This document shows positions 1 through 39,532 of a stretch of DNA of 39,532 nucleotides, piece by piece. How positions within the stretch are numbered: position 1 is the stretch's first letter; each line of letters begins with the position of its first letter. This stretch comes from Rhodoferax sp. OV413 (GTDB lineage: Bacteria > Pseudomonadota > Gammaproteobacteria > Burkholderiales > Burkholderiaceae_C). Under the pieces are notes generated by a model. The model was not told where the DNA came from and ran no database searches. It was given only the letters and a program-made list of their open reading frames with translations. Location: positions 1 through 39,532 of the forward strand of contig NZ_CAMCVG010000013.1 in the NCBI RefSeq assembly GCF_945881795.1, given 5' to 3'. The position numbers and the translations under genes were made by a program.

Positions 1-795
1 CCCGGCAGTGCGCCCATCATTCACCATCCCGATGTGCGTCGCATGCTCATGACCATGCGCGCCTACACCGAGGGATGCCGAGCACTGGCCAGCGTGGCTG
101 CCAGCGCCTTTGATGCAGCCCACCACCACCCCGATGCCGATGCCCGCAAGCAGAACCAGGCCTTCTATGAATTCATGGTGCCCTTGGTCAAGGGCTTTAG
201 CACCGAGGTGAGCTTGGAGGTCACCTCCCTGGGCGTGCAGGTTCACGGCGGCATGGGCTTTATTGAAGAAACTGGCGCGGCGCAGTATTACCGCGACGCC
301 AAAATCCTGACCATCTACGAAGGCACCACTGCCATCCAGGCCAACGATCTGGTAGGGCGCAAGACAGGGCGTGATGGCGGGCAGATTGCCAAAGGCATCG
401 CGTCCCAGGTGGCCGCTACGGAGTCCGAGCTCATGGCCAGCGGTTCTGCCGATGCGCTGGGCGTTGCCAAGCGCCTGAAGGCGGCGCGCGAAGCCTTTGT
501 CGATGTGGTGGACTTTGTGGCTGCGAGCTCCAAAGCCAGCCCCAACGCTGTGTACGCCGGTAGCGTCCCCTACCTGATGCTGGCCGGTAATTTAATGGCC
601 GGCTGGCAAATGGCGCGCGCCCTGCTGGTGGCTGAAAAAGCCATGGCGGCCGGCGAGGATGTGGCCTTCATGCAAGCAAAGGTCACCACCGCCCGGTTTT
701 ACGCCGACCACATCTTGTGCAAAGCCGGCGGTCTGCGCGACAGCATTGTGGAGGGCGCAGAAAGCGTCACCGCGCTGCCGCTGGATGCGTTCTGA
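1..795 (+). CDS. Acyl-CoA dehydrogenase, C-terminal part (5' end outside window)
   Basis: The reading frame is open from the first base, so the gene enters from the left and only about 264 C-terminal residues are present. The frame contains a GGMGFIEE stretch and an IYEGTTAIQ motif. In acyl-CoA dehydrogenases the Glu of the YEGT motif is the catalytic base that takes the alpha proton of the acyl-CoA while FAD accepts the hydride. The roughly 130 residues after this motif match the extra C-terminal helical domain of the larger (about 600-residue) FadE-like subgroup. The expected role is the first oxidation step of fatty-acid or related acyl-CoA breakdown in the cytoplasm; chain-length preference cannot be read from this part. 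The nitronate monooxygenase gene starts 17 bases after its stop, so the two are probably co-transcribed. Confidence 0.9.
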   Translation, partial: PGSAPIIHHPDVRRMLMTMRAYTEGCRALASVAASAFDAAHHHPDADARKQNQAFYEFMVPLVKGFSTEVSLEVTSLGVQVHGGMGFIEETGAAQYYRDAKILTIYEGTTAIQANDLVGRKTGRDGGQIAKGIASQVAATESELMASGSADALGVAKRLKAAREAFVDVVDFVAASSKASPNAVYAGSVPYLMLAGNLMAGWQMARALLVAEKAMAAGEDVAFMQAKVTTARFYADHILCKAGGLRDSIVEGAESVTALPLDAF

Positions 796-812
796 CACAC
801 CGAGGAAGTTCC

Positions 813-1778
813 ATGTCTACATTGCCTGCGCCGCTGGATAGGCTGCCGTTTCCTGTCATCGGCTCGCCGCTGTTCATTGTCAGCAACCCCAAGCTGGTGA
901 TTGCCCAGTGCATTGCGGGCGTAGTGGGCTCGATGCCGGCGCTCAACGCACGGCCGGCTGAGCAGCTCGATGACTGGCTGAAAGAGATCACCGAAGCGCT
1001 GGCGGCCTACAACACAGCGCATCCCGATAAACCGGCCGCGCCCTTTGCCATCAACCAGATCGTGCACAAGAGCAACGACCGGCTGGAACACGACATGGCC
1101 CTGTGCGTGAAGTACAAGGTGCCCATCATCATCACCTCGCTGGGCGCACGCGAAGAAATCAACGCGGCGGCCCACAGCTATGGCGGGGTGGTGCTGCACG
1201 ACATCATCAACAACCAACACGCCCACAAGGCCATCGATAAAGGCGCCGACGGACTCATCGCTGTGGCTGCGGGTGCCGGTGGACATGCGGGCGTGAAGAG
1301 CCCGTTTGCGCTGGTACAGGAAATCCGGCAATGGTTTGATGGCCCATTGGCCCTCTCGGGTTCCATCGCGAGTGGCGCGGCCGTACTGGCTGCGCAAGCC
1401 ATGGGCGCAGATTTCGCCTACATCGGGTCCGCCTTTATCGCCACCGAGGAGGCTCGCGCCTCGCAAGACTACAAACAGGCCATCGTCGACAACAACTCGG
1501 ATGCTATCGTTTACAGCAACCTGTTTACCGGCGTTCACGGCAATTACCTTGCCCCCAGCATTCGCGCCGCGGGACTGGACCCAGCGAACCTGCCCGAGAG
1601 TGACCCCAGCAAAATGGACTTCGGCGGCGCGGCCACCAAGGCGTGGAAAGACATTTGGGGCTGCGGCCAGGGCATCGGTGCGGTCGACAAAATCCAGCCC
1701 ACCGCAGACTTCGTGGCCCAGCTCAAGCGTGAATACGCTGCAGCCCGCGCCGGCCTGCTTGCGCGCAATTACGATTAA
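813..1778 (+). CDS. Nitronate monooxygenase (2-nitropropane dioxygenase family)
   Basis: This 321-residue FMN-dependent TIM-barrel enzyme is of the family that oxidises alkyl nitronates to carbonyl compounds and nitrite; many members have unknown physiological substrates. Visible signatures are the N-terminal PVIGSPLFIVS segment that lines the flavin site in this family. Near residues 154-160 is GAGGHAG, whose His (about 158) corresponds to the conserved catalytic-site His. A later ALSGSIASG and GADFAYIGSAF segment forms the FMN phosphate-binding loops. I chose the ATG at 813 because GAGGAA lies just upstream and the protein then begins exactly at the family start; the frame is open further upstream but without support. 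Position directly behind an acyl-CoA dehydrogenase is common for this subgroup and suggests an accessory role in lipid or nitro-compound catabolism (inference). Confidence 0.88.
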   Translation: MSTLPAPLDRLPFPVIGSPLFIVSNPKLVIAQCIAGVVGSMPALNARPAEQLDDWLKEITEALAAYNTAHPDKPAAPFAINQIVHKSNDRLEHDMALCVKYKVPIIITSLGAREEINAAAHSYGGVVLHDIINNQHAHKAIDKGADGLIAVAAGAGGHAGVKSPFALVQEIRQWFDGPLALSGSIASGAAVLAAQAMGADFAYIGSAFIATEEARASQDYKQAIVDNNSDAIVYSNLFTGVHGNYLAPSIRAAGLDPANLPESDPSKMDFGGAATKAWKDIWGCGQGIGAVDKIQPTADFVAQLKREYAAARAGLLARNYD

Positions 1779-1845
1779 GAGGACCGGAGCGTCCCGGACG
1801 GTTGCGCGCGGCCGAGGCTGAAAATCCGCCCGACGTCACAGTCGC

Positions 1846-2805
1846 TTAAGACTTCGGCATCGAGGAAGTCGTTTGCGGCAAGGTAGCGCCGATGTGAACC
1901 ATCTGGCGGCGTTTGGCTAATTCCCACTGGCGCTGGCGCTCGCGGGCGCTGGCTTTTTGGATGTCGCTGGTGTGGGCGTGGCAGCGCGGGCAGCTGACGC
2001 CGGCCTCAAACAGCGGCGACTCTTGGGCACCATCCTCCAGCGGTTGGCGGCAGGCACGGCACAGGCCGTGTTGCCCCGGTACCAACCCGTGCCCAACCGA
2101 CACCCGCTCATCAAATACAAAGCATTCGCCTTGCCATAGGCTTTGTTCCGGGGGGATAGTCTCGAGGTACTTGAGGATGCCGCCCTCCAGGTGGTAGACC
2201 TCGTCATAGCCGCGCTGGCGCAGATAAGCCGTTGATTTTTCGCAGCGAATGCCGCCGGTGCAAAACATCGCGACCTTCGGCTTCTTGCCCGCGCGGCCAA
2301 GCAACTCTGATTGCTCCACCCAGGCCGGTAGCTCTGCAAAGCTCTTGATTTTCGGATCCACCGCGCCGGCGAAGGTGCCGATTTCGATCTCGTAGTCGTT
2401 GCGGGTATCCACGACCACTACGTCAGGGTCCGAAATCAGGGTGTTCCAGTCCTGCGGCTTCACATAGGTGCCAGCCATGTGGATAGGGCTGATGCCGGGC
2501 ACCTGCATGGTCACGATCTCCTTTTTCAGCCGCACCTTCATGCGGTAGAAGGGCGCTTTCTCGGAGAACGATTCTTTGTGCTGCAGGTCGGCCAACAATG
2601 GGTCCGCCCGCAAGTGGGCCAGCACCGCATGCACATCATCCGGCAAACCGGCAATCGTGCTATTGATGCCCTCACGCGCCAGCAAAATCATGCCCTTGAC
2701 GTTTCGGCTTTCACACAACACCAACAGCGGATCACGCCGCTGCGCGTAGTCGGGGAGATCGACGAACTTGTAAAAGGCCGCAGTGAGGTAGGCGGGGCTG
2801 GCCAT
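1846..2805 (-). CDS. trhO: tRNA uridine(34) hydroxylase, rhodanese-domain protein
   Basis: The 319-residue protein matches the YceA/UPF0176 family, now known as TrhO, which uses oxygen to form 5-hydroxyuridine at the wobble position of tRNAs. Order of parts: an N-terminal domain with a LLAREGINSTIAG segment (about 41-53), a rhodanese domain with VVVDTRNDYE (about 130-139) and the loop FCTGGIRCEK (181-190) carrying Cys182 and Cys188, and a C-terminal Cys-rich tail with CRAC and CPRC pairs. The start lies 12 bases after the dnaJ stop on the same strand. No clear Shine-Dalgarno precedes it, so translation may depend on dnaJ. This places a tRNA-modification enzyme at the end of a heat-shock transcript. 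The neighbouring plus-strand gene converges on it. Confidence 0.93.
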   Translation of the reverse strand: MASPAYLTAAFYKFVDLPDYAQRRDPLLVLCESRNVKGMILLAREGINSTIAGLPDDVHAVLAHLRADPLLADLQHKESFSEKAPFYRMKVRLKKEIVTMQVPGISPIHMAGTYVKPQDWNTLISDPDVVVVDTRNDYEIEIGTFAGAVDPKIKSFAELPAWVEQSELLGRAGKKPKVAMFCTGGIRCEKSTAYLRQRGYDEVYHLEGGILKYLETIPPEQSLWQGECFVFDERVSVGHGLVPGQHGLCRACRQPLEDGAQESPLFEAGVSCPRCHAHTSDIQKASARERQRQWELAKRRQMVHIGATLPQTTSSMPKS

Positions 2806-2817
2806 GCGCCGTAGGCG

Positions 2818-3948
2818 TTAGCTGAAGAAGTTCTTCAGCCGGTCGGTCCAGGTGTCGCCTGACGGCGAATGCTTGCTGCCGCCCTTCTTGAAGGAATCGT
2901 CCAGGTCTTTGAGCAACTTGCGTTGATGCTCGGTGAGCTTGACCGGTGTCTCCACCAGAATGTGGCAGTACAAATCACCGGGGTAGCTGGAGCGCACACC
3001 CTTGATGCCCTTGCCCCGCAGGCGGAACTGCTTGCCGGTTTGCGTGCCTTCGGGAATATCTATCGCGGCTTTGCCGGCCAGCGTGGGCACGTCGATTTCG
3101 CCACCCAGGGCTGCGGTGACGAAGCTGATTGGCACTGAGCAATGCAGGTCGTCACCGTCGCGCTCGAGGATGTCGTGCTTTTTGAGCCGGATCTCGATGT
3201 AGAGGTCGCCCGGAGGGCCTCCGTTGGTGCCGGGCTCGCCGTTGCCGGCACTCCGGATGCGCATGCCACCGTCAATACCAGCGGGAATTTTGACTTCCAG
3301 CGTCTTTTGTCGCTTGATCTTGCCTTGCCCTTGGCAGCTGGTGCAGGGCTCGGGAATCACCTTGCCATTGCCGCGGCAGGTGGGGCAGGTTTGCTGCACA
3401 CTAAAAAAACCTTGGCGCATTTGCACCGAGCCGCTGCCGTTGCAGGTGCCGCAGGTCTTGATCTGGGTGCCGGGCTTGGCACCAGTGCCTTTGCAGGGTT
3501 CGCAGCCGTCCCAGCTGGGAATGCGGATTTGCGCGTCTTTGCCGCGGGCAGCTTCTTCGAGCGTGATTTCCATGGCGTAGCTCAAATCGCTGCCACGGTA
3601 CACCTGCCGCCCGCCCCGCGCACCACCGCGCTGCTGACCGAACATGTCACCAAAAATGTCGCCGAAGGCCTCGGCAAAACCGCCATAGCCTTCTGCTCCG
3701 CCCGCTCCGCGGTTGGGGTCAACGCCTGCGTGGCCGTACTGGTCGTAGGCCGCGCGCTTCTGGGCGTCGGAAAGCATCTCGTAGGCCTCTTTGACCTCCT
3801 TGAACTTCTCTTCCGCGGCTTTGGCAGCTTCTCCCTGATTGCGGTCAGGGTGAAACTTCATCGCCAGTTTGCGATACGCCTTTTTGATTTCTTCTTCCGG
3901 CGCGCCCTTGGGCACGCCCAGAACTTCGTAATAGTCGCGTTTGGCCAT
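2818..3948 (-). CDS. dnaJ: Chaperone protein DnaJ (Hsp40)
   Basis: This is a full-length 376-residue type I DnaJ, co-chaperone that delivers unfolded proteins to DnaK and stimulates its ATPase. The J domain occupies residues 1-70 with the essential HPD at 33-35. A Gly/Phe-rich linker follows (about 75-110). The zinc region holds four CxxCxGxG-type repeats ([32 protein letters not shown]). Two C-terminal substrate-binding beta domains complete it. It is read after dnaK on the minus strand, separated by 92 bases that contain a strong hairpin. It is followed closely by trhO. Confidence 0.98.
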
Positions 3949-3978
3949 GTGTGTCTTGTGTCTTTTTACAACAGAAAA

Positions 3979-4012
3979 GCCGCGTTGAACCCCAATCGGC
4001 GTTCAACGCGGC
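3979..4012 (-). terminator. Hairpin between dnaK and dnaJ (attenuator or processing site)
   Basis: A perfect 12-base inverted repeat (GCCGCGTTGAAC at 3979-3990 and its complement at 4001-4012) surrounds a 10-base loop. Read on the minus strand it is followed by CTTTTCTGTTG, a moderately T-rich stretch rather than a clean T run. It could partly terminate transcription after dnaK and so lower dnaJ expression, or serve as an RNA processing and stabilising structure. Which one cannot be decided from sequence. Confidence 0.7.
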
Positions 4013-4040
4013 ATCTTGTATGCTGCGCTCGTTAGCCGGC

Positions 4041-5993
4041 TCAGCCTTTTTTGACTTCCTTTACTTCGGCGTCAACGACATTGTCGTCGTGCGCCGGCTT
4101 GGAGGATGTCTGTGCGTTTTCCTGAGGGGCCGCTTGCTCGGCGGTGCCGGCCTCAGCCGCTTGCTTGGCCTGCATGTCAGCGTACATTTTCTCGCCCAGC
4201 TTCTGACTCGCGGCCATCAGCGCTTCGCTCTTGGCTTTGATGGCGTCCTTGTCGTCCGACTTCAGGATCTCTTCGACGTCCTTCAGGGCCGCTTCAATTT
4301 TTTCCTTCTCGTCCGCTTCGAGCTTTTCGCCGTACTCGGCGAGGCTCTTTTTGACGCTGTGGGCGTTGGCTTCGGCTTCGTTGCGGGTTTGCACCAGTTC
4401 GAGCTTTTTCTTGTCGTCAGCGGCGTTGAGTTCGGCGTCCTTCACCATTTGCTGGATTTCAGCTTCGGACAGGCCGGAGTTGGCCTTGATGGTGATTTTG
4501 TTTTCCTTGCCCGTGCCCTTGTCTTTGGCGCCCACATGCAGGATGCCGTTCGCGTCGATGTCAAACGACACTTCGATTTGCGGTGTGCCGCGGGTGGCAG
4601 GGGGAATGCCTTCAAGGTTGAATTCGCCCAGCATCTTGTTGACCGCAGCAATTTCGCGCTCGCCCTGGAACACCTTGATGGTTACAGCAGGCTGGTTGTC
4701 CTCGGCGGTCGAGAATGTTTGCGCAAACTTGGTGGGGATGGTGGTGTTCTTGGTGATCATCTTGGTCATCACGCCGCCCAGGGTTTCGATACCCAAAGAC
4801 AGAGGGGTGACGTCCAAGAGCAGCACGTCCTTGCGGTCGCCGGAGAGCACCTGGCCTTGAATCGCCGCGCCCACAGCCACCGCTTCGTCGGGGTTTACGT
4901 CTTTGCGGGGTTCTTTACCGAAGAGTTCCTTGACCTTTTCCTGCACCTTGGGCATGCGGGTCATGCCGCCGACCAGAATCACATCGTGGATGTCAGAGGC
5001 CGACACGCCGGCATCCTTGAGCGCCGTGCGGATGGGGGAAATCGTGCGTTCAATCAACTCTTCTACCAGCGACTCGAGCTTTGCGCGGGTCAGCTTGATG
5101 TTCAGGTGCTTGGGGCCTGTGGCATCGGCGGTGATGTAGGGCAGATTGATGTCAGTTTGCGCGCTGCTGGAGAGCTCGATCTTGGCCTTCTCAGCAGATT
5201 CCTTCAGGCGTTGCAGTGCCAGCACGTCTTTCGACAGGTCCACGCCCTGGTCCTTTTTGAACTCGGCAATGATGAAGTCGATGATGCGCTGGTCGAAGTC
5301 TTCGCCGCCGAGGAAGGTGTCGCCATTGGTGGAGAGCACCTCGAATTGTTTTTCACCATCCACATCAGCGATTTCGATGATGGAGACGTCAAAGGTGCCG
5401 CCACCAAGGTCATACACCGCAATCTTGCGGTCGCCCTTTTCGTTTTTGTCCAGGCCGAAGGCCAGCGCAGCCGCGGTGGGTTCGTTGATGATGCGCTTCA
5501 CATCGAGGCCGGCAATGCGGCCGGCGTCTTTGGTAGCTTGGCGCTGCGCGTCGTTAAAGTACGCCGGCACGGTGATGACAGCCTCGGTCACTTCTTCGCC
5601 GAGGTAGTCTTCTGCGGTTTTCTTCATCTTGCGCAGCACGTCGGCGCTGACCTGCTGGGGTGCGAGCTTGTTGCCGCGCACTTCGACCCATGCGTCGCCG
5701 TTGTCGGCGGCGGCAATGGTGTAGGGCATCAGGTCGATGTCTTTTTGAACTTCTTTTTCAGTGAACTTGCGGCCAATCAGGCGCTTGACGGCGTACAGCG
5801 TGTTCCTGGGGTTGGTGACCGCCTGGCGCTTGGCCGATGCGCCCACCAGTACTTCGCCGTCTTCCTGGTAAGCAATGATCGACGGAGTGGTGCGCGCGCC
5901 TTCGGCGTTTTCAATCACTTTGGGGGCGTTGCCCTCCATCACGGCCACACAGCTGTTGGTGGTGCCCAAGTCGATGCCGATGATTCTTCCCAT
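4041..5993 (-). CDS. dnaK: Chaperone protein DnaK (Hsp70)
   Basis: The 650-residue protein is a complete Hsp70. The nucleotide-binding domain starts with [10 protein letters not shown] (phosphate loop, residues 5-14) and contains the second phosphate signature [10 protein letters not shown] and the adenosine motif [11 protein letters not shown]. The interdomain linker DVLLLDVTP follows, then the beta-sandwich substrate domain and a helical lid. The C-terminus ends in an acidic tail with VVDAEVKEV, as in proteobacterial DnaK. It folds nascent and stress-damaged proteins with DnaJ and GrpE. An AGGAG Shine-Dalgarno stands before the ATG. The gene sits 120 bases behind grpE with its own candidate heat-shock promoter. 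Confidence 0.99.
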
Positions 5994-6030
5994 GGTGTAC
6001 TCCTAAAACTTAGAAAATTCAGATGTAAAT

Positions 6031-6054
6031 AACGTGTGGGCTTCGCCACACGTT
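6031..6054 (-). other. Inverted repeat overlapping the dnaK promoter region
   Basis: A perfect 9-base inverted repeat (AACGTGTGG at 6031-6039, CCACACGTT at 6046-6054) has a 6-base loop. It lies 37 bases upstream of the dnaK start and immediately abuts and overlaps a sigma-32-like -35 element. It is not the CIRCE operator (TTAGCACTC-N9-GAGTGCTAA). It may be the grpE terminator (weak, no T run), a 5' UTR hairpin, or an operator. Confidence 0.55.
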
Positions 6055-6058
6055 TCAA
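6031..6058 (-). promoter_or_regulatory. Candidate sigma-32 promoter for dnaK
   Basis: On the minus strand CTTGAAA (complement of 6052-6058) matches the sigma-32 -35 consensus exactly. Thirteen bases downstream is CCACACGT, a partial match to the CCCCATnT -10 element. The same bases form the inverted repeat noted here, so the match may be constrained by that structure. It would give dnaK-dnaJ-trhO a heat-inducible start independent of grpE. Confidence 0.45.
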
Positions 6059-6113
6059 GTGCCCGCAGCACGAAAAATTTGGCTTGTTCGGTCGGTAATG
6101 TGCGCCGCCGTAC

Positions 6114-6677
6114 TTACTTGGGCGCAGACACGGTGACCAGCGCGGGACGCAACACGCGGTCTGCAATGGAGTAGCCCTTTTGCAGCACACTGACCACGGT
6201 GTTGGCTTCCTGCTCGGACGGCACGACACTGATGGCCTGGTGCTGGTGGGGGTCGAACTTGGTGCCGGCCGTGGGGGCGATGGCGATGACCTTGTTGCGC
6301 TCCAGCGCCGCCACCAGCTGGCGCAGGGTGGCTTGTGCGCCTTCGCGGATTTGTTCGGGCGTGGCGTCTTTAATGACCAGACCCGCCTCGAGGCTGTCGG
6401 TTACCGGCAGCAGGCTCTCTGCAAAGCTCTCGACCGCGAACTTGCGCGCCTTGGAAATTTCATCGTCTGCGCGGCGGCGGGCGTTTTCGGCCTCGGCCTT
6501 GGCGCGCAGGTATTGGTCAGCGAGTTCGGCGCTCTTGGCTTTGAGGGTGGCCAATTCGGCCTGCGTGGCGCTCAGGGCGTCCGCTTCATTTGCATGTGCG
6601 GCGGCCATGATTTCTTCCGGGGATTGCGCCATGGCAGAGGCCATGTCGGGGCTGGTGTTGCTGGGGGTGTCAGGCAT
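6114..6677 (-). CDS. grpE: Nucleotide exchange factor GrpE
   Basis: The 187-residue protein has the GrpE layout: a disordered acidic N-terminus (about 1-35), a long alpha-helical coiled coil (about 40-95, with [16 protein letters not shown]) and a C-terminal beta wing with [11 protein letters not shown] and [18 protein letters not shown]. It releases ADP from DnaK and so resets the chaperone cycle. It precedes dnaK on the same strand, the usual order. A strong sigma-32-like promoter lies 34-63 bases upstream of the start codon. No good Shine-Dalgarno is seen, but the ATG at 6677 is the only start fitting family length. Confidence 0.97.
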
Positions 6678-6710
6678 GTTGATAAGTCAAGTTGCACAGG
6701 GTTGCGCCGC

Positions 6711-6738
6711 ATATGGCGACGCAATGCCCTGTTTCAAG
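6711..6738 (-). promoter_or_regulatory. Sigma-32 heat-shock promoter of grpE
   Basis: The minus strand reads CTTGAAA (complement of 6732-6738), 13 bases, then CGCCATAT (complement of 6711-6718). This matches the sigma-32 consensus CTTGAAA-N11-16-CCCCATnT at all but one specified position. It is correctly placed upstream of grpE. Confidence 0.75.
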
Positions 6739-6786
6739 GGGTAGGGCGCAGCGCGCGCCCACTGTCAAAACAGCCCTCGCGCAGGT

Positions 6787-7140
6787 TTAGCTGCGGACGT
6801 CCAGAAGCTCTACATCGAATTTCAGGGTTGCGTTCGGCGGGATGACGCCACCGGCGCCCCGTGCGCCATAGCCCAATTCGGCAGGAATGATCAGGGTACG
6901 CGCACCGCCGACCTTCATGCCGGCCACGCCCTCGTCCCAGCCGCGGATGACCATTCCGGCGCCCAAGTGGAAGACGAAGGGATCGTTGCGGTCTTTGCTG
7001 GAGTCAAACTTGGCACCCTGCACGCCGTCGTTGTACAGCCAGCCGGTGTAGTGCACGCTCACGCTTTGGCCTTTTTGGGCCTCCGGGCCGGTGCCCTCGG
7101 TGGTGTCTTCGAATTGGAGTCCGCTGGCTGTGGTCGGCAT
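6787..7140 (-). CDS. FKBP-type peptidyl-prolyl cis-trans isomerase
   Basis: This 117-residue single-domain FKBP without a signal peptide is therefore cytoplasmic. The family pattern is complete: VSVHYTGWLYNDG, the KFDSS segment, FHLGAGMVIRGWDEGVAGMKVGG, then LIIPAELGYGARG and the final strand FDVELLDV. It catalyses rotation of Xaa-Pro bonds during folding. It is read just upstream of grpE in the same direction, which fits a folding neighbourhood, but 109 bases and a separate heat-shock promoter lie between them. Its Shine-Dalgarno AAAAGGA borders a copy of the interspersed repeat, so the leader RNA is built largely of repeat sequence. Confidence 0.95.
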   Translation of the reverse strand: MPTTASGLQFEDTTEGTGPEAQKGQSVSVHYTGWLYNDGVQGAKFDSSKDRNDPFVFHLGAGMVIRGWDEGVAGMKVGGARTLIIPAELGYGARGAGGVIPPNATLKFDVELLDVRS

Positions 7141-7150
7141 GGTCGAGTCC

Positions 7151-7213
7151 TTTTGCTATGAAAAATGTAGCTGGTTGCGCTCGCAGATCGGGCGCTGGGG
7201 CTGAATCAGCCCT
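7151..7213 (+). repeat. Interspersed repeat copy 1 (upstream of the FKBP gene)
   Basis: The copy has the family head TTTTGCTAT, a 7-base spacer, GTAGCTG, then a GC-rich body with GCGC and CGGGCG elements. The head is only 10 bases before the FKBP start, so on the minus strand its complement forms part of the ribosome-binding region. Confidence 0.6.
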
Positions 7214-7230
7214 AAATTATGCCCGAGCGA

Positions 7231-7257
7231 AAAAAAGACAGGCGCTGCCTGTCTTTT
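7231..7257 (-). terminator. Rho-independent terminator of the HxlR-like gene
   Basis: A perfect 11-base stem (AAAAGACAGGC at 7233-7243 with GCCTGTCTTTT at 7247-7257) has a 3-base loop. Read on the minus strand it continues into further T residues. It lies 41 bases after the stop of the HxlR-like gene, between that gene and the FKBP gene. Confidence 0.85.
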
Positions 7258-7297
7258 GGGTTGGCAGAGCGCTAGGCAAGCTGCCGGGAGTGCTTGG

Positions 7298-7609
7298 TTA
7301 TTTGGCTTTTTTGGCCAGGGCGGTGGACCACTTGACCGCAAAGGCCTGCACATCGCCCAGGCGCTTGAGCAAGTCGGCGCCTGACGCTGTGACCACATAG
7401 CCGTCTGCGCCGTGGGTCAGCAGGCCTGCTTCGCGAAGTTCTTTGATACGGGTGTTCAGGGTGTTGGGGGTGATGCCGCCTACGCTATCTTGAAGGAGGC
7501 GAAAGGTTTGGGCGTGACCATCACGCAGAGCCCACAGCACCCGGATTGCGTAGCGGGATTCCAGTAGCTCCAACAGTTGACTCACCGCAGCCGATTCTTT
7601 TGCACTCAT
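7298..7609 (-). CDS. Small HxlR-like winged-helix transcriptional regulator
   Basis: The 103-residue protein has the winged-helix pattern of the HxlR/MarR-like group: LELLESRYAIRVLWALRDG (first helices), FRLLQDSVGGITPNTLNTRIKELREAGLL (recognition helix region, about 36-65) and a wing with YVVTASGADLL. It ends in an amphipathic helix likely used for dimerisation. Canonical HxlR proteins carry a redox-sensitive Cys near the N-terminus before the first helix; no Cys is present anywhere here, so a thiol-sensing mode is excluded. A terminator follows it. It may control itself or the divergent ComFB-like gene; the target is unknown. Confidence 0.75.
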   Translation of the reverse strand: MSAKESAAVSQLLELLESRYAIRVLWALRDGHAQTFRLLQDSVGGITPNTLNTRIKELREAGLLTHGADGYVVTASGADLLKRLGDVQAFAVKWSTALAKKAK

Positions 7610-7698
7610 TACCTGACCCTTTGACGTTGAACTGATGACGCTGCAGCGCGCTCCGCCGCTGCTGCAAATTAACTTGAGAAACTATAGCGCAGATTTTA

Positions 7699-7762
7699 TT
7701 TTGCTACAAGTTTCATAGCTGTCTGCGCATAGACTATGGGGGTTAACCGACTTTTTTGATTG
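7699..7762 (+). repeat. Interspersed repeat copy 2 (HxlR/ComFB intergenic region)
   Basis: TTTTGCTAC (7699-7707), a 7-base spacer and ATAGCTG (7715-7721) are followed by TCTGCGCA and a G-rich stretch. It occupies the centre of the 248-base gap between two divergent genes, and so lies where their promoters are expected. Nothing else recognisable is in that gap. Confidence 0.65.
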
Positions 7763-7857
7763 AATAGACAGGGAAAATACCAATAGCTTCAGACACTGCT
7801 GATACGATGGCGTGTCAAAAACTTTGCGGCGAGCAGGACTGGGTCAGAGGTTGAAAC

Positions 7858-8139
7858 ATGCATTTCAATTTTGAAGAGGTTCATAACTACTATGAACGCG
7901 TTGTATTCGAAGAGGTCGTGCGCCGCTCCGAGTACTTCCCCCGCTACAACCATGACATGCTCACCGATGTGGCCTGTGTGGCGCTGAACCAGTTGCCCGC
8001 CCGCTATGTGCGTCATGACGTGGATCTGATTTTCTACATGACGGCAGCAGACCGGGAAGAGCTCGACCGCAAGGTTGACGACGCGCTCAATTTCGCATTC
8101 CGGTTCGTGGGCGAGCGTATTCACGAGCCACCGGGCTGA
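7858..8139 (+). CDS. ComFB-like protein (late competence development family)
   Basis: The 93-residue protein resembles the ComFB family: a start like MHFNFEEVHNYYERVVFEEV, a central DMLTDVACVALNQLPARYVRHDVDLIFYM and a C-terminal helix with AFRFVGERI. The block of LNQLPARYVR, which precedes the hydrophobic strand, is the most diagnostic feature. In Firmicutes comFB lies in the comF operon and is dispensable for uptake. In cyanobacteria related proteins have been reported to bind cyclic dinucleotides, so a signalling role is possible here. There are no competence genes nearby. It is convergent with rpoD. The molecular role in Betaproteobacteria is not established. Confidence 0.75.
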   Translation: MHFNFEEVHNYYERVVFEEVVRRSEYFPRYNHDMLTDVACVALNQLPARYVRHDVDLIFYMTAADREELDRKVDDALNFAFRFVGERIHEPPG

Positions 8140-8176
8140 CCTGCGTCAACCCGGGTGGCAGGTAAAACCCCCTTGC

Positions 8177-10480
8177 TTACAGCGTATCGGTAAAGCTGCG
8201 CAGCTTGTCCGAGCGGCTGGGGTGCTTGAGCTTGCGAAGCGCCTTGGCTTCAATCTGGCGAATGCGTTCACGGGTCACGTCGAACTGCTTGCCAACCTCT
8301 TCCAGCGTATGGTCGGATGTCATCTCGATACCGAAACGCATGCGCAGAACCTTGGCTTCACGGGGAGTCAGGCTGTCCAGAATGTCCTTCACCACATCGC
8401 GCAGGCCGGCCTGCATGGCCGCTTCCATAGGCGCGGTGTTCGCGCTGTCTTCGATGAAGTCGCCCAGGTGGCTGTCGTCGTCGTCCCCGATCGGTGTTTC
8501 CATGGAGATGGGCTCCTTGGCGATCTTCATGATCTTGCGGATCTTGTCTTCGGGGATTTCCATCTTCGCGGCTAACACCGACGCATCCGGCTCGAAGCCG
8601 AACTCCTGCAGATGCTGGCGGCTGATGCGGTTCATCTTGTTGATGGTCTCGATCATGTGGACCGGAATACGGATGGTGCGCGCCTGGTCCGCAATCGAGC
8701 GGGTGATGGCCTGGCGGATCCACCAGGTGGCATAGGTCGAGAATTTGTAACCGCGGCGGTATTCAAACTTGTCCACCGCCTTCATCAGGCCGATGTTGCC
8801 TTCCTGAATCAGATCGAGGAACTGCAGCCCGCGGTTGGTGTATTTCTTGGCAATCGAGATCACCAGCCGCAAGTTGGCCTCGATCATTTCTTTCTTGGCA
8901 GCGCGGGAGGCGTATTCGCCCTCGTTCATGCGCTTGTTGATGTCTTTGAGCCGGTCCAGCGGAACCACCACCTGCGCTTGCAGGTCGATCAGTTTTTGCT
9001 GCAGGTCCTGCACCGGCGGGATGTTGCGGCCCATGACGGCCGCCCATGGCTTGCCCGAGGCGGCTTGCTTTTCAATCCATTGCAGGTTCAGCAGGTTGGA
9101 GGCCACCCGGTTTCCGGCCTTGTCGCGTCCGCTGAAGTCAGCGATGAACAAGTCCTGCGAATAGCCGCACTTGTCCACGATGATGCGCCGCAATTCGCGC
9201 TCCTTCTTGCGCACATCGTCTACCTGCGAGCGCACCATGTCGCACAGCTTCTCGATGGCCTTGGCGGTGAAGCGGATGGTCATCAGCTCTTCGCTCAGAG
9301 CTTTTTGTGCCTTCACATAGGCGGGCGTGCCGTAGCCCTCCTTGTCGTAAATCTTGTGTACTTTCTCGAACAGCTCGCGCATATGGTCGAACCGTTCCAG
9401 CGCCTGCTTCTTGAGCTCTTCGAGCTTCTTGGTCAGTGCCTTGGAGCCGCCCTTGCCATCGTCGTCGTCGGCTTCGTCGAACTCGTCGAAGTCTTCTTCG
9501 GCCACATAGTCATCGGCCTCGTTGGGGTTGGAGAAGCCGTCCACCACAGTGGTGATGACGATCTTGCCTTCGCGGATATCTTCGCCCAGACGCAGGATTT
9601 CGGCGATGGTCGCAGGCGAGGCGGAGATCGCCTCCATCATGTCCATCAGGCCGCCTTCAATGCGCTTGGCGATTTCAATTTCGCCTTCGCGGGTTAGCAG
9701 TTCCACGGTGCCCATTTCGCGCATGTACATGCGCACCGGATCGGTGGTGCGGCCGAACTCGCTGTCCACAGTGGATAGAGCGGCTTCAGCTTCTTCTTCG
9801 GCTTCTTCAACGGTGGCTGCGGTCGAGACGTTGTTGTTCAGCAGCAGGGTTTCTGCGTCGGGGGTCTGTTCGTACACCGCCACGCCCATGTCGTTCAACA
9901 TGGAGATCACGACCTCCAGCGTTTCTGCATCGACCAGCTTGTCGGGCAAGTGGTCGGAGATCTCGCCGTGTGTCAGGTAGCCGCGGGTCTTGCCCAGCGT
10001 GATCAGGGCCTTCAGGCGCGCACGGCGCTTGGCCATGTCTTCTTCGGAGAGCACGGTCTCGTCCAGGCCGAACTCTTTCATCAAGGCGCGCTCTTTGGCC
10101 TTGCTGATCTTCATGCGCAGGGGCTTGACCTTTTCGCCGCCGGCGTCCGCCACTTCGGGCTCGCCGGCCAAATCCGCTTCAATGTCGGACATGTCCATAT
10201 CGTCAGCCGCCGCTGTGCCCGGGCCTGCTGCGGCTTTGGCACCGCGTTTGGTGGCGGCAGGTTTTTTAGCTGCTGCAGCCTTGGAGGCAGCCGGAGTTTT
10301 TACGGCAGCTTTCGGAGTCGCCTTCTCGGCGGGCTTTGCAGCTGCTTTGGCGGGCGCCTTGGGCTTGGTGGTTTCTTCCACCTCGGCCGCTACGCTGCTG
10401 GCCGGGGTTTTGGCTTTGGATTTTGTGGCGGGCACTGCCGGCGAATTTATTTCGGGCTTGACGGATTTCGAAGCGGGCAT
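8177..10480 (-). CDS. rpoD: RNA polymerase primary sigma factor RpoD (sigma-70)
   Basis: The 767-residue housekeeping sigma factor directs RNA polymerase to most promoters. Region 1.1 begins around residue 120 ([12 protein letters not shown]... [16 protein letters not shown]). The large non-conserved region follows, with an acidic patch ([16 protein letters not shown]). Region 2 has [19 protein letters not shown] for -10 recognition and melting. Region 3 is next, and region 4 has [24 protein letters not shown] for -35 recognition. It exceeds E. coli sigma-70 (613 residues) mainly by an N-terminal extension of about 100 residues rich in Ala, Lys and Pro, which resembles histone H1-like tails. 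Such tails are seen in other Burkholderiales. It lies behind dnaG, as in the classical macromolecular synthesis operon, but without rpsU. Confidence 0.98.
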
Positions 10481-10698
10481 GCAAAGACCTCAGGACGACA
10501 AAACAGATGAACGACAGGGCGGGTTGCCGGCTACGTTGCGCGGGGCGGTGTAGTGGCGAGGCAGGGAATCCGATTCCCCAAAGGCAAGATGGGAGGGCGA
10601 TCATTTGGGATGCAGTCCTTGCGGTGAGGTGGCCATGTGATGAAGTGTTCACGTTGGCCGGGCCCGGAGGTGCTGCTGTCGCTCTTGCCGAACCGGAC

Positions 10699-10704
10699 AT
10701 TATA
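10699..10704 (-). promoter_or_regulatory. Candidate -10 element upstream of rpoD
   Basis: A perfect TATAAT is read on the minus strand immediately after the dnaG stop, about 220 bases before the rpoD start. No good -35 TTGACA is found 16-18 bases upstream, so this is only a candidate. The remaining 200 bases of leader show no RNA gene or second promoter that I can recognise. Confidence 0.35.
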
Positions 10705-10712
10705 GGCGCAAC

Positions 10713-12716
10713 TTAGTTGGCCGCCCCTGAGCCCGCGGCATTGACGGCTTGCAGGGAAATTTCGAGCTGTTTGCGCCGCAATTGCAAGTCGCGATAGCGT
10801 TGCAGGGCGTGGGAGTCTTGGCTTACCGCTGCAATGGCCTGCGTTTCCTGCACTTTGATGCGGTCAATCAGCATGCGGTTGAGCAGGTCGCGCAGCTCCG
10901 GCCCCGACGCGCTAACCGGTTCGGCCGCGATGAGCGGACCGGCGGTTAGTCGCTGGACTAAATCTTCGGCCGGGTGGCCTATGAACTCTTCTTTCAAGGT
11001 GCCGCGCGAGACCGGGCCGTGCTGATGCAGCTGGCTCTCCAGCCAGATAAACAATTCGCCGTGCGGCGACGGCAGTTCGCACAGCAGTGCGTGGTCTTCG
11101 CTGGAGAGAATGTCCCACAGCTCACTGTGGTTGAGCACGATGCGCGCTGCCAGATCGGCTCTGCTGTCCGGGCGCGACAAGGGGCCCGCGGCGCGCGGCG
11201 CGCCGCTTCGTTCGCCCTTACTGCGCGGGGTCCAGCCGTCTTTCTTCCAGGCGGTCTTCTTTTTCCATTCCTCGTGGGGGATCCAAGGCTCGGCAAATCC
11301 TGCGGGCTCTTCCAAGTGGGTGAAGCCGCTGTCTTGCAGCTTGCTGGTGGGGGGCGCCGCCGTATCAGCGCGGGGCACCGCAGCCTTGGGAGCGCCGGAT
11401 TTGGCGGCGCTGCTCGCCCACAAGGCGCCCAGCTCGCTGCTGCCCAGTTGTACCAGTTGGGCGATTTCTCCCAGCAGCTGCAATTTAAGCGCGCCCTCGG
11501 GCAGCTGGCTCCACAGGGGGCGTGCGTTGCTGGCCATGCGGGCGCGCCCTTCGGCGGTGGTGAGGTCGCAGCCCTCTTGCGCCGCCTCCATAAGAAAGCG
11601 GCTCAGGGGTGTGGCCTTGGCCACATAGTCGGCAAAGGCGTCTTTGCCGTAGGCGCGGATGAAGCTGTCGGGGTCGTGCTCGGCGGGCAAAAACAAGAAC
11701 TTGATGCTGCGCACATCGGTCGCAAAGGCCATGGCTCCGTCCAGCGCCTTGCGTGCCGCGCGCCGGCCGGCAGCGTCCCCGTCGAAGCTAAACACCACCG
11801 CATCGGTAAAGCGAAACAACTTTTGTACGTGTTCGTGCGTACAGGCCGTGCCCAGGGTGGCCACCGCATTGGGAAAACCCAGCTGTGCCAGTGCCACCAC
11901 GTCCATGTACCCCTCAGTCACCAGCACATAGCCGTGCTCCCGCAAGTGGCTGCGGGCCTCGAACAGGCCATAGAGCTCGCGCCCCTTGCTGAACACCGGC
12001 GTCTCGGGGGAATTGAGGTACTTGGGCTTCTCATCACCGAGCACGCGGCCGCCAAAGCCGATGCATTCGCCCTTGATGTTGCGGATGGGAAACATCACCC
12101 GGTCGCGGAAGCGATCGTAGCGTTTTTCTTCGGCGCCGCCCTCTGCCTCGTGCAGGATCACCAGGCCGCTTTCCACCAGCAACGGGTCGTCGTATTCAGG
12201 GAAAACACTTGCCAGAGTGCGCCAGCCCTCGGGGGAATAGCCCAGGCCGAATTGCTTGGCGACCTCGCCAGAGAGGCCCCGGCCCTTCAAGTAGTCGATG
12301 GCGCGGGGGGAGTCTTTGAGCCCGCGCTTGTAAGCGTCGCAGGCTTTCTCGAGCACGCTGCTGAGGGTGTTTTGCCGCTCACGCTGAGCGCGGGCTCGGG
12401 CGCGGTCCTGCGGGCTGCCTTCTTCCTCGGGCACGACCATACCGTATTGGCCGGCCAAATCTCTAACGGCTTCCACAAAAGTCATGCCGGCGTGGTCCAT
12501 CAAAAAGCTGATGGCGTTGCCGTTTTTTCCGCAGCCAAAGCAGTGGTAGAACTGCTTGGCGGGGCTCACCGAGAACGAGGGCGATTTCTCACCGTGGAAG
12601 GGGCACAGCCCCATGAAATTGGCGCCACCCTTTTTGAGCTGCACATAGCGGCCCACGATCTCCACCACGTCCGTGCGCGCGATCAGCTCCTGGATGAAGG
12701 TTTGCGGGATGCCCAT
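10713..12716 (-). CDS. dnaG: DNA primase DnaG
   Basis: The 667-residue primase makes RNA primers at the replication fork. The N-terminal zinc-binding domain has Cys38, His41, Cys59 and Cys62 (LCPFH ... FHCFGC-like pattern, here YHCFGC). The RNA polymerase core shows YLKGRGLSGE and FGGRVLGDEKPKYLNSPET. The TOPRIM domain has VTEGYMDVVAL and FDGDAAGRRAA with the metal-binding acidic residues. A Pro/Ala-rich linker (about 430-520) leads to the C-terminal helicase-interaction domain. It is followed by rpoD after 232 bases. It is divergent from the carboxymuconolactone-decarboxylase-like gene. Confidence 0.98.
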   Translation of the reverse strand: MGIPQTFIQELIARTDVVEIVGRYVQLKKGGANFMGLCPFHGEKSPSFSVSPAKQFYHCFGCGKNGNAISFLMDHAGMTFVEAVRDLAGQYGMVVPEEEGSPQDRARARAQRERQNTLSSVLEKACDAYKRGLKDSPRAIDYLKGRGLSGEVAKQFGLGYSPEGWRTLASVFPEYDDPLLVESGLVILHEAEGGAEEKRYDRFRDRVMFPIRNIKGECIGFGGRVLGDEKPKYLNSPETPVFSKGRELYGLFEARSHLREHGYVLVTEGYMDVVALAQLGFPNAVATLGTACTHEHVQKLFRFTDAVVFSFDGDAAGRRAARKALDGAMAFATDVRSIKFLFLPAEHDPDSFIRAYGKDAFADYVAKATPLSRFLMEAAQEGCDLTTAEGRARMASNARPLWSQLPEGALKLQLLGEIAQLVQLGSSELGALWASSAAKSGAPKAAVPRADTAAPPTSKLQDSGFTHLEEPAGFAEPWIPHEEWKKKTAWKKDGWTPRSKGERSGAPRAAGPLSRPDSRADLAARIVLNHSELWDILSSEDHALLCELPSPHGELFIWLESQLHQHGPVSRGTLKEEFIGHPAEDLVQRLTAGPLIAAEPVSASGPELRDLLNRMLIDRIKVQETQAIAAVSQDSHALQRYRDLQLRRKQLEISLQAVNAAGSGAAN

Positions 12717-12800
12717 GGAGCGATTGTAGGGAGCTGCTTTGCGCTGCGATACTGCGCCCCAGCCCGCCGGTTACGGCAAACACCTCAGGAGTTTCCCCGC

Positions 12801-13208
12801 ATGACAACACCCGCCCCCAGCCTTCCCGAGAGCAACCATCCCGAGGCATTTGCCCAAGGCCTTGCCACCCGCAGACAGGTGATGGGCGATGCGTTTGTGG
12901 ATGCGGCTCTCCGGGGTGCGACAACATTTACTGCCCCGATGCAGGAACACATTACTCGCGCAGCGTGGGGCGATGTGTGGCAGCGCCCCGGGCTGGAGCT
13001 CAAAACCCGCAGCCTGATCACGGTCGCTTTGCTGACCGCGCTGGGCAAGCAGCAGGAGCTTAAAGGCCATGTGCGAGGCGCGCTCAACAACGGCGCCACG
13101 CCCGAGGAGATTCAGGAGGTGCTACTTCATGCCGCGGTGTACTGCGGAGTGCCTGCGGCGGTGGATGCCTTTCGCTCGGCCAACGAGGTGGTCTCTGCGC
13201 AGTCCTGA
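12801..13208 (+). CDS. Carboxymuconolactone decarboxylase family protein
   Basis: The 135-residue protein matches the PcaC type of the CMD family across its length: R-x-V-M-G-D-A-F-V near the N-terminus, ITRAAWGDVWQRPGLELKTRSLITVALLTALGK, then HVRGALNNGATPEEIQEVLLHAAVYCGVPAAVDAF. True PcaC decarboxylates 4-carboxymuconolactone in protocatechuate degradation. It lacks the CxxC pair of AhpD-like peroxidase relatives, which supports the PcaC-like assignment. No other protocatechuate genes are adjacent, so the substrate remains open. The ATG at 12801 has AGGAG a short distance upstream, whereas the longer upstream frame is simply antisense to dnaG. Confidence 0.82.
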   Translation: MTTPAPSLPESNHPEAFAQGLATRRQVMGDAFVDAALRGATTFTAPMQEHITRAAWGDVWQRPGLELKTRSLITVALLTALGKQQELKGHVRGALNNGATPEEIQEVLLHAAVYCGVPAAVDAFRSANEVVSAQS

Positions 13209-13245
13209 TGTCATGCCAACCCGCGAGACCGCGGCGAAGGCGTGA

Positions 13246-13548
13246 TCACAGGTCCATGAGCAGCTGCGCCGGCGACACGTCGAGCGAGTCAGCGAGCGCA
13301 ACGAGAACCAACAAAGTGGGATTGGCCGAGCCGGATTCGATGCGGCTCAGGTAGGTGCGGTAAATCCCGCATCGCTCTGCCAACACCTCCTGTGAGACGT
13401 CTAGTTCCTGTCTCAGCAGTTTGATCCGTTTTCCAACGATGAGCTTGTAATTTATCTGGTCTTTATTCACGGCGGGAGTGTCCGGCGATGGCGTTTTATT
13501 ACCAACACATTCATTCACACAGCTTGTTAAATCGTCCGGATTTTCCAT
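13246..13548 (-). CDS. Small XRE-family helix-turn-helix regulator
   Basis: The 100-residue protein has a roughly 35-residue variable N-terminus and then one HTH_3 domain: GKRIKLLRQELDVSQEVLAERCGIYRTYLSRIESGSANPTLLVLVALADSLDVSPAQLL. The recognition helix is around IYRTYLSRIE. I chose the ATG at 13548 because GGAGG stands at the proper distance upstream; the frame stays open to 13695 but has no ribosome-binding site there. Such small XRE proteins often resemble restriction-modification C proteins or autoregulated repressors. No restriction genes are near. It is divergent from scoA, so it may control scoAB (inference). Confidence 0.78.
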   Translation of the reverse strand: MENPDDLTSCVNECVGNKTPSPDTPAVNKDQINYKLIVGKRIKLLRQELDVSQEVLAERCGIYRTYLSRIESGSANPTLLVLVALADSLDVSPAQLLMDL

Positions 13549-13659
13549 GGTGGCGAGTCCTCCAAAGGCACCATGGTGGTGCGAACTTAAAGAAATTTCC
13601 GTGCGCTGGCGCGCATCAATCCGGCGCAGACTGCTTCTTTTTTTGTAGCAATTGAATTT

Positions 13660-13671
13660 GCCCTCGAGGGC
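13660..13671. promoter_or_regulatory. 12-base perfect palindrome, candidate operator
   Basis: GCCCTCGAGGGC lies mid-way in the 223-base gap between the divergent XRE regulator and scoA genes. Its symmetry and position suit binding of a dimeric regulator such as the adjacent XRE protein. No second copy was noticed in the window, and no clear promoter elements could be assigned around it. Confidence 0.35.
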
Positions 13672-13771
13672 GTCAGTGTAGTGTCGCAGCGCCAAACGGC
13701 ATCCGGCCCTGTCAAGGTTACGTAGTATCGTTATGTCTGTGTTGTTTCAAACTTCCCAGGAGATTTGCGCA

Positions 13772-14479
13772 GTGAACAAGATTTTCCCCAGCGCCGCGGC
13801 GGCGCTTCAAGGCATCATCCAGGACGGCCAGTTGCTGGCGGTGGGCGGTTTCGGGCTGTGCGGTATTCCTGAGGCGCTGATTGACGCGCTGCGGGACAGC
13901 GGCGCGAAGAACCTGGTTGCCATCTCCAACAACGCCGGTGTGGACGGCTTTGGCCTGGGCAAGCTGCTGGAGACCCGGCAGATCAAAAAAATGATCTCCA
14001 GCTACGTGGGCGAAAACAAGGAATTCGAGCGCCAGTACCTGGCCGGCGAGCTGGAGCTGGAATTCACTCCCCAAGGCACGCTGGCCGAAAAGCTGCGCGC
14101 AGGCGGCGCGGGCATTCCGGCCTTTTTCACCAAGACCGGCGTGGGCACCATCGTGGCCGATGGCAAGGAGCTGCGCGAGTTTGATGGCGAGACCTATGTG
14201 ATGGAGCGCTCGCTGGTGCCGGATGTGGCGCTGGTGAAGGCGTACCGCGCCGACAAGTCGGGCAACCTGCAGTTCCGCTTTACCGCCCGCAACTTCAACC
14301 CCGCCGTGGCCATGGCCGGCAAGATCACCGTGGTGGAAGTGGAAGAAATCGTCGAGACCGGTGACATCGCCCCCGATATGGTGCACCTGCCGGGCATTTA
14401 TGTGCACCGTATCGTGCTCAACGCCACACCCGAGAAGCGCATCGAAAAGCGCACCGTCACCGAAAAGGCCGGCGCCTAA
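13772..14479 (+). CDS. scoA: 3-oxoacid CoA-transferase subunit A
   Basis: This alpha subunit (235 residues) of a two-subunit class I CoA-transferase moves CoA from succinyl-CoA to acetoacetate or a related 3-oxo acid. Visible motifs are [17 protein letters not shown] (CoA-transferase signature 1), [13 protein letters not shown]-equivalent [29 protein letters not shown] and DVALVKAY. The pattern fits succinyl-CoA:3-ketoacid transferase better than 3-oxoadipate transferase (PcaI), but the families are close. I chose GTG at 13772 because AGGAG lies 9 bases upstream and the protein then begins with the family-typical NKIFPS. The ATG at 13733 has no ribosome-binding site. The partner gene follows after 33 bases. 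Confidence 0.92.
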
Positions 14480-14512
14480 GCCCGCCGCTACAGAACAAGC
14501 AGGAGTCTCACC

Positions 14513-15151
14513 ATGAGCTGGAATCAAGACCAAATGGCAGCCCGCGCCGCCCACGAGCTGGAAGACGGGTTTTATGTGAACCTGGGCATCGGCATCCCGA
14601 CCCTGGTGGCCAACCATGTGCCCGCCGACAAAGAGGTGTGGCTGCAAAGCGAAAACGGCATGCTCGGCATTGGCGCTTTTCCCACCGAGGACGAGGTGGA
14701 CGCCGACCTGATCAACGCCGGTAAGCAAACCGTCACCACCATCAAGGGCAGCAGCATCTTTGGCTCCGACCAGAGCTTTGCCATGATCCGCGGCGGCAAG
14801 ATCAATTTGTCCATCCTGGGCGCCATGCAGGTGAGCGAGAAGGGCGACCTGGCCAACTGGATGATCCCGGGCAAGATGGTTAAGGGCATGGGCGGCGCCA
14901 TGGATCTGGTGGCCGGCGTGAAGCGCGTGATTGTGTTGATGGAGCACGTCGCCAAAAAGAAAGACGGCACCAGCGACCTCAAAATTCTGCCCTCCTGCAC
15001 CCTGCCGCTGACCGGCGTAGGCGTGGTGGACCGCATCATCACCGACCTGGGCGTGATGGACGTGACCCCCGAGGGCCTGAAGCTCATTGAGCTGGCCCCC
15101 GGTGTGAGCCGCGAGGAGATTCAGTCCAAAACCGGCGTTCGTCTGCTCTGA
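14513..15151 (+). CDS. scoB: 3-oxoacid CoA-transferase subunit B
   Basis: This 212-residue beta subunit carries the catalytic Glu in the SENGMLGIG signature, which forms the glutamyl-CoA intermediate. Other family segments are [15 protein letters not shown] near the N-terminus, [19 protein letters not shown] and the C-terminal [28 protein letters not shown] precedes the ATG. Together with scoA it allows use of acetoacetate, or entry of 3-oxo acids from aromatic or hydroxybutyrate catabolism, into central metabolism. Confidence 0.94.
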
Positions 15152-15202
15152 ATCCAGGCTCTGGTACGGGTAAGATGCCGCGTGTCGCATCTGAGGTAAA
15201 TC

Positions 15203-15697
15203 ATGTCCAAAGCGCTTAAATTTCTCACGTTTTTATTCCTGTTGGTGTTTATCACCACCGGTGCTTTCATGGTTCTCATCGTGAATGCGGATGAGACCTC
15301 GCCGGCCTGGATCGCGCTCTTGGTGCGCAACCATGCCATCGTGTACGCGTGGCATCTGGGTTGCTGGATGGTGCTGGGCATGTTCACCAGCTACTACTGG
15401 GATTTGTTCAACCTTGGGAGAGGGCTCGAATCCATGGAGGCGCTGCGCATCGGCCTGCCGCTGATGGTGTCGCCCTTTGTGTTCATGCCGGTTTACAACC
15501 TCTGGCTGGCTTCCAGCTCGCAAAGCTACATGCTGTTTGCGGTGATTGCCATCCAAAGCGGTTTCTTCTGGCAGGCGCTGCTGACCAAAGTCGCGCCCCT
15601 GGACCGGCCCACGCCCATTCCATGGTCGGTGAACAACAACACCGCCACCCGCACGCCCCGCGGTGCCAGCAACAGCCAAGGGCCGGAGCTGGGCTGA
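15203..15697 (+). CDS. Small multi-pass membrane protein of unknown function
   Basis: I do not recognise this 164-residue protein. Four hydrophobic segments can be seen at about 6-28, 47-66, 83-103 and 108-127, separated by short loops. A polar, Pro/Asn/Thr-rich tail of about 35 residues follows (PIPWSVNNNTATRTPRG). The second segment is rich in aromatic residues and carries His51 and Cys54. It starts 51 bases after scoB in the same direction with GAGG upstream of the ATG, so it may share the transcript. There is no sign of a transporter motif. It is convergent with the dehydrogenase gene, 33 bases away. Confidence 0.75.
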   Translation: MSKALKFLTFLFLLVFITTGAFMVLIVNADETSPAWIALLVRNHAIVYAWHLGCWMVLGMFTSYYWDLFNLGRGLESMEALRIGLPLMVSPFVFMPVYNLWLASSSQSYMLFAVIAIQSGFFWQALLTKVAPLDRPTPIPWSVNNNTATRTPRGASNSQGPELG

Positions 15698-15730
15698 TCC
15701 CTTTTGAGTTTTTCGCTTGGTATCGGTGGC

Positions 15731-17212
15731 TTACTTGAGGATGTCACCCAGGCAGAGGTACTTCACCTCCACATAGTCATCCATGCCCATGTGTGAGCCT
15801 TCGCGGCCCAGACCGGACTGCTTCACGCCACCGAAGGGCACGTGTTCGGTGGCCAGAATGCCCACATTTACCCCCACCATGCCGTACTCCAGCGCCTCGC
15901 CCACCCGGTAGATACGGCCGATGTCGCGGCTGTAGAAGTAGGCAGCCAGGCCGAATTCGGTGGCGTTGGCCGCGTCAATGGCCTGCTGCTCGGTCTCGAA
16001 CCGGAACACCGGCGCAAACGGCCCGAAGGTTTCTTCCCGGGCGCAGAGCATGTCGGCACTGGCGCCGGACACCACGGTGGGCTCAAAGAACTGACCTTGC
16101 AGGGCTTTGCCGCCAGTCTCGAGCTTGCCGCCCTTGGCCAGTGCGTCTTCCACATGGCGCCGGACCTTGGCCACCGCCGCGTCCTCAATCAGCGGACCCT
16201 GCACCACGCCGTCTTCAAAGCCGTTGCCCACTTTCATGGTTCGCACTTTGGCGGTGAACTTGGCGACAAACGCCTCGTACACGCCCGCCTGCACATAAAA
16301 GCGGTTGGCGCAGACACAGGTTTGGCCGGCATTGCGGTATTTGCTGGCCAGTGCGCCTTCCACCGCGGAGTCCACATCCGCGTCATCGAACACGATGAAC
16401 GGCGCATTGCCACCCAGCTCCAACGACAGCTTTTTCACCGTGGGGGCGCACTGCGCCATCAGGATGCGGCCCACCTCGGTGGAGCCGGTGAAGCTCAGGT
16501 GGCGCACCACATCGCTTTCGCACAGCACTTTGCCCACCGCCACCGATTGCGCAGCGTCGGCGGTAATCATGTTGAGCACGCCGGCCGGAATGCCGGCCCG
16601 AACGGCCAGCTCAGCCGCTGCCAGCGCGGTCAGGGGCGTGAGCTCTGCCGGTTTGATGATGACCGGGCAGCCGGCAGCCAGGGCAGGCGCCACCTTGCGG
16701 GTAATCATCGCCAGTGGAAAGTTCCACGGCGTAATCGCAGCGCACACGCCAATGGGCTGCTTGATGACCACGATGCGGCGGTTGTTGTCGAACTGGGGCA
16801 GGGTTTCGCCGTTCACGCGCTTGGCCTCTTCGGCAAACCATTCCACGAAGCTGGCGCCATAGGCGATTTCGCCCTTGGCCTCGGCGAAGGGCTTGCCCTG
16901 CTCGGTGGTCATGATGCGGGCCAGGTCTTCCTGGTTGGCCATCAGCAAATCAAACCACTTGCGCAGGATGATGCTGCGCTCCTTGGCGGTCTTGCTGCGC
17001 CAGGCCGGCCAGGCGGCGTTGGCAGCGGCTATGGCCGTCGCGGCGTCTGCGGGGCCGAGGTTGGCAACGTCGGCAATTGCTTGGCCGTTGGCCGGGTCGG
17101 TCACCGCAAATCGGCTGGCGCCCGCCACCCATTGCCCGTTGATGAGCGCGTCGGTCTTGAGCAGGCTGGGGTCCTTCAGAAGGGCCAGCTGCGGATGCGG
17201 GGTGTTGGACAT
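15731..17212 (-). CDS. gabD: Succinate-semialdehyde dehydrogenase (NAD(P)+)
   Basis: The 493-residue aldehyde dehydrogenase most resembles GabD. The cofactor fold shows TPWNFPLAMITRK (about 161-173) and FTGSTEVGR (241-249). The catalytic Glu265 lies in SLELGGNAP and the nucleophile Cys299 in AGQTCVCANR. The adjacent second Cys301 matches the GabD-type CxC that gives redox sensitivity in some members. It oxidises succinate semialdehyde to succinate, closing GABA or related catabolic routes. The gene follows a DapA-like aldolase and a transporter remnant on the same strand. An oxidation of 2-oxoglutarate semialdehyde or another semialdehyde made by that aldolase branch is a possible alternative. 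Confidence 0.9.
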   Translation of the reverse strand: MSNTPHPQLALLKDPSLLKTDALINGQWVAGASRFAVTDPANGQAIADVANLGPADAATAIAAANAAWPAWRSKTAKERSIILRKWFDLLMANQEDLARIMTTEQGKPFAEAKGEIAYGASFVEWFAEEAKRVNGETLPQFDNNRRIVVIKQPIGVCAAITPWNFPLAMITRKVAPALAAGCPVIIKPAELTPLTALAAAELAVRAGIPAGVLNMITADAAQSVAVGKVLCESDVVRHLSFTGSTEVGRILMAQCAPTVKKLSLELGGNAPFIVFDDADVDSAVEGALASKYRNAGQTCVCANRFYVQAGVYEAFVAKFTAKVRTMKVGNGFEDGVVQGPLIEDAAVAKVRRHVEDALAKGGKLETGGKALQGQFFEPTVVSGASADMLCAREETFGPFAPVFRFETEQQAIDAANATEFGLAAYFYSRDIGRIYRVGEALEYGMVGVNVGILATEHVPFGGVKQSGLGREGSHMGMDDYVEVKYLCLGDILK

Positions 17213-17247
17213 GAAAAAGCTCCTGATTTATAGGTAAAAGTGCCGTT

Positions 17248-17293
17248 GGGGCTTACTGTTTATGCGCTAATAGCTATCAATATAGTAGCAAAA
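17248..17293 (-). repeat. Interspersed repeat copy 3 (between TRAP remnant and gabD)
   Basis: Read on the minus strand: TTTTGCTAC (complement of 17285-17293), a 7-base spacer, ATAGCTA, then TTAGCGCATAAACAG. The head directly follows the last recognisable codons of the TRAP-permease remnant, and the body reaches to within about 35 bases of the gabD start. Confidence 0.65.
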
Positions 17294-17500
17294 TGAGGGT
17301 TCCAGAGTCGGGAGGGCCAGCAGCAGGCACAAGAGCATCACCATAAACAACCGGCCTTCCCGCATCATCTCGCCGATTGGAGTGCCCGTCAGCGCCTTGG
17401 TGACAAACAGCAGCAACTACACACCAGAAAGCAACCCAGCACCAGAAACATCATGTTCACCAGCAGCAGGAACTGGGGGGGCGGTCTTTTGAAAAAGGGT
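17283..17500 (-). pseudogene. Remnant of a TRAP transporter large permease (DctM-type)
   Basis: Between the aldolase and gabD the minus strand holds two translatable fragments in different frames. The first, PPQFLLLVNMMFLVLGCFL, resembles an internal membrane helix of DctM/SiaM large permeases. After a few residues the frame hits a stop. The second frame reads LLLFVTKALTGTPIGEMMRE and then GRLFMVMLLCLLLALPTLEP, which resembles the C-terminal helices of the same family. The span is about 70 codons against about 425 in an intact permease, so most of the gene is deleted, with a frame change at the junction. The small subunit and binding-protein genes are absent. Family assignment is by eye and should be read as probable. 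Confidence 0.6.
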
Positions 17501-17503
17501 CTG

Positions 17504-18418
17504 TCACAGGTGCTGGAGTGCGGCGCCGAGTGCGCGGTAGCCATTGCGAACCGCCAGCAGCTCGCCGTTTTCCAGCGGACTCAGCGGTACGCGCACATTC
17601 AGCCAGGTGTTGTCGCCGGTTTGCTCGGCGAGCATGGCTTTGTACACGCTGACAAAGGGCATGCCGGGCCGGATCGTGAGCACCCTGAGTAAATCGAGCA
17701 CCAGTTGCTCATCGGCATAGGCCACCTTGTCGGGGCGGCTCATCACCCGCTTCATCAGGCGGGGGGCGATGTTAGAGAGCCCGTTGATGGATCCCGAGCC
17801 GCCCCGGGCCATGACCGGCGCAACATGCGGCTCGGTACCCACCAGAATCGACAGGTCGGGGAATGCGCGCGCCAGGCCGTAGGCGTGTTCCATGTTGCCG
17901 CTGCTGTCTTTCACGCCCACCACCTGCCCCGGGTGCGCAGTCACCAGATCCTTGATAGCCGCGTGAGAAAAGCCGTAAGCGCTCATTGCTGGAAAGTGAT
18001 AAAGCAGCAGCTTCAATTCGTCGTTGCCGATACCGCGTACCACCCGGGATACGACCTGCACGACGCCGGCGTCCTTGGGTTGTTTGAAGTAAAACGGCGG
18101 CATCAGCATCGCGCGGTGTACGCCCAGTCCGCTGGCGTGGCGTCCCAGCGCAATCGCATCATCCAGCGCCAGCGCAGTGAGGTTGACGATGATCTGTTCG
18201 GGCGGCATGCCGTCATTGAGCAGGGCCTGCAGCAATCCCTGTCGCTCGGCCACGGTGAAGGCGGGCCCTTCTCCGGTGGTTCCAAATAGGGTGATGCCGT
18301 CGCACCCGGCGGCCCGCATGCGCCGCGCATGTGCCAGCGCACGCCGCGTGTCGATCGCACCATCCGCTCCCACCGGCGTCAGCAGTGCGGGCCATAAGCC
18401 ATGGATGTCGGGGTGCAC
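17504..18418 (-). CDS. DapA-family (dihydrodipicolinate synthase-like) aldolase
   Basis: The 304-residue TIM-barrel protein is from the pyruvate-dependent class I aldolase superfamily. It shows LFGTTGEGPAFTVAER (about 45-59, pyruvate-carboxylate binding), Tyr140 in LLLYHFP and the Schiff-base Lys170 in VGVKDSSGN. In true dihydrodipicolinate synthase the tyrosine motif is YN-x-P followed by an Arg that binds the second substrate. Here it is YHFPAMS with no Arg, so a lysine-biosynthetic role is unlikely. A catabolic sugar-acid or hydroxyproline-type function is more plausible. I chose GTG at 18418, which has AAGGAA 7 bases upstream; an in-frame ATG at 18469 would add 17 residues without family support. 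It heads the block that contains the TRAP remnant and gabD. Confidence 0.82.
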   Translation of the reverse strand: MHPDIHGLWPALLTPVGADGAIDTRRALAHARRMRAAGCDGITLFGTTGEGPAFTVAERQGLLQALLNDGMPPEQIIVNLTALALDDAIALGRHASGLGVHRAMLMPPFYFKQPKDAGVVQVVSRVVRGIGNDELKLLLYHFPAMSAYGFSHAAIKDLVTAHPGQVVGVKDSSGNMEHAYGLARAFPDLSILVGTEPHVAPVMARGGSGSINGLSNIAPRLMKRVMSRPDKVAYADEQLVLDLLRVLTIRPGMPFVSVYKAMLAEQTGDNTWLNVRVPLSPLENGELLAVRNGYRALGAALQHL

Positions 18419-18541
18419 AACGCGTTTCCTTGAATGTTTTAGTTTTCCCGCCGTGCGACTGTCCCGCACTCAGGTTGTCAGGCGTCGATGTTTTCGCCCA
18501 AAGCGCCCCCCGCGCAACAGGAAAAACCCTTGTGAAGGTCG

Positions 18542-18571
18542 CGTTTTCGCCCCCGCGAAGGCGCGAAAACG
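18542..18571. other. Inverted repeat in the alaS upstream region
   Basis: CGTTTTCGC (18542-18550) and GCGAAAACG (18563-18571) form a perfect 9-base inverted repeat with a 12-base centre. It lies 52-81 bases before alaS, in the gap shared with the divergent aldolase gene. It could be an operator or a leader hairpin for alaS. It has no T run, so it is not a standard terminator. Confidence 0.45.
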
Positions 18572-18622
18572 GGCGGCGATAATAGCGGGCTCCATTGATC
18601 CATCCCTCGAAGAAATTCCGAC

Positions 18623-21274
<2,652 letters not shown>

Positions 21275-21301
21275 GCGCCCGACCGTTGAGCGGTGAAGCG
21301 C

Positions 21302-21706
21302 CTACCGCGCCTCGAGCCGCTGCGCCAGCGCCTGCGCCTCGGCATCAGCCACGCTGCGGGCGCCCGCTTCGCTGCTTGCGTGCAGCAGGCGGCGCAAGGT
21401 GTCCAGGTGCGGCGTGACGGTACCAAAAAACCGGGCGTCTGCGCCGTGCGCAATCAGCAGGGTGGGGAAGTTTTCGACCTCGATCGGGTCAACAAAATCG
21501 GCCTCGTCTTCCACATCGACCCACACAAATCGCGCTCCTGCAAATTCAGTTTGCAGGGCGGCGAACAGGGGGCGGTACTCGGTGCAGGTGCCGCACCATT
21601 GGGCGCACAGGCAGGCGACCAGCAGGCCGGAAAAATCAGTGGTGCCGGCGCTAGCGGTGAGGGCAGTGGCGGAGGTTGTAGTGGGCTCTGGCATACGCTG
21701 GCTCAT
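21302..21706 (-). CDS. Thioredoxin family protein
   Basis: The 134-residue protein with a thioredoxin fold carries the active site WCGTC at 37-41 and the cis-proline in VENFPTLLI. The CGTC motif differs from the CGPC of classical thioredoxin. The first 20 residues are Ser/Thr-rich and not a convincing signal peptide, so it probably acts in the cytoplasm as a disulfide reductase. The segment FVWVDVEDEADFVDPIEVENFPTLLI is typical of a Burkholderiales subgroup. It is divergent from fpr, sharing a 120-base control region, which hints at a shared redox-stress role (inference). Confidence 0.88.
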   Translation of the reverse strand: MSQRMPEPTTTSATALTASAGTTDFSGLLVACLCAQWCGTCTEYRPLFAALQTEFAGARFVWVDVEDEADFVDPIEVENFPTLLIAHGADARFFGTVTPHLDTLRRLLHASSEAGARSVADAEAQALAQRLEAR

Positions 21707-21826
21707 GAGTCAAATCAATATCGCTATATCAGGCTTCGTGGGTATGAAGTTTTACAATAGAGGGTTCCGCCCCAGGCCGTGTCCGGCCTTGTGGTGCGCC
21801 CCATTTTGACCCCCAACAAGGCCCCC

Positions 21827-22603
21827 ATGAGTGCATTTCTGGAAGAAACAGTTTTAAGCGTACACCACTGGACAGACCGCTTGTTCAGCTTCACCACCAC
21901 GCGGGACCCGGCGCTGCGTTTTTCGAACGGCCACTTCACCATGATTGGATTGATGCAGGACAACGGCAAGCCGCTGCTGCGCGCCTATTCCATCGTCAGC
22001 GCCAATTACGAGGAACACCTTGAGTTCTTGAGCATCAAGGTGCAAGACGGCCCGCTCACCTCGCGGCTGCAGCACATCCAGGTCGGCGACAAGATTGTGG
22101 TGGGCCGCAAGCCCACGGGGACCTTGCTGATTGACTACCTCCTGCCTGGCAAAAACCTGTACCTGCTGGGCAGCGGCACCGGGCTTGCGCCTTTCTTGAG
22201 CGTGGTGCGCGATCCTGAGACCTACGAAAAGTTTGAAAAAGTCATCGTGGTGCACGGCGTGCGCGAGGTCAAAGAACTGGCCTACTACGACTACTTCAAA
22301 ACCGAGCTGCCGCAGCACGAGTTCCTGGGTGAGATGGTCACCAAGCAGATGCTCTACTACCCGACCGTCACCCGCGAAGCCTTTGAGCACCAGGGCCGCA
22401 TCACCACGCTGATTGAATCGAACAAGCTGCCCGCTGACCTGGGCCTGCCGCCGCTGGACCCGGCTGTTGACCGCATCATGATTTGCGGCAGCCCCGGCCT
22501 GAATAAAGACATGCGCGAAATCCTCGACGCCAAAGGCTTCAAGGAAGGCAACACCACCACGCCGGGCGACTACGTGGTGGAGCGTGCGTTCGTCGAGCAA
22601 TAA
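21827..22603 (+). CDS. fpr: Ferredoxin--NADP+ reductase
   Basis: This 258-residue FAD enzyme exchanges electrons between NADPH and ferredoxin or flavodoxin. FAD-binding motif RAYSIVSANYEEHLEF sits at about 47-62. The NADP-binding loop GSGTGLAPFLSVVRDPETYEKF follows, and later come ICGSPGLNKDMREIL and a C-terminal YVVERAFVEQ matching subclass I/Fpr enzymes of proteobacteria. I chose the ATG at 21827 (AAGG upstream, starts MSAFLEE as in the family); the frame is open 16 codons further. A strong terminator follows. fpr supplies reduced ferredoxin for Fe-S repair and oxidative-stress defence. Confidence 0.95.
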   Translation: MSAFLEETVLSVHHWTDRLFSFTTTRDPALRFSNGHFTMIGLMQDNGKPLLRAYSIVSANYEEHLEFLSIKVQDGPLTSRLQHIQVGDKIVVGRKPTGTLLIDYLLPGKNLYLLGSGTGLAPFLSVVRDPETYEKFEKVIVVHGVREVKELAYYDYFKTELPQHEFLGEMVTKQMLYYPTVTREAFEHQGRITTLIESNKLPADLGLPPLDPAVDRIMICGSPGLNKDMREILDAKGFKEGNTTTPGDYVVERAFVEQ

Positions 22604-22637
22604 GACGATGGGCTCGGGTGAGCCGCCTCGACGGATG

Positions 22638-22662
22638 AAAGGCCTGCTTGCAGGCCTTTTTT
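22638..22662 (+). terminator. Rho-independent terminator of fpr
   Basis: The perfect 10-base stem AAAGGCCTGC / GCAGGCCTTT with a 2-3 base loop runs into TTTTTT. It lies 35 bases after the fpr stop. Its far end overlaps the stop of the converging TIGR03643 gene. Confidence 0.92.
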
Positions 22663-22909
22663 ATGCCTGGCGGGTGTGGCGGGCGCGGTGCCGCTGTACC
22701 TCGGGCGAGCGAAGCGCGCGGTGCTTGGTCACCCGCCCGGCCATGCGTTTGCGCCACATGCGGAACGAGCTGGGCTTCATGTGGGAGCGCATCAAGGCAA
22801 TCACGCCCGATTCATTCAAACCGAATTGCACCTCGATGGACTCGAACGGCGTGCGGTCCTCCCACGCCATCTCGACGATGCGGGAAACGTCTGCGTCGGT
22901 AAGCGTCAT
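22661..22909 (-). CDS. TIGR03643 family protein
   Basis: The 82-residue basic protein matches the TIGR03643 family pattern: SRIVEMAWEDRTPFESIEVQFGL, then VIALMRSHMKPSSFRMWRKRMAGRVTKHRALR. The first half looks like a helix-turn-helix (AWEDRTPFESIEVQFGLNESGVIALMR), the second is Arg/Lys-rich. That would fit nucleic-acid binding, but no function is established. From memory, relatives often occur near photolyase or cryptochrome-like genes; none is in this window. The start codon overlaps the stop of the DUF3429 gene as ATGA, so the two are translationally coupled. I rejected the longer open frame to 23416 because it covers the DUF3429 gene out of frame. Confidence 0.85.
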   Translation of the reverse strand: MTLTDADVSRIVEMAWEDRTPFESIEVQFGLNESGVIALMRSHMKPSSFRMWRKRMAGRVTKHRALRSPEVQRHRARHTRQA

Positions 22910-23376
22910 GCGACCTGACTGCCTGACAGCAGGCTCAGGGCCGCCACCACACTCAGGTGCAGCCGCATACCCAGCCATGCGCCCAAACCATAGGCCGGGT
23001 AGATGCGCCGATCTACCGCCAGACAAATGCCCAGCAGCAGGGCCACCGTGACCAGCCCTTGCGATACGGGCATCAGCAATGCCACCCACGCCACCAGGCT
23101 GGGAAACACCCCCCACAAAAACGGACCCGCTTGCAGCGCGAGCGGCCCGCGCATCGCCAGGCCCCAGTGGATCGCGCCCAGGAAGCTGGCAATCGCTGCT
23201 CCGTAGGCCAGCAGGGCAAAGGCCGCCTGCCCACGGTAGGCCGCCGGCGCCATCCAGGCAGCCGCGGCCAGCGCGACGAAGGGAATCAAACCGGCATAAC
23301 CCAGTGCTGCCGCCCAGCGGGGCAGGGGAGCGTCTTGCAGCGGAGTATTGGGCAGTGTTTCGGGCAGTGTGCTCAT
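22906..23376 (-). CDS. DUF3429 family integral membrane protein
   Basis: The 156-residue hydrophobic protein has about five membrane segments (roughly 20-42, 51-72, 84-103, 106-124, 137-153). The FLGAIHWGLAM stretch near residues 65-75, with a membrane-embedded His-Trp, is characteristic of DUF3429. Function is unknown. It overlaps the upstream Cys-rich gene by ATGA at its start and the downstream TIGR03643 gene by ATGA at its end, so the three form one translationally coupled unit. I chose the ATG at 23376 because the upstream extension of the frame is a shadow of the Cys-rich gene. Confidence 0.85.
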   Translation of the reverse strand: MSTLPETLPNTPLQDAPLPRWAAALGYAGLIPFVALAAAAWMAPAAYRGQAAFALLAYGAAIASFLGAIHWGLAMRGPLALQAGPFLWGVFPSLVAWVALLMPVSQGLVTVALLLGICLAVDRRIYPAYGLGAWLGMRLHLSVVAALSLLSGSQVA

Positions 23377-23579
23377 GGTGTATCGCCTGATCCTGACCCG
23401 GCATCTGCCCATCCACCGGCAGACCCTAGGGCCGACCCAGGGGCCGCATCTGACAGCGCATCTAAGGGCGGGCGGCACATGGCGGTGCCGTTCCATTGCT
23501 GGCCGCACCAGCACAGTCCCTCTGCGTTGATGATGCAGGTGCCGGTGCCGGTGCCGCAGCAGCGTTCGTCGTCTTCCAT
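23373..23579 (-). CDS. Cysteine-rich mini-protein of unknown function
   Basis: The 68-residue protein has six Cys (7, 8, 15, 23, 25, 35) in a compact block: CCGTGTGTCI, GLCWCGQQWNG and MCRPP. A tail of about 30 residues rich in Ala, Gly, Ser and Asp follows. No signal peptide is present, so the cysteines probably bind metal (zinc or iron-sulfur) in the cytoplasm. The ATG at 23579 has AGGAC in good position. Its stop overlaps the start of the DUF3429 gene (ATGA). I do not recognise a named family, though I believe similar proteins exist in Comamonadaceae. The frame continues upstream without a ribosome-binding site. Confidence 0.7.
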   Translation of the reverse strand: MEDDERCCGTGTGTCIINAEGLCWCGQQWNGTAMCRPPLDALSDAAPGSALGSAGGWADAGSGSGDTP

Positions 23580-23712
23580 GGGGTGTCCTGAATATCCGTG
23601 TGAAACAAAATCGTGGGCCGCTGTGGCAGCATCCGTGGCTTCAATTTTGCTGGAATCAGCACCGCCCGTTTGCGGGGGGGCTTTTTCCCTGACTTCAGAA
23701 AGCCAGTTCACC

Positions 23713-24072
23713 ATGTCCGCTCTCAATGTTTTAGGCACTGCGCTACAGGCCTGCTCGTACGACCCGCTGACAGGTTATTTTCGCGACGGTTGCTGCAACA
23801 CCGATGCGCACGATCACGGCACCCATGTGGTGTGCGCCAAGGTCACCGCCGAGTTCCTTGCGTACTCTCTGAAGCGCGGGAACGATCTGGTCACCCCCCG
23901 GCCGGAGTACCGCTTTTCCGGTCTGCGCCCCGGGGACCGCTGGTGCCTGTGCGTCAACCGTTGGCTGGAGGCGCTGGAGGCCGGCGTCGCGCCGCCGGTG
24001 CATCTGGAGGCCACCAACGCCCATGCACTCGAGCGTGTGGGCCTCGATCAGCTAAAGGAATACGCGCTCTAG
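23713..24072 (+). CDS. DUF2237 family protein
   Basis: The 119-residue protein is a clear match to DUF2237: NVLGTALQACSYDPLTGYFRDGCC, DHGTHVVCAKVTAEFLAYSLKRGNDLVTP and FSGLRPGDRWCLCVNRWLEAL. The many conserved Cys, His and Asp suggest metal binding, but no function is established. It is divergent from the Cys-rich mini-protein gene, with 133 bases between. The small lipocalin gene follows 51 bases downstream in the same direction. Confidence 0.92.
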   Translation: MSALNVLGTALQACSYDPLTGYFRDGCCNTDAHDHGTHVVCAKVTAEFLAYSLKRGNDLVTPRPEYRFSGLRPGDRWCLCVNRWLEALEAGVAPPVHLEATNAHALERVGLDQLKEYAL

Positions 24073-24123
24073 GTCGGTGCGCTGCCGCACACCGCGATGT
24101 GTGTTCCTAGGCATACTGGGGGC

Positions 24124-24684
24124 ATGAAAAACAAACTTCTTCTGGTGTGTCTGGGCTTGGTGTGGGGTTTGGACCCGGGCTGGGTTCATGCGGGGCAACC
24201 CGCCGTGCCGGCGCCACTCCAGCCGGTTGAAAGCATCGAGCTGCCTCGCTACATGGGCACCTGGTACGAGATTGCCAAGTACCCCAACAGCTTTCAGAAA
24301 AAATGCTTCCGCAACACCCGTGCGGACTACCAGGCGCAGCCCGATGGCACGGTCCGGGTGCTCAACCGCTGCGTGACCGCGGACGGACAGACCACCGAGG
24401 CGGTGGGCTCCGCACGCCAACCGGGGCCTGCCAGCTCGCCCAAGCTGGAGGTGCGCTTTGCACCGTCGTGGTTGTCGTTTCTGCCGTTTGTCTGGGGCGA
24501 TTACTGGGTGATTGACATCGACCCGCAGTACCGTCTGGTGGCGGTGAGCGAGCCCAAGCGAGAGTACCTGTGGATCCTGTCCCGCACCTCGCGGGTGGAC
24601 TACGCGGTCTACCAGGCGCTGTTGGGCCGCCTGGCGCAGCGCGGGTTTGATATTGAGCGACTCGAGTCGAGCCCGCAGGACTAG
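24124..24684 (+). CDS. Periplasmic lipocalin (Blc-like)
   Basis: The 186-residue protein of the bacterial lipocalin family binds hydrophobic molecules such as lysophospholipids in a beta barrel. An N-terminal signal peptide (KNKLLLVCLGLVWGL, likely cleavage after VHA at 23) is present. There is no lipobox Cys, so unlike E. coli Blc it is probably soluble in the periplasm. The lipocalin motif GTWYEIAKYPNSFQKKC sits at 45-61. A second Cys83 can form the conserved disulfide with Cys61. YWVIDIDPQYRLVAVSEPKREYLWILSR matches the later strands. I chose the ATG at 24124 so that the signal peptide is at the N-terminus. It converges with dinG. Confidence 0.93.
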   Translation: MKNKLLLVCLGLVWGLDPGWVHAGQPAVPAPLQPVESIELPRYMGTWYEIAKYPNSFQKKCFRNTRADYQAQPDGTVRVLNRCVTADGQTTEAVGSARQPGPASSPKLEVRFAPSWLSFLPFVWGDYWVIDIDPQYRLVAVSEPKREYLWILSRTSRVDYAVYQALLGRLAQRGFDIERLESSPQD

Positions 24685-24736
24685 CGAGCGGGCGGCGAAC
24701 ACGCCTGCAGGCGCAACCCAAGCCGGCCGGCGCGCC

Positions 24737-26908
24737 TTAATCCGGTAGCCGAGCTTCCAGCCGGTAGGCCGGCAGGCCCGCGAGCATGCGCTTGCCGTAG
24801 CTGGTTTGGGTGAGCCGCTTGTCGTAGCAGATCACGCGGGCGAGGTCTTCTTCGGTGCGGATGGCGCGGCCTGTCCATTGCAGGAGTTTCACGCCGGTGG
24901 CCGGAATCACCAGCTCGTTGAACGGGTCGCGGCCCACGCTGCGCAGCCATTCGGCGCGGGCTTCGTCCACCGGGTCGCTGGGCGGCGCAAAAGGCAACTT
25001 GGCAATAAACACCGTCTCGCACAGCGCGCCAGGCAGGTCCAGACCTTCACCAAAGCTCTGCAGCCCGAACAACACCGAGGGCAGTCCGCCCTCAACCCGC
25101 TCGGCATGTGCGGCCAAAAGACGCGTGCGCGACTGCGTGCCCTGCACCAGCACCATGTCCATCATGTGGCCGGGCAGCGCCTCGGTGGCAGCGCGCATCT
25201 GGGCGCGGCTGGTAAAAAGCACCAGCGCACCGCGGCGGACTTGCTCAATGTCGTCCATCAGCGCGCGCACCATCTCGGCGGTGTAGGCGTCTGCGTGTTT
25301 GGGGTCGGCCCGGGTGTGCACCACCGTCAGGCTGCCCTGCTTGGCGTAGTTGAAGGGGCTGGCCACCTCGATGGCAGAGACGTAGTTTTTGTTGGACAGG
25401 CCGGCTTCCTTCAGGAAGTAGTCGAAGCTGCCGCAGCTGGTGAGCGACGCGCTGGTCACAATCGCTCCGCGCACCTGGCTCCACAAAAATTGCCGCAACA
25501 GGTCGCCCGGCACGATGGGGCAGGCATGCGCGGTCAGGGTGAGGTAGCCGTTGTCGCTTTCGGCCTGCAGCCATTTGGCCAGCGGCTGTTCGCCATGTTC
25601 GAGCAGTAAGTTGGCGGTGCTCACCAGGCTGCCAAGGCGCGGCGCAATGCCACCGAGCTGCGCATACAGCTGCGCGCACAACACGGCCTGAGACGGATCG
25701 TCTTTGGCGATGGCTTTCACCGCCACACCCAGCTCCTCGAGTGCTTTGGACAATCCCGTGGCCTGTGCCTGAATCTGGCGCACCGGCTCATGCAGGGCTT
25801 CGGGCAAGGCGCCGTTGGCAAACCGCAAGGTGCCGTCGTTGCCCTCGCCGCGCGCGTTCTGCCCGGTGTGGGCCCACACCAGATCCATCGCCATGCGCGC
25901 CACCGACGTCAGCGCACCCTTGATCTGGCTGGTCACCGTCTGCACGTCTTCGCCCAAGTGCAGGGCGAGTTTGCCGGCCACTTCGCTCATGGTCTTGGGC
26001 ACCTTGTCCAGCCAGCGCAGGTTGGACAGGTCCATGCTGCTGGCGAACTGATCGAGCGCAACGGCGGGCAGGTGGTGCCCCTCGTCAAACACCACCAGGC
26101 AGTTGTCCAGGTCGGGCAGCGTCTTCATGCCCAGGCTTGCCAGCACCAGATCGTGGTTGGCCACGATGACCTGGGCCTCGGCGAGCCTGGTGCGGGCGTT
26201 GTAGTAGCTGCATTCTTTGTAGCGCGGGCAGTGGCGCGCGGTGCAGGTGTGACGCTCGGCTGCCACCGCCGACCAGTCGCGCGGGTCGGGGGTCTCGGCC
26301 AGCGTGTCGCGGTCGCCGTCCCAGCTGGCGGTGGCGAGCTGGTGGGCCATGTTCTCTAACAGGGCCTGGCGGCGTTCTTCCATGGCTTCTTGCGACAGGG
26401 CGCTGATCTTGGGCCGCGGCCTGTCGTCGCCGGCCAGGTCGTCAAACAAGTCTTCTTCGGCCGCACCGCTGCCCACCAGCCGCTCGAGTTTCACTTTGCA
26501 GACATAGCGGCCGCGGCCCTTGGCCAGTGCGAAGGCAAAGGGCTGGTCCATGGCGCGGGCCAGCCCCGGCAGGTCCTTGGTCATCAGCTGCTCTTGCAGC
26601 GCCACGGTGGCGGTGCTGATGATGACGCGGGTCTTGCGCTCCAGCGCCATGGCGATGGCGGTGCTGGCGTAGGCCGCGCTCTTGCCCACGCCGGTGCCGG
26701 CCTGAATGACCGCAATCGCTTTGGTGGGGTGGGGGTGTTCTCCCAAGGTGGCCTGCGCCAGCGTGGAAGCCACGACCCCGGCCATCTGGTGCTGGCCCGG
26801 GCGCCGCCGGAAGCCCGCCGTGCCGCCCACCACCTGGTCAAACGCTGCCAGCGCGTGGCGGGCCAGGGCCGCGCTCTCAGGCGCGAGGGTCGAAAAATCA
26901 GAACTCAA
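24737..26908 (-). CDS. dinG: ATP-dependent DNA helicase DinG
   Basis: The 723-residue superfamily 2, XPD-like helicase carries an iron-sulfur cluster. Walker A is IQAGTGVGKSAAYA. The cluster cysteines appear as YVCK and then CTARHCPRYKEC. The DEAH-type box is FDEGHHLP. C-terminal motifs include LFTSRAQMRAATEAL, LFGLQSFGEGLDLPG and QWTGRAIRTEED. It unwinds 5'-tailed duplexes, forks and R-loops, and in E. coli is damage-inducible and needed where replication meets transcription. Length agrees with the DinG family (about 700-720). I see no obvious LexA box upstream. Confidence 0.95.
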   Translation of the reverse strand: MSSDFSTLAPESAALARHALAAFDQVVGGTAGFRRRPGQHQMAGVVASTLAQATLGEHPHPTKAIAVIQAGTGVGKSAAYASTAIAMALERKTRVIISTATVALQEQLMTKDLPGLARAMDQPFAFALAKGRGRYVCKVKLERLVGSGAAEEDLFDDLAGDDRPRPKISALSQEAMEERRQALLENMAHQLATASWDGDRDTLAETPDPRDWSAVAAERHTCTARHCPRYKECSYYNARTRLAEAQVIVANHDLVLASLGMKTLPDLDNCLVVFDEGHHLPAVALDQFASSMDLSNLRWLDKVPKTMSEVAGKLALHLGEDVQTVTSQIKGALTSVARMAMDLVWAHTGQNARGEGNDGTLRFANGALPEALHEPVRQIQAQATGLSKALEELGVAVKAIAKDDPSQAVLCAQLYAQLGGIAPRLGSLVSTANLLLEHGEQPLAKWLQAESDNGYLTLTAHACPIVPGDLLRQFLWSQVRGAIVTSASLTSCGSFDYFLKEAGLSNKNYVSAIEVASPFNYAKQGSLTVVHTRADPKHADAYTAEMVRALMDDIEQVRRGALVLFTSRAQMRAATEALPGHMMDMVLVQGTQSRTRLLAAHAERVEGGLPSVLFGLQSFGEGLDLPGALCETVFIAKLPFAPPSDPVDEARAEWLRSVGRDPFNELVIPATGVKLLQWTGRAIRTEEDLARVICYDKRLTQTSYGKRMLAGLPAYRLEARLPD

Positions 26909-26950
26909 AAGTGGTGGCCGAAGTAGGGTGGCGAAGTGGTGGGCGATTAG

Positions 26951-26990
26951 GGGAGCAGAGGGGAGTCAAAGGGAGCCAAAGGGGCCCAAA
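26951..26990 (+). repeat. 10-base tandem repeat between dinG and pabBC
   Basis: Three exact-period units, GGGAGTCAAA, GGGAGCCAAA and GGGGCCCAAA (26961-26990), are preceded by a weaker unit at 26951-26960. The purine-rich run lies 42-81 bases upstream of the pabBC start in a 123-base divergent gap. One helical turn per unit suggests bending or protein binding, but nothing specific is recognised. Confidence 0.6.
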
Positions 26991-27031
26991 GAGGAGCGCT
27001 GACTATACCGGCTGGCCCGATAATTCCCCGA

Positions 27032-28885
27032 ATGTCAGCCGCCAGCGCCATCATTGAGTTTCAAGACCCCCAGGCCTCATCAAGCGCCGGCGCCGCACCG
27101 AACAGGCTGCTCTTCGGGGCACCTCAGCAGGTGCTGCAGGCCCACAGCGTGGCCGAAGTGCGGCAAGTGCTGGAGCAGGCCGACGCGCTGAGCCGCCAGG
27201 GCCTGTGGTGCGTGGGTTTTGTGCGCTACGAGGCCGCGCCCGCCTTTGATGCGGCGCTCCAGGTGCACCCGGCGGACGGCCCCTTGGTCTGGTTCGGGGT
27301 GCACGCCCGGCCGCTGCCCGATACCTCCTTGCCCGCCGAAGACCCTACCGACGTGCCCGTCGTCGATCCGGTAGCCGGGCCCGCTCCGCTGGTGCCATGG
27401 AGCATGCCGCTGCAGCGCTCCGAATTTGATGCGCAGATAGCGACCATTCATGCCGCCATTGCCGCCGGCGATCTCTACCAGGTGAACTTCACCACCCGGC
27501 TGCACGCGCCTTTTGCCGGCAGCCCACTCGCCTTTTACGAGGCCCTTCGGAGGGCGCAGCCGCAGGGTTATGGCGCTTTTATCGACACGGGCCCCGAGCA
27601 GGTGTTGTCGGTATCGCCTGAGCTGTTTTTTGACTGGGATGGCCAGCGCATTCTGAGCCGCCCCATGAAAGGCACCGCCCCGCGCGGCGCTACTGCGTCA
27701 GAGGATGCGGACCAGGCCAGCCGCCTGCGCAGTAGCGCCAAGGAGCAGGCCGAGAACGTGATGATCGTGGATTTGATCCGCAATGACCTCTCCCGCTTGG
27801 CGCAGCCCTTTAGCGTAGAGGTGCCGCGGCTGTTTCACCTCGAGGCCCTGCCCACCGTCTGGCAAATGACCTCGGACGTGGTGGCCCGCACCCGCGCAGG
27901 CACCACGCTGTGGGGTGTTTTTGCGGCCCTCTTTCCCTGCGGCTCGGTGACCGGCGCGCCCAAGGTGCAGGCCATGCGCCAGATCCGGTCGCTGGAGCCC
28001 GATGCGCGCGGTGTGTACTGCGGTGCGGTGGGGCTGCTGCGGCCCGGCGGGCACGCCACCTTCAATGTGCCCATACGCACCGTCACCCTGCGTGGCGGCA
28101 CGGCCCGCTGCGGCATTGGCAGCGGCATCACGCATGACGCGCAGAGCGCTGGCGAATGGGCCGAGTGGGCCAACAAGCGCCTGTTTCTGGAGCGGGCCAG
28201 CCAGCCGTTTGAGATTCTGGAAACCCTGGCCCTGCGCGATGGCGCCATGCCGCATCAGCCCCTGCATCTGCAGCGCATGGCGCAGGCGGCGACGCATTTT
28301 GGCTTTGCCTGGGACGGTGCCGCCGCGCGCGAGGCGCTTGACGGTGTGGCGCAGCAGCACCCCCGTGGCGCCTGGCGGGTGCGCCTGCTTCTGGGGCCGC
28401 GCGGTGCCTATGCCGCGCAAGCCTTTGCGCTGCCCGACACGCCGACCCCGGTGCGGCTGCGGCTGGCCGGCAGCCCGCTGCATGAGGCGCACAGCGAATT
28501 TGTGCGCTTCAAGACGACCCGCCGCGCCCACTATGACGCGCACTTCAACCCCCACTTCAACCCCCGCCAACTGGGCCCCCGCGACAAGCTCCGGGGGGCG
28601 GACGCCAGCGCGGTAAGTGACTGCTTCGACACCCTGCTCTACAACCCGCAGGGCGAGCTGACCGAGTGCACTCGCGGGAACATTGCGCTGCTGCTGGACG
28701 GCCGCTGGGTCACGCCGCCCTTGTCGTGCGGGCTGCTGCCGGGGGTTGGGCGCGCGCTGCTGCTGCAGAGCGGGGCATTGCAGGAGCGGGTGGTGCGTCT
28801 GGACGAGCTGCCACAGGCGCAGGGGCTGGCCTTCATCAACAGCCTGCGTGGCTGGCTGGACGCGGTTTTGCTACCAAATGAATAG
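27032..28885 (+). CDS. pabBC: Fused aminodeoxychorismate synthase component I / aminodeoxychorismate lyase
   Basis: The 617-residue bifunctional enzyme makes p-aminobenzoate for folate. Residues about 1-385 are a chorismate-binding PabB domain with MKGTAPRGAT, AENVMIVDLIRNDLSRLA and FPCGSVTGAPKVQAM. The residue Lys in MKGTA is the site typical of PabB rather than anthranilate synthase. Residues about 395-617 are a PLP-dependent PabC-type lyase with the RFKTTRRAHYDA Lys and ELTECTRGNIALLLDG. Between those motifs is a lengthened linker that includes a 12-base tandem duplication (HFNPHFNP). PabA, the glutaminase, is not nearby. The last codons and stop coincide with a copy of the interspersed repeat. 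Confidence 0.93.
   Translation: MSAASAIIEFQDPQASSSAGAAPNRLLFGAPQQVLQAHSVAEVRQVLEQADALSRQGLWCVGFVRYEAAPAFDAALQVHPADGPLVWFGVHARPLPDTSLPAEDPTDVPVVDPVAGPAPLVPWSMPLQRSEFDAQIATIHAAIAAGDLYQVNFTTRLHAPFAGSPLAFYEALRRAQPQGYGAFIDTGPEQVLSVSPELFFDWDGQRILSRPMKGTAPRGATASEDADQASRLRSSAKEQAENVMIVDLIRNDLSRLAQPFSVEVPRLFHLEALPTVWQMTSDVVARTRAGTTLWGVFAALFPCGSVTGAPKVQAMRQIRSLEPDARGVYCGAVGLLRPGGHATFNVPIRTVTLRGGTARCGIGSGITHDAQSAGEWAEWANKRLFLERASQPFEILETLALRDGAMPHQPLHLQRMAQAATHFGFAWDGAAAREALDGVAQQHPRGAWRVRLLLGPRGAYAAQAFALPDTPTPVRLRLAGSPLHEAHSEFVRFKTTRRAHYDAHFNPHFNPRQLGPRDKLRGADASAVSDCFDTLLYNPQGELTECTRGNIALLLDGRWVTPPLSCGLLPGVGRALLLQSGALQERVVRLDELPQAQGLAFINSLRGWLDAVLLPNE
28541..28564 (+). repeat. 12-base tandem duplication inside pabBC
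   Basis: CACTTCAACCCC occurs twice head to tail and encodes HFNPHFNP in the PabC half. It sits just after the active-site lysine motif, inside a loop that appears longer than in other PabC-type lyases. The exact identity of the two units suggests a recent slippage event. Confidence 0.8.
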
Positions 28886-28928
28886 CTGCTCGCGCAATAG
28901 TAGCGGGCGTTACAGCGCTATTTGATGC
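28866..28928 (+). repeat. Interspersed repeat copy 4 (pabBC / pseudouridine synthase junction)
   Basis: TTTTGCTAC (28866-28874), a 7-base spacer and ATAGCTG are followed by CTCGCGCAATAGTAGCGGGCG and a tail ending TTTGATGC. It spans the end of pabBC (its last six codons and stop), the 24-base gap and the final codons of the converging pseudouridine synthase gene. Confidence 0.7.
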
Positions 28929-29875
28929 TTTTTTTGGTCAATCTCTGCAAGCGGCAGCAAATTGCGCCGGCTCTCAAAGTGCCGGTTTTGGCCGGTGAGC
29001 GGGTCAATAAATTCCAGGCTGCGCGCCAGCAGCTGCAAGGGGCGGCTGTAGTCGTTGGCGCCCTCCGGCGTCAGGGTCGGGTAAATGCCGTCAAACAGCA
29101 GCGGTAGCCCCAGCGCGTTCATGTGCACCCGCAGCTGGTGGCGCTGGCCGGTGAGCGGGCGCAGCGCGTAGCGCGCCAGATTGCCGTGCACCTCCAGTGG
29201 CGCAATCTCGGTAATGGCATTGACCCCGCCGGCCCCCCCGTCCTGCGTTTCGCCCACCTCGGCCTGCTGCATGAAGTGTGCTGCGGGCCCGATGCCGCTC
29301 TCGCGGCGCATCGGCCAGGGCAGGGCGGGGTTCCAGGGGGCGATGCATTCGTACACCTTGCCCACCTGCCGCTGCCGGAACAGGGCCTGGTAGGCATTGC
29401 GGTCCACCGCCCGCACCGAAAACAGCACCAGCCCGGCGGTGTCCTTGTCGATACGGTGAATCGGCGAGAGCTCCGGCAGGCCCAGCCGCTCTTGAAGACG
29501 CACAAGCAATGTCTCGCGCAGGTGCTTGCCGCTGGGCACCACCGGCAGGAAGTGCGGCTTGTCGGCCACCAGCAGGTGCGCGTCCTGCCAGAGCACTTCT
29601 TCGGTAAACGGAATCAGCGCCTCGTCGGGCACGGTGCGGTAGTAATACAGGCGCCGCCCGGCGGTGGCGGGGTCGGTGGTGCGGGCGCGCTCGCCGGAGT
29701 CGTAGGTGATGTCGCCGGCCTGAAAACGGGCCTGCCATACGGCAGCGGGTACCGCGGCAAAGCGCGCAACAAAAAAATCCAGCAGGCAGGAGCCGCCGCC
29801 CGGGGTGACCACCACCACGCTGGGCCGCACACCGTGGCGCGAAGCCGGGGCTGGTGGCTGGAGGCGGGGCGGCAA
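28910..29875 (-). CDS. RluA-family pseudouridine synthase
   Basis: The 321-residue protein has the RluA core: VADKPHFLPVVPSG, then the catalytic Asp143 in PIHRIDKDTAGLVLFS, and later RPLTGQRHQLRVHMNALGLPLLFDGIYP. It isomerises uridine in rRNA or tRNA. The N-terminal part is not a clear S4 domain, and the YYYRTVPDEALIPFTEEVL segment resembles a subgroup annotated simply as pseudouridine synthase, so the target base cannot be named. The last six codons (HQIAL and stop) are formed by the interspersed repeat. The gene starts 7 bases after the trmB stop, so it is in an operon with trmB. Confidence 0.9.
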   Translation of the reverse strand: MPPRLQPPAPASRHGVRPSVVVVTPGGGSCLLDFFVARFAAVPAAVWQARFQAGDITYDSGERARTTDPATAGRRLYYYRTVPDEALIPFTEEVLWQDAHLLVADKPHFLPVVPSGKHLRETLLVRLQERLGLPELSPIHRIDKDTAGLVLFSVRAVDRNAYQALFRQRQVGKVYECIAPWNPALPWPMRRESGIGPAAHFMQQAEVGETQDGGAGGVNAITEIAPLEVHGNLARYALRPLTGQRHQLRVHMNALGLPLLFDGIYPTLTPEGANDYSRPLQLLARSLEFIDPLTGQNRHFESRRNLLPLAEIDQKKHQIAL

Positions 29876-29882
29876 AGTGCGC

Positions 29883-30722
29883 CTACACCCGCTCGAACAC
29901 CAGGTCCCACACGCCGTGGCCGAGTTTGATGCCGCGGTGTTCGAACTTGGTAAGCGGGCGGTAGTGGGGCTTGGGCGCGTAGCCGGCGAGCTCGGGGTGG
30001 GTGAGCAGGGCGCGGTTGCGCAGGCTGGGCTCGTCGCTGAGCACTTGCAAAATCTGCTCGGCGTAGGGCTGCCAGTCGGTGGCGGCGTGCAGGTAGCCGC
30101 CCACCTTGAGGCGCGCCGCCAGCTTGGCCACCAGCGGCGACTGGATCAGCCTGCGCTTGTTGTGCTTGGTTTTGTGCCAAGGGTCGGGAAAGAAGATGTG
30201 CACGCCGTCCAGGCAGGCCGGCGGCAGCATGTGGTTAATCACCTCAACCGCGTCGTGGTTGCAGATGCGGATGTTGCGGATGTCGTTCTCGCCAATGCGT
30301 TTGAGCAGCGCGCCCACACCGGGCTCGTGCACTTCACAGCACAAAAAACGGGTGTCGGGCAGCGTCAGCGCAATCTTGGCGGTGGCCTCGCCCATGCCGA
30401 AGCCGATCTCCAACACCACCGGCCCGGGCACCGCAGGAGCCACCGGAGCAGGCAGCGGCTCGCATGAAGCGCTGTTTTTGGCATCATTTTGGGCTCTATC
30501 GCCCGCTGACATTGCGAAGAGTGCTTCAAAATCAATAGCAGATGCCTGGTAGGGCACCAGAAACTTCGGGCCCAGCTCGGCCATGGCCCGCTCCTGCCCG
30601 CCACCCATGCGGCCGGCGCGCTTTACAAAGCTGCGGATGGTGCGCATGAACGGCTTGCCGCCCTCTTTTGGTGCAGCTGCGTCGGTGGGCGGGAGTTCGT
30701 CGGGGGCGGGGGTGGTTGTCAT
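29883..30722 (-). CDS. trmB: tRNA (guanine-N7)-methyltransferase
   Basis: The 279-residue SAM-dependent enzyme makes m7G46 in tRNA. Visible motifs are [14 protein letters not shown] (substrate-binding N-terminus), [13 protein letters not shown] (SAM loop, 102-114), [26 protein letters not shown] (177-191, catalytic Asp180) and [17 protein letters not shown] at the C-terminus. Relative to E. coli TrmB there are about 27 extra residues between the DFEALF segment and the SAM loop (about 70-99). Their DNA matches the interspersed repeat, followed by an Ala/Pro-rich linker. All catalytic motifs remain intact, so it is probably functional. I chose the ATG at 30722; an ATG 8 codons upstream is possible. 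Confidence 0.94.
30481..30540 (-). repeat. Interspersed repeat copy 5, inside trmB
   Basis: Read on the minus strand the copy begins TGCTAT, has the 7-base spacer, GAAGCAC in place of RTAGCTR, then TCGCAAT, AGCGGGCGATAGAGC and the end TGATGC. An ungapped comparison with copy 4 over 47 bases gives 30 identities by hand count. It keeps the trmB frame open and encodes [16 protein letters not shown]. Confidence 0.55.
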
Positions 30723-30827
30723 GGAGCTCAGGGAATGGTGGCGCATTGTAGGCAGGGTGGTGTCGGGCGCGACCTACTTTGCGACGTCCGGTGCCGATTC
30801 CGGATTCCACACATTTCCTAAATAGCA

Positions 30828-30846
30828 ACAAATTTCATCAATTTGT
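30828..30846. promoter_or_regulatory. AT-rich inverted repeat upstream of the MCP gene
   Basis: ACAAATT and AATTTGT are separated by 5 bases in the 240-base gap between the divergent trmB and MCP genes. It may be an operator or a promoter-associated palindrome. I did not find a flagellar sigma-28 promoter (TAAA-N15-GCCGATAA) for the MCP gene in this gap. Confidence 0.35.
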
Positions 30847-30962
30847 GTTTAGAATTTCTGACTGCGCTTCAGGGCGCGTCCGCCGGATCCAGCGCGCACC
30901 GCTTTGGGGCTTTGACGGGCAGCGAGCGGTAGTTGCCGTGGTCGCATTTAAGGAGTGAGGCA

Positions 30963-32675
30963 ATGTTCAAGTCTTTGCGTTTTGTGTTGAGCCTGCTGGG
31001 CACGATTGGCGTGCTGGCTTCCGTGCTGGTAGCGGTACAAGGGTATTTCTTCGTCAACAAGATGGACAGCGCCGCGTATCAGGTGTTCGTGGCCAAAGAC
31101 GTGGTGGCGGATATTTTGCCCCCGCCGCTGTACCTGATTGAGGCGCGCCTCGTGCTGTCTCTGGTGATTGACGGCAGCCTGTCTGCGGCCGATGGCCAAA
31201 AGCGCTTTGAAGTGCTCGCCAAAGAGTACGCCGACCGTGTGGAATATTGGAAAAAGACGCCCTCCTTTGGCTTGGATGCCAAGCTGCTGGGCGCTCAACA
31301 CACCGCGGGCCAGACCTTTCTGGCCGCTGCGCGCAGCAAAGTGGTGGAGCCCGCAGTTGCCGGCCAGCTCGACGCTGCCAAGGCCAACTTGCCGGCAGTC
31401 CACGCTGTGTACCTGGAGCACCGCAATGGCGTGGACGCAACAGTCGTCCAGGCCAATCAGTTCGCAGAAACGTCCATCAAAGACAACGATCGCGCGCACG
31501 ATCTCAGCACCAACGTCATGCTCTTGACCGCGATTGTGGCCGGATTGCTGGTGTATGCGGTGTACCGCTTTGTGGTGGCCAGCATCCAGAAGCCGGTGCA
31601 TGCCAGCACCGACGCTGCCAAGCTGATTGCCACCGGTGATCTGGTAAGCCGTGTGCAAATGGACGAAGGCCGCACCGACAGCCTGGGCGTGCTGCAAGAC
31701 GCGCTGCAGACCATGCGCGCTGATTTGAACGCCACCGTGAGCTCGGTGCGCACCATCGCCAACGGCGTGGCGACCGCCAGCGCCGAAATCTCCCAAGGCA
31801 ACCAGGATCTGTCCGCACGCACCGAAAGCCAGGCCAGCGCGCTGGAAGAAACCGCCGCCTCGATGGAGCAGCTGACCGCAGCCGTAGGCCAAAACGCCGA
31901 TTCCGCCCGTCAGGCCGACCAACTGGCCAAGAACGCAGCCGAAGTCGCCCAGCGCGGCGGTGCGGCCGTGTCTGAGGTGGTTAACACCATCAAGGGCATT
32001 AATGAATCGTCGCGCCAGATCGCCGGCATCGTCAGCGTGATTGAAGGCATCGCCTTCCAGACCAATATTCTGGCTCTGAACGCTGCGGTAGAAGCTGCCC
32101 GCGCCGGCGAGCAAGGTCGTGGCTTTGCAGTGGTGGCCTCGGAAGTCCGCTCCCTGGCCGGCCGCTCGGCTGAAGCCGCCAAGGAAATCAAGATCTTGAT
32201 CGAAGCCAGCGTGGACCGCGTCTCCCGCGGTGCCGAACTGGCCGACACCGCCGGCACCACCATGGTCGACATGGTGCAGGCCACACGCCGGGTGAGCGAC
32301 ATCCTGGGCGAAATCAACGCCGCCAGCCGCGAACAGTCCAGCGGTATTGCGCAGGTGGGTGAGGCGGTCACGCAGATGGATCAGGTCACCCAGCAAAACG
32401 CAGCCCTGGTCGAGCAAATGGCCGCTGCGGCTTCCAGCCTCAAGACCCAGGCCGACGAGCTGGTGCAAGCGATGGCGCATTTCAACGCGGTTGATGCAAC
32501 CTACACCACCTCGTCCAGCAGCTCCGGCCGTGGCAGCGCACCGGCCATCGGCGGCACGAACCAGCCCGCCTTGGGCAACCGCACCCAGCAAGCCATCGGT
32601 AGCAACAAGCCCTCGGCCAGCCAGGCCGGCAAAAAGGCCTTGGGCAACGACGGCAAGCGCCTGATGCTGAGCTAA
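30963..32675 (+). CDS. Methyl-accepting chemotaxis protein
   Basis: The 570-residue transmembrane chemoreceptor has a first membrane helix at about 7-32 and a periplasmic ligand domain at about 33-183. That domain holds the conserved-looking [11 protein letters not shown] at 51-61. The second membrane helix is at about 184-207, followed by HAMP to about 260. The cytoplasmic signalling hairpin has its tip at [32 protein letters not shown], and an Ala/Gln-rich methylation region lies on either side. The periplasmic domain has the predicted size of a four-helix bundle. The C-terminus (GKRLMLS) lacks a NWETF-type pentapeptide that tethers CheR/CheB. AGGAG precedes the ATG. The ligand is unknown. 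Confidence 0.95.
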
Positions 32676-32684
32676 GCCTTCGGC

Positions 32685-32702
32685 GGGGCGCTCAGGCGCC
32701 CC
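32685..32702. terminator. GC-rich hairpin between convergent MCP and gluQ genes
   Basis: GGGGCGC and GCGCCCC flank a 4-base loop, 9 bases after the MCP stop. It includes the gluQ stop codon. No T run follows on either strand, so it may be a weak bidirectional barrier only. Confidence 0.35.
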
Positions 32703-33603
32703 ACACGCTGCGCCACTGCGCCACCCAGGTGGCCAGTGCATCCGCGGTGTTTCCCTTCACCTCTCCCAGCCCCAACGCCGTTGCCGCTTCCTGCAAAGCG
32801 GCCAGCGGGTCGCGCAGGTCCAGCGCCTGGGCGCCGTTTTGCTTGCTCAGTTTTTCGCCGTCGGGGCCGCGCACCAGTGGGGTATGCAGATAAATGGGTG
32901 TGAGCATGCCGAGTGCGGCCTGCAGGGCGATTTGGCGCACGGTGTTGTCGGCCAGGTCCTCGCCCCGCACCACATGGGTCACGCTCTGCGCCGCGTCGTC
33001 CACCACCACCGCCAGCTGGTAGGCCCACAGCCCGTCTGCGCGCAGCAGCACAAAGTCGCCCACCTCAGCTTCGAGCTGCTGCTGTTGCGGCCCCAGCCGA
33101 CGGTCGCTCCAGTGCCAGGCCGGGTTGCTCGAGCGTGAGGCCAGGTCGGTGCGAAACCGCCAGGCCGGGCCCGGCCGTCTCGCGGCAGAGTTTTCCTGCG
33201 CCACACCTTGCCTGCAGGTGCCGGGGTAAATGAGTTCGCCATGGCGGGGTCTGCTGCTGCCGGCAGCGGCCAGCGCCTGGGCAATGTCTTTGCGCGAGCA
33301 GGTGCAGGGGTAGGCCATGCCGGCCACTTGCAGCGCGGTCAAGGCCAGCTGGTAGTGGCTGCTGCGCGCGCTTTGCCACAAGGGGGGCTCATCGGGCTGC
33401 AGGCCGCAGGCGGCGAGCTGCTGCAGGATGAAGGCGTCAGCGCCGCTCACGCAGCGCGGCGTGTCCAGGTCTTCGATGCGCACCAGCCAGCGGCCGCTGT
33501 GGGCGCGGGCGTCGAGCCAGCTGGCCAGGGCTGCAAGCAAAGAGCCCGCATGCAGCGGGCCCGTGGGGGAGGGGGCAAAGCGCCCGGTGTACCCCGGCGT
33601 CAC
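32692..33603 (-). CDS. gluQ: Glutamyl-Q tRNA(Asp) synthetase
   Basis: The 303-residue enzyme is a shortened glutamyl-tRNA synthetase lacking the anticodon-binding domain, which attaches glutamate to queuosine in tRNA-Asp. The HIGH-like motif appears as [16 protein letters not shown] (7-22) and the KMSKS equivalent as KLSKQNGA. The zinc site CTCSRKDI followed by YPGTC is characteristic of GluQ. I chose GTG at 33603, which overlaps the stop of the upstream oxidoreductase as GTGA; the protein then starts [15 protein letters not shown], as expected. The frame continues upstream to 34038 but only as a shadow of the oxidoreductase gene. Confidence 0.93.
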
Positions 33604-34643
33604 GCCACTTTCAGTGCCATTTCCAGGCCCGAGACAAAGGCGTCTTCGACGCGGTGGCCGATGCACCAGTCGCCGCACAGGCCGATGCGGGCCTTGGCGT
33701 CCCACAGGTAGGCGTCGCCCAGCGGGGTCTCGGTTTTGGCGTAAAGCCAGCGGTGCATTTGCACCAGCGCGGGCTCGGCGTAGATGCCGGAAATCTCGGA
33801 AAACGCCTTCATCATCTTGGCCTGCACCCGCTCGGGGCTGTCGTGCAAGTGCTCTTGCGACCAGGCGGCGCTGGCCTGCACCGTCCAGCGCTCTACCTTG
33901 CCGCGCCCGGGCTTGCTCGACTCGCGCGCCAGCCATGCAATGCGGTGGTGGGTGCTGCGGGCGGCATTCCAGTGCGGGCCGAGGGTGGTCAGGCCGGGCT
34001 GCACCGCCTGCGGGTAGGCCAGCATCATGGTCCAGCACGGGGCCACCGTGACCTTGTTGAGCTTCTTGGCCAATGGCGCGCCTTTGGGCGTTGTGGCCAG
34101 CAGCTCCTGCGCCTGCGGGTGCGGTATGGCCAGCAGCACCGCATCAAAGCCGCTGTGCACATGGGTGCTGCCGCCTTCGCCCTCGGTGCGCAGCTGCCAC
34201 AGGTTGATGTTGATGGCGTCTTGCTCAATGGCGGCCACGCGGGTGTTCACCAGCAAACGACCGGCCTCCGCCAGAGGATGGGCCCAGGCGCGCACCAGCG
34301 CATTCATGCCCGGGGTAGGCACCCAGTGCGCATCCCGCCCGGGCAGGGCGGCCGCAGCCACGCGACCGTGCGAGTCCAGCAGGCGCACCGAGTTCGCGCT
34401 CCAGGGGCGGCACATGCCCGGTGTGGTTTGCAGGGCCCGGGTGAAGCGCTCGTCGCGCACGGTGAAGTACTGCGCGCCGTGGTCAAAGGTGCCGAAGGCG
34501 CTCTCGCGGGTCGACATGCGGCCGCCGGCGGCGCGGCTTTTTTCAAACACAGTGACCTGGTGGCCGGCCTGGGCCAGCGTACGCGCACAGGTGATGGCCG
34601 CCATGCCGGCGCCCACGATGGCAATGTGTCGGGAAGTGGTCAT
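33600..34643 (-). CDS. FAD-dependent oxidoreductase, renalase-like
   Basis: The 347-residue flavoprotein shows a Rossmann-type dinucleotide motif, [19 protein letters not shown], with Ala in the position of the third glycine, and a ribose-binding Glu in [14 protein letters not shown]. The AAGGRM segment is typical of amine-oxidase-like and renalase-like enzymes. [12 protein letters not shown] and the C-terminal [22 protein letters not shown] complete the FAD site. Substrate is not known; bacterial renalases oxidise aberrant NAD(P)H isomers, a plausible role. AGGAG stands before the ATG at 34643. Its stop overlaps the gluQ start. Confidence 0.88.
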
Positions 34644-34704
34644 GGGCGCAGACTCCTGTGGTGTGAATGGCCTCTTTATACACGCTGGTGCAGCGCAAAA
34701 TTGT

Positions 34705-35646
34705 TTACGCGCTGCGGTGTTCCTCCACCAGTGCGCTGCGGGTGGTTTCGCTCTCCAGCTGTTGCAGCCACCAGGCCAGCGCCTGCCCTTGGTGGATGGT
34801 CTTGGTCTGCCGCCATGCGTAGTGCAGCGGTACGGTGCGCTGGGGCCGCTCGGTTTTTTTAACCACCAGCCGGCCGGTGCTGATGTAGCTCTCGGCCATG
34901 CTGCGCGGCAGGTTGCCTCCGCCGAGTCCGCGCAGCTGGGCGTCCAGCTTGGCCTGCATGGTGGGCACGGTGAAAACATCCTGTCCGCTGAGCAGGCCGT
35001 AGGTCTGGCCGTTGCCGCGCTGCACCGAGTCGGCCACCGCCACCGCGCGGTGTTTTTGAATCAGCTCGTCGCTGAGCGGCTCGGCAACCCGGGCCAGCGG
35101 GTGGTGAGGGGCCACCGCAAACACAAAGGGAATGATGCCCAGCGGTTTGCTGTGGACGCCGGCCGTGCGGGCCGAGTCCGGGCCCACACCCAGCGCCAGG
35201 TCGGCCTGCCCGCTGGTGAGCGCCTCCAGCGTGCCGGAGAGGGTCTCCTCGCGGATGCGGATACGAGTGGGCGGCGCGAGGCTGAAAAAGCTTTCGCACA
35301 GCTCCATCACTACCGGCTTGGAAATCACCGTGTCCACCGCAATGGTGAGCTGCGGCTCCCAGCCGGTGGCTACACGCTTGACGCGGTTGGCCACCGCGTC
35401 AATTTCCTCCAGCAGGCGCGCGCCTTCGCGCAGCAGCTCGGCGCCGGCGGCGGTGAGCCGGGCCTGGCGGGAGCTGCGGTCATAGAGCAGAACGTCCAGC
35501 GCATCCTCAATCTGGCGTACCCGGTAGGTCAGGGCGCTGGGCACCATGCCCATTTCGCGGGCCGCGGCCGCAAAGCTGCCCGCCTTGGCAATGCTTTGCA
35601 GCATGGCCAGCGCATCGGGGGTCAAAAAGTCGCGTGCAGTTTGCAT
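34705..35646 (-). CDS. LysR-family transcriptional regulator
   Basis: The 313-residue regulator has an N-terminal winged HTH (about 8-67; LQSIAKAGSFAAAAREMGMVPSALTYRVRQIEDAL) and a two-lobed effector domain (about 90-300). The LTYRVRQIE variant of the usual S..i..LE pattern belongs to a subgroup with loosely defined ligands. It is divergent from the pirin gene, and a T-N11-A type inverted repeat lies between them. It therefore probably controls pirin and wrbA, and itself. Confidence 0.94.
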   Translation of the reverse strand: MQTARDFLTPDALAMLQSIAKAGSFAAAAREMGMVPSALTYRVRQIEDALDVLLYDRSSRQARLTAAGAELLREGARLLEEIDAVANRVKRVATGWEPQLTIAVDTVISKPVVMELCESFFSLAPPTRIRIREETLSGTLEALTSGQADLALGVGPDSARTAGVHSKPLGIIPFVFAVAPHHPLARVAEPLSDELIQKHRAVAVADSVQRGNGQTYGLLSGQDVFTVPTMQAKLDAQLRGLGGGNLPRSMAESYISTGRLVVKKTERPQRTVPLHYAWRQTKTIHQGQALAWWLQQLESETTRSALVEEHRSA

Positions 35647-35671
35647 GGTCGGGGCCCTTTAATTGAGTTTT

Positions 35672-35690
35672 TTTGAATGATGCCATCAAA
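35672..35690. promoter_or_regulatory. Candidate LysR-type operator (TTTGA-N9-TCAAA)
   Basis: This perfect inverted repeat fits the T-N11-A LTTR box and sits in the 110-base gap between the divergent LysR regulator and pirin genes. It is 26 bases from the regulator start and 67 bases from the pirin start. Confidence 0.5.
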
Positions 35691-35756
35691 CACCATGCAA
35701 GCCTTCCCGCCTCGCCCGCCCTAAAGTTCAGGCCATCGCAACCCGGAGGCTCGCAC

Positions 35757-36458
35757 ATGTTGACCATTCGTAAATCGCAAGACCGCGGCTATGCCGACCA
35801 TGGCTGGCTCAAGTCGTTCCACAGCTTTTCGTTTGCCGGCTATTACGACCCCGCCCACATGGGCTGGGGCAACCTGCGCGTCATCAACGAAGACCGCATC
35901 GCGCCCGGAACCGGCTTCGGCACCCACGGCCACCGCGATATGGAGATCATCAGCTACGTCATGTCGGGCAATCTGGCCCACAAAGACAGCATGGGCAACG
36001 TGAAGGGAATCCCTCCCGGCGACGTGCAGCGCATGAGCGCTGGCAGCGGCGTCATGCACAGTGAGTTCAACCACGCGCCAAACGACACAACCCATTTCTT
36101 CCAGATCTGGATCGAGCCCAACGTCACCGGCATTCCCCCCAGCTACGAGCAAAAAACCTTTGCGGCTTCCGACAAGCAGGGCACCCTGAAGCTGGTGGCC
36201 TCTAACGATGGCGCCGAGGGTAGCGTGGTGATTCACGCCGACGCCAAGCTGTACAGCGGTCTGCTCGATGGCCAGCAGGCGGCCAGCGTTGCGCTGGACC
36301 CTGCCCGCAAAGGCTATGTGCAGGTGCTGCGGGGTGCGGTGTCTGTCAACGGGCAAGCCTTGCAAGCCGGCGATGCGGCATTGCTCAGCGGTGAAGCCGC
36401 AGTGGCTTTGTCCAACGGGCAGGACGCCGAAGTGCTGGTCTTTGACCTGGCCGCCTGA
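35757..36458 (+). CDS. Pirin family protein (quercetinase-like bicupin)
   Basis: The 233-residue bicupin has metal ligands His57 and His59 in GTHGHRDMEI and His101 and Glu103 in VMHSEFN, matching the canonical iron site of pirins. Bacterial pirins include quercetin 2,3-dioxygenases and regulators of pyruvate metabolism; which applies here is unknown. The N-terminal domain carries the conserved FHSFSFAGYYDPAHMGWGNLRVINED. I chose the ATG at 35757, with GGAGG upstream. It is followed after 64 bases by the wrbA-like gene, and this pairing under one LysR regulator is common in Proteobacteria. Confidence 0.93.
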   Translation: MLTIRKSQDRGYADHGWLKSFHSFSFAGYYDPAHMGWGNLRVINEDRIAPGTGFGTHGHRDMEIISYVMSGNLAHKDSMGNVKGIPPGDVQRMSAGSGVMHSEFNHAPNDTTHFFQIWIEPNVTGIPPSYEQKTFAASDKQGTLKLVASNDGAEGSVVIHADAKLYSGLLDGQQAASVALDPARKGYVQVLRGAVSVNGQALQAGDAALLSGEAAVALSNGQDAEVLVFDLAA

Positions 36459-36522
36459 TTTTTTCCCCGCGGTGCGCGCAGCCAGTGCGCGCCGCCTTTT
36501 TAGCCCTCTTAGGAGTTATCTC

Positions 36523-37056
36523 ATGGCAAAAGTAGCAGTGGTTTTTCATTCCGGTTACGGTCACACCCAACGCGTGGCGCAATTCGTGGCCGAAGGTGCC
36601 AGCGCCGAGCTGATCACCATCGACGCCAATGGCGACATCACCGATGACCAATGGACCACTCTGGATGCCGCTGACGCCGTTATCTTCGGCTCGCCCACCT
36701 ACATGGGCATGGCCTCCTGGCAGTTCAAGAAGTTTGCCGATGCGTCGAGCAAGCGTTGGTTCACCACCGCCTGGAAAGACAAAGTGGCCGGCGGCTTCAC
36801 CATCTCTGCCAGCCCCAGCGGGGACAAGCTGTCCACCCTCCAGTATTTCATCACCCTGTCCCAGCAGCACGGCATGATCTGGGTCGGTCAGCCCGCCATG
36901 AACGACGGCACCATCAACCGCATCGGTTCCAACTCCGGCGTGATGGCCCAAGTCGGCCCCACCAGCCCTGCGGAAGACATTCCGCAAGGCGACCTGGACA
37001 CCGCAAAGGCTTACGGCCAGCGCATCGCAGCCATCACCGCCAAGTTCAAGGCTTAA
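36523..37056 (+). CDS. Flavodoxin-fold NAD(P)H-dependent oxidoreductase (WrbA-like)
   Basis: The 177-residue FMN protein has the phosphate-binding loop FHSGYGHTQRVA (8-19) and a second FMN loop GSPTYMGMASWQFKKFAD (57-74). It resembles NAD(P)H:quinone oxidoreductases of the WrbA type, which carry out two-electron reduction of quinones to avoid radical formation. It lacks part of the WrbA-specific insert, so I do not give the symbol. AGGAG precedes the ATG. A terminator follows it. It is co-directional with the pirin gene. Confidence 0.87.
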   Translation: MAKVAVVFHSGYGHTQRVAQFVAEGASAELITIDANGDITDDQWTTLDAADAVIFGSPTYMGMASWQFKKFADASSKRWFTTAWKDKVAGGFTISASPSGDKLSTLQYFITLSQQHGMIWVGQPAMNDGTINRIGSNSGVMAQVGPTSPAEDIPQGDLDTAKAYGQRIAAITAKFKA

Positions 37057-37081
37057 TCCGGTACTCCGGTTCTCCGGCAGT

Positions 37082-37110
37082 AAAAAGCCCGCATCAGCGG
37101 GTTTTTTTTT
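37082..37110. terminator. Rho-independent terminator between wrbA-like gene and receiver gene
   Basis: CCCGC and GCGGG with a 4-base loop are flanked by A5 on one side and T9 on the other. It therefore can act in both directions and ends the wrbA transcript on the plus strand and the chemotaxis cluster on the minus strand. The receiver stop codon overlaps its T run. Confidence 0.88.
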
Positions 37111-37609
37111 ATGCTTCGGGGGCTTCGCCGGCGGGTCCGTCGTCGGCGGGCGGGGTGGCGTCGTCAATACGGCCCGTGGGCAATACCGCGGCTCCCATGT
37201 CCACCGGGCCATCGGCGCCCATGGCCACGGTGGGCGAGAGTTGCAGGGGCACCAGCTTGTTGACCCGCTCAATGATCTGCTTGGCCTCAAATGGCTTGGT
37301 CAGGTAGTCGCGCACACCCATGCGGGCAATCGCCACTACGGTTTCTGCCGTCTTGTTGGCGGTCAGCATCATCACCTTGGTCTTCTTGAGCAAGCCTTCT
37401 TCTTTCATGGCCTGGAGCACGTCCATGCCATTCATGCCGGGCATGTTGTAGTCCAGAATCACCAGGGCCGGGTTGTATTTGTCCATCATCTTCATGGCAA
37501 TCATGCCGTTCTCGGCCTCGTACAAATTGCACTCGTAGCCGGCCAGCGAACGGGCTACCGCCCTGCGGACCATGCCACTGTCATCGACGATCAGGATGTT
37601 GGGATTCAT
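37109..37609 (-). CDS. CheY-like single-domain response regulator (receiver 3)
   Basis: The 166-residue protein is one receiver domain (1-122) with the complete switch set: Asp9 and Asp10, phosphorylated Asp53 in ILDYNMPGMNG, Thr83 and Lys105 in LTKPF. It has a C-terminal tail of about 45 residues rich in Pro, Ala, Gly and Asp, with no output domain. It is the last gene of the cluster, 38 bases after receiver 2, and ends in a terminator. It likely relays phosphate from a histidine kinase outside the window to a flagellar motor, pilus or second-messenger target. Confidence 0.93.
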   Translation of the reverse strand: MNPNILIVDDSGMVRRAVARSLAGYECNLYEAENGMIAMKMMDKYNPALVILDYNMPGMNGMDVLQAMKEEGLLKKTKVMMLTANKTAETVVAIARMGVRDYLTKPFEAKQIIERVNKLVPLQLSPTVAMGADGPVDMGAAVLPTGRIDDATPPADDGPAGEAPEA

Positions 37610-37647
37610 GGTGAGTTTCCTTGTCTAAGGGGAATTAAATAAGGTAA

Positions 37648-38043
37648 TCAGGAGCCTTCGGCACTCGAGCCGGTAGTGAGCCTTACCAGGCGCGAGGCCT
37701 TGGTGATGAGGTCGTCCGCCTGGAACGGCTTGGGCACATATTCATTCACGCCGGCACGCGCCATGGATACCACCAAGTCGGACTGTACGGCTGAGGTCAG
37801 CATCAAAACCTTCACGCCATCCAGCGCTGAGTCCGCACGAATCTCGCGCATAAATTCCAGCCCGTCCATCAGGGGCATGTTGTAGTCCAACACGATCAGG
37901 TCGGGTTGCACCTTGTGGGTCATTGTCAGCGCGGCCCGACCATCCGCTGCTTCAAACAGTTGGCAGTCATACCACTTGAATGCGGTTTTGACCGCCTTGC
38001 GGGCCATGCTGCTGTCGTCAACGATAAGAATTTTGAGAGTCAT
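37648..38043 (-). CDS. CheY-like single-domain response regulator (receiver 2)
   Basis: This 131-residue receiver has Asp9, Asp10, Asp53 (VLDYNMPLMDG), Thr83 and Lys105 (VPKPF), all conserved. It has almost no tail. It differs from its two neighbours in the motif SSMARKAVKTAFKWYDCQLFEAADG. The ATG at 38043 makes the receiver start at its usual position (MTLKILIVDD); the longer frame to 38175 is a shadow of receiver 1's end. It is 10 bases downstream of receiver 1. No clear ribosome-binding site is seen, so it may be translated by coupling. Confidence 0.92.
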   Translation of the reverse strand: MTLKILIVDDSSMARKAVKTAFKWYDCQLFEAADGRAALTMTHKVQPDLIVLDYNMPLMDGLEFMREIRADSALDGVKVLMLTSAVQSDLVVSMARAGVNEYVPKPFQADDLITKASRLVRLTTGSSAEGS

Positions 38044-38053
38044 AGGAGCGTCT

Positions 38054-38494
38054 TTAAATAGGAGGAGGGGGTGCAGCCGGCGTCGCAGTGTCGCTCGTCG
38101 CGGGGGCAGGTGCTTCGGCCTTAGGTACCAGTGACACCAGCCGCGCCGCCTTGGTAACCAAGGTCTCGGCTTCAAAAGGTTTGGTGATGTAGTCCCGCAC
38201 CCCGAGCCTGCCCACGGCAGCTACCGTTTCCGGGTTCGAGTTGGCGGTCAGCATGATGACCTTGGTCCGCTTGAGCTGGGGGTCAGCGCGCAGGGCGACG
38301 AGCATTTCCAGTCCGTTCATCACCGGCATGTTGTAGTCCAGCACGATCAGGTCGGGCGGCGTTTGGCCCGCCGATTCCAGCGCGATTTGCCCGTTCTCGG
38401 CTTCCACCACGTCGCAGGCAAAGGGCGCAAACGCACGGCGCACCGCTTTGCGCACCATGCCGCTGTCGTCGACGCTAAGAATACGTACGCTCAT
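38054..38494 (-). CDS. CheY-like single-domain response regulator (receiver 1)
   Basis: The 146-residue receiver has Asp9, Asp10, Asp53 (VLDYNMPVMNG), Thr83 and Lys105 (ITKPF). An Ala/Pro-rich tail follows (KAEAPAPATSD ... APPPPI). Its start overlaps the cheX stop as ATGA. It is closer in motif to receiver 3 (both have DDSGMVR and LGVRDY/MGVRDY) than to receiver 2, so receivers 1 and 3 look like a duplication. Confidence 0.93.
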   Translation of the reverse strand: MSVRILSVDDSGMVRKAVRRAFAPFACDVVEAENGQIALESAGQTPPDLIVLDYNMPVMNGLEMLVALRADPQLKRTKVIMLTANSNPETVAAVGRLGVRDYITKPFEAETLVTKAARLVSLVPKAEAPAPATSDTATPAAPPPPI

Positions 38495-38970
38495 GGCTCG
38501 AGACGCAGCGCCAGGTTAAGAACCAGTGGCAGGCCTGCGCAGTGCCACACGCCCTTGTATTCGGGGTTGTCCAGCAGCGTGGTGTTCCAGTCGCCCGAGC
38601 CTTGCTGGACTTCTGGCACGCTCAGGTCGTTGGAATAGCCGCCTTTAGAGAGTGCCTGCCCGATCTGGCCCGCCAGCATGTTGCAGATTTCGCCGGCCAC
38701 ATCGGCCTTGTCCTCGGCGGCAATGTCATCGTCTTCGCTGCCGCCCACCATGAGTGCCACCAGCTTGTTGGCCAGAGCGTCGGGCATGGCCAGGCTCAGG
38801 TTGCCCTGCACGCGGCTGCCTGTGATGTGCACTGTGCCCGCGAGGTGCGAGGCATAGCCCTCGATGACAGGGCTGGGTTTGCTCACCGGCTCGGCGTCCA
38901 GTCCGAATTGAACGCGCAACACTTCGGTCACGGCGTTTTCAACAATGGGTCCGGCGGCGATGGGATGCAT
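38491..38970 (-). CDS. cheX: CheX/CheC-family chemotaxis phosphatase-like protein
   Basis: The 159-residue protein has the CheX signature E-x-x-N at 94-97 (ADVAGEICNMLAGQ), where Glu and Asn catalyse CheY-P hydrolysis. GNLSLAMPDALANKLVALMVGG matches the preceding beta-alpha unit. It probably dephosphorylates one or more of the receivers that follow. AGGAAACAAA just upstream of the ATG at 38970 supports this start. It sits between cheB and the receivers and overlaps receiver 1 by 4 bases. Confidence 0.88.
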   Translation of the reverse strand: MHPIAAGPIVENAVTEVLRVQFGLDAEPVSKPSPVIEGYASHLAGTVHITGSRVQGNLSLAMPDALANKLVALMVGGSEDDDIAAEDKADVAGEICNMLAGQIGQALSKGGYSNDLSVPEVQQGSGDWNTTLLDNPEYKGVWHCAGLPLVLNLALRLEP

Positions 38971-38989
38971 TTTGTTTCCTGGTTGCGGT

Positions 38990-39532
38990 TTATTTTGCCA
39001 AGGCCTGCACGATGGCATGCGGCATGTGGCTCAAGGGAAGTACCTGCTCGGCCGCGCCCAGCTTAATGGCAGCCTGCGGCATGCCGAAGACGACGCTGGT
39101 GCGCTCGTCCTGCGCCATGGTTCTGGCACCGGCGGAGCGCAGCGCCAGCAGGCCGCGGGCGCCGTCTACCCCCATGCCGGTCAGCAAGGCGGCTACTGCA
39201 TCGCGCCCGGCCAGCTCAGCCGCCGAGCGGAACAAAATGTCCACCGCAGGCCGGCAGTGGTGCACCGGCGGCGACACGGTGAGCTTGACGCGGTAGCCGC
39301 GGGCGCTTGGTACCAGCACCAAATGCTTGTTGCCCGGCGCAATCAGGCAGGTGTTGCTCACCAGGTCTTCGCCGTCTTCGGCTTCGCGGACCGGAAACGG
39401 GCACAGCTCATCCAGATGCTGGGCCATGGTGCGCGAAAAGTTGGCCGGAATATGCTGCACCACCACCATCGGCGGCAGGCCCTCGGGCAGGTGGGGCAGC
39501 AGGTATTTGAGCGCCTCCACGCCGCCGGTGGA
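38990..39532 (-). CDS. cheB: CheB-type methylesterase, C-terminal part (5' end outside window)
   Basis: The frame runs off the right edge. The 180 visible residues begin with STGGVEALKYLL, which contains the nucleophilic Ser of the catalytic triad. The His is in VVVQHIPANFS and the Asp in ALLTGMGVDGARGL. This is the catalytic domain of the protein-glutamate methylesterase that resets chemoreceptors. The N-terminal receiver domain lies beyond the window, if it is present. The cheX gene starts 19 bases after its stop. Confidence 0.93.
   Translation of the reverse strand, partial: STGGVEALKYLLPHLPEGLPPMVVVQHIPANFSRTMAQHLDELCPFPVREAEDGEDLVSNTCLIAPGNKHLVLVPSARGYRVKLTVSPPVHHCRPAVDILFRSAAELAGRDAVAALLTGMGVDGARGLLALRSAGARTMAQDERTSVVFGMPQAAIKLGAAEQVLPLSHMPHAIVQALAK

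Follow-up and report, generated by a model that had tools for sequence, protein, structure and literature searches.

The comparative genomics analysis conducted here favours the light/UV-stress programme over a general metal/redox process as the setting of three small genes of Rhodoferax sp. OV413 that encode a six-cysteine mini-protein, a DUF3429 membrane protein and a DUF2805 (TIGR03643) protein. An association of this trio with the light/UV programme is likely, and we put at roughly 0.6 the probability of the more specific reading that the trio constitutes an accessory operon of bacterial photoreactivation. The case is built on gene overlaps and sequence conservation, on the way in which these genes co-occur and are co-located with photolyase genes, and on the switching of partners by the mini-protein gene, all of which were computed directly. 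A sequence-only reading of the same DNA had proposed a metal- or redox-responsive membrane process; the stronger evidence leads instead to photolyase and light-stress accessory genes. No function has been assigned to the families DUF2805, DUF3429 and the neighbouring DUF2237, and all three are now tied statistically to a photolyase family, a tie that an unrelated control family does not show. This gives them a candidate role in light/UV survival that can be tested directly.

Organization of the locus

The trio lies in a window of 39,532 nucleotides that makes up one contig (C13) of a 2.35-Mb draft genome, 97.7% complete. It is a real operon: all three open reading frames run on the minus strand, and both of the consecutive ATGA overlaps that had been read from the sequence are exact (Table 1). 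Such overlaps speak for an operon and for coupled translation, not for the equal translation that had been deduced from them, and a single transcript with coupled translation would be expected to yield the three products. The family names are all borne out by scores over the curated cut-offs, with 108.9 bits against 39.1 for DUF3429 (Pfam), 117.1 against 22.5 for DUF2805, 116.3 against 66.55 for TIGR03643 and 184.4 against 25 for DUF2237 (Pfam). The divergent DUF2237 gene was likewise found at the distance originally reported, with its start at 23713. A thioredoxin-like gene lies on the other side of the trio, next to a ferredoxin--NADP+ reductase-like (FNR) gene that has Pfam domains above cut-off and a best NCBIfam model below its own cut-off, while DUF2237 and a lipocalin gene occupy the divergent side. 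The 3' ends of the DUF2805 and FNR genes converge on an inverted repeat with a T-run, which is likely a terminator common to both; the scan, which requires a loop of at least three, did not report this repeat.

Table 1. Features of the trio locus, in window coordinates
Feature	Position	Strand	Remarks
FNR-like gene	21779..22603	+	convergent neighbour
Inverted repeat and T-run, AAAGGCCTGC TT GCAGGCCTTT TTTA	22638..22663		between the DUF2805 and FNR 3' ends; found by eye
DUF2805 (PF10985) / TIGR03643 gene	22661..22909	-	82 aa
ATGA overlap, DUF3429/DUF2805	22906..22909	-	exactly four bases
DUF3429 (PF11911) membrane protein gene	22906..23376	-	156 aa
ATGA overlap, mini-protein/DUF3429	23373..23376	-	exactly four bases
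Six-cysteine mini-protein gene	23373..23579	-	68 aa; six Cys as CC, C, CxC, C
Divergent intergenic region, mini-protein/DUF2237	23580..23712		133 bp
Conserved near-palindrome TGCCAC-N-G(T/C)GGC	23617-23631		upstream of the mini-protein gene
DUF2237 gene	23713..24072	+	divergent neighbour, 133 bases from the mini-protein gene
Lipocalin (Lipocalin_2) gene	24097..24684	+	neighbour

Association with photolyase genes

The main line of evidence concerns DPRP (PF04244), the deoxyribodipyrimidine photo-lyase-related family, which was detected in the Synechococcus elongatus control genome and which we take to represent the prokaryotic (6-4) photolyases, or FeS-BCP. The accessible part of one published account describes FeS-BCP as (6-4) photolyases, and that part names neither PF04244 nor DPRP (PMC9178010). 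Co-occurrence of DUF2805, DUF3429, DUF2237, DPRP and PhoX was computed over 321 genomes sampled evenly across the class, and that of the mini-protein over 61 relatives (the OV413 genome, 36 of its genus and 24 of its order). In the class sample DUF2805 occurs in 18 genomes, DPRP in 58, DUF3429 in 59, DUF2237 in 66 and PhoX, the control, in 94. DPRP is present in 17 of the 18 DUF2805 genomes (3.3 expected, p 4e-13), DUF3429 in 16 (3.3 expected, p 3e-11) and DUF2237 in 11 (3.7 expected, p 1e-4), all these p-values ignoring the relatedness of the genomes, and PhoX shows no link to DUF2805 (5/18, 5.3 expected, p 0.65). Leaving out weak or partial matches, 16 of the 18 DUF2805 genomes still hold DPRP and 15 hold DUF3429. 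The association extends to the other families: DPRP and DUF3429 meet in 40 of their 58 and 59 genomes, respectively (10.7 expected, p 1e-22, relatedness ignored), and DPRP meets DUF2237 in 33 (11.9 expected) and PhoX in 20 of 58 (17.0 expected). DUF2237 co-occurs with DPRP, DUF3429 and DUF2805 alike, and DUF2805 is absent from 41 of the 58 DPRP genomes. According to the accessible part of one study, DUF2237 is enriched in phototrophs and a Synechocystis knockout differed from the wild type in a phototaxis assay (PMC5932025).

Among the 61 relatives, DPRP is found in 31 genomes, DUF3429 in 26, DUF2805 in 23 and the mini-protein, scored at E<=0.01, in 25, one of which rests on a weak match (E 0.0035). 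Nineteen of these 25 mini-protein genomes hold DPRP (p 0.001) and six do not, while seven are without DUF2805 and eight without DUF3429. Genes of the trio also lie close to DPRP in many relatives, the two genes falling within 10 kb of each other in 10 of the 22 genomes holding both DUF2805 and DPRP, 8 of 19 for the mini-protein and 7 of 21 for DUF3429. Physical closeness to DPRP is modest in the class sample, where 3 of the 17 genomes with both have DUF2805 and DPRP within 15 kb of each other, two of the three belonging to one genus. DUF3429 and DPRP are that close in 6 of 40 and DUF2805 and DUF3429 in 2 of 16, one being the OV413 genome itself.

Twenty neighbourhoods, chosen for gene proximity and including the DPRP locus of OV413, illustrate the company that these genes keep. 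By automatic clustering, which missed some small genes, and with representatives named with Pfam (MiaB from sequence), they hold DPRP in 19 cases, class I photolyase in 14, DUF2805 in 12, SDR in 10, DUF2256 in 8, DUF3429 in 7, MerR and MiaB in 5 each, SOUL and the mini-protein in 4 each and Rrf2 in 3. One locus (L213) reads SOUL, DPRP, SDR, Rrf2, MerR, mini-protein, an unnamed ORF and DUF3429, with photolyase genes further on; two others (L210 and L211) read DUF3429, mini-protein, DUF2805, Rrf2, MerR, an unnamed ORF, DUF2256, DPRP and SOUL. In OV413 the trio is not adjacent to a photolyase gene, contig C13 being distinct from contig C5, on which two photolyase genes, DUF2256 and DPRP are found. 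In two relatives (G001, G007) some 1 Mb of a single contig separates trio and DPRP, and in another two (G020, G033) they lie on different contigs. A search of full-text literature, covering few subscription journals, found nothing on DUF2256 together with photolyase.

Predicted properties of the three proteins

The core of the mini-protein reads DxRCC-(GT)GTGTC-IINAEG-xCWCGQxWxGxxMC and precedes a low-complexity tail that was recognized by eye. In the window copy the stretch from the CC pair to the third cysteine is longer by two residues (GT). Of the 77 bacterial copies parsed among the best 80 of 396 loci, 71 have exactly the spacing CC-x4-C-x7-CxC-x9-C, which is also found in 38 of the 45 viral copies parsed, and the core is under purifying selection (median pN/pS 0.18, 77 sequences). 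The libraries searched contain no named family to which the protein can be assigned: no Pfam, NCBIfam (E<=1) or PHROG (E<=0.01) family scored above cut-off, the best Pfam match being DUF7871 (E 0.031, 14.8 bits against a cut-off of 29.5), with matches to EGF_Teneurin in 7 of 14 members (best E 0.06). Comparison of all three proteins with PDB sequences returned nothing meaningful. Judging from the conserved cysteine pattern, we lean slightly towards the mini-protein binding a metal or redox cofactor, and it is small enough for quick biochemical tests.

The AF2 model of DUF3429 (pLDDT 92.1) is all helical, and the long helix predicted for residues 45-76 contains a His-Trp pair (H70-W71) that does not vary across 19 aligned sequences. 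An attempt to identify its fold returned helical-bundle resemblance only, the best match being a designed bundle (Z 8.9), and no function was drawn from it. The DUF2805 model (pLDDT 77.9) comprises five helices, with the C-terminus from residue 74 below 50, a helix-turn-helix-like part at residues 5-57 and a basic C-terminal half. Its best structural match is the N-terminus of GcrA (Z 5.3, rmsd 1.9 over 45 residues, 24% identity), and the leading fold matches, which are weak, include helix-turn-helix regulators (GcrA, LsrR, SorC, TrpR and sigma region 4) alongside unrelated proteins. Foldseek E-values are 2.6 or worse for DUF2805 and 0.8 or worse across DUF2805 and DUF3429, and Sigma70_r4 matches 1 of 17 DUF2805 members at E 0.089. 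Kinship with GcrA, which the sequence profile does not recover, was accordingly set aside as a structural hint, its likeness to the DUF2805 model falling within the range of common helix-turn-helix resemblance. Modelled fold matches of this kind are no proof of homology for either protein, and the chances that DUF2805 binds DNA appear about even.

These properties bear on the possibility that the trio is a metal/redox membrane unit with no specificity for light, in which the mini-protein would sense metal or redox state, DUF3429 would transport or relay and DUF2805 would regulate. The cysteine pattern of bacterial and viral copies agrees with this reading, as do the resemblance of the DUF3429 model to copper-storage bundles (at Z 7-8, a level that the tool calls common for bundles), the haem-binding SOUL and ChaN partners of the mini-protein in other loci and the presence of Rrf2 and of the Cys-rich DUF2256 in some neighbourhoods. 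Rrf2 proteins are often Fe-S proteins. However, no significant sequence match links any of the trio to a family known for metal binding, transport or redox chemistry, and the strongest statistical links are to photolyase families, in a comparison that covered DUF2805, DPRP, DUF3429, DUF2237 and PhoX. We consider a light-independent metal/redox unit improbable and prefer to place the trio in the light/UV-stress programme.

The literature on the two DUF families is sparse in its accessible parts. In marine metagenome correlations, DUF2805 and DUF3429 group with translation-related domains, not with light (PMC3597751); a rare fusion joins DUF2805 to a Nudix NADH pyrophosphatase (PMC6856373); and a DUF3429 protein is reported from fungal mitochondria without an assigned role.

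Partners of the mini-protein in bacteria and phages

Relatives of the mini-protein gene were found in 396 stretches of the genome_contigs collection. The best 80 of these were kept as loci, 77 of them being parsed automatically and three not. Within 3.5 kb of the gene in the best 80 of 396 loci we find DUF3429 and DUF2805 (24 loci each), DUF2237 (14), ChrR-like Cupin_7 and photolyase (12 each), lipocalin (11), DUF2256 (8), DPRP and MFS (7 each), SOUL (5), SDR (4) and MerR and Rrf2 (2 each). At least one member of a light set, which excludes MFS and whose families were partly chosen from these same loci, lies within this distance in 54 of the 80 loci, and none in 26. In the 29 loci that have both 10-kb arms, a light-set family is near in 18 and at 6.5-10 kb in 2, a count that is descriptive because the set was partly drawn from the same loci. 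An ATGA joins the stop codon of the mini-protein gene to the DUF3429 start codon in 18 of the 77 parsed loci. In six others the gene joined to it in this way is a Cupin_7, SOUL, ChaN-like or histidine-phosphatase gene, and a further four cupin genes, with GTG as start codon, share four bases with the mini-protein gene. These partner names come from scans or, for unscanned genes, from sequence likeness judged by eye. The unit is modular, and the mini-protein gene switches partners in many loci. This qualifies the earlier proposal of an undescribed functional unit: full-text literature, covering few subscription journals, gives no function for DUF2805, TIGR03643 or DUF3429, in agreement with the proposal, but the mini-protein has other neighbours and the unit is not a fixed one.

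Partner switching extends to viruses. The mini-protein was found on 28 IMG/VR contigs and, with a broader profile, on 46, some of them near-identical. The G+C content of these stretches is 0.36-0.46 in 45 and 0.62 in one (L276), which is probably bacterial, the median of the bacterial loci being 0.61; another (L271) has a partial match that the parser did not read. On the contigs examined, a part of the 46, phage-type genes accompany the mini-protein: RIIA (L261 and L271), tail-fibre/baseplate matches (L272), exonuclease (L233 and L289), QueE (L233) and ClpP-type protease (L237 and L263), to which a 90-ORF scan adds DNA ligase, family B DNA polymerase and RNR. On the strength of these genes, the phages that carry the mini-protein are probably T4-like. 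The gene directly before the mini-protein is on many phage contigs Bax1-I (BI-1) or Band_7 (SPFH), and on some a ClpP gene follows. The fetched viral stretches hold no match to DUF2805, DUF3429, DUF2237, DPRP or lipocalin; a plasmid collection, queried with the window mini-protein, and an isolated-phage collection, queried with a phage-contig copy, gave no match. The presence of the mini-protein in bacteria and on contigs of uncultivated phages suggests a function from which host and virus alike would benefit.

The same observations could be read as describing a small, general leader or chaperone-like protein, phage-borne as well, whose translation is coupled to that of membrane and stress proteins and whose link to light is a by-product of where these partners sit. 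Partner switching fits such a protein, including the MFS gene of 7 of the 80 loci, none of which has a light-set family nearby, and so do the many phage contigs on which the gene adjoins BI-1, SPFH or ClpP genes, together with the lack of DUF2805, DUF3429, DUF2237, DPRP and lipocalin matches in the fetched viral stretches. Against it, many of the bacterial partners belong to light or photo-oxidative-stress families, as the near and far counts describe. A leader or chaperone role is in our view unlikely, and assignment of the trio to the light/UV programme remains the preferred reading.

Recurrence of the trio

The genes of the trio adjoin repeatedly across relatives, as the earlier reading had suggested should be examined by gene-neighbourhood analysis, and the unit is not restricted to one strain: it recurs in Comamonadaceae, with its families linked. 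The four-base joint between mini-protein and DUF3429 is kept in 18 of the 20 adjacent pairs of the 77 loci parsed among the best 80 of 396, and coordinates give an identical overlap in a locus that the parser missed (L094). By coordinates, too, the four-base overlap between DUF3429 and DUF2805 is present in L080, L084, L085, L087, L089, L094 and L106 and absent in L091, L138 and L142. The block lipocalin-DUF2237-mini-DUF3429-DUF2805-FNR-thioredoxin is complete in 6 of the best 80 (of 396) loci (L080, L084, L085, L089, L094 and L106); Rhodoferax bucti is among the named carriers, the others being further records from Rhodoferax or Comamonadaceae. In the 61 relatives, the mini-protein lies within 10 kb of DUF2805 in 13 of the 18 genomes holding both and of DUF3429 in 13 of 17, and DUF2805 and DUF3429 do so in 10 of 17. 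Other arrangements occur as well, with the order DUF2805-mini-DUF3429 in two genomes (G017 and G027), mini-DUF2805 in a third (G004) and mini-DUF3429 alone elsewhere. Four-base gene overlaps are common in bacteria, and this, together with the small number of complete blocks, would suit a chance or housekeeping-linked operon of unrelated functions, sharing a promoter near alaS and the FNR gene in one lineage, but the repeated regrouping of the same genes in other orders and places argues against chance and leaves this reading very improbable.

Proposed role

If the trio is indeed an accessory operon of the light/UV-stress programme, it is one that lies, in the lineage of OV413, apart from the photolyase cluster that it adjoins in many relatives, and its expression would presumably be induced by light. 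The fold of DUF2805, the hydrophobicity of DUF3429 and the cysteine pattern of the mini-protein suggest DNA-binding, membrane and cofactor roles, respectively. DUF2805, a small HTH-like and putatively DNA-binding protein, would share a programme with the (6-4) photolyase, acting as a co-regulator or as a lesion-handling partner. DUF3429 would be an inner-membrane helical protein of the light/UV-stress response. The mini-protein would be soluble and hold a metal or redox cofactor through its CC/C/CxC/C cysteines, and it may act, conceivably by physical partnership, with the stress protein whose gene follows immediately downstream, namely DUF3429 here and ChrR-like cupin, SOUL or ChaN-type haem proteins elsewhere. 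We regard this partner mechanism as speculative and rather unlikely.

A bolder extension, which we offer as a rather doubtful conjecture, is that the mini-protein founds an undescribed family of small cofactor-binding partner proteins in Comamonadaceae-type bacteria and large, probably T4-like phages. Its members would be translated directly alongside a membrane or haem/stress protein that differs from case to case, and would protect or switch that protein under light or membrane stress. DUF2805 would serve the Fe-S (6-4) photolyase programme as its dedicated DNA-binding partner. The partners concerned would be DUF3429, ChrR-like cupin, SOUL and ChaN in bacteria, and BI-1 or SPFH with ClpP on phage contigs.

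Regulation and comparison with known light regulons

Light regulons of the LitR and ChrR types hold photolyases and unknown genes, according to the accessible parts of the published descriptions (PMC9758184, PMC5241685, PMC11417400). In Pseudomonas, clusters of the LitR/CarH type (phrB, ufaM, SDR, cryB and unknown genes) are light-inducible, and, as in these clusters, a photolyase, a cryB-like photolyase, SDR and a MerR-type regulator recur around the trio genes in relatives. In contrast to them, clustering detects no MerR in the 14 kb of the OV413 photolyase locus, and none is seen among the identified neighbours of the trio in the window. The one MerR neighbour scanned has MerR domains only, no B12-binding domain being detected.

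Similarity to the ChrR/sigma-E regulon of V. cholerae and R. sphaeroides is seen in the ChrR-like Cupin_7 genes that overlap the mini-protein gene by four bases in several loci. These cupins, however, are only ChrR-like; the OV413 assembly, 97.7% complete, has no match to TIGR02451 for the chrR anti-sigma gene, and sigma-E-type promoters are not enriched. A ChrR/sigma-E promoter of the form TGATC-N17..19-CGTAT was not supported, being found at two or fewer mismatches in 6 of 78 upstream regions (the 77 parsed among the best 80 of 396 loci, and the window) against a shuffle mean of 6.6; the window itself has one such site, and TGATT-N18-CGGAT had been noticed upstream of its mini-protein gene. 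No sigma-70 promoter was found in 22550-23800, and the window has no Rfam match at the gathering threshold. The near-palindrome upstream of the mini-protein gene is conserved in an alignment that does not include L094, and across 8 genomes its pattern has 110 matches, counted irrespective of the genes that they precede, against 64 for the backward-read control pattern, which leaves it a candidate regulon operator at most.

The mini-protein also has a counterpart in DUF2256, another small Cys-rich protein of photolyase neighbourhoods, where it occurs in 8 of the 20 chosen; its cysteines follow the pattern CxxC...CxxxC, as opposed to the CC/C/CxC/C of the mini-protein.

Results

Across a class sample of 321 genomes, DUF2237, the family of the gene divergent from the mini-protein gene in the window, co-occurs strongly with both the photolyase-related family DPRP (PF04244), being found in 33 of 58 genomes with the latter against 11.9 expected, and DUF3429 (34 of 59, against 12.1 expected). 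In one DPRP locus from a G+C-rich genome (L079), the strand complementary to the DPRP gene contains an antisense ORF of 585 aa.

The near-palindrome TGCCAC-N-G(T/C)GGC upstream of the mini-protein gene is kept across trio loci, and its matches in eight genomes number 110, against 64 for the same pattern read backwards. In the window copy of the mini-protein, the stretch that joins the CC pair to the third cysteine is lengthened by a two-residue GT insertion, encoded as a GGCACC repeat and absent from the other aligned copies.

In seven loci (L096, L098, L099, L107, L113, L130 and L143) an MFS transporter gene lies downstream of the mini-protein gene, and no photolyase or light-stress accessory family of the counted set, which excludes MFS, occurs within 3.5 kb. 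These transporters appear Bcr/CflA-like by eye, L107 being the one scanned.

Phage-borne copies are present on viral contigs (L255-L300), often adjoined by BI-1, SPFH or ClpP genes, and one subgroup shares a conserved C-terminal extension. The IMG/VR contig L276, with a G+C content of 0.62 and a mini-protein of bacterial type, probably derives from a bacterium or a prophage despite its listing among viral sequences.

Elsewhere in the window, an ORF bears a candidate FAD-binding-like segment, recognized by eye; one light cluster of Pseudomonas is described as also containing an FAD-dependent oxidoreductase.

Coordinates of the features discussed
Feature	Position	Remark
Mini-protein gene	window 23373-23579 (-)	
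Near-palindrome	window 23617-23631	~37-40 bases upstream of mini-protein start
ORF with FAD-binding-like segment	window 33600-34979	amine oxidase/renalase-like, by eye
Phage-borne mini-protein	L273:10001-10174	
Phage-borne mini-protein	L264:10001-10144	
Phage-borne mini-protein	L272:9992-10141
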